Positions 1-64,000 of a stretch of DNA of 64,000 nt are shown one piece after another. A model generated the notes under the pieces. The model searched no databases. It saw only the letters and a list, made by a program, of their open reading frames with translations, and had not been told where the DNA came from. Origin of the DNA: Dyella terrae (lineage in GTDB: Bacteria; Pseudomonadota; Gammaproteobacteria; Xanthomonadales; Rhodanobacteraceae); contig NZ_SIZZ01000001.1 in NCBI RefSeq assembly GCF_004322705.1, forward strand, positions 1,426,001 to 1,490,000, read 5' to 3'. Made by a program: the position numbers and the translations under genes. Numbering within the stretch: position 1 is the stretch's first letter; each line of letters starts with the position of its first letter.

Positions 1-2569
1 CGCCGTGCATCCCGAAGGCGCGCTGCCACAAGGAATGGCCTTCAAGTACCAGGCGGTTGCTTCGCCAGTTCCAGCCTCGCGACATTCGCAGCCCCATACC
101 GCCCAGCCAGCGCGAACTCGTGCTGGCACCCGCCTTCAGACCGAAACCCGCGCCGCCCAGCTCATCGAACCCGCGGTCGTGCACCTGCGTGTACTGAAGG
201 CTCGCGTAGGGCGTGAGGTCAAACACATCCCACCGCCACGGCGCGCCCAGCTCGCCATAACCCAGGCTGTAGCTGCCGCCGCCATCGTCGCCGACACTCA
301 TCGGGGTTGCGCCCAGCATCAGGCTTCGATGCATCGTCTGGCGATAACTGCCCAGTGCGACGCGCCCGAATCCATACCACCGGTCGGATACCGTACCCGC
401 GTAGCCGCTCGCCTCCACGGATTGCTGACTCTGCCAGTCGTCGCTGGCATGGAGGCGGCCCATGCCCCGGGTCTGACTAACGCTGAATCCGACGACTTCT
501 GAGTCGAGGTGAAGATCCCTGCCAACCATCCAGCCGGCCATGTCCGCACCGACGCTGTCGTAACCGTTCCGCGTGAGGTTGCCGCGATAGCCGAGGCTCT
601 GGCTCCAGATGCTGTCTGCCGGTCCACCCGACAGCGCCATGAACCGGTCCGACACCGCGCGCGATCCCGCGTCGATAGCCTGCAGGGTCATCGACAGACT
701 GGCGGCATGCAGCTGCCCCGCAAGCGAATGCAGGGATTGCTGCGCCATCGACAAGCCGCTCGACTGCTGGAGGCTGGCAGCCGCCTGTAGTGTCGATCCG
801 CTCGCAGCCGATGCAGCCGTACTGTTGAGCGTCGCGAACGCGCCGTCCACGCGCTGCGCCGCGGCGAGTGTCGTCGCTGTGTACTGCATGCCCGGCACCG
901 CCGATGCTTGCACTTGCGACACATTCAGCCACACTTCCTTGCTGCCGTAGTTGAGCGTCGCCGTCAGGAACACGCCCGGCGCGAGATTCAAGGCGTTGAA
1001 CGTACCGGAGACGCCGGTATCGGCCTGGATGACCGACGTATGGGAACTGGCGACGTAACCGCTTGCCGCCCCCATGACATAGAGATCGCCTCCGAGCAGG
1101 CTGGCCACGCCGACATGAAGCACATAACCCAGCTCGAGGGCGAGACGCCCGCCGGCGTACTGCGTGTACTGATTCTGGATGGTGGTGTTCCCGCCGGCCA
1201 CAACGAGCACGCCCTGATTGTCGACCGCATTCGAGACGGTGGCCGTCCGCGAGAGCGTCGCTCCCGGGAGGATGCTCACACGGCCCAGTAACGACACCGC
1301 CGACAACACCCCGGCCGCTACCGTCGTGGCACCGGCGTACGTCGAAGGCTGGGTGAGCAGCAAGGTACCGCTGCCCTGCTTGGTCAGTCCGCCCGCGCCG
1401 CTGATGGCGTTGTTCCACTGCGACGTGCCATCGAAGCTCACCGTGACATCGCCCCAATCGAAACGCGCGGGCCCGTTGACCGCCTTGCCGACGTTGAGCA
1501 GGCCATAGCCAAATGTCGCATCGGGGCCGGGCGTACCCAGATCCGTCGCCGTTCCAAGCAAGGTCTGGCGCACCAGGTCATTGGTGAAATAGGGGTAGGC
1601 CTGCCACACCAGCGCCGCGGCACCCGACACCTGCGGTGCGGCGAATGACGTGCCGCTGACCCAGAGCAGGTTCTGGCTGGTCGTCGTATCGGATTTGCTG
1701 CTCACGATGACGTCGCCCGGTGCCGCCAGGCAACTGGACATCATGCTTCCGCACTTGTTGGAGTAACTGGCCAGCTGATCGGGATGATTGCTGTCCACGG
1801 CCACCACCGTCAGCCAGCCCGGCATCACTTCCGGGACACGCAGGGGCAAGGCGGCCGCGTCACTGGGGTTGGCCGCGCTGTCATTGCCTGCGGCAAACAC
1901 AACCAACCCGCTCCAGTCGTGCACGAACGGGTAGTACGCATTGCGGAAACTCAGTGTCGTGGCGGTATCGGTGGCACTCCAATACACACCGCCCCAGGAG
2001 TTGTTGACGATCTTGACGCCGCGCGCCATGAAATCCGCATTGATGGCGCCAAGCGGATCGGCGTTGGATGCGTGATTCCCCTGGCCGGAACCGTCGTCCT
2101 TGGGCGCGACGTCATCGATCAGCCGCGCCGATACCAGTTTTGCCGCCGGTGCGATGCCTCCCGGAAGCGCCCCGAAGGCGGTACCCGCGGCCACTTCGCT
2201 GACCCAGGTTCCATGTCCGACCACGTCATCGACACTGGTGTTGTTGGTCTGGGGATCGACGTAGATCAGCTCGTCGATCACGCGCCCGGCCAGCATGGGA
2301 TGGTTACGCATGATGCCGCTGTCGACCACGCCGATGGTGACGCCGGCGCCGGTGTAGCCCGCCGCATGGGCCGCATAGGTGTTGGTGATGGCGAGCTGGG
2401 CATCGATGGGCGGTTGCTGGGCCGCAGCCGCCGGTGGCGTAACCGGCGCAGACGGCGGCGACGTCGTGGGACGCGTGCCCCCGCTGCCTCCCCCGCCGCA
2501 GGCTGCCAGGCCAAGTGCCAGACCGATCACCGGAAGCCATCGCCCCCGGCAGAGCGCACAGATACTCAT
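1..2569 (-). CDS. Lipidated subtilisin-like autotransporter serine protease, C-terminus cut by window edge
   Basis: About 856 residues are visible and the frame is open at base 1. A lipoprotein signal ends in LAAC (Cys24), followed by a Gly/Pro/Ala-rich linker. The peptidase S8 domain has Asp83 (VVDSG), His119 (GHGTWV), FAAGN for the oxyanion Asn, and Ser308 (SGTSFAAP). After it come a passenger-associated repeat (GGLTKQGSGTLLL) and the start of a beta-barrel translocator with alternating aromatic strands. Known lipidated subtilisin autotransporters (NalP, SphB1) process other surface proteins, so an outer-surface maturation protease is inferred. The ATG has a GGGGG-type ribosome site. It is divergent from the thiolase gene. 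Confidence 0.9.
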   Translation of the reverse strand, partial: MSICALCRGRWLPVIGLALGLAACGGGGSGGTRPTTSPPSAPVTPPAAAAQQPPIDAQLAITNTYAAHAAGYTGAGVTIGVVDSGIMRNHPMLAGRVIDELIYVDPQTNNTSVDDVVGHGTWVSEVAAGTAFGALPGGIAPAAKLVSARLIDDVAPKDDGSGQGNHASNADPLGAINADFMARGVKIVNNSWGGVYWSATDTATTLSFRNAYYPFVHDWSGLVVFAAGNDSAANPSDAAALPLRVPEVMPGWLTVVAVDSNHPDQLASYSNKCGSMMSSCLAAPGDVIVSSKSDTTTSQNLLWVSGTSFAAPQVSGAAALVWQAYPYFTNDLVRQTLLGTATDLGTPGPDATFGYGLLNVGKAVNGPARFDWGDVTVSFDGTSQWNNAISGAGGLTKQGSGTLLLTQPSTYAGATTVAAGVLSAVSLLGRVSILPGATLSRTATVSNAVDNQGVLVVAGGNTTIQNQYTQYAGGRLALELGYVLHVGVASLLGGDLYVMGAASGYVASSHTSVIQADTGVSGTFNALNLAPGVFLTATLNYGSKEVWLNVSQVQASAVPGMQYTATTLAAAQRVDGAFATLNSTAASAASGSTLQAAASLQQSSGLSMAQQSLHSLAGQLHAASLSMTLQAIDAGSRAVSDRFMALSGGPADSIWSQSLGYRGNLTRNGYDSVGADMAGWMVGRDLHLDSEVVGFSVSQTRGMGRLHASDDWQSQQSVEASGYAGTVSDRWYGFGRVALGSYRQTMHRSLMLGATPMSVGDDGGGSYSLGYGELGAPWRWDVFDLTPYASLQYTQVHDRGFDELGGAGFGLKAGASTSSRWLGGMGLRMSRGWNWRSNRLVLEGHSLWQRAFGMHG

Positions 2570-2659
2570 GATCGTTGCCCCCAGAATGCCCCTCAGCGAA
2601 TCCGGCCGCGTGATCCCGGCGCCTCCCCAGGCCGCCGTAAACATCGTTATAACGCCAAT

Positions 2660-2689
2660 TTGCCGCTTGTCACGGACGGCTGCGATAAT
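2660..2689 (+). promoter_or_regulatory. Candidate sigma-70 promoter of the thiolase gene
   Basis: TTGCCG (2660-2665) and GATAAT (2684-2689) are separated by 18 bp, about 55 bp before the thiolase start. Pattern match only. Confidence 0.4.
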
Positions 2690-2743
2690 CCTAGGGATCA
2701 GTCATGGGCGCCTGCGCCCGAATCAGTCCCTGCGGAGATCCTC

Positions 2744-3928
2744 ATGTCGGACGTCAGTGTTGTCATCGTCGGTGCCAAGCGCACGGCCATCGGTTCGTTC
2801 CTCGGCCAGTTCACCGGCGTGCCCTCGCCCACGCTGGGCGCCACCGCCATTCGTGCGTCGCTGGAGCAGGCGGGTGTCGCCGCCCAGGATGTCAACGAAG
2901 TGTTGATGGGCTGCGTGTTGCCGGCGAACCTCGGCCAGGCTCCCGCTCGTCAGGCAGCGCTGCAGGCCGGCCTGCCGGTCGCCACCGGCTGCACCACTGT
3001 CAACAAGGTGTGCGGCTCGGGCATGAAGACCATCATGATCGGCCATGACCTCATCAAGGCCGGCTCGGCCGCGGTGGTCGTCGCAGGTGGCATGGAGTCC
3101 ATGACCAACGCCCCGCACATGGTCAATGCCCGTACCGGCATCCGCTATGGCGACGGCACCCTGGTCGACCACATGGCGTGGGATGGCCTGACCAACCCGT
3201 ACGACGGCAAAGCCATGGGCGTGTTCGGCGAACTGTGCGCCGACAAGTACCACTTCACCCGCGAAGAGCAGGACGCCTTCGCCATCGAGTCGGTCAAGCG
3301 TGCGCAGGCCGCGCAGCAGAACGGCGCGTTCGCCGACGAAATCGTTCCGGTGACCGTGGCCAGCCGCAAAGGCGAAGTGAAGGTCGACACCGACGAGCAG
3401 CCGGGTCGTTCGGACGTGGCCAAGATCCCGACCCTCAAGCCGGCTTTCCGCAAGGAGAACGGCACCATCACCGCCGCCAGCTCGTCGAGCATCTCCGACG
3501 GCGCCGCCGCTGTGGTGCTGATGTCCGCCGATGACGCCAAGGCACGTGGTGTCAAGCCGCTGGCCCGCATCGTGGCCCACGCCACCCAGTCGCAGGAGCC
3601 GGAGTGGTTCACCACCGCGCCGATCGGCGCGCTGACCAAGGTGCTGGACAAGGCCGGATGGAAGGTCGAGGACGTGGACCTGTTCGAAATCAACGAAGCC
3701 TTCGCCGTGGTGGCCATGGCACCGATGCGCGAGCTCGGCATTGCGCATGAGAAGCTCAACGTCAATGGCGGCGCCTGCGCCCTGGGTCACCCGATCGGTG
3801 CCAGCGGCACGCGTCTCGTCGTTACGTTGTTGAATGCATTGAAGGTCCGCGGCCTCAAGCGCGGCGTGGCCTCCCTGTGCATTGGCGGTGGCGAGGCCAC
3901 GGCCGTCGCCATCGAACGCCTCGACTGA
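2744..3928 (+). CDS. Acetyl-CoA acetyltransferase (thiolase)
   Basis: The 394-residue product has the normal length of a biosynthetic/degradative thiolase. The acyl-binding cysteine lies in NKVCGSGMK, and the second catalytic motif is NVNGGACALGHPIGASG with a CIGGGEA ending. It interconverts two acetyl-CoA and acetoacetyl-CoA in the cytosol. It could consume the acetoacetate (as its CoA ester) produced by the HMG-CoA lyase encoded at 17322. The reading frame is open far upstream, but the ATG at 2744 is preceded by GGAG and starts the family-typical N-terminus (MSDVSVVIVGAKRTAIGSF). A larger beta-ketothiolase specificity cannot be excluded. Confidence 0.92.
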   Translation: MSDVSVVIVGAKRTAIGSFLGQFTGVPSPTLGATAIRASLEQAGVAAQDVNEVLMGCVLPANLGQAPARQAALQAGLPVATGCTTVNKVCGSGMKTIMIGHDLIKAGSAAVVVAGGMESMTNAPHMVNARTGIRYGDGTLVDHMAWDGLTNPYDGKAMGVFGELCADKYHFTREEQDAFAIESVKRAQAAQQNGAFADEIVPVTVASRKGEVKVDTDEQPGRSDVAKIPTLKPAFRKENGTITAASSSSISDGAAAVVLMSADDAKARGVKPLARIVAHATQSQEPEWFTTAPIGALTKVLDKAGWKVEDVDLFEINEAFAVVAMAPMRELGIAHEKLNVNGGACALGHPIGASGTRLVVTLLNALKVRGLKRGVASLCIGGGEATAVAIERLD

Positions 3929-3948
3929 CGATTCCCCGGGTTGGCCGA

Positions 3949-3976
3949 TTATCCCCCGCTTATGAAAGGGGGATAA
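3949..3976. terminator. Hairpin after the thiolase gene, probably a terminator
   Basis: A perfect 9-bp inverted repeat, TTATCCCCC / GGGGGATAA, with a 10-base loop begins 20 bases after the stop codon. No T-tract follows, so it may be a 3' stabiliser or a weak terminator. Confidence 0.5.
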
Positions 3977-4074
3977 CCGGAGATGACGTTGTTAAATAAA
4001 GATCTGGCGCAATTTCCGCGAAAGCGCTATTAATACGCCCGCCAAACGGCATTCCACGGCAAAGGAGATTCACA

Positions 4075-4491
4075 ATGAAGTTCACGCGTACCCTACTCGC
4101 CTCCGCGCTCGTCGCGCTGCTGGCGGCTTGCAGCAACGGCGCGCAGGATTCCGCGCAGGACGCCCAGAAGTCGGCTGACCAGGCTCAGCAGTCGGCTGAC
4201 CAGGCGCAGCAGGCTGCTGCGCAGGCTCCGGGCACGGCGACCGACCAGGCCGCTGATCAGGCCAAGGCTGCTGCTGACGCTGCCAGCCAGGCTGCTGGCC
4301 AGGCTCAGCAGGCTGCTGCTGCCGCCACCACTGCTGCTGCTCCGACTGCTGCCGACGCCGTCGACCAGGCCAAGGACGCTGCTTCCAACGCCGCCGACCA
4401 GGCTGGCAAGGCTGCTGACGCTGCCAAGGACGCTGCTGGTGCCGCCAAGGACGCAGCTGACAAGACCAAGGACGCGATGAAGGGTCACTAA
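4075..4491 (+). CDS. Small alanine-rich lipoprotein
   Basis: The 138-residue protein has a lipoprotein signal ending in LLAAC (Cys at about residue 19). The rest is almost entirely Ala, Gln, Asp and Lys in short repeats (SADQAQQ, AAKDAA), predicted to form one long alanine-rich helix or coiled coil. AAGGAG sits 7 bases before the ATG and a strong terminator follows, so it is a single-gene transcription unit. Ala-rich lipoproteins of this kind are seen in many Gammaproteobacteria and are loosely compared with Lpp-type envelope lipoproteins. Its exact role is unknown. Confidence 0.8.
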   Translation: MKFTRTLLASALVALLAACSNGAQDSAQDAQKSADQAQQSADQAQQAAAQAPGTATDQAADQAKAAADAASQAAGQAQQAAAAATTAAAPTAADAVDQAKDAASNAADQAGKAADAAKDAAGAAKDAADKTKDAMKGH

Positions 4492-4511
4492 TACCCTTTG
4501 TTTGCTCCAGG

Positions 4512-4542
4512 AAACCGGCCGCCTCGCGCGGCCGGTTTTTTT
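4512..4542 (+). terminator. Rho-independent terminator of the Ala-rich lipoprotein gene
   Basis: A perfect 11-bp stem (AAACCGGCCGC / GCGGCCGGTTT) with a 5-base loop leads into a run of seven T residues. Confidence 0.92.
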
Positions 4543-4712
4543 ATGGGCGCGTGTAAATCTTGCATGGTGTTGTTGCAACGCGGCGAACGACGCGCCGCAT
4601 AATCGTCGGAAGCCTGCGTTACCGGATTTTCCGTGCATCGCTGCAGTGCATTTCGAATGCGCCGCGCCCGCCGCTATCATCGTGCATTCCCACACGATGG
4701 CAGCCAAGCACG

Positions 4713-6320
4713 ATGAGCGTCCTCGCTTCGCAGATCGATCCCCGCGCCCCGGAGTTTCAGGCCAGCAGCACGCACCTGCGTGGATTGGTGGATGACCTGC
4801 GACGCGAACTGGCGCGCAGTGCGGAAGGAGGTGGCGAAAAGGCCCGCGAGAAGCACACGTCGCGCGGCAAACTGCTGCCGCGTGAGCGCATCCGCGCCCT
4901 GCTCGATCCGGGCTCGCCCTTCCTCGAGCTGTCGCCACTGGCGGCCCATGGCATGTACGACGATGCCGCGCCCGCCGCCGGCATCATCACGGGTATCGGC
5001 CGGGTCAATGGCCAGGAAGTCCTCGTGGTCGCCAATGACGCGACGGTCAAGGGTGGCACCTACTTCCCCATGACGGTGAAGAAACACCTCCGGGCGCAGG
5101 AAGTCGCGCTGGAGAACCGCTTGCCCTGCATCTACCTGGTGGATTCCGGCGGCGCCTTCCTGCCGCTCCAGGACGAAGTGTTTCCCGACAAGGAGCACTT
5201 TGGCCGCATCTTCTTCAACCAGGCGCGCATGTCGTCACTGGGCATCCCGCAGATCGCTGTCGTCATGGGTTCGTGCACGGCCGGCGGCGCGTACGTTCCG
5301 GCCATGAGCGACGAAACCATCATCGTTCGTGAGCAGGGAACCATCTTCCTGGGCGGTCCTCCGCTGGTGAAGGCGGCGACCGGCGAAATCGTGGACGCCG
5401 AAGCACTCGGCGGCGCGGACGTCCATACGTCGGTTTCCGGCGTCGCCGATCATTTTGCCGAGAACGATGCGCACGCCCTGTCGATCGCGCGCGACATCGT
5501 CGCCAGCCTCAATCGCAAGAAGGACATGCCGCTCGCCCTGCGCGCGCCGGTCGAACCCAAATTCAGCGCCGAGGAACTCTACGGCGTGATTCCGCTCGAT
5601 ACGCGCCGCCCCTTCGACATTCGCGAAGTCATCGCACGTATCGTCGACGGCTCGGAGTTCCACGAGTTCAAGGCGCGTTACGGCAAGACCCTGGTCTGCG
5701 GCTTTGCCCACATTCACGGCTACCCGGTCGGCATCGTCGCCAACAACGGCATTCTCTTCTCCGAAAGCGCGCTCAAGGGTGCGCATTTCATCGAGTTGTG
5801 CAACCAGCGCAACGTGCCGCTGGTGTTCCTGCAGAACATCACCGGCTTCATGGTCGGCAAGAAATACGAGAACGCCGGCATCGCGAAGGATGGCGCCAAG
5901 ATGGTGACCGCCGTGGCGTGCTCACACGTCCCCAAGTTCACCGTCGTGATCGGCGGCAGTTTTGGTGCTGGCAACTACGCCATGTGCGGCCGCGCCTATG
6001 GCGCCCGCTTCCTGTGGATGTGGCCGAATTCGCGCATCAGCGTGATGGGCGGTGAACAGGCCTCGTCCGTGCTCGCGACCGTCCGCCGGGATGGCCTGGA
6101 AGCCGGCGGCAAGTCCTGGAGCGCCGAGGACGAGGAGGCCTTCAAGGCCCCCATCCGCGATCAGTACGAGCGCCAGGGCCACCCCTATTACGCCAGTGCC
6201 CGACTGTGGGACGATGGCATCATCGATCCTGCGGATACCCGTCGCGTCCTGGGCCTGGCCATCTCGGCCTCCCTTAATGCGCCGATCGAACCGCAACGCT
6301 TCGGTGTTTTCCGCATGTAA
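4713..6320 (+). CDS. liuB: 3-methylcrotonyl-CoA carboxylase, beta (carboxyltransferase) subunit
   Basis: The 535-residue protein has the length and domain order of acyl-CoA carboxyltransferases. The N-terminal half carries the acyl-CoA site ([32 protein letters not shown]) and the C-terminal half the biotin site ([47 protein letters not shown]). It pairs with the biotin-carrying alpha subunit encoded at 15258 to carboxylate 3-methylcrotonyl-CoA in leucine breakdown. That partner is about 9 kb away, which is unusual. The start is set by the family-typical N-terminus; its ribosome site is weak. Propionyl-CoA carboxylase is less likely given the liuC/D/E genes nearby. Confidence 0.92.
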
Positions 6321-6378
6321 GGCAAGAAAGCGCTCTTCAACAGGGGGAAGAAGCTTGTACGCCAGCACTACTCGTGCG

Positions 6379-6421
6379 GCCATCCAGACCTGGATGGCTG
6401 CCGTTCGGTATGGAACCGAAC
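6379..6421. other. Two tandem perfect hairpins between liuB and the J-like gene
   Basis: GCCATCCA-GACC-TGGATGGC (6379-6398) is followed four bases later by GTTCGGT-ATGGA-ACCGAAC (6403-6421). Neither has a T-tract. They end 24 bases before the next start codon, so they could be an intergenic mRNA structure or a weak terminator. Confidence 0.5.
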
Positions 6422-6445
6422 TGTCCACGCGCAGGAAGCGTCGCG

Positions 6446-8206
6446 ATGCACGACGCGTTTGAGCGACTGGGCCTCGCCGCCGACGCCAGCGAGCTGGACA
6501 TCAAGCGCGCGTATGCTCGTTTACTGAAGGCATGTCGGCCCGACGAGGATCCGGTCGCCTTCCAGCAACTCCACGACGACTATCAGTCGGCGCTTTCCAT
6601 CTGCCGCGCCCGCCAGCCGGATGGGCGGGCCGTCCGCATGCCGTCGCCGCCGACGACATCACCGGCAGGCCCCGACGCTCCTGCCTCATCGGGGCCCCTG
6701 GCCGCCAGTGCGCCGCTCGACTTCCCGACCTTCATGCGCGAGCTATCCGTGCAGGGCATCCTCGACGACCCGTTGCGCCTGCGCCGCTGGCTGGATGGAC
6801 GACCGGAATTCTGGTCGCTGGACACGAAGCAAAGTACCGGCCGCTCCCTGCTGCTGGCGATGACCGAAGAGCCGTTACCCCTGTCGAACGCCAATTTCGA
6901 TACCCTGATGGCTTTCTTTGGGCTCGACGAGCTGGTGCGCGGCATCGATCCCGCACTGGTGGTGCTGCTTCGTCGTCGCTGCCAGACATCCTATGCGCCG
7001 GTCGGTCTGTTTCTGGCCCAGCAAGTGTCGCGCACGCCCACCGACACCCTCAGCCCGCACTACGTGGCAAGGACGTTCCTCAGCACCTGGGCTGACATGC
7101 TTCGCGCAGGCAACGCCAGTCAGCTCGGTGCGTGGCTCACCCTCACCACGTTGCTTTGGGATGCGCTCGACACCACGCAGGCCAGTCGCGATGTCCTGGA
7201 GATCGTGCGCACCCAGCGACCAGCCATGACATCAGCGAGCTACGACGTCATGGCTGCGTTTTTTGACTGGCCACGCGACGCACTCGCGACGCATGACATG
7301 ACGCACGCGCAGGCAAAAAGCGATCGCCACCTCGCGTGGCTGATGTCGGACGGCCAAAGAAACGAACTGGCTCGCACGGTAAGGCCGCCCAAGGACCGCT
7401 ACGTCGATGTCCAGCTCGCACAAAAAGCTTGTCAGTTGCTCAAGCGGCCATTCTCCTGGACATACACGCTCTGGCTTTGCCTCTCACTGCATATCCCGGG
7501 ACATCTGCATGTGTTTCTGTCGCGCCTGAGAGAGGCCTGCGGCATCGGCCCCTCGGAAGCCTCGGTGCTCGACCGGTATTTCGACGCGCGCGCTGTGCGG
7601 TTCTGGTCGGACGCGGGTGACACCCGCCGCATGAGTGCCGCGCGTGGGCTGATGTATCTGGCGCGAACCCAGTTCGTGCTCTTGCTTGAAGCCATCGCCT
7701 TGCTGTCACTGGGCCCGTTCTTCGGCGTTCCGTTGCATGCGATTTCACGGTGGGCACCTGTGATGCTTGCGACGCTGGCATGCGGCATCGCCTGGTACAC
7801 CTTCGATGCGCTGCTCTTCTGGCAGCGACGCCCGCCGCCGGCCCATCCGGCCGGCCGCGTGGCGCATGCGGCGCTCATCCCTTTCCTCGCAGGCATCACG
7901 GCCGCTGCTGGCCTGGCATGGCCCGCCTGGTATGCACCGACAGAGGGCGCCGCCATCGTGGTGCTCCTTTTTGCCGCGCTCCGCTATGTCTCAGGCGATG
8001 CAGAACGGCGCGTCGGGGCCATCGTGCTGATCGCCATGCCGTTCCTCGCGGAGTACCTCCTGCGCTCGAGGCACTTTCTGAATGACGTCGACCTTCCCCT
8101 GCTGAAGTGGACGCTCGAGCCCTTCTGCCTGGCCGCCGTGGCGATCGTGTTCTGGTTGCAGTGCCCTCGCCCACCGTCGGCATCACCGGACGCACCAGCG
8201 GCGTGA
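6446..8206 (+). CDS. Membrane J-like protein 1, probable HscC co-chaperone
   Basis: The 586-residue product starts with a J-like domain (helix II IKRAYARLLK). The usual HPD loop reads Arg31-Pro32-Asp33 (CRPDEDP). After a Pro/Ala-rich linker comes a roughly 300-residue helical region of unknown type. The last 170 residues hold about five or six hydrophobic segments, so it is an inner-membrane protein with the J-like part probably cytosolic. AGGAAG precedes the ATG. It lies 58 bases before an HscC-type Hsp70 gene, and a second membrane J-like gene follows that one. In E. coli hscC also has membrane J proteins beside it. Function with HscC is inferred from this context. Confidence 0.8.
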   Translation: MHDAFERLGLAADASELDIKRAYARLLKACRPDEDPVAFQQLHDDYQSALSICRARQPDGRAVRMPSPPTTSPAGPDAPASSGPLAASAPLDFPTFMRELSVQGILDDPLRLRRWLDGRPEFWSLDTKQSTGRSLLLAMTEEPLPLSNANFDTLMAFFGLDELVRGIDPALVVLLRRRCQTSYAPVGLFLAQQVSRTPTDTLSPHYVARTFLSTWADMLRAGNASQLGAWLTLTTLLWDALDTTQASRDVLEIVRTQRPAMTSASYDVMAAFFDWPRDALATHDMTHAQAKSDRHLAWLMSDGQRNELARTVRPPKDRYVDVQLAQKACQLLKRPFSWTYTLWLCLSLHIPGHLHVFLSRLREACGIGPSEASVLDRYFDARAVRFWSDAGDTRRMSAARGLMYLARTQFVLLLEAIALLSLGPFFGVPLHAISRWAPVMLATLACGIAWYTFDALLFWQRRPPPAHPAGRVAHAALIPFLAGITAAAGLAWPAWYAPTEGAAIVVLLFAALRYVSGDAERRVGAIVLIAMPFLAEYLLRSRHFLNDVDLPLLKWTLEPFCLAAVAIVFWLQCPRPPSASPDAPAA

Positions 8207-8264
8207 TCGCACCGCTCAGCACGCGCCTTATCTTCAACCATACGTCGAAACAGGAACTACCCGC

Positions 8265-9959
8265 ATGATCGTCGGAATCGACCTGGGCACCACCCATTCG
8301 CTCATAGGCCGCTTCGACGCGGAAGGTCCTCGCCTGTTCCCCAATGCCCTGGGCGAGTTCCTGACGCCGTCCGTCATCAGCGTGGATGACGAAGACCACA
8401 TCATTGTCGGGCAGGCGGCCCGTGACCGCATGGTCTCTCATCCGGCCAGCAGCGTTGCGTCCTTCAAGCGCTGGATGGGTTCCGCGCGCGATACCCGCCT
8501 GGGGACCCGCAACTTCCGGCCCGAGGAGCTTTCCGCACTGGTCCTGCGCTCGCTCATCGCCGACGCGGAAGCCGCAACGGGCGAGAAAGTCACCGAAGCC
8601 GTGATCAGCGTGCCCGCCTATTTTTCGGATGCCCAGCGTAAAGCGACGCGCGCCGCGGGCGAGCTGGCCGGCATCAAGGTGGAGCGCCTCATCAACGAAC
8701 CGACCGCGGCCGCCCTGGCGTACGGATTGCAGGCGCAGCGCGATGGTGCCCGCTTCCTGATTTTCGACCTGGGCGGCGGCACCTTTGACGTGTCGATCCT
8801 GGAGCTCTTCGATGGCGTCGTCGAAGTCCACGCCAGCGCGGGCGATAACTTCCTTGGTGGCGAGGATTTCCTGGATGTGCTGGAGGAGGCGTTCTGCGCC
8901 GACAACCAGATCCAGGCCAACAAGCTCGCCCCGGGCGAACGTGGCCAGCTGCGTCGTCGCCTTGAGCGTGCCAAGCGCGAACTCACCCATGCCGCCCAGG
9001 CATCCGTCGATGTCAGCCTGGGCGAACGTCAGATCGTCTGGTCCATCGATGAAGAGACGTACACGCGACGGTGCGACGGCCTGGTACAACGCCTGCGCGC
9101 GCCGCTGGAGCGTGCAATGCGCGACGCGCAGCTGCAACCCAGCCAACTGGACGAGATCGTCCTCGTCGGTGGCGCCAGCCGCATGCCACTGGTCGCCCGC
9201 GTCGTTTCGCGCATGTTTGGTCGACTGCCCCTGCGGCATGTCAATCCCGATCAGGCCATTGCCATGGGTGCCTGCGTCGCCGCCGGGCTCAAGGCGCGCG
9301 ATGCACGCCTCGAAGAAGTCATCCTCACGGATGTCTGTCCTTACACGCTTGGCGTGGAGATTTCGCGCCGTGATGAGCGCGGACAGATTCAGAACGGCTT
9401 TTTCTCGCCCATCATCCATCGCAATTGCACGGTCCCCGTCAGTCGCGAAGAAGTTTATTCCCCCATGCACGACGACCAGCCTCAGGTCAGGCTGCGGATC
9501 TACCAGGGCGAGAACCCAATGGTCGAGCGCAATATTCTCCTGGGAGAGATCCTCGTGCCACTGGAGCGCGGGATTCCCAAGGACGAGAACGGCGTTCGCC
9601 TTCGCTTCACGTATGACATCAACGGCGTGCTTCAGGCCGAGGCGCTGGTCCTGCGCACCAACCAGCGTTTCGAACTCATTCTTGAACAGAATCCAGGCTT
9701 GCTGAGCCAGGAAGAGATACGTCGTCGCCTGGCAGAGCTTGAACACATCAAGATCCATCCGCGCGAGAAGCAGGAGAACATCGCCGTGCTGGCGCGCGCG
9801 GAACGCATGTACGAAGAGCATCTGCACCACCGCGACCTGGTGCAGGGCTGGATCGCCCAGTTCCGGATGACCCTCGACTCCCAGGACGAACTGGTGATTC
9901 GTGAGCATCGCAAGCAGTTCATGGGTGCGCTCGACCAGCTCGAAAGCCAGAACGGATGA
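8265..9959 (+). CDS. hscC: HscC-type Hsp70 chaperone
   Basis: The 564-residue Hsp70 is shorter than DnaK (about 638) and matches HscC. The nucleotide-binding domain shows GIDLGTTHSLIG, NEPTAAALAYGL, FDLGGGTFDVS and VGGASRMP. HscC-like signatures include SAGDNFLGGEDF, TDVCPYTLGVE and the SPIIHRN region. The substrate domain is short and lacks the long lid and EEVD-like tail. It acts as a cytosolic ATP-driven chaperone with narrow clients. The genes on both sides encode membrane J-like proteins; the downstream one overlaps its stop by 4 bases (ATGA), so the two are translationally coupled. Confidence 0.92.
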   Translation: MIVGIDLGTTHSLIGRFDAEGPRLFPNALGEFLTPSVISVDDEDHIIVGQAARDRMVSHPASSVASFKRWMGSARDTRLGTRNFRPEELSALVLRSLIADAEAATGEKVTEAVISVPAYFSDAQRKATRAAGELAGIKVERLINEPTAAALAYGLQAQRDGARFLIFDLGGGTFDVSILELFDGVVEVHASAGDNFLGGEDFLDVLEEAFCADNQIQANKLAPGERGQLRRRLERAKRELTHAAQASVDVSLGERQIVWSIDEETYTRRCDGLVQRLRAPLERAMRDAQLQPSQLDEIVLVGGASRMPLVARVVSRMFGRLPLRHVNPDQAIAMGACVAAGLKARDARLEEVILTDVCPYTLGVEISRRDERGQIQNGFFSPIIHRNCTVPVSREEVYSPMHDDQPQVRLRIYQGENPMVERNILLGEILVPLERGIPKDENGVRLRFTYDINGVLQAEALVLRTNQRFELILEQNPGLLSQEEIRRRLAELEHIKIHPREKQENIAVLARAERMYEEHLHHRDLVQGWIAQFRMTLDSQDELVIREHRKQFMGALDQLESQNG

Positions 9960-11401
9960 GTATCTACAAGATCCTTGGCATCGAACCGGACGCCGATGAG
10001 CGTGCGATCAAGCGCGCCTATGCCCAGCGCATGCGCAGCTGTCGACCTGACGAAGATCCTGAAGGATTCCAGCGACTCAACCAGGCGTACAAGCAAGCGT
10101 TGAAGGCATCGGCCAGGCAGCCGTCCGGGGCAGCGGGGGCGACATCACCGCCACCGACGCAACTATCGGTCGACCTCGCGACGAGCGAACACGCGTCGAA
10201 CCCACCGTCACATTTGTCCGAGCGGCCCCGGCACAAGCCCCGCTCGTCGACGCGAACACCCAAGTCGACGCTGCTTTCTCCGGCAAAGTTGCTGCCACTC
10301 GTGCTCGACGTGGCCGCTGAGGGAAATGCCGACGGCCTGCTCGCCTGGCTGAAGCAACGCGAGGAACTTTGGTCGATCGAGGCCAAGGCGCAAGTCGGCA
10401 AGCTACTGATGAAACAGTTCAACAAATCTCCGCCCATGCCATCGAGCTGCTTCGAAACCTTGCTGGCATTCTTCGACCTGGATCTCATACGAGGTTTCGA
10501 CAACCCGTATGTCATTGACGATCAGCGCACCCGAGGCATCATGGCGTGGGAGCTCCTGCCGGCGCAGTCAAGGGAGCTTGCGCGACATACGCGTATTTTT
10601 GGCAAGCGACAGCCCGAGCCCAAACTTGCGCAGCGCATCGTTCAACGACTCTCCGGGAGCTTTCGTTTCTGGCCGATGCTCTGGTTGTTGGTTCCCCGCG
10701 GCCGCCCCGACCACATCACCAACTTCTTGCGAACTTTCTCGCGCGGACGCCTGAGCCTGCTGCTGAACTTCTTCGATGAGAAGTCCCTGAAGTTTCTGTT
10801 CGACGCCGACGATCACTCGCGCATGGCGCAGCCACGATTCATCCTCGGTACGGCTCGCGTGCTCCTGGCGCTACTGTTCGTCGTCGTGGTGTCCGGGGGC
10901 TTCGTGCTGGTTGTCAACCAACTGAACACCGAGAACCCGTTGGAGTGGTCGGGTTACGGAGGGTGGGTGCTGCTGTGTGTCATGGCGGCAAGCCTCTGGC
11001 TCCCCTACGCCGGCGCGATGGCACTCCAGCATTGGCAGGCCGCGCCACAAAAAGCCAGGGATTCGCCCGCACGTTGGGCGTTCATCCCCCTGCTGTGCTG
11101 CCTGAGCTATCTCACGCTCCTTCTGCTCGGGGACAATCCGGTTCCCGTGGCCTCGGTGGCCATCGCCGCGCTTTGGCTGGCTTTCCACCGTCTCCACCGT
11201 CGCCATCCGGCCGGCAAGCCCGTGTCGGGCATTCGCCCCTACGTTTATGTGTTCATCCTGGAGCTGCCCGTATCGCAATTCAGCGCCATCGGCTGGGGCG
11301 AGTGGTGGGCGCTTACGGCCGTCAACCTGGTGACGATGGGGTATTGGACGACGGACTTGATCAAGACGCTTCGCCAGAAGCGACGCGCACGGACTCGATG
11401 A
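9956..11401 (+). CDS. Membrane J-like protein 2, probable HscC co-chaperone
   Basis: The 481-residue protein has an N-terminal J-like domain with Arg30-Pro31-Asp32 in place of HPD (CRPDEDP), the same change as in the protein encoded at 6446. A low-complexity Ser/Pro linker follows, then a mid-region related in layout to J-like protein 1 (a block containing LLAWLKQREELWSIEAK, then FxxLLAFFDLDxxRG). The C-terminal 190 residues have about five hydrophobic segments. It is probably an inner-membrane partner that recruits HscC. Its ATG overlaps the hscC stop. It ends 15 bases from the convergent feo operon. Confidence 0.8.
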   Translation: MSIYKILGIEPDADERAIKRAYAQRMRSCRPDEDPEGFQRLNQAYKQALKASARQPSGAAGATSPPPTQLSVDLATSEHASNPPSHLSERPRHKPRSSTRTPKSTLLSPAKLLPLVLDVAAEGNADGLLAWLKQREELWSIEAKAQVGKLLMKQFNKSPPMPSSCFETLLAFFDLDLIRGFDNPYVIDDQRTRGIMAWELLPAQSRELARHTRIFGKRQPEPKLAQRIVQRLSGSFRFWPMLWLLVPRGRPDHITNFLRTFSRGRLSLLLNFFDEKSLKFLFDADDHSRMAQPRFILGTARVLLALLFVVVVSGGFVLVVNQLNTENPLEWSGYGGWVLLCVMAASLWLPYAGAMALQHWQAAPQKARDSPARWAFIPLLCCLSYLTLLLLGDNPVPVASVAIAALWLAFHRLHRRHPAGKPVSGIRPYVYVFILELPVSQFSAIGWGEWWALTAVNLVTMGYWTTDLIKTLRQKRRARTR

Positions 11402-11416
11402 TGCCGGGCCGAACGC

Positions 11417-11722
11417 TCAGCCCTTGTTGCGCGGACGAAATTCCAGCGGCTGCACATCCGGCCGCGCGTTGGCGGGAGGCTTCGGCCCGCAACTACCGCA
11501 TGTTCCACAGCCATCGCCGCAGTTCCCCGTGGCGCTGGCTGGCTGCAACCATCGGCCCATGGCCTGCACCCACGGCTTTCGCCAGGGCTTGTTGAGCGAC
11601 GCGGAAGCCGATGCCATCCAACGGGTGCTGGTACCCGGCAGCAGGCGGCGGAAGGCGAAGATCGCGCTGCCCAGGACGAGCGCGCCGATGATGATCGCCT
11701 GCACCACCGCGAAGGTCGTCAC
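11417..11722 (-). CDS. FeoB-associated Cys-rich single-pass membrane protein
   Basis: The 101-residue protein starts at a GTG that overlaps the feoB stop (GTGA), so it is the last gene of the feo operon. One N-terminal membrane segment (about residues 4-24, AVVQAIIIGALVLGSAIFAF) is followed by a basic stretch and a cysteine cluster near residues 66-76 (GNCGDGCGTCGSCG). Small Cys-rich membrane proteins after feoB are known in several phyla and probably take the place of FeoC or help handle Fe(II). The start codon is inferred from the overlap. The cysteine spacing suggests metal or Fe-S binding, which is inference. Confidence 0.78.
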   Translation of the reverse strand: MTTFAVVQAIIIGALVLGSAIFAFRRLLPGTSTRWMASASASLNKPWRKPWVQAMGRWLQPASATGNCGDGCGTCGSCGPKPPANARPDVQPLEFRPRNKG

Positions 11723-13569
11723 GACAGCGCCCTCGCCACCTGGTACGTGATGAGCGAAGCCAGGTAGGCCAGCGCAAACAGGTAACCGGCCGCGATGCCG
11801 ACGTTGCGCCAGGAGTTGGTTTCGCGGCGGATCACAGCGAGCGTCGACATGCACTGCGGCGCGAAGACATACCAGGCCAGCAGCGACAGCGCGGTCGCCA
11901 GCGACCATTGGTTGGCGATGACCGGACCCAGCTGCGTCGCGAGCGTGTCATCCGAGCCGGACATCGCATACACGGTACCCAGCGCCGACACCGCCACTTC
12001 ACGAGCGGCCAGGCCCGGGATCAGCGCAATGCAGATCTGCCAGTTGAAACCGATCGGCGCAAACACGTATTCCAGCGCGCGACCGATACGGCCGGCGAGG
12101 CTGTAATCGATGGCCGGCTGAGTTGCGCCGTCCGGTGGAGCCGGAAAGCTCGAAAGGAACCACAGCAGCACCGTCAGCGCGAGAATGATGCCGCCGACGC
12201 GCTTCAGGAAGATCTTGGCGCGCTCCCAAAGGCCGAGCGCCACGTCGCGCACGTTGGGCATGCGGTACGACGGCAGCTCCATCAGCAGCGCATGCTCGCT
12301 CTTGTCCTTGCGGAAGCGCTTGATGACGAAGGCGACGATCAGCGCGCTGACAACGCCCGCCACGTAGAGCGTGAACAGCACGATGCCCTGCAGATTGAAG
12401 ATGCCCCACACCGTCTGCTGCGGAATGAACGCGGCGATCAGCAACGTGTACACCGGCAGGCGTGCCGAACAGGTCATCAGCGGTGCCACCAGGATGGTGG
12501 TCAGGCGGTCGCGCGGATCGGTGATGCTGCGCGTCGCCATGATGCCGGGGATCGCGCAGGCGAAACTCGACAACAGCGGAATGAACGCACGGCCCGTGAG
12601 ACCCGCCTTGAACATCATCCGATCGAGCAGAAACGCCGCGCGTGGCAGATAACCCGATTCCTCGAGAATCAGGATGAACAGGAACAGGATCAGGATCTGC
12701 GGCAGGAACACCAGCACGGCGCCGAGGCCGGCGAAGATGCCGTCGGTCAGCAGACTGTGCAGCGCACTGCCCTCGGGCACCGCCGCCGCGACCCAGCCAC
12801 CCAGGTCGGTGATGCCGCCTTCGATGAGATCCATGATCGGCTGCGCCCAGGAAAACACCGCCTGGAAGATCATGAACATCAGCACCGCCAGGATGCCCAA
12901 GCCCAGCACCGGATGCAGCACCCAGCGATCGATGGCGTCGTCGATGGCCGACGTATCGCGTGGCATGGTGACCGTGGCGGCAAGGATCTCGCGCACCTGC
13001 GCATGAAGACTCGCGCGGCTGACCGCATCGTCCGGCTGCGCCGGCGCCGCCTCGGGAATCTCGCCATCGACGCGTTCAATCAGCGCCTTCGCGCCGCCAC
13101 GCTTCACCGCGATGGTTTCGACCACCGGCATGCCAAGTCGACGCTGCAACTCAGGCACGTCGATCACGATGCCGCGACGACGGGCCGCATCCATCATGTT
13201 CAGTGCGAGTACCACCGGGCGACCGAGCCGTTTCACTTCGAGCACGAAGCGAAGATGCAGACGCAGATTGGTGGCATCGGCCACGCAGACGATCAGGTCC
13301 GGTGCGGCTTCACCCGGATAATTGCCTTCCAGCACGTCGCGCGTGATCTGCTCGTCCGGGCTGGTGGTATCGAAGCTGTAGGTGCCCGGAAGATCGAGCA
13401 GCTGCAGCAGGCGGCCGGACGGTGCGGTGAAGCGACCTTCCTTGCGTTCCACCGTGACACCCGCGTAGTTCGCCACTTTCTGGCGGCCGCCGGTGAGCTG
13501 GTTGAACAGCGCTGTCTTGCCACAGTTGGGATTGCCGACGAGGGCGATGCGAAGCGTTCCCGTGCTCAT
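11719..13569 (-). CDS. feoB: Ferrous iron transport protein B
   Basis: The 616-residue protein has an N-terminal G domain with G1 GNPNCGKT, the G2 region around NYAGVTVERK, G3 DLPGTYS and G4 NMMD. It is followed by the helical regulatory part and two membrane Gate domains (motifs PLLSSFACAIPGIMATR and IPGLAAREV). It is shorter than E. coli FeoB (773), but the core is complete. It imports Fe(II) across the inner membrane. The start overlaps the feoA stop and the end overlaps the start of the small Cys-rich gene, giving a tightly coupled three-gene operon. Confidence 0.96.
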   Translation of the reverse strand: MSTGTLRIALVGNPNCGKTALFNQLTGGRQKVANYAGVTVERKEGRFTAPSGRLLQLLDLPGTYSFDTTSPDEQITRDVLEGNYPGEAAPDLIVCVADATNLRLHLRFVLEVKRLGRPVVLALNMMDAARRRGIVIDVPELQRRLGMPVVETIAVKRGGAKALIERVDGEIPEAAPAQPDDAVSRASLHAQVREILAATVTMPRDTSAIDDAIDRWVLHPVLGLGILAVLMFMIFQAVFSWAQPIMDLIEGGITDLGGWVAAAVPEGSALHSLLTDGIFAGLGAVLVFLPQILILFLFILILEESGYLPRAAFLLDRMMFKAGLTGRAFIPLLSSFACAIPGIMATRSITDPRDRLTTILVAPLMTCSARLPVYTLLIAAFIPQQTVWGIFNLQGIVLFTLYVAGVVSALIVAFVIKRFRKDKSEHALLMELPSYRMPNVRDVALGLWERAKIFLKRVGGIILALTVLLWFLSSFPAPPDGATQPAIDYSLAGRIGRALEYVFAPIGFNWQICIALIPGLAAREVAVSALGTVYAMSGSDDTLATQLGPVIANQWSLATALSLLAWYVFAPQCMSTLAVIRRETNSWRNVGIAAGYLFALAYLASLITYQVARALS

Positions 13570-13820
13570 GCGGCCTGCTCCTGGCGCACGGTGATGCGCG
13601 CCGCTTCGGCCCTGCGCAAGGCGAAACGCGTGGAGCCGATCTGGATCAGGATCGGATCAGCGCCCAGCGGCCCATGCGCAACCACACGCACGGGCTCGCC
13701 TTCCACGAAACCCAGGTCGCGCAGTCGCTGCGCAATCGGGTCGGAAGCGTGAGCATCGTCCACTCGGTCCACCACGGCAGCAGTACCCTTCGGCAAGTCG
13801 GACAGTCGCACGGCAACCAC
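13566..13820 (-). CDS. feoA: Ferrous iron transport protein A
   Basis: The protein of up to 84 residues is a small SH3-like FeoA with LSDLPKG, the conserved RLRDLGFVEGEPVRV block and a basic LRRAEA region near the end. It modulates FeoB at the membrane. Two GTG codons could start it: 13820 (used here), or 13811, which has GAG 8 bases upstream and gives the family-typical N-terminus. The ATGA overlap with feoB shows coupling. A candidate Fur site lies immediately upstream. Confidence 0.92.
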   Translation of the reverse strand: MVAVRLSDLPKGTAAVVDRVDDAHASDPIAQRLRDLGFVEGEPVRVVAHGPLGADPILIQIGSTRFALRRAEAARITVRQEQAA

Positions 13821-13823
13821 TCA

Positions 13824-13842
13824 AATAAGAATGGTTCGCATT
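13824..13842 (-). promoter_or_regulatory. Candidate Fur box of the feo operon
   Basis: The plus strand reads AATAAGAATGGTTCGCATT and matches the common Fur form AATGAGAATnATTCTCATT at about 15 of 19 positions. It lies just upstream of feoA, and a TACAAT -10-like element on the minus strand overlaps its edge. Iron repression is inferred. Confidence 0.55.
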
Positions 13843-13975
13843 GTACATTAAGCCTTTATGGCGCGCAGCCCGGCGGCTTGCCGCACCTGGAACGGGCGCG
13901 GCCCCGCCCTGCGGCACACCCCCCGGATGGCCGCAGAGCATGTTTATGATGACGGACTTTTCCCGGAGACCATGC

Positions 13976-14767
13976 ATGAGCAGCATCCAGATCGCCGATC
14001 GAGGCAGCGTCCGCACCCTTACCCTGGACCGGGCGGCACTGCACAACGCGTTCGACGACAGCCTGATCGCCGAGCTCACCGAAGCACTGGAGTCGTCCGG
14101 CAAGGACGCGGATGTGCGCGCCGTGGTGCTGACCGGCGATGGCGCAAGTTTTTCCGCCGGCGCCGACCTCAACTGGATGCGCGGCATGGCCAAAGCGAGT
14201 GAGGCCGACAACCTCGCCGATTCGCTGCGGCTCGCGCGGCTGATGCGTACGCTCCAGTACCTTCCCAAACCGACGATTGCCCGCGTCAACGGCTCGGCCT
14301 TTGGCGGCGGCGTGGGGCTCATTGCCTGCTGCGATATCGCCGTGGGCGTCGACTCGGCCAAATTCGGCCTCACCGAAGTCAAGCTGGGCCTGGTGCCCGC
14401 CGTGATCTCGCCCTACGTCATCGCCGCGATCGGCCTGCGCCAGGCGCGCCGCCTGTTCCTGACGGGCGAACTGTTCGATGCGGCGACGGCCCTGCGTATC
14501 GGCCTGCTCCATCAGACCGTTGCCGCCGATGATCTGGACCAGGCAGTCGAGGGTGCGCTGGCGCTGCTCGCCAAGGCGGGCCCGAAGGCACAGGCCGCCG
14601 CCAAGCAACTGGCACTTGAGGTGGCGGGTACGGACCTGCAGCGCGCCGAAACGATCGACCGCGACAATGCAGCACTGATCGCCAGGCTGCGCGTGTCGAT
14701 GGAGGGCCAGGAAGGTCTGGGTGCCTTTCTCGACAAACGCGCGCCGGCATGGATCGACGCGAACTGA
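13976..14767 (+). CDS. liuC: Methylglutaconyl-CoA hydratase (enoyl-CoA hydratase family)
   Basis: The 263-residue crotonase-fold enzyme contains FSAGADLNWM (oxyanion hole; the ADLNWM form is typical of methylglutaconyl-CoA hydratases) and FGGGVGLIACCDIAV. It hydrates 3-methylglutaconyl-CoA to HMG-CoA, the step between MCC and HMG-CoA lyase in leucine breakdown. GGAG lies 8 bases before the ATG chosen, although the frame is open further upstream. A VOC-family gene, liuD and liuE follow on the same strand. Confidence 0.88.
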   Translation: MSSIQIADRGSVRTLTLDRAALHNAFDDSLIAELTEALESSGKDADVRAVVLTGDGASFSAGADLNWMRGMAKASEADNLADSLRLARLMRTLQYLPKPTIARVNGSAFGGGVGLIACCDIAVGVDSAKFGLTEVKLGLVPAVISPYVIAAIGLRQARRLFLTGELFDAATALRIGLLHQTVAADDLDQAVEGALALLAKAGPKAQAAAKQLALEVAGTDLQRAETIDRDNAALIARLRVSMEGQEGLGAFLDKRAPAWIDAN

Positions 14768-14789
14768 ACCACTTTGCTGGAGACTTCCC

Positions 14790-15176
14790 ATGCTCGACCA
14801 CATCGGTATAGGCGTCACCGACTACGAACGCAGCAAATCCTTCTACACGCGTGCACTCGCGCCTTTGGGCGCAGGTCTGGTGATGGAAGTCTCCGCCGAG
14901 GAAACCGGCAATCAGGCACATGCCGGCTTCGGCCACGAGGGCAAGCCTTCGTTCTGGATCAGCGGCGCGGACGCTGGCGTGGGTCGCGCTCATTGCGCGT
15001 TCGTCGCGCCCGACCGTGCCGCCGTCGATGCCTTCTACGCCGCGGCCCTGGCGGCCGGCGGCCGGGACAACGGCCCGCCCGGCATTCGCGCGCACTATCA
15101 CCCGAACTACTACGGCGCCTTCGTGACCGACCCGGACGGACACAACATCGAGGCGGTTTGCCACATGCCAGCCTGA
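14790..15176 (+). CDS. VOC-family (glyoxalase/bleomycin-resistance fold) protein
   Basis: The 128-residue protein has one vicinal-oxygen-chelate unit: MLDHIGIGVTDYERSKSFY at the start and DPDGHNIEAVCH at the end. Likely metal ligands are His4, a residue in the middle (HCAF or HYHPNYYGAF) and the late Glu. It sits 22 bases after liuC and 81 before liuD. That suggests a link to leucine/acyl-CoA catabolism, but no specific reaction can be assigned. GGAGA precedes the start. Confidence 0.85.
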   Translation: MLDHIGIGVTDYERSKSFYTRALAPLGAGLVMEVSAEETGNQAHAGFGHEGKPSFWISGADAGVGRAHCAFVAPDRAAVDAFYAAALAAGGRDNGPPGIRAHYHPNYYGAFVTDPDGHNIEAVCHMPA

Positions 15177-15257
15177 TCGCTTGCTGCGCTGCGCATCGGC
15201 TAACAAGGCGCATTCTGCTAGCTTTAACGGCTCCGTCCCGTCTTCCGGAACTGCCCC

Positions 15258-17252
<1,995 letters not shown>

Positions 17253-17321
17253 CCCCATCTGTGCATCGAGGGCGACGGAAATCGCCGGAACCTCCACACC
17301 CATCGCGCCAGGCTTGCTCAC

Positions 17322-18218
17322 ATGACCGCCTCCAACCACGTCCGCATCGTCGAAGTCGGCGCCCGCGACGGCCTGCAGAACGAGAAGACCCTGCTGCCGG
17401 CCGATGTGAAGATCGCGCTGATCGATCGCCTTTCCTCCACCGGTTTGCAGACCATCGAAGCCACCAGCTTCGTCAGCCCCAAATGGGTGCCGCAGCTGGC
17501 CGATGCCGCCGAAGTCTTCCAAGGCATCCGCAAGGTCCCGGGGGTGAGCTATCCGGTGCTGGTGCCCAACGAACAAGGCTACGACCGTGCCCGTGCCGTC
17601 GGTGCCACGGAAGTGGCGGTGTTCACCGCAGCGTCCGAGGCGTTCAACCGCAAGAACATCAATGCGTCGATCGACGAATCGATCGAGCGCTTCCGGCCGG
17701 TCCTTGAGCGAGCCGCTGCGGACGGCGTGAAAGTGCGGGGCTATGTCTCAACGGTGCTTGGCTGCCCTTACCAGGGCGAGGTCCCGGTCAGCGACGTCGT
17801 CCGTGTCGCAAAGCGCCTGCATGAGCTCGGCTGCTACGAGATTTCCCTGGGAGACACGATCGGCGTCGGCACGCCGGCAAAGGCCAGGGCCATGCTTGGC
17901 GCGGTGGCGCGGGAGGTCCCGATGACCGCTCTCGCCGTCCACTTCCACGACACCTACGGCCAGGCCCTCGCGAACATCCTGGCGTGCCTGGAGGAAGGCG
18001 TCCGCGTTCTCGACAGTGCCGTGTCGGGCACCGGGGGCTGCCCCTACGCCAAAGGTGCCACCGGCAACGTGGCCAGCGAAGACGTGGTCTACATGCTGCA
18101 CGGCATGGGCATGCCCACGGGGATCGACCTGGACCTGCTGGTGGCGACGGGCGCGTGGCTCGCCGCACAGCTCCACAAGGAAACGGCGTCGCGGGTAACC
18201 CGGGCCCGGACGGCCTGA
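17322..18218 (+). CDS. liuE: Hydroxymethylglutaryl-CoA lyase
   Basis: The 298-residue HMGL-like TIM-barrel protein starts VEVGARDGLQNEK, has HFHDTYGQALAN for metal binding, and carries the active-site cysteine in GTGGCPYAKGATGN. It cleaves HMG-CoA to acetoacetate and acetyl-CoA, the last step of leucine breakdown. It follows liuD after 69 bases and ends the plus-strand liu run. Two large palindromes follow it. Confidence 0.94.
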   Translation: MTASNHVRIVEVGARDGLQNEKTLLPADVKIALIDRLSSTGLQTIEATSFVSPKWVPQLADAAEVFQGIRKVPGVSYPVLVPNEQGYDRARAVGATEVAVFTAASEAFNRKNINASIDESIERFRPVLERAAADGVKVRGYVSTVLGCPYQGEVPVSDVVRVAKRLHELGCYEISLGDTIGVGTPAKARAMLGAVAREVPMTALAVHFHDTYGQALANILACLEEGVRVLDSAVSGTGGCPYAKGATGNVASEDVVYMLHGMGMPTGIDLDLLVATGAWLAAQLHKETASRVTRARTA

Positions 18219-18243
18219 TGCGCCGCGGTGCTCCCGCCCTTTA

Positions 18244-18280
18244 GCCTGAATGGCCATTCAGGCCCCCGGCCGCGGCCGGG
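18244..18280. repeat. Two adjacent perfect palindromes after liuE
   Basis: GCCTGAATGGCCATTCAGGC (18244-18263, 20 bp, perfect dyad) is followed one base later by CCCGGCCGCGGCCGGG (18265-18280, 16 bp, perfect dyad). No T-tract follows. It is possibly a transcription end structure between liuE and typA. Confidence 0.7.
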
Positions 18281-18401
18281 CGGAGTCCTGACGTACCCGG
18301 CGTCGCAATTCCCCTGCGATTTCCGCACAACTGTCATCCCCGCCCTCTAATCTCCGCACCCGCGCTGCACGCGCAAGGGCGCCAACGGCGCCTCACCTAT
18401 G

Positions 18402-18407
18402 TATAAT
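18402..18407 (+). promoter_or_regulatory. Candidate -10 element of typA
   Basis: A consensus TATAAT lies 62 bases before the typA start. No convincing -35 is seen at 17 bp, so the promoter assignment rests mainly on this hexamer and its position. Confidence 0.5.
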
Positions 18408-18469
18408 CGACCGATTCGCCTTTCAAAAACCCACGTGACGGTCCTCAGCGGCCCGCCCGAGCCAAGCCC

Positions 18470-20299
18470 ATGTCCATCGAAAATCTGCGCAATATCGCCA
18501 TCGTCGCCCACGTCGACCACGGTAAGACCACGCTCGTCGACCAGCTGCTGAAGCAGTCGGGCACCCTCAATGAGCGCACGGTGCTGGCCGAGCGCGTGAT
18601 GGACAGCAACGACCAGGAAAAGGAACGCGGCATCACCATCCTGGCCAAGAACACGGCCATCACCTGGCAGGGCAACCGCATCAACATCGTCGACACCCCC
18701 GGACACGCCGACTTCGGCGGTGAAGTGGAGCGCGTGCTGTCGATGGTCGATACGGTGCTGATTCTCGTCGACGCGATGGACGGCCCGATGCCGCAGACGC
18801 GCTTCGTGACCCAGAAGGCCTTCGCCATGGGCTTCAAGCCGATCGTCGTGGTGAACAAGATCGATCGCCCGGGCGCCCGTCCGGAGTGGGTCGTCGAGCA
18901 GGTGTGGGATCTCTTCGATCGTCTCGGCGCCACGCCGGAACAGATGGATTTCCCGATCGTCTATGCCTCGGCGCTCAATGGCTATGCCTCGCTGGACCAG
19001 GACGCCCGCGACGGCGACATGACCGCGCTGTACGAAGCCATCATGCAGCACGCGCCCAAGCCGGACGTCGACCCGGAAGGCCCGTTCCAGATGCGCATCA
19101 GCCAGCTCGACTACAACAACTTCGTGGGCGTCATCGGTATCGGCCGCATCCAGCGCGGCACGCTCAAGAAGAACATGCCGGTGGCCGTCATCGACCGCCA
19201 CGGCAAGAAGCGCCAGGGCAAGGTGCTGCAGGTGCTGGGCTTTATGGGCCTGGAGCGCATCGAGCAGGACACCGCCGAGGCGGGTGACATCGTCGCCATC
19301 TCGGGTATCCAGGAGCTCACCATTTCCGACACGGTCACCACCCTGGACGCGCCCGAGGCGCTGCCGGCGCTGACCGTGGACGAGCCGACCATCAGCATGA
19401 CCTTCCAGGTGAACAACTCGCCGTTCGCCGGTAACAAGGATCTGTCCGGCGGCAAGTTCCTCACCAGCCGCCAGATCAAGGATCGCCTTGAGCGCGAGCA
19501 GGTGCACAACGTGGCACTGCGCGTCGAGCAGGGTTCGGACGCCGACAAGTTCCTCGTGTCGGGCCGTGGCGAACTGCACCTGTCGGTGCTGATCGAAAAC
19601 ATGCGTCGCGAAGGCTACGAACTGGCCGTGTCGCGTCCGGAAGTGATCATCAAGGAAGTTGACGGCCAGAAGATGGAGCCGATCGAGCAGCTGGTGGTCG
19701 ACGTCGAAGAGATCCACCAGGGTCCGGTGATGGAGCGCCTGGGCATCCGCAAGGGCCAGCTCAAGAACATGGAGCCGGACGGCAAGGGTCGCGTGCGCCT
19801 TGAGTACATGATCCCGGCGCGTGGCCTCATCGGCTTCCAGAACCAGTTCAAGACCCTCACCCAGGGTTCGGGCCTGCTGTTCCACGTGTTCGACCATTAC
19901 GGTCCGAAGGAAGAAGGCCAGATCGCCAAGCGCCTGAACGGCGTGATGATCGCCAACGCCGCCGGCACCACCCCGGCCTACTCGCTTGGACCGCTGCAGG
20001 AACGCGGCAAGCTGTTCGCCGCCGAAGGTGACTCGGTGTATGAAGGCCAGCTGGTCGGCATCCACGCCAAGGACAACGACCTCACCGTCAACGCCATCAA
20101 GCCCAAGCCGCTGACCAACATGCGCGCCTCGGGCAAGGACGATGCGATCCAGCTGACGCCGGCGATCAAGTTCTCGCTGGAGCAGGCGCTGGACTTCATC
20201 GATGACGACGAGCTGGTTGAAATCACGCCGAAGGAAATCCGTCTGCGCAAGAAGCACCTGACGGAAAACGACCGCAAGAAGGCCTCGCGTTCGGCTTGA
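18470..20299 (+). CDS. typA: Ribosome-associated GTPase TypA/BipA
   Basis: The 609-residue translational GTPase has [10 protein letters not shown] (G1), the RGITI switch, [14 protein letters not shown] (G3) and NKIDRPGA (G4). Elongation-factor domains and the BipA-specific C-terminal domain follow. It binds the 70S ribosome and affects subunit assembly and stress or low-temperature growth. Length is normal. It is a single gene with a clear -10 upstream and a strong terminator downstream. Confidence 0.97.
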
Positions 20300-20320
20300 T
20301 GGTCGATACCTGTCGCAAGC

Positions 20321-20346
20321 AAAAGGCCGCCTTCTGGCGGCCTTTT
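20321..20346. terminator. Terminator between typA and the convergent hydrolase gene
   Basis: A perfect 11-bp stem (AAAAGGCCGCC / GGCGGCCTTTT) with the loop TTCT is flanked by A and T runs, so it can end transcription from both sides. Confidence 0.88.
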
Positions 20347-20380
20347 GCATTTCCACGACCCGCAACCCCGGTGACCCGAT

Positions 20381-22408
20381 TCAGGCCAGGGCAGAACGGC
20401 GCAGCGCATTGGAGAATCGACGACGCGCGCTTTCGTACTCGGCCCTCCTTGCTGCATCGACCAGGCCCCGCGCTCGCGGGGGGACGACGTTAGCAGCCAC
20501 ATCACGGCGAGAACGCGCACCCGAAGGCGCATCCGGATGGCAGATCGTCATGCCACCGCCTGGATTGGCCTGACGTCCATGCAGCAAGAAACTGGCCGCG
20601 TAGTTGTCGACACAGAGCGAGCCCTCGCCCAGCACGCCATGCATCGGACCGCCTTCCAGGACGACGAGATCCATCCCGGGAATTCTCTCGTTCATGGCGA
20701 CAACATTTGAAAATGGCGTACTCGGGTCATATTCCCCCTGAAGGTACATGACGTTGGATCGATTACTCAGGGCACTTACAAAGTCAGGCGGGTTATCGGT
20801 CCGCCCCGACCAAAAGTTGCAAGGGGAAAACAACGTGTTTGCGGACGCAGTCGGATAGTGGGTCACCTGATGATCCAACTGCTGCCGCCAGTACCCAAGA
20901 TCGTGAATGGAAGGCGTCGTGCCGCAGCGCACGGCGACGTACACACTTTGCGCGGCCTCCATGCGCACGACATCATCAACGAGCGGATCAAAATACGCCT
21001 CGACCATCGCGTGCCCAAGATGCCGGAGATTTTCCTGCAGTTCGGGATGATGGGGGACGTGGCGGTTCACCATGCGCTTGAGGTCAGGCTCGTCGATGGA
21101 CGGAAACTGCTTAATGGTCCGATCGATAAAACGCCCGATCATCAGAGCTTCCGGCCCTTCGAAAAGAAGCGGTCGAACCACACTTCTGACCGCAGGCGCC
21201 AGACGGGTAAAGACGCCGGCAACGTCCTGAATCGTCGAACCCAGATGGTATTTCTGCTCATCGGATGCAGCCAGATGACAAATCATCGTCTCAAACTGCA
21301 ACTGGCGCTCGGGTGCCATAGCCAGGATGTTGGCGTCGAAATCCGCCAGCAAGTTCATGTTCGAGTCCAACAGAACCCTTCCTACGGAATGCGGATAGGT
21401 CGCCACGTAGGAAGCAAACAGGCGCGTGCCGTAGGAAATACCCACCGCGTTGAGGGGATGGTAACCAAGCGCCCGGCGCGCCACTTCCAGATCACCCACC
21501 ATCTGGGCTGTCGTGACGTAGGGCGTCAACGGCTGGCTTTCGCAAGCCTCGGCGATGCGCTGCGTCGCTCGTTCCGCACGCCTGAGGTTATCGGCACTCT
21601 GATCATCCATGACATCGTTATGCGCCTCCACGACGACATCTGATCGGCACTTCAAACCCACGTCGCCCGTCAGCCCAAGTCCGGGCAATCCGCGTGGATG
21701 AACGCTGACGAGATCGTATGCACTGGGGAGCGACTGAGCGAGGCTCCAAAAATTCTTCTCCCACATGTCACGCAGTTGGGCCATGCCCTCCAAAGGCATC
21801 CCTCCGGGCCCGCCAGGATTGAAAAAAAGCGGCGGCCGGGGCGCCTGACCGCTGCCCAGGGCCCGGATTCGCACTAACGGCAACGTCAATGTCCTCGTAT
21901 CTTCGCGATTGCCGTGATCGAGGGGAACGGTCAGGAGGCTGCATTGGACCAAATGCTTCAATCTTGGCGTGTCATCGAAATAGGCCATGACCGGATCGGT
22001 GCAGTTGACCCACGCCACTCGCGGACTCGGCGATTCGCCGGGGCCCATCGGTAGCACGTCGGCGGATCTCGTTTTCCGGGCGCGCGCTTCTGACGCAGGG
22101 TCCACTCCCCTGCCCCTGGAAATGGCATTCGATGTGGATTCGCTATCCGGCATGAGCCAACTCCGGATAGCGCCAAATGCCTCAGCTGCGAACGTTCCGT
22201 GCGGTGCAACGGACTTTCGACTGTCAAAGTGGACGGCACGCAACGCGCGTTGGACCTCTGCATCAGCCTCATCCACCAACGCCCGCCGATTGAGCCAGAA
22301 TGGGCCGGTGTCGCCCTCATTGCGGGCCGTGGCGATGGGCACGCGCGCCGATGTCGACAACGGCATGGCGTGTGGGTATGAAGTGGCTACAGGGGCGATG
22401 GATGGCAT
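20381..22408 (-). CDS. TAP-like alpha/beta hydrolase with an unusual N-terminal extension
   Basis: The 675-residue protein has an alpha/beta-hydrolase core of the tripeptidyl-aminopeptidase (TAP) type: oxyanion loop FNPGGPGG, nucleophile Ser325 in GISYG, the C-terminal acid in GEYDPSTPF and the His in GPMHGVL. Secreted TAP-like enzymes normally begin with a signal peptide. Here about 130 residues without a hydrophobic segment precede the core, rich in Arg, Ala and Ser (RARKTRSADV). Base composition looks less GC-biased than the neighbours. The start is uncertain; no good ribosome site was found and another ATG lies 14 codons later. Substrate unknown. Confidence 0.7.
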   Translation of the reverse strand: MPSIAPVATSYPHAMPLSTSARVPIATARNEGDTGPFWLNRRALVDEADAEVQRALRAVHFDSRKSVAPHGTFAAEAFGAIRSWLMPDSESTSNAISRGRGVDPASEARARKTRSADVLPMGPGESPSPRVAWVNCTDPVMAYFDDTPRLKHLVQCSLLTVPLDHGNREDTRTLTLPLVRIRALGSGQAPRPPLFFNPGGPGGMPLEGMAQLRDMWEKNFWSLAQSLPSAYDLVSVHPRGLPGLGLTGDVGLKCRSDVVVEAHNDVMDDQSADNLRRAERATQRIAEACESQPLTPYVTTAQMVGDLEVARRALGYHPLNAVGISYGTRLFASYVATYPHSVGRVLLDSNMNLLADFDANILAMAPERQLQFETMICHLAASDEQKYHLGSTIQDVAGVFTRLAPAVRSVVRPLLFEGPEALMIGRFIDRTIKQFPSIDEPDLKRMVNRHVPHHPELQENLRHLGHAMVEAYFDPLVDDVVRMEAAQSVYVAVRCGTTPSIHDLGYWRQQLDHQVTHYPTASANTLFSPCNFWSGRTDNPPDFVSALSNRSNVMYLQGEYDPSTPFSNVVAMNERIPGMDLVVLEGGPMHGVLGEGSLCVDNYAASFLLHGRQANPGGGMTICHPDAPSGARSRRDVAANVVPPRARGLVDAARRAEYESARRRFSNALRRSALA

Positions 22409-22510
22409 GGGAAAAGAGATCGTGATGGAGACGATGAATTGTCTGTCACGTATCCCTTTCGCCGCCTTAGCGCCTCATGAGCGCGGCCCATCCTTACCGC
22501 GCGCACTGGT

Positions 22511-23719
22511 TCACTTGGCCTTTCGCGCCACGGTAAACGCATCCAAGATTTTCCCGGTGCGATCGATCACCCTGACTTTCAGTTCCGTGGCGGTAGCGTC
22601 AACCTGCGCCACCTGATCCTGCCCCAACGCCAGAATCGGAAAATCGTTGCCCTGCTTGCCAGGCGGAATGCGTTCGAGGCGATGCAGATGTCCGGCGATA
22701 TACAGATCGACTTTTGCCGCATTGGCAGCACGCGTCCATTCCGCGTTTTGGCCGTCCGACCAACCCCATTCCGGATCATGCCCAAGCACCACCGTAAATG
22801 GCGCTGACTTCGTACGCGGCTCGGCAGCAAGCACGTGGGCAAACCACGCCAGTTCATCCTTTCGGTATTCGCGCAGATTGTTCAGGCCGGCGTAGACGTT
22901 GGTGGCATCGGGCTTGTCCTCGCCCGTATCCACGACAACCAGATGCACCGGGCCCTGGTCCCGGGTATAGAAGTACCGGCCCGACTGCTCATGCAGGTAG
23001 TCACCGAGCGATCGCGCGAACTCGCCGCGATATTCATGATTGCCGCGCGCATAGATCAGCGGTATCGAACCCTGCAGCCCATCCGCCACGGGGCCGAGGA
23101 ATTTGTCCTTTACCTGGTTTTCGTTGACGGCGTAATGCACGCCATCGCCCGTGTGCACGACGAAGTCGACCTTGGCCTGACGCGCCATGTCCATTAAGGC
23201 ACGCACTCTGCCGACGTCCTCGTGCGTGTCGGTCATCGTCACGAAGCGGGTGCTGGGGCGCGTGGCATCAAAGGTCGTGAACTGCGACACCGGGCTTTCA
23301 ACCGTGCGCCCGCGATCGGGCCAGTACGGCCGCAGGTTCACCACGCGGCGCGATGCCACCTTGTACTGATACGTGTGCCCGGGCTTGAGTCCGCGAAGGA
23401 TCACCCGGTGCACATTACCGACGGGCACGAGTCCGTCCGTTTGCGGCAGCGCCTCCTCCGTCAACCCTGCCTCGCCGTACAGCACTTTGGCGTCGCTCGG
23501 CGAATCGGTCATCCACTCGACGATGACCGAGTCTTCCGATACATCGAGAAGCAACGGCCCCATCGTGATCGCGGGCGTGCTGTCGAACGTCTTGTACGGT
23601 GCGTTGGCGTCATCATCGTCAACCACGACCGCCTTGCGCGGCTTGTCGCCGGCCGCATCAGCAATCGAAACGCAGGCCACGCCCATCATGAAAGCGGCCA
23701 GCCAGTGGCGATACGTCAT
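22511..23719 (-). CDS. Secreted metallophosphoesterase with purple-acid-phosphatase-like N-terminal domain
   Basis: The 402-residue protein begins with a signal peptide (MTYRHWLAAFMMGVACVSIADA). It continues with a fibronectin-III-like domain (VEWMTDSPSDAKVLYG) typical of purple acid phosphatases and a calcineurin-type core: TMTDTHE, HTGDGVHY, RGNHE, LGHDPEWG, GHLHRLE. The first motif is DTH instead of DxH with D, a mild deviation. AGGAGAGG lies 7-8 bases before the ATG chosen. Phosphatase or phosphodiesterase activity in the periplasm is inferred. It lies downstream of the TonB receptor gene behind a strong hairpin. Confidence 0.85.
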   Translation of the reverse strand: MTYRHWLAAFMMGVACVSIADAAGDKPRKAVVVDDDDANAPYKTFDSTPAITMGPLLLDVSEDSVIVEWMTDSPSDAKVLYGEAGLTEEALPQTDGLVPVGNVHRVILRGLKPGHTYQYKVASRRVVNLRPYWPDRGRTVESPVSQFTTFDATRPSTRFVTMTDTHEDVGRVRALMDMARQAKVDFVVHTGDGVHYAVNENQVKDKFLGPVADGLQGSIPLIYARGNHEYRGEFARSLGDYLHEQSGRYFYTRDQGPVHLVVVDTGEDKPDATNVYAGLNNLREYRKDELAWFAHVLAAEPRTKSAPFTVVLGHDPEWGWSDGQNAEWTRAANAAKVDLYIAGHLHRLERIPPGKQGNDFPILALGQDQVAQVDATATELKVRVIDRTGKILDAFTVARKAK

Positions 23720-23750
23720 CGTGTTCCCCTCTCCTGTTGCGAACATCGAG

Positions 23751-23779
23751 CCCGCTGCCGGCACCGGGCCGGCAGCGGG
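23751..23779 (-). terminator. Strong hairpin after the TonB receptor gene
   Basis: A perfect 12-bp stem (CCCGCTGCCGGC / GCCGGCAGCGGG) with a 5-base loop lies between the receptor stop and the phosphoesterase start. There is no T-tract, so it may only reduce read-through or protect mRNA. Confidence 0.55.
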
Positions 23780-23789
23780 TGGCGTCGAC

Positions 23790-26700
23790 TCAGTAATCGT
23801 ACGTCACTGAGAATCGCACGTAGCGCGGCGACTGCATGACGCGTGGCGTGCCATACAGCGGATTGGCGGTGCCATCCGGACGGGCGTACAGGCTCGGCGT
23901 CATGTTGACCACCACCTGGTTGTTGAACGCATTGAAGACGTCCAGGTGCAGGCCGAGGTGCTGCCTGGCGAACGAGGGCGTGTACTTCACCCCCAGATCC
24001 ACCTGACGCTGCCACGGCAGCCGACCAATGCTGCCCGGCGTCACCGGCACGCCATTGCAGAAGTGGTAGGACGAGCCGTAACCGGCCGGATCCGGGTTAT
24101 CGCCCGGGAACAGGCCAAGGCAGGTCTTCGGTGCGCCGGAAATCAGCGAAATGTTGCCCGACACCAGCCATTCCGGCGTGATCTGGTAGTAGCCCCACAT
24201 CTTCAGCTGATGGCGATGATCGTTACCCTGATCGCCATTGCTGTAGACCATGATCGGCGCGTTGTCCCAGTCGGCCGATTCGCTCGGGCCGTCGGACTGC
24301 ACATTGGTTTGCGTCCAGCCTTCGGTGTTGCCGTAGCTGCGCGAGAACACGTAGTCGATCTTGCCGTACCACGTGCCATTGAACGGATGCTCCATGAAAA
24401 GCTCCAGTTCGTAGTACTTGCGCTTGGCATCCGGGAAGCCCAGCTCCTCGCGGCTAAGCTTGACGTCATGGTGCTGCCCCGCGTCGTCAACCACCACGAA
24501 GGTGTTCGCACGACCGGCGTTGATCAGGTAGCAGCTGTTGAGCGAACTGACGTTGTAGCCCAGGGCCTGTGCCTTGGCGGTGATCAGGTCGACGTCGCAG
24601 AAATCGTCGATGGCGCTGCGCAACAGGCGACGGGTTGCCTTCGCACCGTAGAGCCAGTCGCTGTTGAGCATCTTGGTGAAGCCCAGGATGTACTCGTCCT
24701 GGTACATCGACTTGATGTCCTTGGCCGTCACCGTCTTGGGATCGGGCAACACGCCGAAGTTGTTGTTGGCCGACACCGGCGGCGACATCTGCGTCAGGCC
24801 GGTCGGCGTGCCATCGGCATTGATGCCGCTATAGGTGAAGTACTGCGTGGTGCTCGTCTGCGAACCGGCCGCACTCAGCGCCGGTTCCAGCGGCGATGCG
24901 AGGTAATAGCGACCCACGTTGCCGAATACCTTAAAGCTCGAATCGCCGTTGACGTCCCAGGCAAAACCCAGGCGCGGTGCCCACTGTGCCGTCTGCTTGA
25001 TGTACGGCTGTGCATCGGCGTTGTAGTTGGTGAACTGGTCGTTGCGGATACCCAGCTGCAACAGAAGCTTGTCGTTGACCTGCCAGTTGTCCTCGATGTA
25101 CTGCGCGTGCTCGACCGTTTTGACGTTCGCGAGCTGGCTGTTGACGTTGCGCGTGACGTAGTAGCCCGTGGCGCCGTTGGCGTAGTCGGCCGTCGGACCG
25201 ACGCCAAGGCCCGGGTCGACAGGACTGGTCGGGTGATCCGAGTGATAGTACGTCCAGCTGTAACCCGGGCCCGAGGTCACTTTGCCCTGCTTCAGCGCTT
25301 CGGCCACGAGGTTGTCGATGCCGGCCGTCAGCGTGTGATCACCCAGCTTGTACTCGAGCGCCAGGCGCAGATTGGTGGTGGTATTGCCGCGACCCGGATC
25401 GTAAAGCGATGAAGTGTTCTGGCTATTGAAGCGCGGCTGCGAACCGACGATGGCCGGATTCTGCGCGGTCACGCCCGTCACATACGTGAGGTTCGGATCG
25501 TAGCCCACCGGCTGCTGGAACGCCTGCGTCTGCATTTTGCCGTACTGCGCCGTCACCGTCAGGTTGTCGGTGAGGTAACCGGTGTACTTGCCGGTCCACA
25601 GATCACCACCGTTCTTGGTGCTGTCGGCACTGCCCGTCTGCACGCCGGTAGTGTTGTTCTGGTAGTTGTAGCGGTACAGATCAGCCTGGTACGAGCGCTT
25701 GTTCGATGCGCCGGTCAGCTCGATGATGTTGCTGTCGTTGATGTTCCAGTCCACCTTGGCGTACCACTTGGGCATGTCGTAGGTGTACTTCTGCAGCGGC
25801 GAAGTGCTGGTCACGGCACCCATTGAACTGCCCTGCTGCCTCTGCATCTCCGCCGACGCGAAGAAGAACAGCTTGTCCTTGATGATCGGGCCGCCGATAT
25901 ACGCGTCGTAAGTGGTGATCCAGTAATCGTTCTTGCTGCGCAGTGAATACAGCGTGCCGGTGGGCAGCGGCGGATTAGGCTGACCGTTCTGGTAGTAAAA
26001 GTTCTTCGCCGACGAACGCAACGCCGCCGGCTCCCAGCTCGCCATGCCTCCGAAGTGCCACTCATTGGTGCCGCGCTTGCCCACCATGTTGATGACACCG
26101 CCGTCAGAGCGGCCGTACTGCGCGCTGTAACCGCCGGTATAGGCTTCCTGCTGCTCGATCGAGCCGTACGGCAAGGTCAGGCCACCTTCGGACTTCAGCG
26201 GGTCCGTCGTATTGAATCCGTTGATGTAGTACGCATTCTCGTTTGCACCCGAACCGCCGAAGCTCACCAGCGAACCGCCCGTCGGGCTGGTGAAGCCGCC
26301 GCCATTGTTCACGGCACCCGGTGCCAGTCGCGCGATCGCTTCGGCCGAAAAGCCCAGCGGCAGTCGCTCCAGTTGCTCAGAAGTAATCACTGTACGCGAG
26401 TCGACGCTCGTCACGTCGATGGCCGGCAAGGCATTGGCCGTCACCTGCACGCCCGAAAGGTTCTGCGCATTCGCCGGGGCACCGCCAAACGAGACATCCG
26501 TGGCGACGCCCACGCGCAGGGCGACGTTGTCGCGCGTCTGCACGACCTGACCGTGGTTCTTCAGCGTGACGGTGTAGTTGCCGATGGGCAGCTGACTCGC
26601 CACGTAGCGACCGCGACCGTCGACGGCGACTTCGCGCTGAAGGCCGCTGTCGCTTTGCAGCGTCACGGTATCGCCCATGCCCGCCGGCACCTGGCCGACG

Positions 26701-26801
26701 ATGCTTGCGGTGGTGGACTGTGCGTGCAGGCCGCCGCTGGCGAGACCCAGCGCGATCAGCAGGCTCAGCCGGCTTTGACGCAACAACTCATGCTTGCTCA
26801 T
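23790..26801 (-). CDS. TonB-dependent outer-membrane receptor, Oar-like
   Basis: The 1003-residue protein has a signal peptide (about 27 residues, ending GGLHAQ), a carboxypeptidase-regulatory-like beta-sandwich (about 30-100), a plug domain (EQLERLPLGFSAEAIARLAPGA, YINGFNTTDP) and a large beta-barrel ending in an aromatic residue (FSVTYDY). It imports large or glycan-like ligands across the outer membrane with TonB energy. It lies 104 bases after a GH79-type gene on the same strand, at the end of a glycan-degradation gene set, so a glycan ligand is likely. The start with GGGGAG upstream was preferred over an ATG 14 codons earlier. Confidence 0.9.
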   Translation of the reverse strand: MSKHELLRQSRLSLLIALGLASGGLHAQSTTASIVGQVPAGMGDTVTLQSDSGLQREVAVDGRGRYVASQLPIGNYTVTLKNHGQVVQTRDNVALRVGVATDVSFGGAPANAQNLSGVQVTANALPAIDVTSVDSRTVITSEQLERLPLGFSAEAIARLAPGAVNNGGGFTSPTGGSLVSFGGSGANENAYYINGFNTTDPLKSEGGLTLPYGSIEQQEAYTGGYSAQYGRSDGGVINMVGKRGTNEWHFGGMASWEPAALRSSAKNFYYQNGQPNPPLPTGTLYSLRSKNDYWITTYDAYIGGPIIKDKLFFFASAEMQRQQGSSMGAVTSTSPLQKYTYDMPKWYAKVDWNINDSNIIELTGASNKRSYQADLYRYNYQNNTTGVQTGSADSTKNGGDLWTGKYTGYLTDNLTVTAQYGKMQTQAFQQPVGYDPNLTYVTGVTAQNPAIVGSQPRFNSQNTSSLYDPGRGNTTTNLRLALEYKLGDHTLTAGIDNLVAEALKQGKVTSGPGYSWTYYHSDHPTSPVDPGLGVGPTADYANGATGYYVTRNVNSQLANVKTVEHAQYIEDNWQVNDKLLLQLGIRNDQFTNYNADAQPYIKQTAQWAPRLGFAWDVNGDSSFKVFGNVGRYYLASPLEPALSAAGSQTSTTQYFTYSGINADGTPTGLTQMSPPVSANNNFGVLPDPKTVTAKDIKSMYQDEYILGFTKMLNSDWLYGAKATRRLLRSAIDDFCDVDLITAKAQALGYNVSSLNSCYLINAGRANTFVVVDDAGQHHDVKLSREELGFPDAKRKYYELELFMEHPFNGTWYGKIDYVFSRSYGNTEGWTQTNVQSDGPSESADWDNAPIMVYSNGDQGNDHRHQLKMWGYYQITPEWLVSGNISLISGAPKTCLGLFPGDNPDPAGYGSSYHFCNGVPVTPGSIGRLPWQRQVDLGVKYTPSFARQHLGLHLDVFNAFNNQVVVNMTPSLYARPDGTANPLYGTPRVMQSPRYVRFSVTYDY

Positions 26802-26904
26802 GTTCAAAACACTCCCCAGGTTGTGAATGTGACGCTGGACCATTGCTGCATTTCTCCCGAATCACCGGCGCACGCCGGCGGGCCTGGCATCGCTGCCCGA
26901 CCTC

Positions 26905-28389
26905 TCAGATGTGTTGTTCGAATCGCACCAAAGCGGCGCTGCTACGCGGCACGTGTACCCGTGCCTGACCTGACGCATCGACAGCGATATCGCCCTCACG
27001 ACCTGTCGTTGCGTCGAAAACCACTCCCGTCCTGCTGTCCAGCGACGGCGCGTGAAGACGCCTCGTCTGGCCACGGCCATAGCCGGCCATGCCGCTCACC
27101 GTGATGGCGACATCGGTTGCCATGTCCTTGTTCACGAGCGCCACCAGACGCTGATCGCCGCGGTCGGCGACGTATGCGGTGACGTTCGCTCCGGCGGTCT
27201 CAAGTCGCGCATCCATCAGACGCGCACCCGCGAACTGCTGGGCAAACACCAGGCCGTGGAACAGCGGGCGCGGCTGGAAGCCCAGCGCAACGTCACCTGC
27301 GATCGCCGAGTAGCGGGAGCTCACGGCATCACGGCGCGCTACGATGTCATCAGCCGAAAGATCCGACTTCGCGTCACGTCCCAACGATGCCTCGACCGAG
27401 GCCAGCGTCCCACCGTGAAAGTGGATGCCCACCACGCCGCACTGCGCCATGGCCAGCATGAAATCCGCGCCCCACAGGGCCGACGCGAACACGTTGCTGA
27501 CACCGTCGCGCCCACCGAAGTAGTAGGAATTGGCCTCTGTCAGCCGCAATGGCAAGCCCTGCGCTTCCGCCAGGGACGCCAATACCTCCATGTGTTCGAT
27601 CATGCCGGGGTCGCTGCCCAGTACATCGCCGATCGAACCGCGTGGCGCCGCATCGCGGTAGTAATGGCGACTGGCAAATGCCTGCCCTTTGCCGTGGCGC
27701 TGAATGTATTGGGCGACCCAATCCGTATTGGCCCCCGTGTCGGGACCGGCTAACGGCAGACCGGCAATCTGCAGCGCGCGTGCGTTCGGCGACCACGCGG
27801 CGTCGAAGGCGTCGTAGTCTTTCTCGTAGTTATTGGCTTCGTTGCCGATCTGAATGGCAAGCAGGCGATCGCCCACCGCATCGCGCACGGCCCGTCCCAG
27901 CGCCACGGCCATGTCGGGCACGCCAATCTTCAGGTTCACGCCAAAGACCAGCGACCAGCCGGTTTCCCGCAGAAACCCCGCCAGCTCCCGCAGGGATTCC
28001 GGATGCAGTACGACCGGCTGCTGCGGCCCACCCTTGCGCGTCTTCTGCTCAGGCAGTGTGCCGCGGTATTCGCTCCACACGGTGTAATCACTGGTGTTGC
28101 CGCCGATCCTCAGGATGCCCTTGGGATTGAGCTGCCGGAACAGTGCGATCAACGAACGGTTGCGTGGCGAAAAGAACGTCGGGTCCGCCAACTGCCCGGT
28201 TTCATAACTGAGGCTGGCGAGCGACTCGCTCACCACCTTGCCGCGATTCCCCGGGAGAATCGCGAGCGTGGATTCAGCAACAGGTACCGCGCTGCTTGCC
28301 GTCTGAGCGCGCGCGCCAAACACGCTTGCCAGGGGCAGCAAGGCTGCGGCCTTTAGCAGTCCACGTCGCGTTCCATTGAATCTAGTCAT
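26905..28389 (-). CDS. GH79-like glycoside hydrolase (beta-glucuronidase/heparanase type)
   Basis: The 494-residue protein has a twin-arginine-type signal (GTRRGLLKAAALLPLASVFGARAQ), then a TIM barrel with QIGNEANNY (acid/base Glu) and LTEANSYYFGG (nucleophile Glu). Both resemble heparanase and bacterial GH79. A C-terminal beta domain follows. It probably removes uronic acid or related sugars from glycans in the periplasm. GGAGGAAGG lies just before the ATG. It belongs to a minus-strand run with a clan-D glycosidase, sugar kinases and an AgaS-like gene. Family assignment is by motif reading, so exact specificity is open. Confidence 0.78.
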   Translation of the reverse strand: MTRFNGTRRGLLKAAALLPLASVFGARAQTASSAVPVAESTLAILPGNRGKVVSESLASLSYETGQLADPTFFSPRNRSLIALFRQLNPKGILRIGGNTSDYTVWSEYRGTLPEQKTRKGGPQQPVVLHPESLRELAGFLRETGWSLVFGVNLKIGVPDMAVALGRAVRDAVGDRLLAIQIGNEANNYEKDYDAFDAAWSPNARALQIAGLPLAGPDTGANTDWVAQYIQRHGKGQAFASRHYYRDAAPRGSIGDVLGSDPGMIEHMEVLASLAEAQGLPLRLTEANSYYFGGRDGVSNVFASALWGADFMLAMAQCGVVGIHFHGGTLASVEASLGRDAKSDLSADDIVARRDAVSSRYSAIAGDVALGFQPRPLFHGLVFAQQFAGARLMDARLETAGANVTAYVADRGDQRLVALVNKDMATDVAITVSGMAGYGRGQTRRLHAPSLDSRTGVVFDATTGREGDIAVDASGQARVHVPRSSAALVRFEQHI

Positions 28390-28442
28390 GCCCTTCCTCC
28401 CCGGTGCTGCGACCCGCGTCCCCACGCCGGCCGCGCATCTCG

Positions 28443-30464
28443 TTATCGCGTCGGTGTCAGTTCCAGGGTCAGCACTTCGAATGGCGCCAGCGTCACGGTT
28501 GCTGCCTGATCGGCATCGAGCTGCGCGGGTAGCGCCACGCTCGCCGTCTTCCAGGCGTCCTTCACCGTGAAGCGCCGCGTTGCGCCGTCGGGGAGTTCGA
28601 GCTGACGCTGCAGGTCAATCACGGCCACCTGGGCACGCGCGTCGGGATTGCGCAACGTCACGAAGGCCTTGTCGGGCGACCACGCCGCCCAGCCATAGAC
28701 ATCCAGGCGTCCCGGGTCGCCACCGATCCAGTGCGTATCGCGCAGGGTTTTCGCGTTGCTGCGAGACCAGCGTGCAGCTTCAGCAAGCACGTCCCAGTCG
28801 GCTGCGGTGAGCAGCGATGGCGTGATGTACATCTCCTGCAACTGCGTGCCGGTGGCGAAGTACGAACGCACTTCGTTGGCAAAGTCGTGGCCCGGGTCGG
28901 CATTGAGCTTGCGGTTTTCCTTCGCGTAGATGATGCCGTGGAGCATCAGCGAATTGAGCGGAAACAGCGGTCCCTTCTCGACGATGTTGCGGTAGGTTTC
29001 ACGATCGCGGTACGTGACCCATTGTTCGCGCTTGCTACCCACGCCGGCCAGATCGTCATCCTCGCCGTCACGCCAGATCGAATCGGCGTAGCGCAACCAG
29101 AATGGCGACGCCATGGTGCCGGTCGTGAGGTTGATGAAGAGACTCGGCCTGGCCGCGCGCAGATCTTCGATCAGCTCAATGGCTGCGCCGAAGTCGCTGT
29201 CGAACACGCTGCCCGGGAAAACCTTGTCCGCATTGCCGGTGCCATCGAACTTGAACTGGTTGACGCCATCCTTGCGCACCAGGTCCAGGACTACGTCGTG
29301 GAAGCGCTGGTAGTACTTCGGACCCGACAGCGCCATGCCACCATCGATGATCTCGTAGCCGGCCTGGGCGGCACGCTCGGCACGCTCCTTCTTCGGCGGG
29401 CCATAGCCACCCCATGGCGAGAGCCACATACCCGGTGCGGCACCGTATTTGGCTGCCGCATCACGCAGCGGCGCGAAGCCATTCGGGAAATCCTTGCTGA
29501 AATGCCAGCTGCCGCTGCGATCGTCCCAACCATCGTCAAACAGGAACGAATCCAGCTTCACGCCACGCTTGGTGGTCAGCTCCTCGCCAAATGTGTGGAT
29601 GCGATCGAGCGCCTGTGATTCGGTATACGGGGTGAAGTAGCCGATGTCGTACCAGGAGTTGTAGTGCAGGAATGGCGCGTAGGGACGCGCGCGCTCGCGT
29701 TCGACGTAAGTGGCGAAATCGCGGCGCAACTGATTGCCGTGCGTTGCGCCCACCACCGCCGAATAGGTGACCGACTGGCCCTTGCGCAGGGGAAGCTCAC
29801 GATCGATCCACAGGTTGACGCGGGAACCACGCACCTCGCTGCCAGAGAGCGGGTGCTCGAAGCCCAGGTAGTCGCGACCGGCGACGACGGGCGAACCGGA
29901 AACGGTACCGACCACAGCGGCATCCGCCACCTTCGACTGCAACAGATCGACGCGCTTGATCGCCTCGTCTTGCTTCAATGCGGTGATCGTGACGATCTCG
30001 CGCAGGTAGTCGGACCCTTCGCGTTGCTCGAGTTTCCAGTCGATCTGGAAGCGCCCCCCTGCATCGACGAAACGCGCTTCAACGGCCTTGCCCTTGAGGT
30101 GATCGGCCAGGCGCGGTGCCTTGGGCTGCACGGGCAAGGCGGACACTTTGGGTGCCTTTGCGGCACGCATATCCGAAGTGAGGAGCTTCGTGCCATCGGC
30201 GAGCGTCAGTTGGAATGGAGCGGTGATGTCGATCCGCTGCTGGTTGATCTTGTCCCGGACGACCAGCTGGTCGAGCTTGCCATCGACGAAGTTCCAGTTC
30301 GCCGCCACGGTGTCATTGCCGAAGCTGGCCTGCGGATCCGACGTCCTGGCCATGGCGCCACAGGAAAGCCCGGCCAATGCAAGGCCCACGGCCAGTGCCC
30401 GCATGGACAGGCCGGAATGCGTCGCGCCGACGCAGGATGAGATCGAACGAGTCTTCATGGACAT
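28443..30464 (-). CDS. Clan-D glycosidase (alpha-galactosidase / alpha-N-acetylgalactosaminidase type)
   Basis: The 673-residue protein has a signal peptide, an N-terminal beta-sandwich and a TIM barrel with LFDDGWDD, PGMWLSPWGGYG, FKFDGTG (nucleophile Asp407) and YADSIWRDGEDDD (acid/base Asp). A beta domain follows. These are the hallmarks of clan GH-D retaining alpha-galactosidases and alpha-N-acetylgalactosaminidases (GH27/31/36). Together with the AgaS-type isomerase encoded nearby, this makes GalNAc- or galactose-capped glycans likely substrates (inference). GGAGAAAG precedes the ATGTCCATG start region. Confidence 0.75.
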   Translation of the reverse strand: MSMKTRSISSCVGATHSGLSMRALAVGLALAGLSCGAMARTSDPQASFGNDTVAANWNFVDGKLDQLVVRDKINQQRIDITAPFQLTLADGTKLLTSDMRAAKAPKVSALPVQPKAPRLADHLKGKAVEARFVDAGGRFQIDWKLEQREGSDYLREIVTITALKQDEAIKRVDLLQSKVADAAVVGTVSGSPVVAGRDYLGFEHPLSGSEVRGSRVNLWIDRELPLRKGQSVTYSAVVGATHGNQLRRDFATYVERERARPYAPFLHYNSWYDIGYFTPYTESQALDRIHTFGEELTTKRGVKLDSFLFDDGWDDRSGSWHFSKDFPNGFAPLRDAAAKYGAAPGMWLSPWGGYGPPKKERAERAAQAGYEIIDGGMALSGPKYYQRFHDVVLDLVRKDGVNQFKFDGTGNADKVFPGSVFDSDFGAAIELIEDLRAARPSLFINLTTGTMASPFWLRYADSIWRDGEDDDLAGVGSKREQWVTYRDRETYRNIVEKGPLFPLNSLMLHGIIYAKENRKLNADPGHDFANEVRSYFATGTQLQEMYITPSLLTAADWDVLAEAARWSRSNAKTLRDTHWIGGDPGRLDVYGWAAWSPDKAFVTLRNPDARAQVAVIDLQRQLELPDGATRRFTVKDAWKTASVALPAQLDADQAATVTLAPFEVLTLELTPTR

Positions 30465-30568
30465 GCGCCACTTTCTCCAGGTCTGAGATGGGCCACGGAC
30501 TTTCCCTCCCCGCAGCTTCGATTCCTCAACATCACGACGCCCCGCTCCCTCGACGCGTCTCGTTTTCG

Positions 30569-31501
30569 TTACCCGCCGATCTTGTCGAGCTTCACCATCG
30601 GCAGCAGCGCATTCACCTGCGCGCGCTGCACGTAGCCGGTTTCTTCGTGCACCGCGTTGGCAGCACCACAAGCCACGCCAAGCCGCAGCGCCTGCCCAAG
30701 ATCGCCCGTGCGCACCAGCGCAACCGTCATGCCGGCGAGCAGGCAATCGCCCGAACCGACGGCATTCGCTGCTTCGCCGATATCGATCGCTGCATGCCAG
30801 GTATCGCTGCCGTCGAAGCCGACCGCCCCCAGCGCACCGAGCGTGAGGACGGGAAGCGCAATGCCCTGGCGATGAAGCTGCACGGCCACCGCAATCGCTT
30901 CGTCCAACGTCTGCACATCGCGCCCGGCGAGTTGCGAGGCTTCATCGCGATTGGGCTTGAGCAAATACGGTTGCGCTTTCGCGGCGAGGCGCAGCGTCTC
31001 ACCACTGGCATCCACCAGGCATGGCGTGCGGCGCTGGTCCACCGACTCAACCAATTGCGCATAGGTGTCCGGGTCGAAACCGCGCGGCAGACTGCCCGAC
31101 ATGACGACGGCATCACTTTCTTCGATGCATCGGCCAAGCGCATCGAGCAGCTGCTGGCGTTCGCGCACATGAAGTTCCGGGCCGGGATCGAGCACTTCGC
31201 TCATGCGACCGCTGCGTTCACGCAGCGCCAGACAACAACGCATATCGCCGGCGATCTCGACGCCGTGGAACAGCACACCCCGCTCGCTCATGCGGCGCGC
31301 AATCAGGTTGCGATGCATGCCGTCGGTCAAACCGACCAGTTGCACTGCCTCACCCAGCGCGGCGATGGTCTGTGCCACATGCACACCCTTGCCGCCGGGA
31401 TACGAGCGAACGGATGAAGCGCGCTGAACGGTACCGGGCTCAAACCGGTCCACGGTCATCAGCCGGTCGATGGCGGTGTTGAATCCCGCGACGGTGATCA
31501 T
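30569..31501 (-). CDS. PfkB-family sugar-phosphate kinase (LacC/FruK type)
   Basis: The 310-residue protein opens MITVAGFNTAIDR. It has the PGGKGVHVA motif of the 1-phosphofructokinase/tagatose-6-phosphate kinase branch, KPNRDEAS in the middle and NAVGSGDCLLAG with the catalytic Asp near the end. Beside an AgaS-type deaminase and an aldolase, the most sensible reaction is tagatose-6-phosphate to tagatose-1,6-bisphosphate. 1-phosphofructokinase or a related activity is the alternative. The ATG overlaps the stop of the upstream kinase gene (ATGA). Confidence 0.85.
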   Translation of the reverse strand: MITVAGFNTAIDRLMTVDRFEPGTVQRASSVRSYPGGKGVHVAQTIAALGEAVQLVGLTDGMHRNLIARRMSERGVLFHGVEIAGDMRCCLALRERSGRMSEVLDPGPELHVRERQQLLDALGRCIEESDAVVMSGSLPRGFDPDTYAQLVESVDQRRTPCLVDASGETLRLAAKAQPYLLKPNRDEASQLAGRDVQTLDEAIAVAVQLHRQGIALPVLTLGALGAVGFDGSDTWHAAIDIGEAANAVGSGDCLLAGMTVALVRTGDLGQALRLGVACGAANAVHEETGYVQRAQVNALLPMVKLDKIGG

Positions 31502-32433
31502 GCCATCGTCGCCATCAGTGCCAGCGCTTCGTCGACGGTCGCCTGGCGAGTGGTACCGCCCATGCCACGGGTCGAAAGGCTGCCGCAGGCGCTACCCCAG
31601 CGCATGCATTCGCGCAGGTGCTGCTTCTGCAACCATGCGTGAAGGAAGCCAGCATCGAAAGAGTCGCCCGCCCCCGTGCTGTCGACGGCATCGACCACGT
31701 AGGCTGGCATTTCCAGCAGCTGGCCGTCCTTGAGGGTGGCGCAGCCTTCGCGGCCGCGCTTCACGATGGTTGTCGTGTGCCCGTTTTCCAGCGACAGCAA
31801 GGCATCACGAAGATCCTTGCGCCCGGTGATCGACTTGAGTTCTTCTTCGTTGGGAAGAAATACATCGACATGCCAGAGTGCGTCGATCAGGTCGCGTGAC
31901 CAGCGCCGATCCGGATCGAAGCCCGGATCCAGCGACGTTGTCAGGCCTGCGATGCGCGCACGCGCGAAGAGCTCGCGACAACCGGCGCGAAGCGCTTTCT
32001 GCAAGTAATAGGACGAGACATGCAGGTGATTGGCATGGCGCAGGAGGTCACTGCCGACGTCATCCGCCGTAAGCGTTGCAATGGCCCCGGCATACGTCAC
32101 CAGCGCGCGATCGCTCGGCGTCGACAAGGACACCGTGACGCCGGTACGCAGGGAGGGATCGGGCTCCAGGGAAGTAACATCGATGCCCGCTTCGCGCATG
32201 GCATCGACGCAGTACTGCCCCCATGCATCCGCTCCGAGCTTGCCGTGGAACGACACGGGCGTACCCAAACGGGCCAGCCCCATCGCGCAAATCATCGATG
32301 AGCTGCCCGGCGTCATCAGAAAGTCGTCAGCCAGCACTTCCTGGCCAGGCACCGGCGCGGCGTGCAGACCGCGTAGCACGAGATCGACGTTGATCTCGCC
32401 AACCACCAGCACGCGCTTGCCGGCGGAGGTCAC
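31498..32433 (-). CDS. Ribokinase-like PfkB sugar kinase
   Basis: The 311-residue protein shows VVGEINVDLVLRG at the start, PGSSSMICAMGLARLG for sugar binding, VFLPNEEELKSITG, and the catalytic DSTGAGDSFDAGFLHAW. It belongs to the ribokinase branch rather than the LacC branch of the kinase encoded downstream. It could phosphorylate GalNAc, galactosamine or another released sugar at the head of the pathway, which is inference. The GTG start overlaps the stop of the isomerase gene (GTGA), and GGAG lies 6-9 bases upstream. Confidence 0.88.
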   Translation of the reverse strand: MTSAGKRVLVVGEINVDLVLRGLHAAPVPGQEVLADDFLMTPGSSSMICAMGLARLGTPVSFHGKLGADAWGQYCVDAMREAGIDVTSLEPDPSLRTGVTVSLSTPSDRALVTYAGAIATLTADDVGSDLLRHANHLHVSSYYLQKALRAGCRELFARARIAGLTTSLDPGFDPDRRWSRDLIDALWHVDVFLPNEEELKSITGRKDLRDALLSLENGHTTTIVKRGREGCATLKDGQLLEMPAYVVDAVDSTGAGDSFDAGFLHAWLQKQHLRECMRWGSACGSLSTRGMGGTTRQATVDEALALMATMA

Positions 32434-33629
32434 GCGTCGGCTCCGTGCAGGGTGAAGGTCTGCACCACGCGGGTGAGCACGCCTTCCGACGGCGCATCCG
32501 GGCGATCGCCAAGCTGCAGGCAACGGAACAACGCAAGCAACTGCCCGGTGACCACGCCCGCCAGAAGCACCGGCACGTCGCCACCGTGGATGTCACCCAG
32601 TTCGATCGCCGCATCGCCCGCCACCAGCGCATCGGCCGGAATGCGCTCGCCAATGACCAGCCGTCCCATGCCGAGCTGCTTGCGTGCCAGCTCGCGCAGC
32701 AGATCCAGCTCATAGCCACGCACATCGGCATCCGACGACAGCACGCCGACGATCAAGGTGGTGGGACGGATGCTCGACATCGGGCCATGGCGCAAACCGA
32801 GGTAGGTTTCGGCCATGGTGATGACCTTGCCGCCGGTCATCTCCACCATCTTCAGCGCGACTTCGTGCGCCTCGCCGATGCCACCGCCGCTGCCCAGATA
32901 CACCGCCGCTTCGACATCGCGTTGTGCCATCGCCGCGAGGGTGTCCGCTTGCTGCTCGAAGATGCGCTCCACGGAGGCGGCGAGCGCATCGATGGCCGCA
33001 AGCGATACTTCCTGCGACGTGCCGATCAGCAGGCCGGTGCAGGCCACCAGCAGGTTCGTGAAGCTGCTGGTCATCACCAGGCTTCGATCGTTGGTGCGGT
33101 CGTCGAGCACCACCACGGCCACGCGCGGATCGTGGTTGTAGCGCGTGGCGAGCTTGCCCTTCGCATTGCAGGTGATCACCAGATGACGCCAGTCCGGCGC
33201 GTCCGCGAGCAGGCGATCAACGACGCCGCAGCTTTCGGGGCTGTCGCCTGAGCGGGCCAGCGACACGAGCAGGCCCGGGCCCGGCGGCAGCACCGAAGAG
33301 GCATGGGTCAGCAGGGTGCCGGCGGCGATGGCCTGCGTCGCGATACCGGTGCCCTGGCGCACGGCGGGGGCAGCGCACTCGCCGATGTACATCGAGCTGC
33401 CGGAACCGGTGAAGACGATATGCGCGGGACGGGGCGTCAGGGCCCGTGCCAGCGTCTCGCGCGTGGCCGGGTCACGCAGCAAGGCGGCCGTGGCGCGCCA
33501 GGTCGACGGCTGCTGGAGGATCTCCCGCAAGGTGTCGGCATAACCCGCTTCGGCCTGCTGCTGCGGGGAGGCCGCGCGCAAGGCAGACAGGGTCATTTCC
33601 GCTTTCGAATTCTTTTCAAGTATTGACAT
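32430..33629 (-). CDS. agaS: AgaS-type isomerase/deaminase with two SIS domains
   Basis: The protein of about 399 residues has two SIS domains: VFTGSGSSMYIG and SLARSGDSPES in the first, YLGSGGGIGEAHEVALKMVE and LRHGPMS in the second. It closely resembles E. coli AgaS, including the VLTRVVQ-type ending. AgaS converts galactosamine-6-phosphate to tagatose-6-phosphate plus ammonia. It heads a minus-strand operon with two kinases. The start is uncertain: ATG at 33629, or ATG at 33596, which would leave a TTTCGAA operator copy in the leader. Confidence 0.85.
   Translation of the reverse strand: MSILEKNSKAEMTLSALRAASPQQQAEAGYADTLREILQQPSTWRATAALLRDPATRETLARALTPRPAHIVFTGSGSSMYIGECAAPAVRQGTGIATQAIAAGTLLTHASSVLPPGPGLLVSLARSGDSPESCGVVDRLLADAPDWRHLVITCNAKGKLATRYNHDPRVAVVVLDDRTNDRSLVMTSSFTNLLVACTGLLIGTSQEVSLAAIDALAASVERIFEQQADTLAAMAQRDVEAAVYLGSGGGIGEAHEVALKMVEMTGGKVITMAETYLGLRHGPMSSIRPTTLIVGVLSSDADVRGYELDLLRELARKQLGMGRLVIGERIPADALVAGDAAIELGDIHGGDVPVLLAGVVTGQLLALFRCLQLGDRPDAPSEGVLTRVVQTFTLHGADA
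33602..33617 (-). promoter_or_regulatory. Single TTTCGAA operator-like copy near the agaS start
   Basis: CTTTCGAATTCTTTTC is one copy of the motif repeated at 33708-33740 and 36731-36763. It is probably bound by the DeoR-family regulator encoded at 35878. Confidence 0.45.
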
Positions 33630-33651
33630 TTGGCCCGATTCGCTCGAATGT
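33623..33651 (+). promoter_or_regulatory. Candidate promoter of the aldolase operon
   Basis: A consensus TTGACA (33623-33628) is followed after 17 bp by GAATGT (33646-33651). The start point would fall near 33658, so the operator repeats downstream would block early elongation or initiation. Confidence 0.45.
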
Positions 33652-33686
33652 GAAACCGTTCGGTCACGAAACCCAAGGTATTCGAA

Positions 33687-34604
33687 ATGAATCTGCCGTT
33701 GCAACCCCTTTCGAAAGCTTCCGAAAAGTTTTCGAAACTGTCGCTTTCGATTGGTAAGCGCGCCCGCCTGTGGCGCCTGCTCTACGGCCACGGGCCGCGC
33801 AATGGCAGCCTCCTGGTGCTGCCGCTGGACCAGGGCCTGGAGCACGGCCCCACCGATTTCTTCCCCAACCCGCCGGCCGTGGATCCCGACTATCAGTTCC
33901 GGCTGGCGGTGGAAGGCAACTTCTCCGCCATCGCCCTGGGGGTGGGCCTCGCCGAGAAGTACATGGCTGACTACGCCGGCCAGGTCCCGCTGATTCTCAA
34001 GCTCAACGGCAAGACCAATATCCCCAGCGACGCTGAAGCGACTTCACCACTTTTCGCTTCGGTGGAGGACGCCGTGCGCCTGGGTGCCGACGCCGTGGGC
34101 TACACCCTGTACGTAGGTTCACCGCGCCAACACGATGAGATTCGCCAGTTCGAAAAAGTGCGCCAGGACTGCGAGCGCTACGGCATGCCCCTGGTGATGT
34201 GGTCCTACCCGCGCGGCGAGGCGATCGAGGCCAAGGGCGGGAAGAACAGCCTGTTCGCGCAGGACTATGCCGCGCGCGTCGCACTGGAAATGGGTGCCGA
34301 CATCGTCAAGCTGCATGAGCCGAACGACAGCCGCGACAAGGCGCCAGCACCCTACAACACGCTCGACGAAGATGCCGCCACGCGCAGCGCGCGCGTCGTC
34401 CGCTCGGCGGGCCGCACGATGGTGCTTTTCTCCGGTGGCGAAAAGAACGACGACGACGCGGCCGTGCTGCGCAAGGTCGAGTTCTACATGCAGTCCGGCG
34501 CACAAGGCGTGATGTTCGGCCGCAACATGTGGCTGCGCCCGCTCGACCAGGCCGTCGCTCTGGTGCACGAAGTGCACAAGATCATGGCCCGCTACCCGCG
34601 TTGA
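33687..34604 (+). CDS. Class I fructose/tagatose-bisphosphate aldolase (FbaB/DhnA type)
   Basis: The 305-residue protein has the DhnA-type barrel with LVLPLDQGLEHGP, LILKLNGKTN, VMWSYPRGE, ADIVKLHEP (Schiff-base Lys) and GGVMFGRN-like phosphate binding (GAQGVMFGRNMW). It cleaves fructose- or tagatose-1,6-bisphosphate into triose phosphates, the last step expected after AgaS and the LacC-type kinase. It is transcribed divergently from agaS. The first 20 codons hold TTTCGAAA repeats, so its N-terminus may be constrained by an operator. AAGG lies 9 bases before the ATG. Confidence 0.88.
   Translation: MNLPLQPLSKASEKFSKLSLSIGKRARLWRLLYGHGPRNGSLLVLPLDQGLEHGPTDFFPNPPAVDPDYQFRLAVEGNFSAIALGVGLAEKYMADYAGQVPLILKLNGKTNIPSDAEATSPLFASVEDAVRLGADAVGYTLYVGSPRQHDEIRQFEKVRQDCERYGMPLVMWSYPRGEAIEAKGGKNSLFAQDYAARVALEMGADIVKLHEPNDSRDKAPAPYNTLDEDAATRSARVVRSAGRTMVLFSGGEKNDDDAAVLRKVEFYMQSGAQGVMFGRNMWLRPLDQAVALVHEVHKIMARYPR
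33708..33740 (+). promoter_or_regulatory. Three tandem TTTCGAAA-type sites inside the aldolase 5' end
   Basis: TTTCGAAAGC, TTCCGAAAAGT and TTTCGAAACTG follow each other with a 10-11 bp period, at codons 8-18 of the aldolase gene. The same array occurs at 36731. It is a probable operator for the DeoR-family regulator encoded at 35878. Confidence 0.6.
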
Positions 34605-34612
34605 TCCCCGTT

Positions 34613-34644
34613 GCCCGGCGCAGGCATCGCAACCTGCGCCGGGC
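34613..34644 (+). terminator. Hairpin between the aldolase and amidohydrolase genes
   Basis: A perfect 12-bp stem (GCCCGGCGCAGG / CCTGCGCCGGGC) with an 8-base loop, followed by CTTCTTG. It is probably a partial terminator or a processing/stabilising element inside the operon. Confidence 0.6.
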
Positions 34645-34663
34645 CTTCTTGCCGAGTCGACCG

Positions 34664-35875
34664 ATGACCAAACCATCCTGCCTGTGCTGCGCGCCACCCA
34701 CCGGCCAGGGCACCGTGCGCATCGAGAGCAGCAAGAACCAGCTGAGCACGGCGCACGACCCGTCGTCCGACACGTTGCGCCTGCGCGACTTCAAACCGCG
34801 CAGCATGCTGCACGTCAAGCAGACCCGCATCGAGCGCCCGCGCTTCCCGGTGATCGACATGCACACGCATCTGACGTGGACGACCAACGTCCGCAACGGC
34901 GTGTCGATCGGCGAGGAGATTACCGTTTTCGCGCAGCCGGAAGACCTGCTGCCGGTGATGGACCGCAAGGGCATCCGCACGGTAGTCAACCTCACCGGCG
35001 GCAACGGTGCCGGCCTCGAGCAGGCCATTCGCACGTTCGACCATGCCGCGCCGGGACGCTTCGTCACGCTGACCGAGCCCTCCTTCGCCTGGTTCGATCA
35101 ACCCGATTATTCACAGCGTCAGGCCGACGCTATCGCGCAAGCCCACCACGTCGGCGCGCGCGGCCTGAAACTGCTCAAGACCCTTGGCCTGTACCTGCGC
35201 GAGAACATCGACAGCGGCCCGCTGGTCGCCGTCGACGACCCGCGCTTCGATGCCATGTGGGAGACCTGCGCCTCGCATGACATGCCGGTGTTTCTCCACG
35301 TCTCCGACCCGGAAGCCTTCTTCCTGCCGACCGACGAGAACAACGAGCGCTACGAGGAACTGAGCCAGCACCCGGACTGGTCGTTCTACGGCCCTGAGTT
35401 CCCGAGCAACGCCGACATCATCGCCGCGCGCGATCGCATGATCGCCCGGCATCCGAAAACCACCTTCGCCCTGATGCACGTCGGGAACGGCGCGGAGAAC
35501 CTGGACGCGGTCGCCGCCTGCCTGGATCGCTTCCCCAATACCGTCGTCGACATCAGCGCGCGCATCGGCGAACTGGGCCGCCAGCCGCGCACCGCGCGTC
35601 GCTTCTTCGATCGTTACCAGGACCGCATCCTGTTCGGCACCGATGCCGTGCCGGCGCCGTTTGGCAATGACGTGCCGCAGCAGCTGTTCGGGGACGCGCT
35701 CTACGAGATCTACTACCGTTTCCTGGAAACGGACGACGAGTACTTTGACTACGCGCCGGCGGACGTACCGCCGCAGGGTCGCTGGGCCATCTATGGGCTG
35801 GACCTGCCAGACGCTATTCTGCGCAAGGTATACCATGACAACGCTGCCCGACTCCTGCGCCTGCCGAGCCTGTGA
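34664..35875 (+). CDS. Amidohydrolase-2 family metal-dependent hydrolase
   Basis: The 403-residue protein has a short N-terminal region with a Cys pair (CLCC), then the amidohydrolase-2 barrel: FPVIDMHTHL (metal ligands), VFLHVSDPEAF, FALMHVGNG and RILFGTDAVP (catalytic/metal Asp). Members hydrolyse lactones or decarboxylate aromatic acids, so the substrate cannot be read from sequence. In this locus it might act on a sugar lactone or an N-acetyl group, but it is not of the NagA/AgaA deacetylase type by motif. It ends 2 bases before the DeoR-family start. Confidence 0.82.
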   Translation: MTKPSCLCCAPPTGQGTVRIESSKNQLSTAHDPSSDTLRLRDFKPRSMLHVKQTRIERPRFPVIDMHTHLTWTTNVRNGVSIGEEITVFAQPEDLLPVMDRKGIRTVVNLTGGNGAGLEQAIRTFDHAAPGRFVTLTEPSFAWFDQPDYSQRQADAIAQAHHVGARGLKLLKTLGLYLRENIDSGPLVAVDDPRFDAMWETCASHDMPVFLHVSDPEAFFLPTDENNERYEELSQHPDWSFYGPEFPSNADIIAARDRMIARHPKTTFALMHVGNGAENLDAVAACLDRFPNTVVDISARIGELGRQPRTARRFFDRYQDRILFGTDAVPAPFGNDVPQQLFGDALYEIYYRFLETDDEYFDYAPADVPPQGRWAIYGLDLPDAILRKVYHDNAARLLRLPSL

Positions 35876-35877
35876 CC

Positions 35878-36684
35878 ATGAGTGAATCCCAAGCCAGCCT
35901 ACCCTCCCGTCGCCTGCTCGTGGAAGAGCGTCGGCGGCTGATCGTCGAGTACGTCGAGGACCAGGGCCGAGCCACGGTGGACGAGCTGGCGAACCGCTTC
36001 GGCACCTCCACCGTCACCATCCGCAACGATCTTGAGGCGCTGGCGCGCAACTCGGCCATCGCACGCTCGCATGGCGGCGCCCTGCCCGCCACGCCGCCGA
36101 CTTCGCACGACACGCCGCTCAACATCAAGGAAACGCGCCATCACGCGCAGAAGCTGCGCATCGGCCAGGCGGCCGCGCGGCTGATCCAGGATGGCGAAAC
36201 CGTCATCCTCGACTCGGGCTCCACGACCGTGGAGATCGCGCGACAGATCCGCCAGATGAAGTTCGACTCGCTCACCGTTATTACCAATGCGCTGAACATT
36301 GCGCTGGAGCTGTCGGGCTTGCCGCATATCCGCGTGATGATGCTGGGCGGCCTGCTGCGCGAAACGTCGTACTCACTGGTGGGCCCGGATGCGGAACAGG
36401 CGCTGGCGAAGCTCTCCGCGGACAAGTTGTTCCTCGGCGTTGACGGACTGGATCCGGTGGTCGGCGTCACGACGCCCGATCCGCTGGAAGCCTCGTTGAA
36501 TGCACTGATGATCCGCGTGTCGCGCGAAACGATTGCCGTCTTCGATGCGAGCAAGCTGGGACAGCGCAGCTTGTCCGTCATCACGCCTGTGCAGCAACTG
36601 CACAAGGCGATTACTGACAATAGTGCGGACGCCAAAACGGTCGATGCGCTGCGCAATGCGGGCGTCGACATCACACTGGTCTGA
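35878..36684 (+). CDS. DeoR-family transcriptional regulator (AgaR-like)
   Basis: The 268-residue protein has an N-terminal winged helix (RLIVEYVEDQGRATVDELANRF, then STVTIRNDLEAL) and a DeoR sugar-phosphate sensing domain (DSGSTTVEIARQI, VITNALNIALEL, DKLFLGVDGLD). It likely represses the surrounding glycan-use genes until a phosphorylated intermediate such as a tagatose or galactosamine phosphate appears. ATG 35878 with GAG 9 bases upstream is preferred to a GTG at 35872 that overlaps the previous stop. Confidence 0.88.
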   Translation: MSESQASLPSRRLLVEERRRLIVEYVEDQGRATVDELANRFGTSTVTIRNDLEALARNSAIARSHGGALPATPPTSHDTPLNIKETRHHAQKLRIGQAAARLIQDGETVILDSGSTTVEIARQIRQMKFDSLTVITNALNIALELSGLPHIRVMMLGGLLRETSYSLVGPDAEQALAKLSADKLFLGVDGLDPVVGVTTPDPLEASLNALMIRVSRETIAVFDASKLGQRSLSVITPVQQLHKAITDNSADAKTVDALRNAGVDITLV

Positions 36685-36730
36685 GTCGCCTGGCGTGGCC
36701 TCCACGCGCACTTCTCACTTTTGATTTTCA

Positions 36731-36763
36731 TTTCGAAAGTTTTCGAAAGTATCATCGAAAACA
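36731..36763. promoter_or_regulatory. Tandem TTTCGAAAGT operator array after the DeoR-family gene
   Basis: TTTCGAAAGT occurs twice head to tail (36731-36750), followed by a weaker ATCATCGAAAAC copy. It lies in the 210-bp gap before the DUF3472-like gene and matches the array at 33708-33740. Confidence 0.65.
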
Positions 36764-36894
36764 ATTGCAAGCTTCATTGATTTCGATATCCTCCGTTTAC
36801 CGGCCACGCGTGGGGAAACGCTGACCGGCGCGCGCTCGTCGCTCCGACCGGCGCCTCGCCCCTTCGCAGTACCCACCGTCACGCGGGAGGAGTC

Positions 36895-38160
36895 ATGCGT
36901 CATCACGCACTTCGTGTTCTTGCACTTGCCACGCTGCTTGCCAGCGGTTGCGCCACCGCGCAATCCGTTACCACCGTTCCCCTGGGCGGCAACGCCTTCA
37001 TCACTCAGACGTCGAAGGCCCAGGACGAAGTCATTTCCGACACGGGCCTGCACAACTGGGATTCCAGCAAAGCCGTCGTCAGCGTGTACTTCGACGTACA
37101 GCAAGCGGGCACGCTCGATGTGTCATTGGTCGGCGCGCTCAATGGCGCCAGCCACAGCAAAGTGCAGGTCTCGGTCGGCCGGCAGTCGTACCTGGTCGAC
37201 TTGTCGAGTACCGGTGCGCCGGTCACGCCGGTGGGCAGCTTTACCATCGACAAGCCCGGCTACGTAAAGGTCGACCTGCAGGGCATCCAGACGGATGGCG
37301 GCTACTTCGGCGATATCACCGATCTTCAGATCGGCGGCTCCGCCACGCAGGCCGGCACCACCTTCGCCAACGACCCGGACAACTTCTACTGGTCACGCCG
37401 CGGCCCCTCCGTGCACCTTGGCTTCAACGTGCCGGCAAACACGGAATACTTCTACAGCGAAGTGACGGTACCGAAGGGCCAGGACCCGATCGGTTCGTAC
37501 TACATGGCGAATGGCTTCAGCACCGGCTACTTCGGCATGCAGGTGAACTCGGCGACGGAGCGCTGGGTCCTGTTCTCGGTGTGGGATGCGCCCGACGCAT
37601 CCACGACACTCGTGCGCCAGGGCCCGGATGTGATCGTCAACGGCTTCGGTGGCGAAGGCACGGGTGGCCAGAGCCATCTCATTTTCCCGTGGAAGGCCGG
37701 CGAGACCTACCGTTTCCTTACCCGCGCCCAGCCCGATGGCCAGGGCAATACGTTGTTCTCTGCGTGGTTCGGCACCGAACGCGGCAAAAGCGGCAAGGGC
37801 AAGGACTGGCACTTCATCGCAACGTGGAAATACCCCAATACAGCCACGTATATGCGCGGCGTCTATTCGTTCCTGGAATCCTTCGATCCGGACCGCGGCT
37901 ACATCGGTCGCGAGGGCCGCTTCGCCAATCAATGGGCTGTCAGCAACACCGGCCAATGGACCGAAGTGACTTCGGCCTGGTACGACGTCGATCCCACCGG
38001 CCTCAACCGCCAGCGCCTCGATTTTGCCGGCGGCAGCAAGGACGGTCAGTTCTACCTGCGCAATGACGGCTTCTTCAGCCAGTCGGTGTCATCCGGCCAG
38101 ACCTTCACGCGTCCGGCATCCGGCAAGCAGCCGGACGTGGATCTGGGCAACCTGCCGTAG
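36895..38160 (+). CDS. Secreted DUF5077/DUF3472-like protein
   Basis: The 421-residue protein has a signal peptide ending near ATAQ. An N-terminal beta-rich domain (GNAFITQTSKAQDEVISD) resembles DUF5077, and the long C-terminal domain has the DUF3472 look: YSEVTVPKGQDPIGSYYMANGF, GYFGMQVNS, and a Trp/Tyr-rich ending. Such proteins occur near glycosidases and probably bind or cleave glycans, though no activity is established from this sequence. Its leader contains the tandem TTTCGAAA array, so it is probably co-regulated with the aldolase and agaS operons. GGGAGGAG lies just before the ATG. Confidence 0.75.
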   Translation: MRHHALRVLALATLLASGCATAQSVTTVPLGGNAFITQTSKAQDEVISDTGLHNWDSSKAVVSVYFDVQQAGTLDVSLVGALNGASHSKVQVSVGRQSYLVDLSSTGAPVTPVGSFTIDKPGYVKVDLQGIQTDGGYFGDITDLQIGGSATQAGTTFANDPDNFYWSRRGPSVHLGFNVPANTEYFYSEVTVPKGQDPIGSYYMANGFSTGYFGMQVNSATERWVLFSVWDAPDASTTLVRQGPDVIVNGFGGEGTGGQSHLIFPWKAGETYRFLTRAQPDGQGNTLFSAWFGTERGKSGKGKDWHFIATWKYPNTATYMRGVYSFLESFDPDRGYIGREGRFANQWAVSNTGQWTEVTSAWYDVDPTGLNRQRLDFAGGSKDGQFYLRNDGFFSQSVSSGQTFTRPASGKQPDVDLGNLP

Positions 38161-38166
38161 CGGATC

Positions 38167-38193
38167 GGGCGCCGGGTTTCACGCCCGGCGCCC
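38167..38193. terminator. Terminator hairpin between convergent genes
   Basis: A perfect 10-bp stem (GGGCGCCGGG / CCCGGCGCCC) with a 7-base loop, placed between the DUF3472-like gene and the convergent methyltransferase gene. Confidence 0.75.
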
Positions 38194-38197
38194 TTCC

Positions 38198-38809
38198 TCA
38201 GCCTGCCGCCACCTGCGCACGCTCCAGCGCGGCGACGTGACGCTCCAGCCGCGGCCCGAGGTAACAGTGCGATCCGCAGGACAGCAAACCGACCTTGCTG
38301 AATTCGCGCAGGTACCACGATGGTGAACGCGAACAGAAACCCTGCCGATCACCGTCCACGTCGTCTTTCGTGGTGAAGACTTCAAGGAAAGCGATGCCCT
38401 CGAGCATCTCCCCGATGCCCTCCAGGCCGGCACGAATTTCCGCTGGCTTGAGGTAATGCAGCACGTCGGTGCAAACGATCAGATCGAACCGACGATCAAA
38501 ACGCAGCTGCGCCAGCTGCCCGAACCGCGCCAGCCCGATGTTACGACTGCGCCCGAAACGCGACACGACGTACTCACTCGCATCGAGCCCGCGATAGTGG
38601 ATATCCGGGCGCAAGGCGCGCAGCGGCGCACGCCATACGCCTTCGCCGCAACCCACGTCCAGAACACTGCGAATGGGGCGCGCGAGGTAGTACTCCGCCT
38701 GTGCCACGACCATGGCCACCTTGCGGCGCAGCTCGGCTGGCGAGGCCACCGCGTGATCGGGATGTCGATACCACTTGTCGAAATACGCGCGGTCGTAGGC
38801 CTTGCTCAT
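38198..38809 (-). CDS. SAM-dependent methyltransferase
   Basis: The 203-residue class I methyltransferase has the SAM loop SVLDVGCGEGVWRAPL, acidic residue YRGLDASEY and the post-motif FDLIVCTDVLHYL. The ending contains two close cysteines around CGSHCYLGP. The target is unknown. GGAGCGACTTC precedes the ATG. It is divergent from the small acidic gene at 38921. Confidence 0.85.
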   Translation of the reverse strand: MSKAYDRAYFDKWYRHPDHAVASPAELRRKVAMVVAQAEYYLARPIRSVLDVGCGEGVWRAPLRALRPDIHYRGLDASEYVVSRFGRSRNIGLARFGQLAQLRFDRRFDLIVCTDVLHYLKPAEIRAGLEGIGEMLEGIAFLEVFTTKDDVDGDRQGFCSRSPSWYLREFSKVGLLSCGSHCYLGPRLERHVAALERAQVAAG

Positions 38810-38920
38810 GAAGTCGCTCCGGCATGCAGGCGCGCAGTGTACCGCGCTAACGCATGCATCACTGGATGCACACACTGGCCATCCCACCATGACCCCGTCC
38901 ATCCGCCCGCGAGGTTTGCC

Positions 38921-39208
38921 ATGCCCATGATCCGCATTCGCCTGATCGGAAGCCGCGAACAAGCCGACACGGTCATCAATGCGCTGCACGGCATTGACGG
39001 CATCGAGCACGTGGAGGAAGTGGATGACCTGATGCAGGACATGCGTGATGACTCCAGCTCCAGCGATCTGGTTGACGACGAAGGCGGCGGGCTCTTCCGT
39101 ATCGAAGTCCAGGCATCCGACCAGCGCCACGCCGGCGCGGTGCGTGACGTCGTGGAGTACGAGGCGTTCAACCTGGGCGCTGTGGCGGAGTTCGTGGAAG
39201 AGTTCTGA
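38921..39208 (+). CDS. Small acidic protein of unknown function
   Basis: The 95-residue protein has alternating strand/helix pattern (IRIRLIGSREQADTVINAL, then FRIEVQASDQRHAGAVRDVV) like a ferredoxin-type or ACT-like fold, split by an Asp/Ser-rich loop. GAGG sits 7 bases before the ATG. Divergent from the methyltransferase gene. No family was recognised. Confidence 0.7.
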   Translation: MPMIRIRLIGSREQADTVINALHGIDGIEHVEEVDDLMQDMRDDSSSSDLVDDEGGGLFRIEVQASDQRHAGAVRDVVEYEAFNLGAVAEFVEEF

Positions 39209-39348
39209 CGCCTTGCCGGCATGAATCGATCCCGAACGGGACCACCCCAGGCGCCGTGCGCTGTATTCCTCCCGCCCGCTCCCGCGTTCACAGGCCATGT
39301 CCGGCGCCCAGCGCCGGCGCACATGCCCACGACCGGAAGCGATTTCGC

Positions 39349-40905
39349 ATGCGCACACGAGCCTGGCTGCCACGACGTCACCCGCCCCTCTTCGCCTTTG
39401 CAACCCTTGCGCTGACCTTGCTGGCGGGCGCGCCTGCTGCCTGGGCGCGCGATAACCCGACCCTGACGAGCGAAGACATCGCCTGGCTGCGCCGCGATGG
39501 TTTCGACCTCGACAGCGCAAGCGTCGCCCAGTACGCCGCCATGGGACGTTCGCGCTATCTCGACGCGCAGCTGGATGATCGCCTCGGTGATGCGTTACCG
39601 CCGGCCATCAGCCAGTTGATCCAGAGTTACGAGGTCGTCAACACGCCTGCGGACCAACTGCTGACGACGTTCCAGACCGAACAGCAACGCATCAAGGACA
39701 TGCCGGACGGCGATGCGAAGACCGAGGCAAAGAAGGCTCAACAGAAACACGCCGGCGAGCTGCTGCAGGAATCCCAGCAGGCCGAGCTGCTGCGCGCGGT
39801 TTATGGCGCCAATCAGCTCAAAGAACAAATGGTGTGGTTCTGGCTGAACCACTTCAGTGTGTATGGCGCCAAGGGACGCGTCCGCCTGGTCATCGGGCAT
39901 TACGCCAGCGACAGCATCCGTCCCTACGCACTGGGCAAGTTCAGGGATCTGGTCATGGCGACGCTGCAAAGCCCGGCCATGCTCGAATTCCTCGACAACG
40001 CCCAGAACGCGAATGGCCACGTCAACGAAAACTACGCGCGCGAGCTGATGGAGCTGCACACGCTGGGCGTCAATGCGGGTTATACGCAACAAGACGTCCA
40101 GCAACTCGCGCTGATCCTCACGGGCGCGGGCCTCGCCCTCCGCCAGGATCGGCCACCTCGCGTCAATCCGCGCTATGCGAATTATTACGTGCGCAAGGGC
40201 CTGTTCGAGTTCAACCCGATGCGACACGACTTCAGTGACAAGGTCCTGCTCGGCCACACCATCAAGGGCAGCGGCTTCACGGAGATCGAACAGGCCGTAG
40301 ACCTGATCACGCACCAGCCGGCGTGCGCGCATTTCATCTCGCTCAAGCTCGCCCGCTATTTCGTCGCCGACGAACCGCCGCCGGAGCTTGTCGACCGCAT
40401 GGCGAAAACGTTCCTGCGCACGGACGGCGACATCGCCAAGGTGCTGCGTACGTTATTCGAATCGAAGGAGCTGGTCGCCGCTAAAGGCGGCAAGCTAAAG
40501 GACCCCACGCAGTTCGTCGTATCGGCCGTGCGCCTCGCCTACGACGGTCGCCCCGTCGTGAACGCCCGTCCGATGCTGAACTGGCTCAACCAGTTGGGTG
40601 AGCCCTTGTACGGTCGCCTGACGCCCGATGGCTGGCCGCTGGATGCCACGGGCTGGTCCAGTTCCGGACAGATGGCCAAGCGTTTCGATATCGCCCGCGC
40701 CATCGGCACGGGCACCAACCGCCTGTTCGTGCCGGAAGGTTCGCAGGGCGTTGCGCCTGGCTTCCCCATGCTGACCAGCAAGCTCTACTACGCCGCCATC
40801 GAGCCGCATCTTGCGCCTGCCACGCGCGATGCCCTTGGCAAGGCTGCGTCGCAGCAAGAATGGAATACGTTCCTGCTGGCCTCGCCTGACTTCAATTACC
40901 GTTGA
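39349..40905 (+). CDS. DUF1800 family protein
   Basis: The 518-residue protein has a signal peptide (residues about 1-34, cleaved after AWA) and the DUF1800 body: MVWFWLNHFSVYG, GKFRDLVMATLQSPAML, NENYARELMELHTLGV, and LARYFVADEPP. DUF1800 and DUF1501 genes are commonly paired in bacteria, and here the DUF1501 gene follows after 16 bases. Their joint function is not established; they are exported proteins. The ATG with GGAAG upstream was chosen. Confidence 0.9.
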   Translation: MRTRAWLPRRHPPLFAFATLALTLLAGAPAAWARDNPTLTSEDIAWLRRDGFDLDSASVAQYAAMGRSRYLDAQLDDRLGDALPPAISQLIQSYEVVNTPADQLLTTFQTEQQRIKDMPDGDAKTEAKKAQQKHAGELLQESQQAELLRAVYGANQLKEQMVWFWLNHFSVYGAKGRVRLVIGHYASDSIRPYALGKFRDLVMATLQSPAMLEFLDNAQNANGHVNENYARELMELHTLGVNAGYTQQDVQQLALILTGAGLALRQDRPPRVNPRYANYYVRKGLFEFNPMRHDFSDKVLLGHTIKGSGFTEIEQAVDLITHQPACAHFISLKLARYFVADEPPPELVDRMAKTFLRTDGDIAKVLRTLFESKELVAAKGGKLKDPTQFVVSAVRLAYDGRPVVNARPMLNWLNQLGEPLYGRLTPDGWPLDATGWSSSGQMAKRFDIARAIGTGTNRLFVPEGSQGVAPGFPMLTSKLYYAAIEPHLAPATRDALGKAASQQEWNTFLLASPDFNYR

Positions 40906-40921
40906 TCGTCCGGAGCGCACC

Positions 40922-42124
40922 ATGCATCGCCGCCAATTCCTTCGCTCACTGACCGCCGCGGCCATCGCCGCCCCCACGTTGAGCTTCAGCTCTCGCCTTT
41001 TCGCGGCGCCCGCAAGCGCGCCGCGCATGCTGGTGGTTTTCCTGCGCGGCGGGTACGACTGCAATCACCTGCTGGTGCCTTGCGGCAGCGATTTCTACTA
41101 CGAATCACGACCCAACCTTGCCATCGCGAAGCCCGACGCCACGAATGCCCAGAGCGCGATCGCACTCGACGGCGGCTGGGGCCTGAATCCCGCGCTCCGC
41201 GACTCCCTGTATCCGCTCTGGCAACGCAAGCAGCTGGCTTTCATCCCCTTCGCCGGCACCGACGACATGTCGCGCAGCCACTTTGAAACGCAGGACAACA
41301 TCGAAGCAGGCCAGGCCACGGGCCAGCGGTCCGACTATCGCAGCGGCTTCCTGGCCAGGCTCTCCGGCGAACTGACCAACGCGCCGCCCATTGCATTCAC
41401 CGATGCCCTGCCGCTGAGTTTCCAGGGCGGCAAGCACGACATTCCCAATGTGTCCCTGCGCGGCAACGCGAAGGCGAATTTCGACGACCGGCAATCGTCG
41501 ATCCTGGCCGGCATGTACAAGGGCACGCCCCTGGCATCGGCTGCTTCCGATGGCCTCGAGCTTCGCCAGAAGGTCTCAGCCGAACTGCAGGATGAAATGG
41601 CCAAGGCCAATCGCGGCGCGGCCAACGCACGCGCTTTTGCTGATGAGACGCGACGCATGGCGACCTTGATGCAAGCGCAGTTCCGCCTCGGCTTCGTCGA
41701 CGTGGGTGGCTGGGACACGCACGTGAATCAAGGCAACGCCAATGGCGCCTTGACCAATAATCTGGCGAGCCTGGGTGAGGGGCTGGCCAGTTACGCCGAT
41801 GCACTGGGCGAGGAATGGAACAACACCGTCGTCGTGGTGGTATCCGAGTTCGGCCGCACCTTTCGGGAGAATGGAAACAAAGGCACCGATCACGGGCACG
41901 GGACCGTCTACTGGGTGCTCGGCGGGCAGGTCCGCGGCGGACGCGTCCTTGGCGAGCAGGTCGCCGTGACCGCGCAGAATCTGCTGCAAAACCGCGACTA
42001 CCCGGTGCTCAACAATTACCGCAGCGTCCTCGGCGGATTGTTCGGACGTGTCTGGGGCCTGTCGCCCACCCAGGTGGGCGATGTGTTTCCGGGCGCGAAG
42101 GCCGTGGACCTTCAGCTGGTGTGA
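40922..42124 (+). CDS. DUF1501 family (sulfatase-fold) protein, Tat exported
   Basis: The 400-residue protein has a twin-arginine signal (RRQFLRSLTAAAIAA), then LVVFLRGGYDCNHLLVPCG, GTDDMSRSHFETQDNIE, DVGGWDTHVNQG and VVSEFGRTFRENGNKGTDHGHG, which define DUF1501. The alkaline-phosphatase/sulfatase-like fold is known for the family; the activity is not. It forms an operon with the DUF1800 gene upstream. GGAG lies 7 bases before the ATG. Confidence 0.92.
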   Translation: MHRRQFLRSLTAAAIAAPTLSFSSRLFAAPASAPRMLVVFLRGGYDCNHLLVPCGSDFYYESRPNLAIAKPDATNAQSAIALDGGWGLNPALRDSLYPLWQRKQLAFIPFAGTDDMSRSHFETQDNIEAGQATGQRSDYRSGFLARLSGELTNAPPIAFTDALPLSFQGGKHDIPNVSLRGNAKANFDDRQSSILAGMYKGTPLASAASDGLELRQKVSAELQDEMAKANRGAANARAFADETRRMATLMQAQFRLGFVDVGGWDTHVNQGNANGALTNNLASLGEGLASYADALGEEWNNTVVVVVSEFGRTFRENGNKGTDHGHGTVYWVLGGQVRGGRVLGEQVAVTAQNLLQNRDYPVLNNYRSVLGGLFGRVWGLSPTQVGDVFPGAKAVDLQLV

Positions 42125-42138
42125 CTACGGCGCGATGA

Positions 42139-43479
42139 TCAGGGTGTCTGCGCCACGCGCTTCACGGTGACGTCGCCATCGCGCTCACCGGGCACGATCT
42201 GCCATCCATCCGCCAGCACAAGCGTCCAGCCCTTGTCGCCAATGGTGCCGTGTTGCCCCGGAGCTGCCAGCGCCCGGGGCACCTGCACTTTCGACCAGTC
42301 TCCGGCGAGCAGCGCACCATCGCGCACCTCAAGCGATCCCCAGTCGGCGACGAACTTCGCGCTTGGATATACGGTTCCCGCCGCGCCCATGGCCACCAGA
42401 TTGCGCGGATCAAACATGACCCTGGGGTTGCTCAACGGCAAGACCAGGATGGGCGACTGCACGAACTTGTTTCGATAAGTCGCCAGCTCCCGCTCGCGCT
42501 CGGCCGCTCGTTTCGTTTCGCCGGCAAGCAGGGTGGCGCCATCGTAGGCTTTGGCGCGCACTGCCAGTTGCGCATCGGCCTGTGTTGCCGAAGCGGACAC
42601 CTTCAACGCCATGGCCAGCAACGAGGCTGGCGTCTCATCTGCCTGCTCGCGGATTTGCACCCGCCAGTCCGGCGCGTAGCGATCCAGCAGCAGGCCATAG
42701 GCCGGTCCGGTGGCGTAAGCGAACGAACGCACGAAACTTGGATCGGCCACATGCGAGCTAAGGTCGTGCAGCGCGAGGGCCGTGCGCTCCGATGGATCCG
42801 AGCCGCCGATCATGATGCCCGTGTATTCGGCCAGGCCTTCGTTGCGTTCGAGCGAGCGCTCCGCGGCGCGGGCTTGCGGGAACGTGGCGTAGCGCCTGTC
42901 GCGAAACATCAGCGCATCGCGTGCATGTGCCCTGATCGTCGCATCGTCATTCGCTTTTAGCGCCGCGGCCAGGGCGCGCCATTCGAGCTGCAGGAGATAG
43001 CGACCCTGGAGTTCGTCCAGGTGCCCGTTGCTCTGCTCCCCCTTCGCCTCCAGACCCAGCTCGGCCTGCACGCGATGGAAGGACTCATGCGCCATCAGCA
43101 CGCGCTGCTGAACGGCGTCGGTCGGCATGGGCCACTGGACCTGGACCCATTTGACGCCCGACCACTCCACCGACGTATTGGCGATGGTCTCGCCTTCCGG
43201 GAGGCGACCGATGAAGACGCCGTGCTCCTCCACCAACGCGTTGTACCGGTCAGGCGCGTTGGCGCTGACACGGCGCGTGGCCGGCTCGACGATCATCATC
43301 GGCCCGCAGAGGCTCCTGCCCCAAAGCTTGCCGCCGTCGGCGTCGCACTGCTGCTTCGCTTCGTCGAAGAGCGCCCTGGCGCGGGACGGAGTGAGGTCAT
43401 TGGCGTCCTGTGCCAGGCCACCGCTCACCACGCCCATCGCCAGCCCCAGGCCGACCATCCACCGTTCGCTACGACGCAT
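42139..43479 (-). CDS. Secreted zincin-like protein with HESFH motif
   Basis: The 446-residue protein has a signal peptide (about 1-23, ending GGLAQ). A hydrophobic helix carries His131-Glu132-Ser-Phe-His135 (LMAHESFHRVQ), and NEGLAEYTG (Glu214/Glu218) about 80 residues later could supply the third zinc ligand, as in gluzincin-type peptidases. No named family was recognised. AGGTGGGG precedes the ATG used; an in-frame ATG lies 7 codons earlier. It is convergent with the DUF1501 gene. Peptidase function is inferred from the motif only. Confidence 0.7.
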   Translation of the reverse strand: MRRSERWMVGLGLAMGVVSGGLAQDANDLTPSRARALFDEAKQQCDADGGKLWGRSLCGPMMIVEPATRRVSANAPDRYNALVEEHGVFIGRLPEGETIANTSVEWSGVKWVQVQWPMPTDAVQQRVLMAHESFHRVQAELGLEAKGEQSNGHLDELQGRYLLQLEWRALAAALKANDDATIRAHARDALMFRDRRYATFPQARAAERSLERNEGLAEYTGIMIGGSDPSERTALALHDLSSHVADPSFVRSFAYATGPAYGLLLDRYAPDWRVQIREQADETPASLLAMALKVSASATQADAQLAVRAKAYDGATLLAGETKRAAERERELATYRNKFVQSPILVLPLSNPRVMFDPRNLVAMGAAGTVYPSAKFVADWGSLEVRDGALLAGDWSKVQVPRALAAPGQHGTIGDKGWTLVLADGWQIVPGERDGDVTVKRVAQTP

Positions 43480-43530
43480 ACCGACCCCACCTTCATCCAT
43501 GGCAAGGCGCGACTGTAGCCGCGCCGTCCA

Positions 43531-44436
43531 TCAATTGTCGCGTGACACCAGCAGCCCCTTGGCCAGCTGGCCGTGCATCTTGCCCAGGCCCCGCACCACG
43601 TGCAGCGTCACGAAGAGCAGCAGCACACCGATGACGAACAGCGCCGCCGCGTCCCAACCCGTGGGCGTGTGGCCGCCGAAGCCGTAGTCGACCGTCATCC
43701 AGCGGGTCCACTCTTCGCCCAGCGCGTAGCTGATGGGCGCACCGACCAGCGCCACCGAAACCGCCGTCAGCGTCACGGTCAGCGTGAAGTAAAGAATGCC
43801 CAGCGGCAGCATCAGCAGCATGTAGAGCATGGTCGTCCACGTGCGCGGATCACCAAACATGCGACCAATGCGACGCATGATCGACAGGCCCTTGATCGCC
43901 GGATAGGGCGGCCTGCGGGGCATGCGCACACCCAGCATCGCCTCGACGATGCGCCCTTCGATCAGGGACAACGCCCGCACGGTTGCGAAGAACAGCACGA
44001 TGAAAGGAATGCCGATGATCAACACCGAAAGGCCCGCCGAGAGGCTCACGCCCGTGACGGCCCAGGTGAAGTACACGATGCCCGTCGCCAGCGACAGCAG
44101 CATGTAGAACATGGCGCCCCAGGTGCGTGCGTCGGCGGCCACGCCGAAGAAGCGGCCTACGAGCGAGCGCGGACGCGGCGGTGGCGGCGTGCGCAGGGCG
44201 CGCTGGATCTTGATCTCCTGGTCGCGGTAGATCTCGGCCACTTCCTCGGGGGCGCCGTAGCTCCCCACGACCTTGGCCACCAGCTCGGCTTCGGACTTGC
44301 CGGGCATCTCCTGCCATTCCGCACGCAGGTGTTCCTCGGCGTCGTACAAGGCGTCCTGGATCAAGGCCGGATCGGCGCCGGACAACGCAGCGCGAAGCTG
44401 CTCCAGGTACTCCGCGATAGTGCGCGGCGTGTTCAT
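43531..44436 (-). CDS. Membrane protein with HAAS-type and sensor-like domains, partner of PadR
   Basis: The 301-residue protein begins with a short helical domain (YLEQLRAALSGADPALIQDALYDAEEHL) of the HAAS/DUF1700 type. Two similar membrane units follow, each starting with an R-T-W motif (ARTWGAMFYMLLSLATGIVYF and PRTWTTMLYMLLMLPLGILYF), typical of putative sensor domains beside PadR regulators. It is an inner-membrane protein. Its ATG overlaps the PadR stop (ATGA), so the two are co-translated. It may sense envelope stress or an exported ligand, which is inference. Confidence 0.82.
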   Translation of the reverse strand: MNTPRTIAEYLEQLRAALSGADPALIQDALYDAEEHLRAEWQEMPGKSEAELVAKVVGSYGAPEEVAEIYRDQEIKIQRALRTPPPPRPRSLVGRFFGVAADARTWGAMFYMLLSLATGIVYFTWAVTGVSLSAGLSVLIIGIPFIVLFFATVRALSLIEGRIVEAMLGVRMPRRPPYPAIKGLSIMRRIGRMFGDPRTWTTMLYMLLMLPLGILYFTLTVTLTAVSVALVGAPISYALGEEWTRWMTVDYGFGGHTPTGWDAAALFVIGVLLLFVTLHVVRGLGKMHGQLAKGLLVSRDN

Positions 44437-44798
44437 ATCACCCCTCCTGACAGCACGGAATCGACGGAATCGCGCGTGGCATGCCATGCCGCGCTCCACT
44501 CACGCAGAACGTCGCGACCCAATGTGGTAATGCGGTAATACCTTCGCGGTGGCCCACTGACCGAGGGCTCGACCTCACTGTCGAGCAGACCACCGCCTTC
44601 CAGATTGCGCAGCACCGGATAAAGCGCGCTCTGCTTGCCTGCCAGGACGCCCTCTCCCACCTCTTCCAGCCGCTTGGCGATCTGGTAGCCATACATGGGC
44701 TGCCGCGCCTGCCCGAGGACCGCCAGCAAGACCAGCGATACCGTGCCCGCCGACAGCTCCTTCTGGAACTTCTTCAATAGCCCGGAGACTTCGTCCAT
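44433..44798 (-). CDS. PadR-family transcriptional regulator
   Basis: The 121-residue protein has the PadR winged helix: QPMYGYQIAKRLEE, GKQSALYPVLRNLEGGGLL and RRYYRITTLGRDVL. It is short, with only one C-terminal helix for dimer contact. ATG 44798 has GAGGG 8 bases upstream; another ATG lies 2 codons earlier. It is co-translated with a sensor-like membrane protein, a common pairing. A perfect 19-bp dyad upstream is probably its own operator. Confidence 0.9.
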   Translation of the reverse strand: MDEVSGLLKKFQKELSAGTVSLVLLAVLGQARQPMYGYQIAKRLEEVGEGVLAGKQSALYPVLRNLEGGGLLDSEVEPSVSGPPRRYYRITTLGRDVLREWSAAWHATRDSVDSVLSGGVI

Positions 44799-44836
44799 GG
44801 ACATACCCTCACGGCAACTTACCCGTGAGTGAAGGT

Positions 44837-44855
44837 TAGTGTGAAGTTCACACTA
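44837..44855. promoter_or_regulatory. Perfect 19-bp dyad, probable PadR operator
   Basis: TAGTGTGAA-G-TTCACACTA is a perfect inverted repeat 38 bases before the padR start. Confidence 0.65.
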
Positions 44856-45001
44856 GTACATGGGCGGGAAGTCATGGGTGCCGGTTCCACTTGTGCACGA
44901 GTTTGTTGATGACTTGGGTACTTCCTCTTGATTGACTTATGGGCAACGTCCGGACACCGGGCCCGTGCCGGACCGGTGACCCCATGGACAGGAGCCACGT
45001 C

Positions 45002-45313
45002 ATGAATCACGCCACCCAGCAGGACACCAGCCGCCGCGGAACGGAGTCGATGGCTGAGCGGGCGCCACGGACCTTCGGCGAATCGCATGAGCGGCCTGTG
45101 AAAGCACCGTCGAACCACCCAACGTCGCCCGACATTCCGCGCCCGATTCCAAACAACCCGATTCCAAACGAACCGATGATCGGCAACCACACGTCTTCGC
45201 AGCGGCAGGAGCCTCGCGGCGAGCCGCACCGCCAGCAGCCGAAGCAACCGGACCAGGCGAACCCGCCGGGCCGGCCCTCACGCAACCCGCGGGAAACCGA
45301 CGAAGCGGAATAA
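45002..45313 (+). CDS. Small Pro/Asn-rich disordered protein
   Basis: The 103-residue protein is hydrophilic and predicted to be disordered, with PIPNNPIPNEP repeats and many Gln, Arg and Pro. It has no signal peptide or membrane segment. AGGAG lies 7 bases before the ATG, which supports translation. It sits 57 bases before the topoisomerase gene on the same strand. No function was recognised. Confidence 0.6.
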   Translation: MNHATQQDTSRRGTESMAERAPRTFGESHERPVKAPSNHPTSPDIPRPIPNNPIPNEPMIGNHTSSQRQEPRGEPHRQQPKQPDQANPPGRPSRNPRETDEAE

Positions 45314-45370
45314 GGCGCTTGAAGTGATGGCCGCGCCCCGAGCCTCCCTCACAGGTCAAACGACGTCGCC

Positions 45371-46369
45371 ATGCCCCGACTGCACTACGTCAACGACCAC
45401 GCGCCCGGCTTCCACCGGGTGAGGCGCGGCCGGGGCTTTGCCTACCAGAACACCCGCGGCCAGGCCATTCACGACCCCAAGGTGCTGGCGCGCATTCGCG
45501 CCCTGGCCATACCACCGGCTTACGAAGAGGTCTGGATATGCCGCGATCCGCTGGGGCATCTGCAGGCGACGGGCAAGGACAGTCGAGGACGCAAGCAGTA
45601 CCGCTATCACCCGCAGTGGCGACGTACTCGCGACAAGGGAAAATTCGAACGACTCGCTGCGTTCGGCAAGGCACTTCCGCACCTGCGTCGCCAGCTGCGT
45701 ATCGACATGCGACGGCCCGGATGGCCACGGGCAAAAGTGCTTGCCCTGATCGTGCGATTGCTGGACCAGACGTCGCTGCGCATCGGCAATGACAGTTACG
45801 CCACGAATAACGGCCACTATGGCCTGACCACGCTCCGCAACCATCACCTTCGCAAACATGCTGAAGGCCTTGAGCTGCGCTTTCCGGCCAAAGGCGGGCG
45901 GCGGAGCACGGTCACCCTGACCGATGCGCGCGTCTTTCGGTTGCTGCGAGGCATGCAGCGTCTCCCGGGGCAACGCTTGTTCCAGTACCGCGATGACCAG
46001 AACATCATCCACTCGCTGGAGTCAGGCATGGTCAACGACTATCTCCGCAGGCATATGGGCGATGATTTCAGTGCCAAGGACTTCCGCACCTGGGCAGCCA
46101 CCGTCGAGGCAGCCAGGCAATTTGCGAAAGCGCCGCCGAATGCGGATATGAATCAGCGGCAGCAAACGCAAACGGCAAATGGCGTATTCGAAGCGGTGGC
46201 CGATGTGCTGCAGAACACAGCGAACATATGCCGCAAGAGCTATGTGCACCCGGACATCAAGGTGCATTGGGAGCGCGGGACGCTCAGGCGATTCGTTGGC
46301 GAACGGGTGCTATCACGGCCACGTCAGCTGGAAGCATCCGTGGTTCGCCTGCTGCTTCATCGCCCCTGA
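45371..46369 (+). CDS. Bacterial DNA topoisomerase IB
   Basis: The 332-residue protein is a poxvirus-like type IB topoisomerase: PPAYEEVWICRDPLGHLQATGKDSRGRKQYRYH, LLDQTSLRIGNDSYA, DFRTWAAT, and the nucleophile Tyr291 in CRKSYVHP. It nicks and rejoins one DNA strand to relax supercoils without ATP. The length fits bacterial members. It is convergent with the AraC-family gene. Confidence 0.93.
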   Translation: MPRLHYVNDHAPGFHRVRRGRGFAYQNTRGQAIHDPKVLARIRALAIPPAYEEVWICRDPLGHLQATGKDSRGRKQYRYHPQWRRTRDKGKFERLAAFGKALPHLRRQLRIDMRRPGWPRAKVLALIVRLLDQTSLRIGNDSYATNNGHYGLTTLRNHHLRKHAEGLELRFPAKGGRRSTVTLTDARVFRLLRGMQRLPGQRLFQYRDDQNIIHSLESGMVNDYLRRHMGDDFSAKDFRTWAATVEAARQFAKAPPNADMNQRQQTQTANGVFEAVADVLQNTANICRKSYVHPDIKVHWERGTLRRFVGERVLSRPRQLEASVVRLLLHRP

Positions 46370-46427
46370 GGCATACGCACGTCGCACAACCTCGCATGAC
46401 AACGATGCAAATGCCCCTGAATGCGGC

Positions 46428-47243
46428 CTAGCTGCGACGCAACCATCGCGCCATGTGGCTGCCGTGCGTAAAGCCCGTCGCCAGCGCGACGTCCGTCGAC
46501 GACATCCCACCCTGTTTGAGCAACGCTCTTGCCCGCTCCACGCGACGCTCCATGACAAAACGATGCGCGGGCATGCCGACAGCCTGACGGAACATCGGCT
46601 TGAAATGCGACACGCTGTAACCGGCAATCGCGGCCAGCTCGGCCAGGGTCAGGTCCTGGTCGAGATGGGCGTCGACAAAATCGAAGACCTGCCGCAGTCG
46701 CCATGACGCCAAGGCAGGCGTGCGCAGGTCGGACGGTGCGTCGTGCTGCTGCAGCGCCAGCAGGCGCGCCGCCAACGCGGTGCCGAGGCTGTCGGAGTAA
46801 AGCCGCCCGCCGGGATAACCGTCGCGCTCTTCCGCCTGCATCATCCAGCCGATGCGTTCGATGTGCGGATCGCGAATATGGATGGCGGGCGCCAGGTCCT
46901 CGAAACGCCTGGCACCACTCTCGGCAAGGACATCGGGCGACAGGCGCAACAGCAGCGACGTCGCCGGCTGCGACACGATCCAGCGCGTGCTCGACCCGGC
47001 CGGCACGACGCAAAACTGTCCATGCAGGCGCGTGCCCTGCCGCTCCATCCGGCCATCCTTCCAGGTCACCGGCACAGGCTTTCCAAGATGCAGGCAGAGC
47101 ACGTGGCGATGATCGACGGGAGACTGGAAGACGCCCGTGGGCACAGGTGTCTGCAAGACATCCAGCCAGGGCAAGGCGCCCGGCGCCGCGAGCTGGCTGG
47201 AAGGATCCGGGTAGCACGATGGCCGATCGGTCATGGGGCGCAT
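46428..47243 (-). CDS. AraC-family transcriptional regulator
   Basis: The 271-residue protein has an N-terminal cupin-like region (residues about 30-110) and a C-terminal double helix-turn-helix: LTLAELAAIAGYSVSHFKPMFRQAVGMPAHRFV and VERARALLKQGGMSSTDVALATGFTHGSHMARWLR. It is divergent from an alpha/beta-hydrolase gene, and a 20-bp tandem repeat in the shared gap is its likely binding site. It therefore probably activates that hydrolase. A second ATG lies 3 codons in. Confidence 0.9.
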   Translation of the reverse strand: MRPMTDRPSCYPDPSSQLAAPGALPWLDVLQTPVPTGVFQSPVDHRHVLCLHLGKPVPVTWKDGRMERQGTRLHGQFCVVPAGSSTRWIVSQPATSLLLRLSPDVLAESGARRFEDLAPAIHIRDPHIERIGWMMQAEERDGYPGGRLYSDSLGTALAARLLALQQHDAPSDLRTPALASWRLRQVFDFVDAHLDQDLTLAELAAIAGYSVSHFKPMFRQAVGMPAHRFVMERRVERARALLKQGGMSSTDVALATGFTHGSHMARWLRRS

Positions 47244-47276
47244 GCTACACCTGCGGCGGCGCGGTAACCCGTGCCG

Positions 47277-47316
47277 AACATCATCCCGGCGTGCTCAACA
47301 TCATCCTTTTGTGCTC
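47277..47316 (+). promoter_or_regulatory. 20-bp tandem direct repeat, probable AraC-family operator
   Basis: AACATCATCCnnnnGTGCTC occurs twice head to tail (47277-47296 and 47297-47316), identical except for the middle 4 bases. The 20-bp period puts both copies on one DNA face. The array ends 57 bases before the hydrolase start, close to where a -35 would lie. Confidence 0.8.
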
Positions 47317-47373
47317 GCCGGGTTTACCTGCCCGCCGCATCCTTTGCCCCATCCCCACCGATGGAGCATCACG

Positions 47374-48348
47374 ATGCAGCGCAGGCAGTTCCTCAAGGCA
47401 TCAGGAGCCACCGCACTGGGCGTCCTGGGCCTTTACGTGGCAGGTGCCGGCACCATGCGCAGCGCCTGGGCCGCCCTCGGCACGCCCGACCTGACCGCCG
47501 CCGAATACAAGGCATCACGCCGCTACGCAGCACTGAGCATGGGCAAGATCGCTTACATCGAGCGCGGTCACGGCCCGGCTGCGATCTTCCTGCATGGCAT
47601 ACCGCTCAACAGCTTTCAGTGGCGCGGCGCCATCGCCCGGCTGTCGCCCTATCGCCGATGTGTTGCGCCGGACTGGATGGGGCTCGGCTACACGGAAGTG
47701 CCGGCCGCGCAGCCGCTTGATGCGCACGCGCAGATGGCGATGATCGTCGCGCTGATGGACTCACTGCACATCGACAAGGCCGACTTCGTCGCAAGTGACT
47801 CGGGTACCGGCATCGCGCAATTGCTGGCGGTGAACCATCCCCAGCGCGTACGCAGCCTCTTGCTGACCAATGGCGATGTGGAAGGCGACAGCCCGCCCGC
47901 CGGCGCGCAGCCGGCGATCGAACTGGCGCGCGCAGGCAAGCTGGCCGATGCCACCGAAGCGTGGCTTGGCGATACGGCCATGGCGCAAGCCACGTTTGGC
48001 AAGGCCGTCTACCACAACCCTTCCGTACTCACGAGCGAGCACATCGCCTATTACGTCAGCCCAGTGGTGAGTTCGGAGCTTCGCCGCAAGCAGTACCACG
48101 ACATCCACCTGGCGATGGAGCCCAATCCGCTGGCGGGCATCGAGTCGAAGCTGAAGCAGAGCCATGTCCCGATGCGCGTGCTTTGGGGTGGCGAAGACAC
48201 GGTGTTCGCTCAGACGGATGCGGAATACCTGGATCGCACGTTCCCGCAATCGAAGGGCGTGCGTCGCCTTGCGGAAGGCAAGCTGTTTTTCCAGGAGGAG
48301 TACCCGGACGTCATCGCCGAGGAGGCGCGCAAGCTCTGGGGTGTTTGA
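47374..48348 (+). CDS. Exported alpha/beta hydrolase, haloalkane-dehalogenase-like
   Basis: The 324-residue protein has a twin-arginine signal (RRQFLKASGATALGVLGLY), then the alpha/beta core: FLHGIPLNSFQWRG, DWMGLGYTE, nucleophile region DFVASDSGTGIAQ, and LWGGEDTVF for the acid. In dehalogenases the aligned positions read H-D-W-G, so Asp or Ser of SDSG could be the nucleophile. The usual C-terminal catalytic His is not obvious: the aligned block reads LFFQEEYPDVIAEE. It is divergent from an AraC regulator gene. Substrate unknown. Confidence 0.78.
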   Translation: MQRRQFLKASGATALGVLGLYVAGAGTMRSAWAALGTPDLTAAEYKASRRYAALSMGKIAYIERGHGPAAIFLHGIPLNSFQWRGAIARLSPYRRCVAPDWMGLGYTEVPAAQPLDAHAQMAMIVALMDSLHIDKADFVASDSGTGIAQLLAVNHPQRVRSLLLTNGDVEGDSPPAGAQPAIELARAGKLADATEAWLGDTAMAQATFGKAVYHNPSVLTSEHIAYYVSPVVSSELRRKQYHDIHLAMEPNPLAGIESKLKQSHVPMRVLWGGEDTVFAQTDAEYLDRTFPQSKGVRRLAEGKLFFQEEYPDVIAEEARKLWGV

Positions 48349-48361
48349 ATCGATGTCATGA

Positions 48362-48435
48362 CGAGCGCCTGAGCGCTCGCGGAAGGACTTGGGGAGGCAC
48401 AGGCAAGAGCAAACGCCTGCGCCTCCCTTTTTTTT
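48362..48435 (+). terminator. Terminator of the alpha/beta-hydrolase gene
   Basis: A small hairpin (CGAGCGC/GCGCTCG, 48362-48379) is followed by a 13-bp stem with one mismatch (48392-48404 with 48415-48427) and a run of eight T residues, a classic intrinsic terminator. Confidence 0.92.
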
Positions 48436-48456
48436 CTGTGGACTGACCGGCGCGCG

Positions 48457-48489
48457 TGTCCGGACAGACACCCGTTTCGTCCGCGGACA
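48457..48489 (+). promoter_or_regulatory. Upstream activating boxes of cassette 1
   Basis: TGTCCGGACA (48457-48466) and GTCCGCGGACA (48479-48489) lie 22 bp apart, about 70-100 bp before the sigma-54 promoter. The same two boxes occur at 49437-49470, 23 bp apart, before the second cassette. They are probably sites for a sigma-54 enhancer-binding protein. Confidence 0.6.
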
Positions 48490-48515
48490 GGCCCCGGCTA
48501 GCGATCCATCGCCGA

Positions 48516-48539
48516 CAAATGGCGCAGCCACGCCATTTG
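48516..48539. promoter_or_regulatory. CAAATGGCG/CGCCATTTG inverted repeat upstream of cassette 1
   Basis: Perfect 9-bp arms with a 6-base spacer, ending 16 bases before the -24 element. No copy is seen before cassette 2. It is possibly an additional regulator site. Confidence 0.5.
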
Positions 48540-48554
48540 CGAGGCCTTTCAACC

Positions 48555-48570
48555 CTGGCACGTGATTTGC
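48555..48570 (+). promoter_or_regulatory. Sigma-54 promoter of cassette 1
   Basis: CTGGCACGTGATTTGC matches the sigma-54 -24/-12 consensus, with GG (48557-48558) and GC (48569-48570) exactly 10 bases apart. The transcript would start near 48582, about 37 bases before the first small gene. Confidence 0.85.
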
Positions 48571-48618
48571 CATCTAACCCATGAAAGCAACATCACTTCC
48601 CCACCAAGGAGAAAGGTC

Positions 48619-48774
48619 ATGAAGTTCGAATCGCTGATGCTGAAGGGTCTGTTCGCCGCTTGCCTGCTGGTCTGCGCGCTGACGATGGGTTCGATGGTTT
48701 TCGCCAAGGCGCCGTCGTCGGCCCAGGTCATTGCCCACGCCGCACCCGCTGCCGCCGCCACCCTGAGTGGCTGA
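48619..48774 (+). CDS. Small membrane peptide SmpA1 (cassette 1, first)
   Basis: The 51-residue peptide has a positively charged start (MKFESLMLKG) and one hydrophobic segment (about 11-29, LFAACLLVCALTMGSMVFA) with two cysteines. It ends in an Ala-rich tail. Its first 22 residues are identical to the peptide encoded at 49599. AAGGAGAAAGG lies just before the ATG, and a sigma-54 promoter lies 49 bases upstream. It could be membrane-anchored or a signal peptide releasing a 20-residue Ala-rich tail after FAKA. No family was recognised. Working name only. Confidence 0.8.
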   Translation: MKFESLMLKGLFAACLLVCALTMGSMVFAKAPSSAQVIAHAAPAAAATLSG

Positions 48775-48814
48775 TGGTCCGGGCCATTGAGCCCGACACT
48801 GCAAGGAGCCTGTC

Positions 48815-48952
48815 ATGAAACTCGAATCCACCCTGCTCGCCGCCCTGTTCGCCTTTGGCGTGCTGGTCTCCGTCCTCACCGTCGCCAGCATGGCGCTGAG
48901 CAGTCACGAACCCGGGTATATCGCCTCGCAGCACAGTGGCGTGGCGAGCTGA
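48815..48952 (+). CDS. Small membrane peptide SmpB1 (cassette 1, second)
   Basis: The 45-residue peptide begins MKLESTLLAALFAFGVLVS and has one hydrophobic segment (about 7-28), then a polar tail (SSHEPGYIASQHSGVAS). It is a diverged paralogue of the peptides encoded at 48619, 49599 and 49784. It has lost their cysteines. AAGGAG lies 7 bases before the ATG, and it follows the first peptide gene by 40 bases. It ends against the stop of the opposite-strand gene at 48953. It is short enough to be missed by automatic annotation. Confidence 0.72.
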   Translation: MKLESTLLAALFAFGVLVSVLTVASMALSSHEPGYIASQHSGVAS

Positions 48953-49363
48953 TCAAGCCTCGTCGACAAAGCTGATCAGCGGTTCGCCTGCGAGCACGCG
49001 CTCCAGCGCCGTACGAATGCGCAAGGTCTGCTCCTTCACGACCGCACCGCCAAACAGACGCGCCAGCAAACCGGGCTCGACGACAGCGAAGCATCGCCAC
49101 ACGCGCCGGTGATCCGGCATGGCGGCGCCCTCTTCCGAATCCTCATCATTCGCGCAGCCCACCCACACGGGTACGGGCTGCGCAGCGCATTGCACGCACC
49201 AGCCCCAATCCTCGGCGATCACCACGGGTTGGTCGTAGCCTTCGCGCGCCAGGCGCTCGCCCAGCCAGTGCGCCAGCTGCTTGCCATATATACCCGGGTT
49301 AGTCGCGAGGTCTTCGCCTGCTTCGACCCTGAATAGCGGCGATGTAAAGCGATAGCCGTCCAT
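48953..49363 (-). CDS. Conserved-looking protein of unknown function between the two peptide cassettes
   Basis: The 136-residue soluble protein begins MDGYRFTSPLFRVEAGEDLATNPG and has a tryptophan/cysteine stretch (AEDWGWCVQC). It has no signal peptide or membrane segment. It runs against both peptide cassettes and its stop touches the stop of SmpB1. No family was recognised. Its start has only a weak CAGG ribosome site. Whether it belongs to the peptide system or is a bystander cannot be told from sequence. Confidence 0.7.
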   Translation of the reverse strand: MDGYRFTSPLFRVEAGEDLATNPGIYGKQLAHWLGERLAREGYDQPVVIAEDWGWCVQCAAQPVPVWVGCANDEDSEEGAAMPDHRRVWRCFAVVEPGLLARLFGGAVVKEQTLRIRTALERVLAGEPLISFVDEA

Positions 49364-49436
49364 TTGCCTGACCCGGGGAGAGAGAAGCGCGAGCGTACAC
49401 GAAACGTGAAACCGTCCGCACGTGCGTTGTCCGTGC

Positions 49437-49470
49437 TGTCCGGACGCGGTCGGACGTGCGTCCGCGGACA
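49437..49470 (+). promoter_or_regulatory. Upstream activating boxes of cassette 2
   Basis: TGTCCGGAC (49437-49445) and GTCCGCGGACA (49460-49470), the same pair as at 48457-48489. Extra TGTCCG and TCGGAC half-sites lie around and between them. The array ends 66 bases before the -24 element. Confidence 0.6.
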
Positions 49471-49536
49471 CCGCAAGTCGTCGATGACGATTTGAAGAAA
49501 CGGCTCAACGGCGCGGGTTTCCAGGCAACGATGCGG

Positions 49537-49552
49537 TTGGCACGACCCTTGC
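49537..49552 (+). promoter_or_regulatory. Sigma-54 promoter of cassette 2
   Basis: TTGGCACGACCCTTGC is a near-perfect -24/-12 element, with GG (49539-49540) and GC (49551-49552) 10 bases apart. The following leader (GCCATCTA, TGAAAGC, AAGGAGAAAGG) closely matches that of cassette 1. Confidence 0.88.
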
Positions 49553-49598
49553 CATCTATCCAGTGAAAGCCCAACCACTTCATCCAAGGAGAAAGGAC

Positions 49599-49748
49599 AT
49601 GAAATTCGAATCGCTGATGCTCAAGGGTCTCTTCGCAGCTTGCCTGCTGGTTTGCGCACTGACGGTTGGTGCGATGGTCACGGCCAAGGCTCCGGCCTCC
49701 ACCACGATCGCTAACGCCGCACCCGTTGCCTCCGCTCCCGCCGGCTGA
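49599..49748 (+). CDS. Small membrane peptide SmpA2 (cassette 2, first)
   Basis: The 49-residue peptide shares its first 22 residues exactly with the peptide encoded at 48619 (MKFESLMLKGLFAACLLVCA and the next two), then diverges in the Ala-rich tail (KAPASTTIANAAPVASAPAG). One hydrophobic segment with Cys15 and Cys19. The AAGGAGAAAGGAC leader is conserved as well. The strong conservation of the N-terminal half against a free tail suggests the membrane part carries the function or localisation signal. Confidence 0.82.
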   Translation: MKFESLMLKGLFAACLLVCALTVGAMVTAKAPASTTIANAAPVASAPAG

Positions 49749-49783
49749 ACCGGCTGATTCATCGGTACGAAAGGAACATCGCC

Positions 49784-49936
49784 ATGAAACTTGAAAACAT
49801 CCTGCTCAAGAGCTTTTTCGCCGCCTGCCTGCTGCTGTGTGTCATGACGCTGGGCGCCATGGTCACCACCGACGTCTCGGCTCCCGCCGCCGTCGCCAGC
49901 CAGGGCCACGTTGCCCCGGCCGCCAACGCCGACTGA
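49784..49936 (+). CDS. Small membrane peptide SmpB2 (cassette 2, second)
   Basis: The 50-residue peptide begins MKLENILLKSFFAACLLLC and has one hydrophobic segment, two cysteines and a polar/Ala tail (DVSAPAAVASQGHVAPAANAD). AAAGGAA lies before the ATG. It follows the first peptide of this cassette by 35 bases, mirroring cassette 1, so the two cassettes look like a duplication. Its stop is 25 bases from the convergent M13 peptidase gene. Confidence 0.78.
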   Translation: MKLENILLKSFFAACLLLCVMTLGAMVTTDVSAPAAVASQGHVAPAANAD

Positions 49937-49961
49937 TTCACCTGCACGTTCTGATCATGCG

Positions 49962-51989
49962 TTACCAGAGCTTTACGCGTTGCGCGGGCGCCAGGTACAT
50001 ACCGTCACCCGGCTTGATGTCGAAGGCCCGATAGAAGCCATCCTGGTTCTTCAAGGCCTCCTGCCCGCGCACCTGGCGAGGCGAATGCGGATTGCTGCGC
50101 AGTAGCCTGATGGTTTCGTTGTCGCGCACTTTGGCTCGCCACTTCTGCGTCCATGCCATGTAAAGGCGCTGGTCGCCCGTCAGGCCATCGATGACCGGCG
50201 CAGGCTTGCCACCCAACGACAGTTGATACGCGCGATACGCCATGGCCAGGCCGGTGTTGTCCGCTACGTTCTCGCTGAGCGTCTGTTGACCGTTGATGAA
50301 GTGGCCCGGCAGAACCTCGACCTTGTCGTATTGCACGGCCATCGCATGCGCACGCTCGTCGAACCGCGCCTGATCCCGGGTCGTGAACCAGCCTGGCTTG
50401 CCGAGCAAGCGACCGTCCGCCGCGTACTGGCTGCCGATATTGTCGAAGCCATGACTGATCTCATGGCCGATCGACGCACCGATGGCGCCATAGTTCGCTG
50501 CGTCTTCCGCGTCGACGTCGAAGAACGGCGGCTGCATCAGGCCGGCGGGAAAGACGATCTCGTTCTGCGGCGGATACTGGTAGGCATCGACCGTCTGTGG
50601 GGTGATGTACCACTCGTCCTTGTCCACCGCGTGGCCGAGCTTGCCGATGTTGCGGTTGTATTCGAACGATCGCGCGCGACGTACGTTGCCCACGAGATCA
50701 CCAGCCCGGATATCGAGCTGGCTGTAGTCGCGCCAGCGATCGGGATAACCGATCTTCACGTGCAGGGTGGACAGCTTCTCCTTCGCCCTGGCCCGCGTCT
50801 GCGGCTCCATCCAATCGGCCTCATCGATCTCCTCGCGCGCCGCCAGCACCAGCATGTCGACCATGTGCTGCAGTCGTGCTTTCGAGGCTGGCGAAAAGTA
50901 CTGAGCGACATACTGACGGCCCAACCCTTCGCCCATCGATGCCTCGATCAGATCCATGCCGCGCTGCCAACGCGGCGTGTTCACCTTGATGCCTCGAAGC
51001 ACCCTGCTGTTGAAAGCAAAGTCTTCTTCGACGAAAACACGGCTGAGATAGGTCGCATAGGCCGTCAGCATCTGCGTGCGCAGGTAGGCCTGCCAGGTGT
51101 CGGCGGGCACGCTGTGAAGCAGTTTGCCAACGGCCTCGTAATAGCCGGGCTGCGCGACGACAATGTTGTCGATGCGACCCGCGATGCCGGCACCCTTGAG
51201 ATACGCAGACCAATCCAGCGACGGCATCGTTTGCGCAAGCGTGTCGATGCGGATCCGGTTGTTGGTTTTGGTCGGATCGCTGCTGTCCGCCCCGCTCCAC
51301 TGCGCCTTGGCCAGCTGAGTTTCCAGCGCCATGACCGCAGGGGCGTGTTCCTTGGCCCGGGTGTCGCCATCGAGTCGCAGCAGCGTCGCGAGATGCTTGA
51401 CGTAGGCGGCGCGCGCCTGTTCGAAAGGCGCGCCCTTTTCGAGGTAGTAATCGCGATCGGGCAAGCCCAGGCCGTTCTGGGAAATCGTCACGGCATAGAT
51501 CGACGGATCGTCGGCGTCGTTGAGCACCGAGTTGGAGAACGGACTCATCACCCACAGACGCCCCAGCTCGCCCATGGCGAGACAGAGTTTCTCAGGCGTG
51601 TCGGCTTGGGCGATCTGCTGGCGAAGATCGGCCAGGGGCGTCGATCTAAGCGATTCCAGCCGCGACTCATCGAGATAGCTGCGATAGAGGCGGGTCATCT
51701 TCTGCCAGTCGGGACGCAGTTCGGCCGCCTCCGGCTGAGGACCTTCGATGATCCCCTTCAAGCGCTGACGGATGATGGCATCCAGTTCGGACGAAGGCGT
51801 GATGCGCTCACCGTCGGCGGGGATCTGCGCGGCGCGGAGCCAGCCGCCGTTGACGTACTGGTAGAAGTTGTCCTGGGGTCGTATGGCGACATCATGGGCC
51901 GAGGCATCGATGCCGGAGTGCTGCACCTCCGCGGCGGCTACGCCCAACGACAGTGAAAGACAGGCAAGAGCAAGCAGGTGACATTTCAT
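49962..51989 (-). CDS. M13-family (neprilysin-like) zinc metallopeptidase
   Basis: The 675-residue protein has a signal peptide (MKCHLLALACLSLSLGVAAA), the M13 N-terminal domain (DNFYQYVNGGWLRAAQIP) and the catalytic domain with His509-Glu510-Ile-Ser-His513 and the third-ligand block ENVADNTGL. It degrades peptides in the periplasm or outside. Length is normal for bacterial M13. It is convergent with the small-peptide cassettes; a functional link is possible but unproven. Confidence 0.95.
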   Translation of the reverse strand: MKCHLLALACLSLSLGVAAAEVQHSGIDASAHDVAIRPQDNFYQYVNGGWLRAAQIPADGERITPSSELDAIIRQRLKGIIEGPQPEAAELRPDWQKMTRLYRSYLDESRLESLRSTPLADLRQQIAQADTPEKLCLAMGELGRLWVMSPFSNSVLNDADDPSIYAVTISQNGLGLPDRDYYLEKGAPFEQARAAYVKHLATLLRLDGDTRAKEHAPAVMALETQLAKAQWSGADSSDPTKTNNRIRIDTLAQTMPSLDWSAYLKGAGIAGRIDNIVVAQPGYYEAVGKLLHSVPADTWQAYLRTQMLTAYATYLSRVFVEEDFAFNSRVLRGIKVNTPRWQRGMDLIEASMGEGLGRQYVAQYFSPASKARLQHMVDMLVLAAREEIDEADWMEPQTRARAKEKLSTLHVKIGYPDRWRDYSQLDIRAGDLVGNVRRARSFEYNRNIGKLGHAVDKDEWYITPQTVDAYQYPPQNEIVFPAGLMQPPFFDVDAEDAANYGAIGASIGHEISHGFDNIGSQYAADGRLLGKPGWFTTRDQARFDERAHAMAVQYDKVEVLPGHFINGQQTLSENVADNTGLAMAYRAYQLSLGGKPAPVIDGLTGDQRLYMAWTQKWRAKVRDNETIRLLRSNPHSPRQVRGQEALKNQDGFYRAFDIKPGDGMYLAPAQRVKLW

Positions 51990-52152
51990 GGGAGTCCGGG
52001 CGACAAGGCGCCGGTCCAGGACGTATTGCGTATGTGCGCTTCCCTTCGCCCCCCGGCGAGCCAGCATAGTCCCGTCACCCAACTCCCGCCACGTGCATGG
52101 TGCGCACTTCCTCTGCTACGTTCGGCGCATGTACCCACTGCCAAGGTTCGCC

Positions 52153-53082
52153 ATGCGTCTCGCTCCCGCCCTGCTCGGTCTTTCCATCGCTCTCGCCCTG
52201 CCGCTTGCCCATGCCGATACGCCAACCGGCAAGTCCCCGACGCCGAAGGAGTTGCTGGAACAGTCCAAGCCCGCAGAGTGGCGCAAGCCCGATCCGAACA
52301 ACCTGCTGCAGATGAAGCTCCCGCAGGGCACGGTGCTGATCGAGCTGGCACCGGACTTCACACCCGAGCACGCGGCCAATATCCGCACGCTGGTGAAGCA
52401 GCACTACTTTGACAAGCTGGCCATCGTGCGCGTGCAGGACAACTTCGTCACGCAATGGGCCGACCCGGAAGACGACGACAAGGGCGACAAGAGCAAGCTC
52501 CGCTCGCTGGGCAAGGCGCGCAAGACGCTGCCGCCGGAATACACGCGTCCGATCGACAGCAAGCTGCCGTGGACGGCCCTTCCGGACGGCGACGTGTATG
52601 CCCCGGAAGTCGGCTTCTCCGAAGGTTTCCCCGTGGCACGCGATAAGGCCAGCGGCCAGGAATGGATCACGCATTGCTACGGTGCGGTGGGCGTGGCACG
52701 CGACGTGAGCCCCGACAGCGGCAACGGCAGCTCGCTGTATGCCGTCATTGGTCAGGCACCACGCGGCCTCGATCGCAACCTGGCGATCGCCGGCCGTGTC
52801 CTGAAGGGCATGGAGTTCCTGTCCGCCTATCCGCGCGGCACCGGCCCGCTGGGCTTCTACGAGAACGCTTCGCAGCGCACGACGATCGAGTCGGTGAGCC
52901 TGGCGTCTGACTTGCCGGAAAGCGAACGCGCGAAGATTGAAGTGCTCCGCACGGATAGCCCGACGTTCGCCGCTTTGATCGAGGCCAAGCGCAATCGCCG
53001 CGACGATTTCTATCGCCTGCCGGCAGGCAAGATCGACGTATGCAGCATCAACGTACCGGTGCGCGAAGCGAAGGCGCCGTAA
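52153..53082 (+). CDS. Periplasmic cyclophilin-type peptidyl-prolyl isomerase
   Basis: The 309-residue protein has a signal peptide (MRLAPALLGLSIALALPLAHA) and a diverged cyclophilin domain: GTVLIELAPDFTPEHAANIRTLV, FDKLAIVRVQDNFVTQWADPE, and YGAVGVARD. An insertion near residues 100-165 sets it apart from short PpiA. It would catalyse proline cis-trans isomerisation during folding of exported proteins. ATG 52153 with AAGG 6 bases upstream was preferred to one 8 codons earlier. Confidence 0.85.
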   Translation: MRLAPALLGLSIALALPLAHADTPTGKSPTPKELLEQSKPAEWRKPDPNNLLQMKLPQGTVLIELAPDFTPEHAANIRTLVKQHYFDKLAIVRVQDNFVTQWADPEDDDKGDKSKLRSLGKARKTLPPEYTRPIDSKLPWTALPDGDVYAPEVGFSEGFPVARDKASGQEWITHCYGAVGVARDVSPDSGNGSSLYAVIGQAPRGLDRNLAIAGRVLKGMEFLSAYPRGTGPLGFYENASQRTTIESVSLASDLPESERAKIEVLRTDSPTFAALIEAKRNRRDDFYRLPAGKIDVCSINVPVREAKAP

Positions 53083-53108
53083 CGGGGAGGTCGGCGGCTG
53101 GCGCCGCC

Positions 53109-53189
53109 TGTAAACAGTAAACGGTGAACGGTAAGAGCCGACTGAGGTTACCTGACCTCGCACTTACCGTTTACCGTTTACCGTTTACA
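53109..53189. repeat. Extragenic heptad-repeat element 1 (long inverted repeat)
   Basis: A 27-base left arm (53109-53135) and 27-base right arm (53163-53189) are nearly complementary, and both are built of 7-bp units of the AAACGGT/GTTTACC type. The 27-base centre includes GAGGT/ACCTC. It lies between two convergent genes and could form a very long hairpin. It shares an 18-base core with the element at 55936-56034. Confidence 0.85.
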
Positions 53190-53217
53190 GCGAGCGAACT
53201 CACCGCTCTTCCACCCG

Positions 53218-53622
53218 CTAATAGTGCTCGGCGAAATTGGATACGACCTTGTTCATCGCATCGCGCCACTCACGCGCCAGATCCGGCGTCAGTTCCGGAT
53301 CGTACTCGCCGATGGATTGCAGCAGGCAGTCAACCCAGCACGCATAGAGCGCGGGCTCAACCGGTGCCCGTCCGGTACGTGAATGCACGTCGATCATCTG
53401 TTGCATCGGACGCCGCACCATCGTGCTTCCCGCCGCCCACGAGATGGCCATGCTGATGCCGCGACGAAGTGCCAGGCGCTGTCCGCGAAAATCAGTGCGA
53501 GCGAACATCGGGGGAATCGAGGGATGACTGGCGAGAAGCACCTCGTAGAAGCGCTCGATGAAACCGGGTCGACGCAGACAGCGTCCAAAACTCACCTGCA
53601 AGGCGTCGTACTTCGTATTCAC
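53218..53622 (-). CDS. Globin-family haem protein
   Basis: The 134-residue single-domain globin shows RPGFIERFYEVLLASHPSIPPMF (helices A-C, with a conserved CD Phe), and the proximal His80 in IDVHSRTG followed by the Y-ACW pattern. It probably binds haem for oxygen or nitric-oxide handling or sensing. A GTG start with TGGGGA upstream is preferred; an ATG 21 codons earlier has no ribosome site. It is divergent from the AsmA-like gene. Confidence 0.82.
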   Translation of the reverse strand: MNTKYDALQVSFGRCLRRPGFIERFYEVLLASHPSIPPMFARTDFRGQRLALRRGISMAISWAAGSTMVRRPMQQMIDVHSRTGRAPVEPALYACWVDCLLQSIGEYDPELTPDLAREWRDAMNKVVSNFAEHY

Positions 53623-53794
53623 TGCGATTCCCCATGACTCACTCACGAAGTGTGCACGCAACGTGCACATGACGACCTGATCCACGTCATTCGCCTGCGA
53701 CAGCGTGAATCGGCCCTGAGCGCATATGCGCCATGCACACGGAATCTTTTCGTGGCGCGGGCTATTCGTGAATGCGGATAACGAGGGAGACCGC

Positions 53795-55915
53795 ATGAAG
53801 CGCAAAGGCAAAGTGATCGTCGGCATCTTTGGCGCGTTCGTCGCGCTGATCGTGATCGCCATCGTCGTGATTGCCACGTACGACTGGAATCGCCTCAAGC
53901 CGATGATCAACGACAAGGTGAGCCAGGCCATCGGTCGACCGTTCGTGATCCAGGGCAATCTCGGCGTGACCTGGCGACGGGAGCCGGATGCTGGCTGGCT
54001 GGCATCGATCGTGCCCTGGCCGGAGCTGGAAGCACGCGACATTCGCGTGGCCAATCCGCAGTGGGCGTCGCAGCCTCAGTTTGCGCAGCTCGATGCGCTG
54101 CGGTTCCGCGTGGCGCCCTTGCCGCTCATCGCTCATCGCATCAAGGTGCCGATGCTCCAGCTTGACCATCCCGTGCTGACACTCGAACGCGACAAGGATG
54201 GGCGCGCCACATGGGACTTCACTTTCCCGCAGGACAGCGAGCCCTCGCCGTGGAAACTGGAACTGGGTTCGATCGGTTTCTCGCAGGGACAGGCGAGCCT
54301 GAGCGATGTGCAAAACCAGCTGACACTCGACGTGAAAGTCGACCCGCTCGAGAAGGCCATTCCCTTCGACCAGATCGTGGCGCAACAGTCGGACGATGCA
54401 CGCGATCAGGCCGCGAAGACCACCGGCGCCGCGGCAAAGAAAACGCTTGCCGCATCGGGCGAGAAAGATGACGACAAGGGACCTCGTCCACGCCTGCCGT
54501 ATCAGTTCGCCTGGCAGGCAGAGGGCAAGTACCACGGCGCGCCAGTGAAAGGCTCGGGCAAAACTGGCGGCGTACTGGCGCTGCAGGATACGAACACGCC
54601 CTTCCCCGTGCAGGCGGATATCCACGTCCAGGACACGCATATCGCCTTCGTCGGCACGCTGACCGATCCCATGCACATGGGTGCGCTGAACCTCAAACTG
54701 TGGTTCTCCGGCCGCAGCATGGCCAAGCTGTATCCGCTGACCGGCATCACCCTGCCGGATACCCCGCCTTATGCGACCGAAGGCAGGCTGACAGCGCAGC
54801 TTCGCCCTCAGGGCAGTCATTTTGAGTACAAGCATTTTCGGGGTCGCGTCGGAGGCAGCGACCTGGCAGGTGATCTGACGTTCGATACCGGTGGCGCGCG
54901 ACCGAAGCTGGCCGGCACCCTGCGCTCGCAACTGTTGCAGTTTTCCGATCTCGCGCCATTAATTGGCGCCGATTCGAATGCGGACAAGCAGGAGCGCGGC
55001 GATGCGGTCATGCAGCCGGCGGACAAGGCATTGCCCGTGGAGCCCTTCCGCACCGATCGATGGAAAGCGATGGATGCCGATGTGCAGTTCACCGGTGCGC
55101 GCATCGTGCGCGACGCCGACCTGCCGATCGACAAGCTCAGCACGCACATCATCCTGGACAACGGCGTGCTGAAACTCACGCCACTCAATTTCGGCATGGC
55201 CGGCGGCACCGTGGTCAGCAACATCATGCTCGACGGCAGCACCACGCCGATGAAAGGCAAGCTCGATCTGCACGCGCGACAGCTGAAGCTCAAGCAGCTA
55301 TTCCCGAAGTTCGAGGTGATGAAGACCAGCTTCGGTGAGATCAACGGCAGCACCAACCTGTCCGCACAAGGCAACTCGGTGGCGGCACTGCTGGGGACCG
55401 CCGACGGTGAACTGAAGCTGCTGATGAATGATGGCGCCGTCAGCAAGGCGCTGCTCGAAACGGCGGGCCTCAACGTGGCAAACATCATCATCGCGCGCCT
55501 GTTCGGCGACAAGGTGGTGAAGATCAACTGCGCGGCCGCCGACCTGGGCGCGACGAATGGCCTCTTCTCCACGCGCATGTTCGTCATGGACACCGAGGAC
55601 GCCATCATCGTGGTCAATGGCACGGTGAACTTCGCCAACGAAAAGCTCGACCTCAAGGTCAAGCCGAGCAGCAAGGGACTGCGCATCATCTCGCTTCGCT
55701 CGCCGCTTTACGTCAAAGGCACGCTGAAGAATCCGGATGTCGGCGTTGAAGCGGGTCCGCTGATTCTGCGCGGTGGTGGCGCGGTGGCTCTGGCAGTCTT
55801 TGCGGCTCCGGCTGCGGCGCTCATCCCGCTCATCGCCACCGGCAAGGAAGAAAACGACAACACGTGTCGCGAGGTCCTCACCCAGATGAAGGGCACGGCG
55901 GAAGTGAAGCGGTGA
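53795..55915 (+). CDS. AsmA-family protein
   Basis: The 706-residue protein has one N-terminal membrane anchor (VIVGIFGAFVALIVIAIVVIA) and a long periplasmic body with the AsmA N- and C-terminal regions (NLGVTWRREPDAGWLASIVPWPELEARDI, GEINGSTNLSAQGNSVAALLG, NGTVNFANEKLDLKVKPSSKG). AsmA-like proteins are thought to bridge inner and outer membranes for phospholipid movement. GAGGGAG lies before the ATG. A heptad-repeat element begins about 20 bases after the stop. Confidence 0.9.
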   Translation: MKRKGKVIVGIFGAFVALIVIAIVVIATYDWNRLKPMINDKVSQAIGRPFVIQGNLGVTWRREPDAGWLASIVPWPELEARDIRVANPQWASQPQFAQLDALRFRVAPLPLIAHRIKVPMLQLDHPVLTLERDKDGRATWDFTFPQDSEPSPWKLELGSIGFSQGQASLSDVQNQLTLDVKVDPLEKAIPFDQIVAQQSDDARDQAAKTTGAAAKKTLAASGEKDDDKGPRPRLPYQFAWQAEGKYHGAPVKGSGKTGGVLALQDTNTPFPVQADIHVQDTHIAFVGTLTDPMHMGALNLKLWFSGRSMAKLYPLTGITLPDTPPYATEGRLTAQLRPQGSHFEYKHFRGRVGGSDLAGDLTFDTGGARPKLAGTLRSQLLQFSDLAPLIGADSNADKQERGDAVMQPADKALPVEPFRTDRWKAMDADVQFTGARIVRDADLPIDKLSTHIILDNGVLKLTPLNFGMAGGTVVSNIMLDGSTTPMKGKLDLHARQLKLKQLFPKFEVMKTSFGEINGSTNLSAQGNSVAALLGTADGELKLLMNDGAVSKALLETAGLNVANIIIARLFGDKVVKINCAAADLGATNGLFSTRMFVMDTEDAIIVVNGTVNFANEKLDLKVKPSSKGLRIISLRSPLYVKGTLKNPDVGVEAGPLILRGGGAVALAVFAAPAAALIPLIATGKEENDNTCREVLTQMKGTAEVKR

Positions 55916-55935
55916 GGAGCGCCCGCGTTGCAGGC

Positions 55936-56034
55936 TGGGAACGGGGAACGGGGAACGGGGAACGGGGAACGGGGAACGGGGAACAGTAGAAGCGAGGGTG
56001 TTGCTTCTGCTCTTACCGTTCACCGTTCACAGCG
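55936..56034. repeat. Extragenic heptad-repeat element 2
   Basis: Seven tandem 7-bp units (one TGGGAAC then six GGGGAAC, 55936-55984) are followed by a small hairpin (AGTAGAAGC/GCTTCTGCT). A right arm of CTTACCGTTCACCGTTCACAGCG type follows (56012-56034). Read on the minus strand, that arm shares ACGGTGAACGGTAAGAGC with element 1. Confidence 0.88.
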
Positions 56035-56088
56035 CCGCAGGCGCGCCCCAACGCCCGCCCCGCGGGCGCTTTACTCTCGATAGTCTTT

Positions 56089-56122
56089 CGATATATCGTA
56101 CTTGTCACTAAACGATATATCG
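56089..56122. promoter_or_regulatory. Twin CGATATATCG palindromes, probable YqjI-like operator
   Basis: CGATATATCG occurs at 56089-56098 and 56113-56122, arranged as an inverted pair (TTTCGATATATCGT, then ACGATATATCGGAAA). The second copy ends 11 bases before the regulator start, so binding would repress the regulator and the downstream gene. Confidence 0.78.
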
Positions 56123-56133
56123 GAAACCTATCT

Positions 56134-56820
56134 ATGCATCGCCATCATTTCTTTTTCCGCGCCATGGGGCGCGGCTTCCGCGACCACGATCACCATGGCC
56201 AGCATCGCTACTGGCATGGCCCCCAGGCCGGCCCTGAGCGCGACGACATGCCGTTTTTCGGGGGTCGCCGCGGCCCGTTCGACCGCATGGGCGGGGCGGA
56301 TTTCTTCGCCGAGTGGGCCGATGGACTGCGCGGCGGCGGCCGACGGGGCGGTGGCAGGATGTTCGGCCATGGCGACCTCAAGCTGCTCCTTCTTGCCCTG
56401 ATCGAGCAACAGCCTCGCCACGGCTATGAGCTGATCCGCACCATCGAGGAGATGTTCCACGGCCAGTACTCGCCGAGCCCGGGCGCCGTCTACCCGACCC
56501 TGACCATGCTCGAGGAGCTGGGCCACGCGAAGATCGACAATGAACAGGGTGGCCGCAAGCTCTACGCGATCACCGACGACGGCCGTGCCTTCTTGGACCA
56601 GAACCGCCCGGCGGTGGACGCGGTGATGAACCGCACCGAGGAAAGCGCACGGATGGCCGCACGCATGTCGCTGCCCACGTCGATTCGTCACGCCATGCAC
56701 GCACTCAAGCATGCTTTGCTTATGCGCGGCGGGGAGTGGAATGCCACGGAAACCCAGCGCGTGGCCGACATCCTGGAGCGCGCCGCGGGCGAAATCGCCA
56801 CGGGCCGCCATCGCGAGTAA
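56134..56820 (+). CDS. yqjI: YqjI-like PadR regulator with a His-rich metal-sensing N-terminus
   Basis: The 228-residue protein has an N-terminal about 45-residue region dense in His and Arg (MHRHHFFF, DHDHHGQHRYWH). It continues with a Gly-rich linker and a PadR winged helix (RHGYELIRTIEEMF, SPSPGAVYPTLTMLEELG). E. coli YqjI uses a metal-binding tail to sense nickel and represses yqjH and itself. The same gene order follows here. Regulation through the twin CGATATATCG sites is inferred. Confidence 0.88.
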   Translation: MHRHHFFFRAMGRGFRDHDHHGQHRYWHGPQAGPERDDMPFFGGRRGPFDRMGGADFFAEWADGLRGGGRRGGGRMFGHGDLKLLLLALIEQQPRHGYELIRTIEEMFHGQYSPSPGAVYPTLTMLEELGHAKIDNEQGGRKLYAITDDGRAFLDQNRPAVDAVMNRTEESARMAARMSLPTSIRHAMHALKHALLMRGGEWNATETQRVADILERAAGEIATGRHRE

Positions 56821-56880
56821 TGCCCCACGGCCGGGTCGCGCGAACGCGGCCCGGCTCGATCCACGTCAAGGAGTGTGCCT

Positions 56881-57681
56881 ATGTCGACACACGAATCGCG
56901 CATGGTCCGGCATCCCATCGTGATGCGTCAGCTGGACGTGCTGCGCGTCGAAGACCTCACCCCGCATATGCGTCGCATCGTGCTTGGCGGTGAGCAACTG
57001 CAGGGGTTCGTGTCCGCCGCGCCGGACGATCACGTCAAACTGTTTTTCCCCAATCGCCACGGCGAGATCGTCCAGCCCACGCCCGGCCCCAACGGCCTGG
57101 ATTACCCGGCGGACAAGGAACGCTCGCCGATGCGCGACTACACACCACGCCGCTACAACGCGACGGCGGGCGAGCTGGTCATCGACTTCGTGCTGCACGG
57201 CGATGGCCCCGCCTCCACCTGGGCAGCGCAGGCCGAACCAGGCCAGCGCCTGGGCACTGGTGGTCCGCGTGGTTCCTATGTCGTGGCCAGTGACTTCGAT
57301 CATTACGTGATGATTGGCGACGAAACGGCGTTACCGGCGATCGGGCGCTGGCTGGAGGAATTGCCGGCCACCGCCACGGCGACCGTACTGGCGGAAATCC
57401 CGCAGCTGGCGGATCGCCAGACGTTGTCCAGCAACGCCTATTTCGACGTGCAGTGGCTAGACCGCAAGGGTGCCGATCCGGCCGATAGCCGCCTGCTGGA
57501 ACGCGCGCTCTCGGAATTCGAATCCCCCAAGGGCGACACCTTCTGGTGGATCGCGACCGAATCGCATCGCGCCCGTGCCATGCGCCGGTATCTCAGCGAC
57601 GAACGCAACGTCCCCAAGGAATGGCTCAAGGCCACCGGTTACTGGGTGCGGGGAGAGGAAGAGGAAGGCGACGAAGACTGA
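56881..57681 (+). CDS. yqjH: Siderophore-interacting protein / NADPH-dependent ferric reductase (YqjH-like)
   Basis: The 266-residue protein has the FAD-binding domain (MRRIVLGGEQLQGF, RDYTPRRYN, VLHGDGPASTWAAQAEPG) and NAD(P) domain (GDETALPAIGRWLEEL, WWIATES). It frees iron from ferric siderophores in the cytosol. AAGGAG lies 7 bases before the ATG, and it follows the yqjI-like gene by 60 bases with a GC-rich hairpin between. Confidence 0.92.
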   Translation: MSTHESRMVRHPIVMRQLDVLRVEDLTPHMRRIVLGGEQLQGFVSAAPDDHVKLFFPNRHGEIVQPTPGPNGLDYPADKERSPMRDYTPRRYNATAGELVIDFVLHGDGPASTWAAQAEPGQRLGTGGPRGSYVVASDFDHYVMIGDETALPAIGRWLEELPATATATVLAEIPQLADRQTLSSNAYFDVQWLDRKGADPADSRLLERALSEFESPKGDTFWWIATESHRARAMRRYLSDERNVPKEWLKATGYWVRGEEEEGDED

Positions 57682-57760
57682 CCGACCCGGACGTTCAGAC
57701 GTCCGTACGCCGGGAGCCGTTCGACACTAGAATGGCGGGTCGCCCACTGCCCTGCCCGCC

Positions 57761-58690
57761 ATGCAAGCCGTCAACAAGGCCCGCCTCCAGATCCATTTCT
57801 GCGTCCTGCTGTGGGGCTTCACGGCCATCCTGGGCAAGCTGATCACCCTGCCCGCGTTGCCCCTCGTGTGGTGGCGCATGCTGCTGGTCACCGTGGCGCT
57901 GCTGTTCGTGCCCAAAGTGTGGCGTGGCCTGCGGGCCATGCCAGCTCGCCTGCGCTGGGCGTATGCGGGGATTGGCGCGCTGGTGTCGCTGCACTGGCTG
58001 ACATTCTACGGTGCCATCAAGCTGGCCAATGCGTCCGTGGGCGCCACGTGCATCGCCCTGGGGCCCGTGTTTCTTGCGCTGGTGGAACCGTGGATCGCCA
58101 AGCGCAAGTTCGATCCGCGTGAGCTTTTGATTGGCGTGGCCGTCGTGCCGGGCGTGGCCATGGTCGTGGGCGGCGTACCGTCCGACATGCGGCTGGGCAT
58201 TCTGGTCGGCACGCTGTCGGCCTTGCTGGTGGCGTTGTTCGGATCACTGAACAAGCGACTGGTCGAGCATGGCGATCCGCTGACGGTGACCTGCATCGAG
58301 CTGGGCACGGGTGCGGTGTTCCTCACCCTGCTGGCTCCGCTGCTTCCACACACCGGGCCGGCGTTCGTCATCCCGAATGCGCACGACTCGATGCTGCTCT
58401 TGCTGCTCGCCTTCGGCTGCACGCTGCTTCCCTTCGCGCTCGCCCTGGTCGCGCTTCGCCATATGAGCGCCTTCGGCACGCAGATGGTGACGAACCTGGA
58501 GCCGGTCTACGCCATCGTGCTGGCGATGATATTGCTCGGCGAGCAACGCGAACTCGACTGGCAGTTCTACATCGGTGTGGTGATCATTCTTTCGTCGGTG
58601 TTCATGCAGCCGTTGTTGACGCGCCGCCGCGGCGAACCGCAACAAACCGAACTGCTCGGCACCTCCGAGAGCCACAGCGTCGTCGACTGA
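57761..58690 (+). CDS. EamA/DMT-family transporter
   Basis: The 309-residue protein has about ten hydrophobic segments in two repeats of the drug/metabolite transporter type: HFCVLLWGFTAILGKL at the start and LEPVYAIVLAMILLGEQ near the end, the conserved E-P of EamA. It is an inner-membrane exporter of an unknown metabolite. It is convergent with the LysR gene 4 bases away. Confidence 0.9.
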   Translation: MQAVNKARLQIHFCVLLWGFTAILGKLITLPALPLVWWRMLLVTVALLFVPKVWRGLRAMPARLRWAYAGIGALVSLHWLTFYGAIKLANASVGATCIALGPVFLALVEPWIAKRKFDPRELLIGVAVVPGVAMVVGGVPSDMRLGILVGTLSALLVALFGSLNKRLVEHGDPLTVTCIELGTGAVFLTLLAPLLPHTGPAFVIPNAHDSMLLLLLAFGCTLLPFALALVALRHMSAFGTQMVTNLEPVYAIVLAMILLGEQRELDWQFYIGVVIILSSVFMQPLLTRRRGEPQQTELLGTSESHSVVD

Positions 58691-58694
58691 CGCC

Positions 58695-59591
58695 TCAGCC
58701 GGCGGCGATACTCGCCGCCAGGTGATCGATGAAGGCACGCACTTTGGCCGGCGGCCGCTGCCCCGGGTAGACCGCGTGGATGCCGCCTTCCGGCAAGCGA
58801 TACGTCGGCAACAAGACCTTCAGTCGCCCTGCGCGCACATCGTCTTCGACAAGGTAGTCCGGGAGAATCGCGGCGCCCGCCGAGGCGAGTACGAGTGCAC
58901 GCACGGCCGAGGCGTTGTTGGCCTGTGCCACGGCACGGACGCGCACCGTGGTGCGTCCTCCCTTTGCGTGCGTGAACGTCCAGGTCAGTGGCGACGACAA
59001 TGCCGACATCGCCACCCAGGCGAACGTCGCCAGATCCTCGGGCCTTTTCGGCGTACCTGCGCGCGCCACATACGACGGTGACGCCACGACGAGCTGGCGA
59101 AAGCCGGAAAGGCGCGTCGCACGCAGCGTGGAATCGCGAAGGGAACCGCCACGAATGGCCAGATCGAAGCGCTCGGCGATCAGATCACTGAGATGGTCGC
59201 TCAGCACCAGATCCACCTGCACCTGCGGGTACGTGAGCATGTAACTGGCAAGCGCGGGCGCCACCACCGCGGTGCCGTAATCCAGCGATGCGGTCAGCCG
59301 CAAGGTGCCGCGCGGCGCATCGCGATTCTCGCTGACGCGCTCGATGGCCGCTTCCGTCTCGGCGAGGATGCGAACGCAGTCCGCATGGAACGCGGCGCCT
59401 GCTTCCGTGAGCGACATGCGACGCGTACTGCGCACCAGCAGGGTCACGCCAAGCTCCTGTTCAAGGCGCGCCACGTGCTGACTCACCATCGCCTTGGTCA
59501 TGCCCAACTGCTCGGCGGCGGCCGTGAACGAACCGGCCTGCACCAACGCCACGAAGACGGCAAGCCTGTTGAGATTGATGTCCCGCTCCAT
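58695..59591 (-). CDS. LysR-family transcriptional regulator
   Basis: The 298-residue protein has the LysR winged helix at the start (GSFTAAAEQLGMTKAMVSQHVARLEQELGV) and a periplasmic-binding-like effector domain. It is divergent from a NAD(P)-binding protein gene and probably controls it through the 123-bp AT-richer shared gap. Effector unknown. Confidence 0.94.
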   Translation of the reverse strand: MERDINLNRLAVFVALVQAGSFTAAAEQLGMTKAMVSQHVARLEQELGVTLLVRSTRRMSLTEAGAAFHADCVRILAETEAAIERVSENRDAPRGTLRLTASLDYGTAVVAPALASYMLTYPQVQVDLVLSDHLSDLIAERFDLAIRGGSLRDSTLRATRLSGFRQLVVASPSYVARAGTPKRPEDLATFAWVAMSALSSPLTWTFTHAKGGRTTVRVRAVAQANNASAVRALVLASAGAAILPDYLVEDDVRAGRLKVLLPTYRLPEGGIHAVYPGQRPPAKVRAFIDHLAASIAAG

Positions 59592-59714
59592 GCCGTGGCG
59601 CCTCGCCCATTGTTTAGTTTGACTTTACATTGATTTGCGTGAAGTCGCGTTTATCCGATCAATCACGCAGCGCACAATGCCGCCCATACCCCTCCCCAAG
59701 CAGGAAACTCCACC

Positions 59715-60356
59715 ATGAAGATCGCCCTGTTCGGTGCCACCGGCCATATCGGCCAGGGCATCCTCGAAGAAGCCCTTTCGCGCGGTTACGGCGTCGTCGC
59801 TGTGGTGCGCGACCCGGCGAGACTCTCCCAGAAAGACAGCAAGCTCACGGTCGTCACGGGCGACGCGGGCAAGCCTGAGACGTGGCTGGAGGCGGTGCGC
59901 GGCGTCGATGCCGTGGTGGCCAGCCTGTCGGCACGTCGCGATGGCGACCAGGACTCCATGGCGAAGAACGCCGCGGTGCTGCTGGACAACCTGCCCAAGG
60001 CAGGCGTGAAGCGCCTGATCTGGGTCGGCGGCGCCGGATCGCTGGAGGCGGCGCCAGGCATCCGCGTGATGGACGACCCGAACTTCCCGGCAGCGTGGAA
60101 GCCTGAGGCCGAGGGCCAGGGCAAGGCGCTCGACGTGTTCCGCGCCAGCCATTCGACGGTGGAGTGGACGTATGTCAGTCCGGCTGCGCTGATCGAGGAT
60201 GGCGAACGTTCCGGCACCTACCGCGTCGGCGGCGACAAGCTGCTGACCGACGGCAACGGCGACAGCCGCATCACCGTCCCCGATTACGCCGCTGCCCTGC
60301 TCGACCGCGTCGAGAAGCACGATGAGCTCAACAAGCGCATCACCGTGGCGTATTGA
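59715..60356 (+). CDS. NAD(P)-binding Rossmann protein (SDR/NmrA-like)
   Basis: The 213-residue protein has the N-terminal nucleotide loop KIALFGATGHIGQGILEEAL and RLIWVGGAGSL, as in atypical short-chain dehydrogenase/NmrA-like reductases. The catalytic Tyr-x3-Lys is not clear. AGGAAA precedes the ATG. It is divergent from the LysR gene. Substrate unknown; a stress or redox role is common for this family. Confidence 0.9.
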   Translation: MKIALFGATGHIGQGILEEALSRGYGVVAVVRDPARLSQKDSKLTVVTGDAGKPETWLEAVRGVDAVVASLSARRDGDQDSMAKNAAVLLDNLPKAGVKRLIWVGGAGSLEAAPGIRVMDDPNFPAAWKPEAEGQGKALDVFRASHSTVEWTYVSPAALIEDGERSGTYRVGGDKLLTDGNGDSRITVPDYAAALLDRVEKHDELNKRITVAY

Positions 60357-60363
60357 TCAACCA

Positions 60364-60392
60364 ACGGCGGGCACTTTTCCGGTGCCCGCCGT
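60364..60392. terminator. Terminator between the NAD(P)-binding protein gene and copB
   Basis: A perfect 11-bp stem (ACGGCGGGCAC / GTGCCCGCCGT) with a 7-base loop between convergent genes. Confidence 0.8.
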
Positions 60393-60398
60393 CTTCAC

Positions 60399-61355
60399 TC
60401 AGAACCACATCCTCAGGCCAAGCAACCAAGTGGTTTCATGGGCCGGCTCACCGCCACGTGTCGTGGCATCGGCAAAGCGACGCGTCCAGTTCACGCCAAC
60501 ATAAGGTGCGAACCGGCGGCTGAATTCATACCGCAGACGCAGGCCCGCCTCGACGTCCGACAAGCCCGAACGAACGCCGCGCAGCGGATCGTCCTTTCCG
60601 TAGAAGTTCGCCTCCAGTTCCGGCGCAAGGATCAGCCGCTGGGTGAAGCGAAGGTCGTAACTGGCCTCAAGCCGCAAGGCGGTACGGCCACCATCGCCAG
60701 CGTAAAACGTCGCCTGCGTTTCGAACCAGTACGGCGCCAGCCCCTGCACACCCACAGCCAGCCAGTCACGCGATGGTCCCTGGCCGAAGTCATGGCGCAC
60801 GCCGGCCTGCACGTCCCAGAACGTGCTGACCGCATGGCTCCACAGCACCTCGACGCGTGCATCGTGCGTGCCGCCGGTCGATCGCTCGCCCTCGGTGCGC
60901 AACCAGACGCGATCAATGTCGCCGCCATACCAGCCCTGCGCTTCCCATGACGTGGCGTAGTCACCTCGCGTGCTGCGCGTGCGCTCCAGGCGATCAAAGA
61001 ACAACATCCCGCGCGTGGCGAGGTCGTGCATCTGCATCATGTCCGCCATGTGTTCTGGCGACATCGGTGCCAGCTCGGTGGCCGGCGCGGGCGGTGGCAC
61101 GTGATCATTCGGCGGCAACGCGCTCGACATCGTCGACACGTCGTGACCGGCATGTTCGTCGGTCTTCGGCAGGACCTGGTGATGTGCGTGCTCGTCGGAT
61201 TTCTGCGCGGCCTGGTGACCTGCGTGCTCGTCGTGCTTCGCGGGCTTATCCGTTGTTGCCGCCTCGCCATGGTGATGCATGTGATCCATGTCCTGCGCCA
61301 TTGCCAGCGGTGATGCGAGCGCCAGGCACAGGCTGCTGATGAGAAGCCGCTTCAT
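60399..61355 (-). CDS. copB: Copper resistance protein CopB (outer membrane)
   Basis: The 318-residue protein has a signal peptide, a His/Met-rich region (about 20-110, DHMHHHGE, repeated DEHAGH) and a beta-barrel domain ending in Trp-Phe (LLGLRMWF). CopB binds or exports copper at the outer membrane. Its ATG overlaps the copA stop, so copA and copB are co-translated. Confidence 0.93.
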   Translation of the reverse strand: MKRLLISSLCLALASPLAMAQDMDHMHHHGEAATTDKPAKHDEHAGHQAAQKSDEHAHHQVLPKTDEHAGHDVSTMSSALPPNDHVPPPAPATELAPMSPEHMADMMQMHDLATRGMLFFDRLERTRSTRGDYATSWEAQGWYGGDIDRVWLRTEGERSTGGTHDARVEVLWSHAVSTFWDVQAGVRHDFGQGPSRDWLAVGVQGLAPYWFETQATFYAGDGGRTALRLEASYDLRFTQRLILAPELEANFYGKDDPLRGVRSGLSDVEAGLRLRYEFSRRFAPYVGVNWTRRFADATTRGGEPAHETTWLLGLRMWF

Positions 61356-63052
61356 GCCACCACCACTTCGCGGAACATGCCCGCTTCCATGTGATAGAGC
61401 AGATGGCAGTGGTAGGCCCAGCGTCCCAGCGCATCGGCACTGACGCGATAGCTGACCTGCTGCGCCGGTTGCACCACGACGGTGTGCTTGCGCACCTGGA
61501 ACTCGCCTTGCGGATTCTCCAGCTCACTCCACATGCCATGCAGGTGGATGGGGTGCGTCATCATCGTGTCGTTGACCAGCGTGATGCGCACGTGTTCACC
61601 GTACTTCAGGCGCAGCGGCTCAGCGTTGGAAAAGCGCGTGCCGTCGAACGACCAGAGGTAGCGCTCCATGTTGCCGGTGAGACGCAGCGTGAGTTCGCGA
61701 TCCACGCGTGGCGAGATGGGTGCATCGACGGCATGCAGGTCCGCGTAGGTGAGCGCGCGGCGCCCGGTGTGGCGCAGGCCGACGCCGGGATCGTCGAGGT
61801 TGGTCCGCGGCATCGGTACGCGCATGTCGACTTCGACGCTGGTTTTCAGCGTCGGCATCTCATGCCCCATCGCCGCATGGTCCATGCCACCCATGTCGTG
61901 CCCACCATGCCCCATGCTGCCCATCATGTCGCCCATGCTGAGCAAGGGACGCGGATCGAGTGCGGGCACGTCTGCCGTCATGCCTTCGCGCGGTGCCAGC
62001 GTGGCGCGGGCATAACCGGTGCGATCCATGCTTTGCGCAAAGATGGTCCAGGCGCGATCGGCGCTGGGCTCGACAATGACGTCGTAGGTCTCAGCCGTGG
62101 CGATGCGGAATTCGTCGACCGTGACCGGCTCCACCGGCTGACCATCAGCCGCAACCACCGTCATCTTCAAGCCGGGAATGCGCACGTCGAAGAAGGTCAT
62201 CGACGAACCATTGATGAAGCGCAGGCGCACTTTCTCGCCCGCATTGAACAGACCCGTCCAGCTGCCGGCCGGCGCATGACCGTTGGCGAGGTAGGTGTAG
62301 GTCATGGCCGAGACGTCCGCCAGATCGGTGGCGTCCATGCGCATTTGCTGCCACATGCGGCGCTCGGCGAGCGCGCGTGACAGGCCTTGCTGACCTACCT
62401 CACGGAAGAAATCGCCGGCCGTCTGTTTGCCGATGTTGTAGTAGTCGCCCTGCTTCTTGAGGTTGGCGTAGATGCGCTCCGGATCGGTATCGGTCCAGTC
62501 GCTGAGCAGGATGGTGTAGTCGCGCTGCGTCGGATGACGCTCGCCTGCACGTGGCTCGACGACGATCGGTCCGTAAAGGCCCGTCTGCTCCTGGAAGCGC
62601 GAATGGCTGTGATACCAGTACGTGCCCGCCTGATTCACGGAGAAGCGATAGGTGAATTCGCCGCCCGGCGGAATGCCTTCGAAACTCAGGCCCGGCACAC
62701 CGTCCATATCGGCCGGCAGGATGATGCCATGCCAGTGGATCGAGCTGGTAACCGCCATGCGATTGCGCACGCGCAAGGTCACGGTTTCACCCTGGCGCCA
62801 GCGCAGCAGCGGTGCCGGCAGCTGGCCATTGACAACGGTCGCGATGCGCTTGCGTCCGGTGAAATCGACCGGCAGCTCACCGATCTCCAGCTCAAAATGG
62901 TTGCCACTCAGTTCGCGACGTGGCGCCGTGAGCGCCTGCGCGAAGGCATTGCCGCGCCAAAGGCCCAGCCCGGCGGCTACGCCGCCCAGCGCCAGTCCCT
63001 GGACGAATCGACGACGCGGCAAATGGATGCCACGCGGATCTGCTTGCTTCAT
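61352..63052 (-). CDS. copA: Multicopper oxidase CopA (copper resistance)
   Basis: The 566-residue protein has a twin-arginine signal (PRRRFVQGLALGG), three cupredoxin domains and all copper motifs: HWHG, YHSHSR, HPIHLHGMW and HCHLLYHMEAGM. A Met/His-rich insert (MGDMMGSMGHGGHDMGGMDHA) likely binds extra Cu(I). It oxidises Cu(I) in the periplasm. GGAGCAAGAC precedes the ATG. It lies downstream of copL and overlaps copB. Confidence 0.96.
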   Translation of the reverse strand: MKQADPRGIHLPRRRFVQGLALGGVAAGLGLWRGNAFAQALTAPRRELSGNHFELEIGELPVDFTGRKRIATVVNGQLPAPLLRWRQGETVTLRVRNRMAVTSSIHWHGIILPADMDGVPGLSFEGIPPGGEFTYRFSVNQAGTYWYHSHSRFQEQTGLYGPIVVEPRAGERHPTQRDYTILLSDWTDTDPERIYANLKKQGDYYNIGKQTAGDFFREVGQQGLSRALAERRMWQQMRMDATDLADVSAMTYTYLANGHAPAGSWTGLFNAGEKVRLRFINGSSMTFFDVRIPGLKMTVVAADGQPVEPVTVDEFRIATAETYDVIVEPSADRAWTIFAQSMDRTGYARATLAPREGMTADVPALDPRPLLSMGDMMGSMGHGGHDMGGMDHAAMGHEMPTLKTSVEVDMRVPMPRTNLDDPGVGLRHTGRRALTYADLHAVDAPISPRVDRELTLRLTGNMERYLWSFDGTRFSNAEPLRLKYGEHVRITLVNDTMMTHPIHLHGMWSELENPQGEFQVRKHTVVVQPAQQVSYRVSADALGRWAYHCHLLYHMEAGMFREVVVA

Positions 63053-63192
63053 GTCTTGCTCCAACACTATGTGGCCTGCGGGTGCAGGCCTCGAACGTCG
63101 CGCAGCGGATGGGAGCGTCAAGGCTGACGTCCGGACGGATGACTGCGCACACCAAGGGCTCACTCATGCGTGAGCGGTGACGTTGTGTTCGA

Positions 63193-63549
63193 TCAGGCCA
63201 AAGGTGGCCTTAAAGGCGGAGAGCCGGGTGGTTGCGGCGCCTCCAACGCGGAGGGAACGAAGGACGCGCCACCCTGCATGGGTGTCGGCATGAATGACAC
63301 GTCCATGCGCGGCATGGCAGCGCACGCATGCGCACACGGGCAGGCATCGACACCGGCATGCCCGGCGCGATCGCCGTGGTCAGCGTGATCGCCATGTGAT
63401 GGCATATCGGCCATGCCTGCCATCGCCTGTGTGGGACCGCAGCAATCGACCATGGCCCATGCCGATCCGGTCATCGCCGTCCACGCACCGATGGCCAGCA
63501 GCAAGAGCAGCAGGCTTCGACGAAGACGGGGAAAAAGGGAGCGGACCAT
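63193..63549 (-). CDS. copL: CopL-like metal-binding protein
   Basis: The 118-residue protein has a signal peptide (about 1-32, ending GSAWA) and a short body rich in Cys, His and Met (VDCCGPTQAMAGMADMP, DHADHGD, ACPCAHACAAM). A small Cys/His/Met-rich gene just upstream of copA-copB is the known position of copL in xanthomonads, where it is needed for copper-induced expression. The assignment is by position and composition. Confidence 0.72.
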   Translation of the reverse strand: MVRSLFPRLRRSLLLLLLAIGAWTAMTGSAWAMVDCCGPTQAMAGMADMPSHGDHADHGDRAGHAGVDACPCAHACAAMPRMDVSFMPTPMQGGASFVPSALEAPQPPGSPPLRPPLA

Positions 63550-63680
63550 GACCGGAGCTTAGCCAGAGGCCAGGGTGCGACTCAACTCTGGACATGGCTT
63601 CAAGCGGACTGCGGGCGCATTCCGTTTCCCGACGTGGACGTCCAGGCCGCTACAATGCGCTGCCCCACCCGAGAGCCGCC

Positions 63681-64000
63681 ATGAACTATCGCCATGCCTA
63701 TCATGCCGGCAATTTCGCCGATGTCCTCAAGCACGCGGTGTTGCTTGCGCTGATCGAGTCGCTCAAGGCCAAGCCCACGCCGTTCTGTTTCGTGGAAACG
63801 CACGCCGGTAGCGGCTGCTATGCGCTGAACAGCCCCGAGGCGGGCAAGACCGGCGAATACAAGGATGGCATTGCCCGCCTGCTCTTCCCGGACCTGCACG
63901 ACACGCCCGCACGCACCGCGCCGCTGCCGCCGCTGCTGCGGCGCTGGCTGGACAGCATCCTGACGCTGCCAGGCAACGATGGCTCGCTGCATCTTTATCC
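63681..64000 (+). CDS. rlmJ: 23S rRNA m6A2030 methyltransferase RlmJ, C-terminus cut by window edge
   Basis: The first 106 residues are visible. MNYRHAYHAGNFADVLKH is the highly conserved RlmJ start, followed by the SAM-binding ETHAGSGCYAL. It methylates A2030 of 23S rRNA. GAGAG lies 6 bases before the ATG. The frame is open at the right edge. Confidence 0.95.
   Translation, partial: MNYRHAYHAGNFADVLKHAVLLALIESLKAKPTPFCFVETHAGSGCYALNSPEAGKTGEYKDGIARLLFPDLHDTPARTAPLPPLLRRWLDSILTLPGNDGSLHLY

Follow-up and report, generated by a model that had tools for sequence, protein, structure and literature searches.

MacB-type exporters are widespread, but to our knowledge few of the peptides that partner them or serve as their substrates have been identified. 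A modulating small peptide is described for a different kind of pump: the 49 aa peptide AcrZ modulates AcrB (PMC7267776). In addition, the enterotoxin STII, a Sec-type small peptide with periplasmic disulfides, is exported by MacAB-TolC (PMC5985334). In enterobacteria, MacAB itself is controlled by the PhoPQ two-component system (PMC5985334).

The locus described here lies in the window, which is the whole 64,000 nt stretch of Dyella terrae DNA that was analysed (C1:1426001-1490000 of a 4.22 Mb genome). Comparative sequence evidence confirms that four peptides encoded in this window are the products of real genes, and that relatives of these genes, none of them in a described family, occur throughout one family of soil bacteria.

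Two cassettes of micropeptide genes

As an earlier note made from the sequence had reported, the four genes form two pairs. All four lie on the forward strand (Table 1). The 22 N-terminal residues that it saw shared between the first members of the pairs proved to be exact. Micropeptides 1 and 3 are identical over precisely this stretch and show 76-78% identity, and the unit of promoter, leader and first gene is repeated 980-982 bp apart with 75-85% identity. Each pair was also said to have its own sigma-54 promoter, and two exact TGGCACGN4TTGC sites are indeed present in the window where 0.14 would be expected; none of 100 shuffled sequences reached two. All four ORFs have a plausible Shine-Dalgarno sequence, and their GC3 values range from 0.70 to 0.84. 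Inverted repeats of TGTCCG/CGGACA are located upstream of both promoters, outside the interval first reported. These repeats, a fifth paralogue and a shared regulon are additional to the earlier note.

Table 1. Positions of the micropeptide cassettes and of other features of this genome. Plain numbers are window positions; those with a C prefix are genome coordinates.
Feature	Position	Strand	Remarks
Flanking gene	47376-48348	+	Tat-signal alpha/beta hydrolase (domain scan)
Upstream activator site, cassette 1	48457..48466	.	TGTCCGGACA; putative, read from sequence
Main enhancer palindrome, cassette 1	48478..48489 = C1:1474478-1474489	.	CGTCCGCGGACA; putative; start 78 bp upstream of sigma-54 site
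Sigma-54 promoter 1	48556..48570	+	TGGCACGTGATTTGC; exact -24/-12 consensus
Micropeptide 1 gene	48619..48774	+	51 aa; Cys-free tail
Micropeptide 2 gene	48815..48952	+	45 aa; second gene of pair, without own promoter
Upstream activator half-sites, cassette 2	49428..49445	.	TGTCCGTGCTGTCCGGAC; putative, read from sequence
Main enhancer palindrome, cassette 2	49459..49470 = C1:1475459-1475470	.	CGTCCGCGGACA; putative; 79 bp upstream of sigma-54 site
Sigma-54 promoter 2	49538..49552	+	TGGCACGACCCTTGC; exact consensus
Micropeptide 3 gene	49599..49748	+	49 aa; Cys-free tail
Micropeptide 4 gene	49784..49936	+	50 aa; second gene of pair
Flanking ORF	49962-52082	-	Resembles M13-type metallopeptidase (judged by eye)
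Fifth paralogue	C2:156713-156835		Type II; profile search of genome, E 1.8e-10
Type II locus (L009)	C2:155380-158394		Between divergent M16-like peptidase gene and trmL
Enhancer and sigma-54 site of secreted alpha/beta hydrolase (L048)	C1:439618-439697	-	Abhydrolase_1, S33-like; pattern and domains
MacAB-like exporter operon (within L024/L038, C1:1936000-1960000)	C1:1955119 down to about 1937400	descending coordinates	Domain scan
Palindrome upstream of pcm-tolC (L047)	C3:423166-423177		Exact; no recognisable sigma-54 site

The fifth paralogue is unlinked to the window cassettes. It represents a longer type (type II) whose tail carries a Cys pair (CMLPPDGIVCPR), and it is preceded by an exact sigma-54 site and the enhancer repeat TGTCCGCGGACA. 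Neither of the genes flanking the window cassettes is conserved beside the peptide genes of relatives. Among the loci compared, no neighbours of the window cassettes are conserved, whereas the type II locus retains its synteny across genera, and so the window pairs seem to have expanded within a single lineage.

In type II genes, the 5′ leader from the sigma-54 site to the ATG is itself conserved (GTGCAGGAC...ACCCACTTTCATCGGAGAC; L063-L082). This conservation may reflect control at the RNA level.

Distribution and sequence features of the micropeptide family

The earlier note knew of no described family for these peptides, and this view is borne out by the databases searched. No Pfam or NCBIfam family scored above its cut-off for the 33 members tested, and searches of family libraries and of PDB sequences returned chance matches only. 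The note had also proposed a search of Rhodanobacteraceae genomes, where at least one match is present in 145 of 234 genomes and in 21 of the 26 genera (three matches are weak), and where the combination of promoter and peptide recurs. The note's first refuting condition, that related genomes would lack homologous small ORFs with the leader, is contradicted by these matches. Named carriers include Dyella, Rhodanobacter, Frateuria and Luteibacter, with an alignment of the type II subset used as the query for the named-genome scan. A single genome can yield between 1 and 10 matches. When an order-wide sample was searched, 98 of 399 genomes matched, and every listed match fell inside this one bacterial family. 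A contig labelled as an Eremiobacteraeota MAG (L222) also carries one family member, and this contig is probably misbinned.

Each peptide of about 50 aa contains a single hydrophobic helix, which is under stronger constraint than the remainder of the sequence (median dN/dS 0.16 for helix residues 2-28 and 0.46 for the tail). All of the 84 sequences have E4, F12 and M26, and positions 11-27 are free of charged residues. Small-xxx-small packing positions occur within the helix at G/S10-A14 and C15-C19. An AlphaFold model of a type II member contains a helix at residues 2-28 with good confidence and a tail with low confidence. Among paralogues the leader is conserved and the tail is variable. Cysteines are absent from the tail in 38 of the 84 sequences and number at least two in the other 46 (type II), and a tail with exactly one was never found. 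The tails of the four window peptides lack Cys pairs, and type I tails in general are low-complexity Ala/Pro sequences. The topology we infer from these sequences is N-in/C-out, with a membrane helix and an extracytoplasmic tail.

A lipoprotein assignment was considered and rejected. A lipobox would require G, A or S before the Cys at the end of the h-region, but C19 is preceded by V or I in nearly all members, and C15 occurs too soon in the sequence and has hydrophobic residues after it.

Promoter and enhancer architecture in relatives

The promoter survey covered 86 distinct micropeptide genes from fetched loci. Of these genes, 74 are promoter-proximal, and each of the remaining 12, which lack a promoter, is the second gene of a tandem pair. 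A sigma-54 site is located 43-59 nt before the ATG in 74/74 promoter-proximal genes (65 exact, 8 with one mismatch and 1 with two mismatches). Furthermore, the palindromic enhancer TGTCCGCGGACA, with two mismatches or fewer, starts 77-81 bp upstream of the sigma-54 site in all 74, and in 52 of them at exactly 79 bp. The earlier note had proposed a micropeptide system controlled by sigma-54 and an activator, and this proposal is strongly supported by the comparative genomics. A second pass through named loci, whose species partly overlap those of the survey, identified the same architecture in 70 of 80 cases, with nearly all of the rest being second genes.

Additional sites accompany the main palindrome. 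In 51 of the 74 genes, the 60 bp before it contain a further TGTCCGGACA-like site (no more than two mismatches), compared with 2.4% in shuffled sequences. IHF-like sites between enhancer and promoter are present in 14/74, compared with 0.17 in shuffles.

The palindrome alone, with one mismatch allowed, shows no excess in the genome (15 matches versus 20 for the control), and the enhancer is informative only in combination with the sigma-54 site. When the two are combined in a strict enhancer-promoter pattern, 158 of the 234 genomes of the bacterial family have matches, with zero in all reversed controls. In another family of the order (f8), an enhancer-promoter search gave 0/39. An early version of the enhancer pattern (TGTCCGNNCGGACA) was wrong and gave no more matches than its control.

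A probable shared regulon that includes a MacAB-like exporter

A relaxed form of the enhancer-promoter pattern matches exactly five places in this genome, and its reversed control matches none. The five places are the two window cassettes, the fifth paralogue, a secreted alpha/beta hydrolase gene, and an operon that encodes an exporter together with a two-component system. Specifically, this operon encodes a membrane-fusion protein, one ABC ATPase, about six MacB_PCD/FtsX permeases and a DUF885 protein, as well as an NtrC-type response regulator (REC, Sigma54_activat and the Fis-type HTH domain HTH_8) and a HAMP/PAS histidine kinase. Thus a regulator with a Sigma54_activat domain has the enhancer on its own operon, and we infer that the operon-encoded NtrC-type protein is the activator of the enhancers. 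In about 30 genomes inspected by eye, the regulator gene follows an enhancer-promoter of the same orientation at a distance of roughly 10-26 kb.

In relatives, promoters of this type are placed ahead of other FtsX-type permeases, a membrane-fusion protein and a TolC-type outer membrane protein (OEP), as well as pcm, a secreted hydrolase and secreted proteins that are SnoaL-like. The pcm gene is the one that precedes tolC in the window genome. The enhancer upstream of pcm-tolC in this genome lacks a recognisable sigma-54 site, and such a site is present at pcm or tolC in three relatives (L263, L264 and L280). TolC is therefore counted as a regulon member in relatives only.

Peptides and a close orthologue of the regulator tend to occur together (137 both, 83 neither, 5 and 6 discordant), in a statistic that ignores shared ancestry. 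The complete 2.9 Mb genome G017 (L129) has kept one peptide unit and has no close regulator orthologue. Genomes that are free of peptides retain the regulator, often along with an enhancer-driven promoter, which indicates that the peptides are not essential to the regulon. Taken from sequence comparison, the peptides are very probably outputs of an exporter regulon that is under sigma-54 control of the NtrC type.

Possible functions of the micropeptides

Because the same conserved enhancer-promoter also drives the MacAB-like exporter, the peptides are probably helpers or cargo of this exporter. This shared control narrows the candidate roles given in the earlier note (a membrane regulator, a secreted peptide or a toxin-like peptide) to something linked to the exporter. 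Our best guess, although a tentative one, is that the micropeptides are small accessory membrane subunits of the exporter, in the manner of AcrZ and AcrB. Under this model, an envelope signal would be sensed by the HAMP/PAS histidine kinase, which would phosphorylate the NtrC-type response regulator. Bound to tandem TGTCCG-CGGACA enhancers that lie about 79 bp ahead of the sigma-54 promoters, and helped at some of them by IHF bending, the regulator would then activate the exporter operon, the secreted hydrolase and the micropeptide genes together. The peptides would insert N-in/C-out, exposing an extracytoplasmic tail that either is plain (type I) or bears a two-cysteine loop (type II). Their packing partners may be the MacB/FtsX permeases expressed with them, or a related envelope protein, which they would serve as accessory or modulator subunits, and their differing tails may tune the substrate or the partner.

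The conserved helix and its small-xxx-small positions suit an accessory subunit best. Against this reading, the micropeptide genes stand apart from the exporter operon, and their number differs between genomes. By contrast, the peptides could be exported precursors, wherein an N-terminal Sec signal is cleaved near residue 29 and a tail of 20-40 residues leaves through the co-regulated MacAB-TolC-like pump to act outside as a signal or antimicrobial. The co-regulation with the exporter, with secreted hydrolases and, in relatives, with TolC favours export, as do the absent or paired tail cysteines, the variable tail behind a conserved leader, and the M16 peptidase gene that is transcribed away from the type II locus. 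Many members also have V-x-A or a similar sequence at positions 27-29, which fits signal peptidase I, and most have small residues at 28-29. Moreover, E. coli provides a precedent, in which a disulfide-bonded peptide delivered by Sec leaves through MacAB-TolC (PMC5985334). However, the helix with its invariant residues is the most constrained part of the peptide, which is unusual for a signal peptide, and its hydrophobic stretch is long, at about 18 residues. In several members the residues are poorly suited to cleavage (for example MVTTDVS and MALSSHE), and type I tails are of low complexity, and on balance we regard export of the tail as somewhat unlikely. A broader proposal, put forward with slightly more reserve than the accessory subunit, is that micropeptides with diversified tails, often bearing a disulfide loop, serve throughout the bacterial family either as interchangeable specificity subunits of the MacAB-like exporter or as its secreted signalling cargo.

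Other functions appear less probable. Small membrane peptides that regulate kinases are known in other bacteria, and here kinase and peptides have a regulon in common. The helix could contact the kinase or the membrane and, as a reporter of exporter flux or of damage to the membrane, tune the two-component system, but retention of the regulator in peptide-free genomes makes such a feedback or sensor role improbable. Peptides that are short, hydrophobic and present in multiple copies also resemble membrane-depolarising toxins. This resemblance is very unlikely to reflect their function, since no antitoxin gene was recognised, the window cassettes have no conserved neighbour, no Rfam RNA scored above threshold at the locus (a search of described RNA families only), and the genes exhibit strong purifying selection and a fixed promoter. 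Finally, many short ORFs in DNA of high GC content are spurious, and the sigma-54 sites and small ORFs might be a product of chance or be non-coding. The probability of this is negligible given dN/dS values well below 1, conservation across genera and zero matches in controls.

Comparison with known systems

In well over a hundred genomes, the family is now anchored by a regulatory signature of fixed form, by a candidate activator and by an exporter under the same control. As a result, the peptide partners or substrates of MacB-type exporters become directly testable in soil bacteria. The individual ingredients of this system are of known kinds, and their combination appears to be new; in the part of the literature searched, we found no description of the motif or of a system that joins micropeptides, a MacAB-like exporter and secreted hydrolases.

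The AcrZ-AcrB pair of E. coli resembles the present system in that a peptide of about 50 aa with one hydrophobic helix is linked to an efflux pump of tripartite type (PMC7267776). The likeness drawn here is one of size, helix and pump link. AcrZ has an N-out/C-in topology and an RND pump as its target, whereas the micropeptides are predicted to be N-in/C-out, are linked to a pump of the MacB/FtsX type and are under sigma-54 control. Also, many genomes carry several micropeptide paralogues, and about half of the distinct sequences have a Cys-pair tail. Compared with STII, to which we claim no sequence relation, the conserved part of the micropeptides is the leader helix, and secretion is a proposal made here.

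With regard to gene control, both the PhoPQ-MacAB system and the one predicted here place a MacAB exporter under a two-component system. The likely regulator here differs in being an NtrC-type sigma-54 activator that is encoded in the exporter operon, and its regulon includes micropeptides. Other NtrC-type sigma-54 regulons share the -24/-12 promoter, the palindromic enhancers, the IHF-like sites and a REC-AAA-Fis HTH regulator. What sets this regulon apart from them is its target set of micropeptides, MacAB-like exporter and secreted hydrolases, which has no counterpart in the literature searched.
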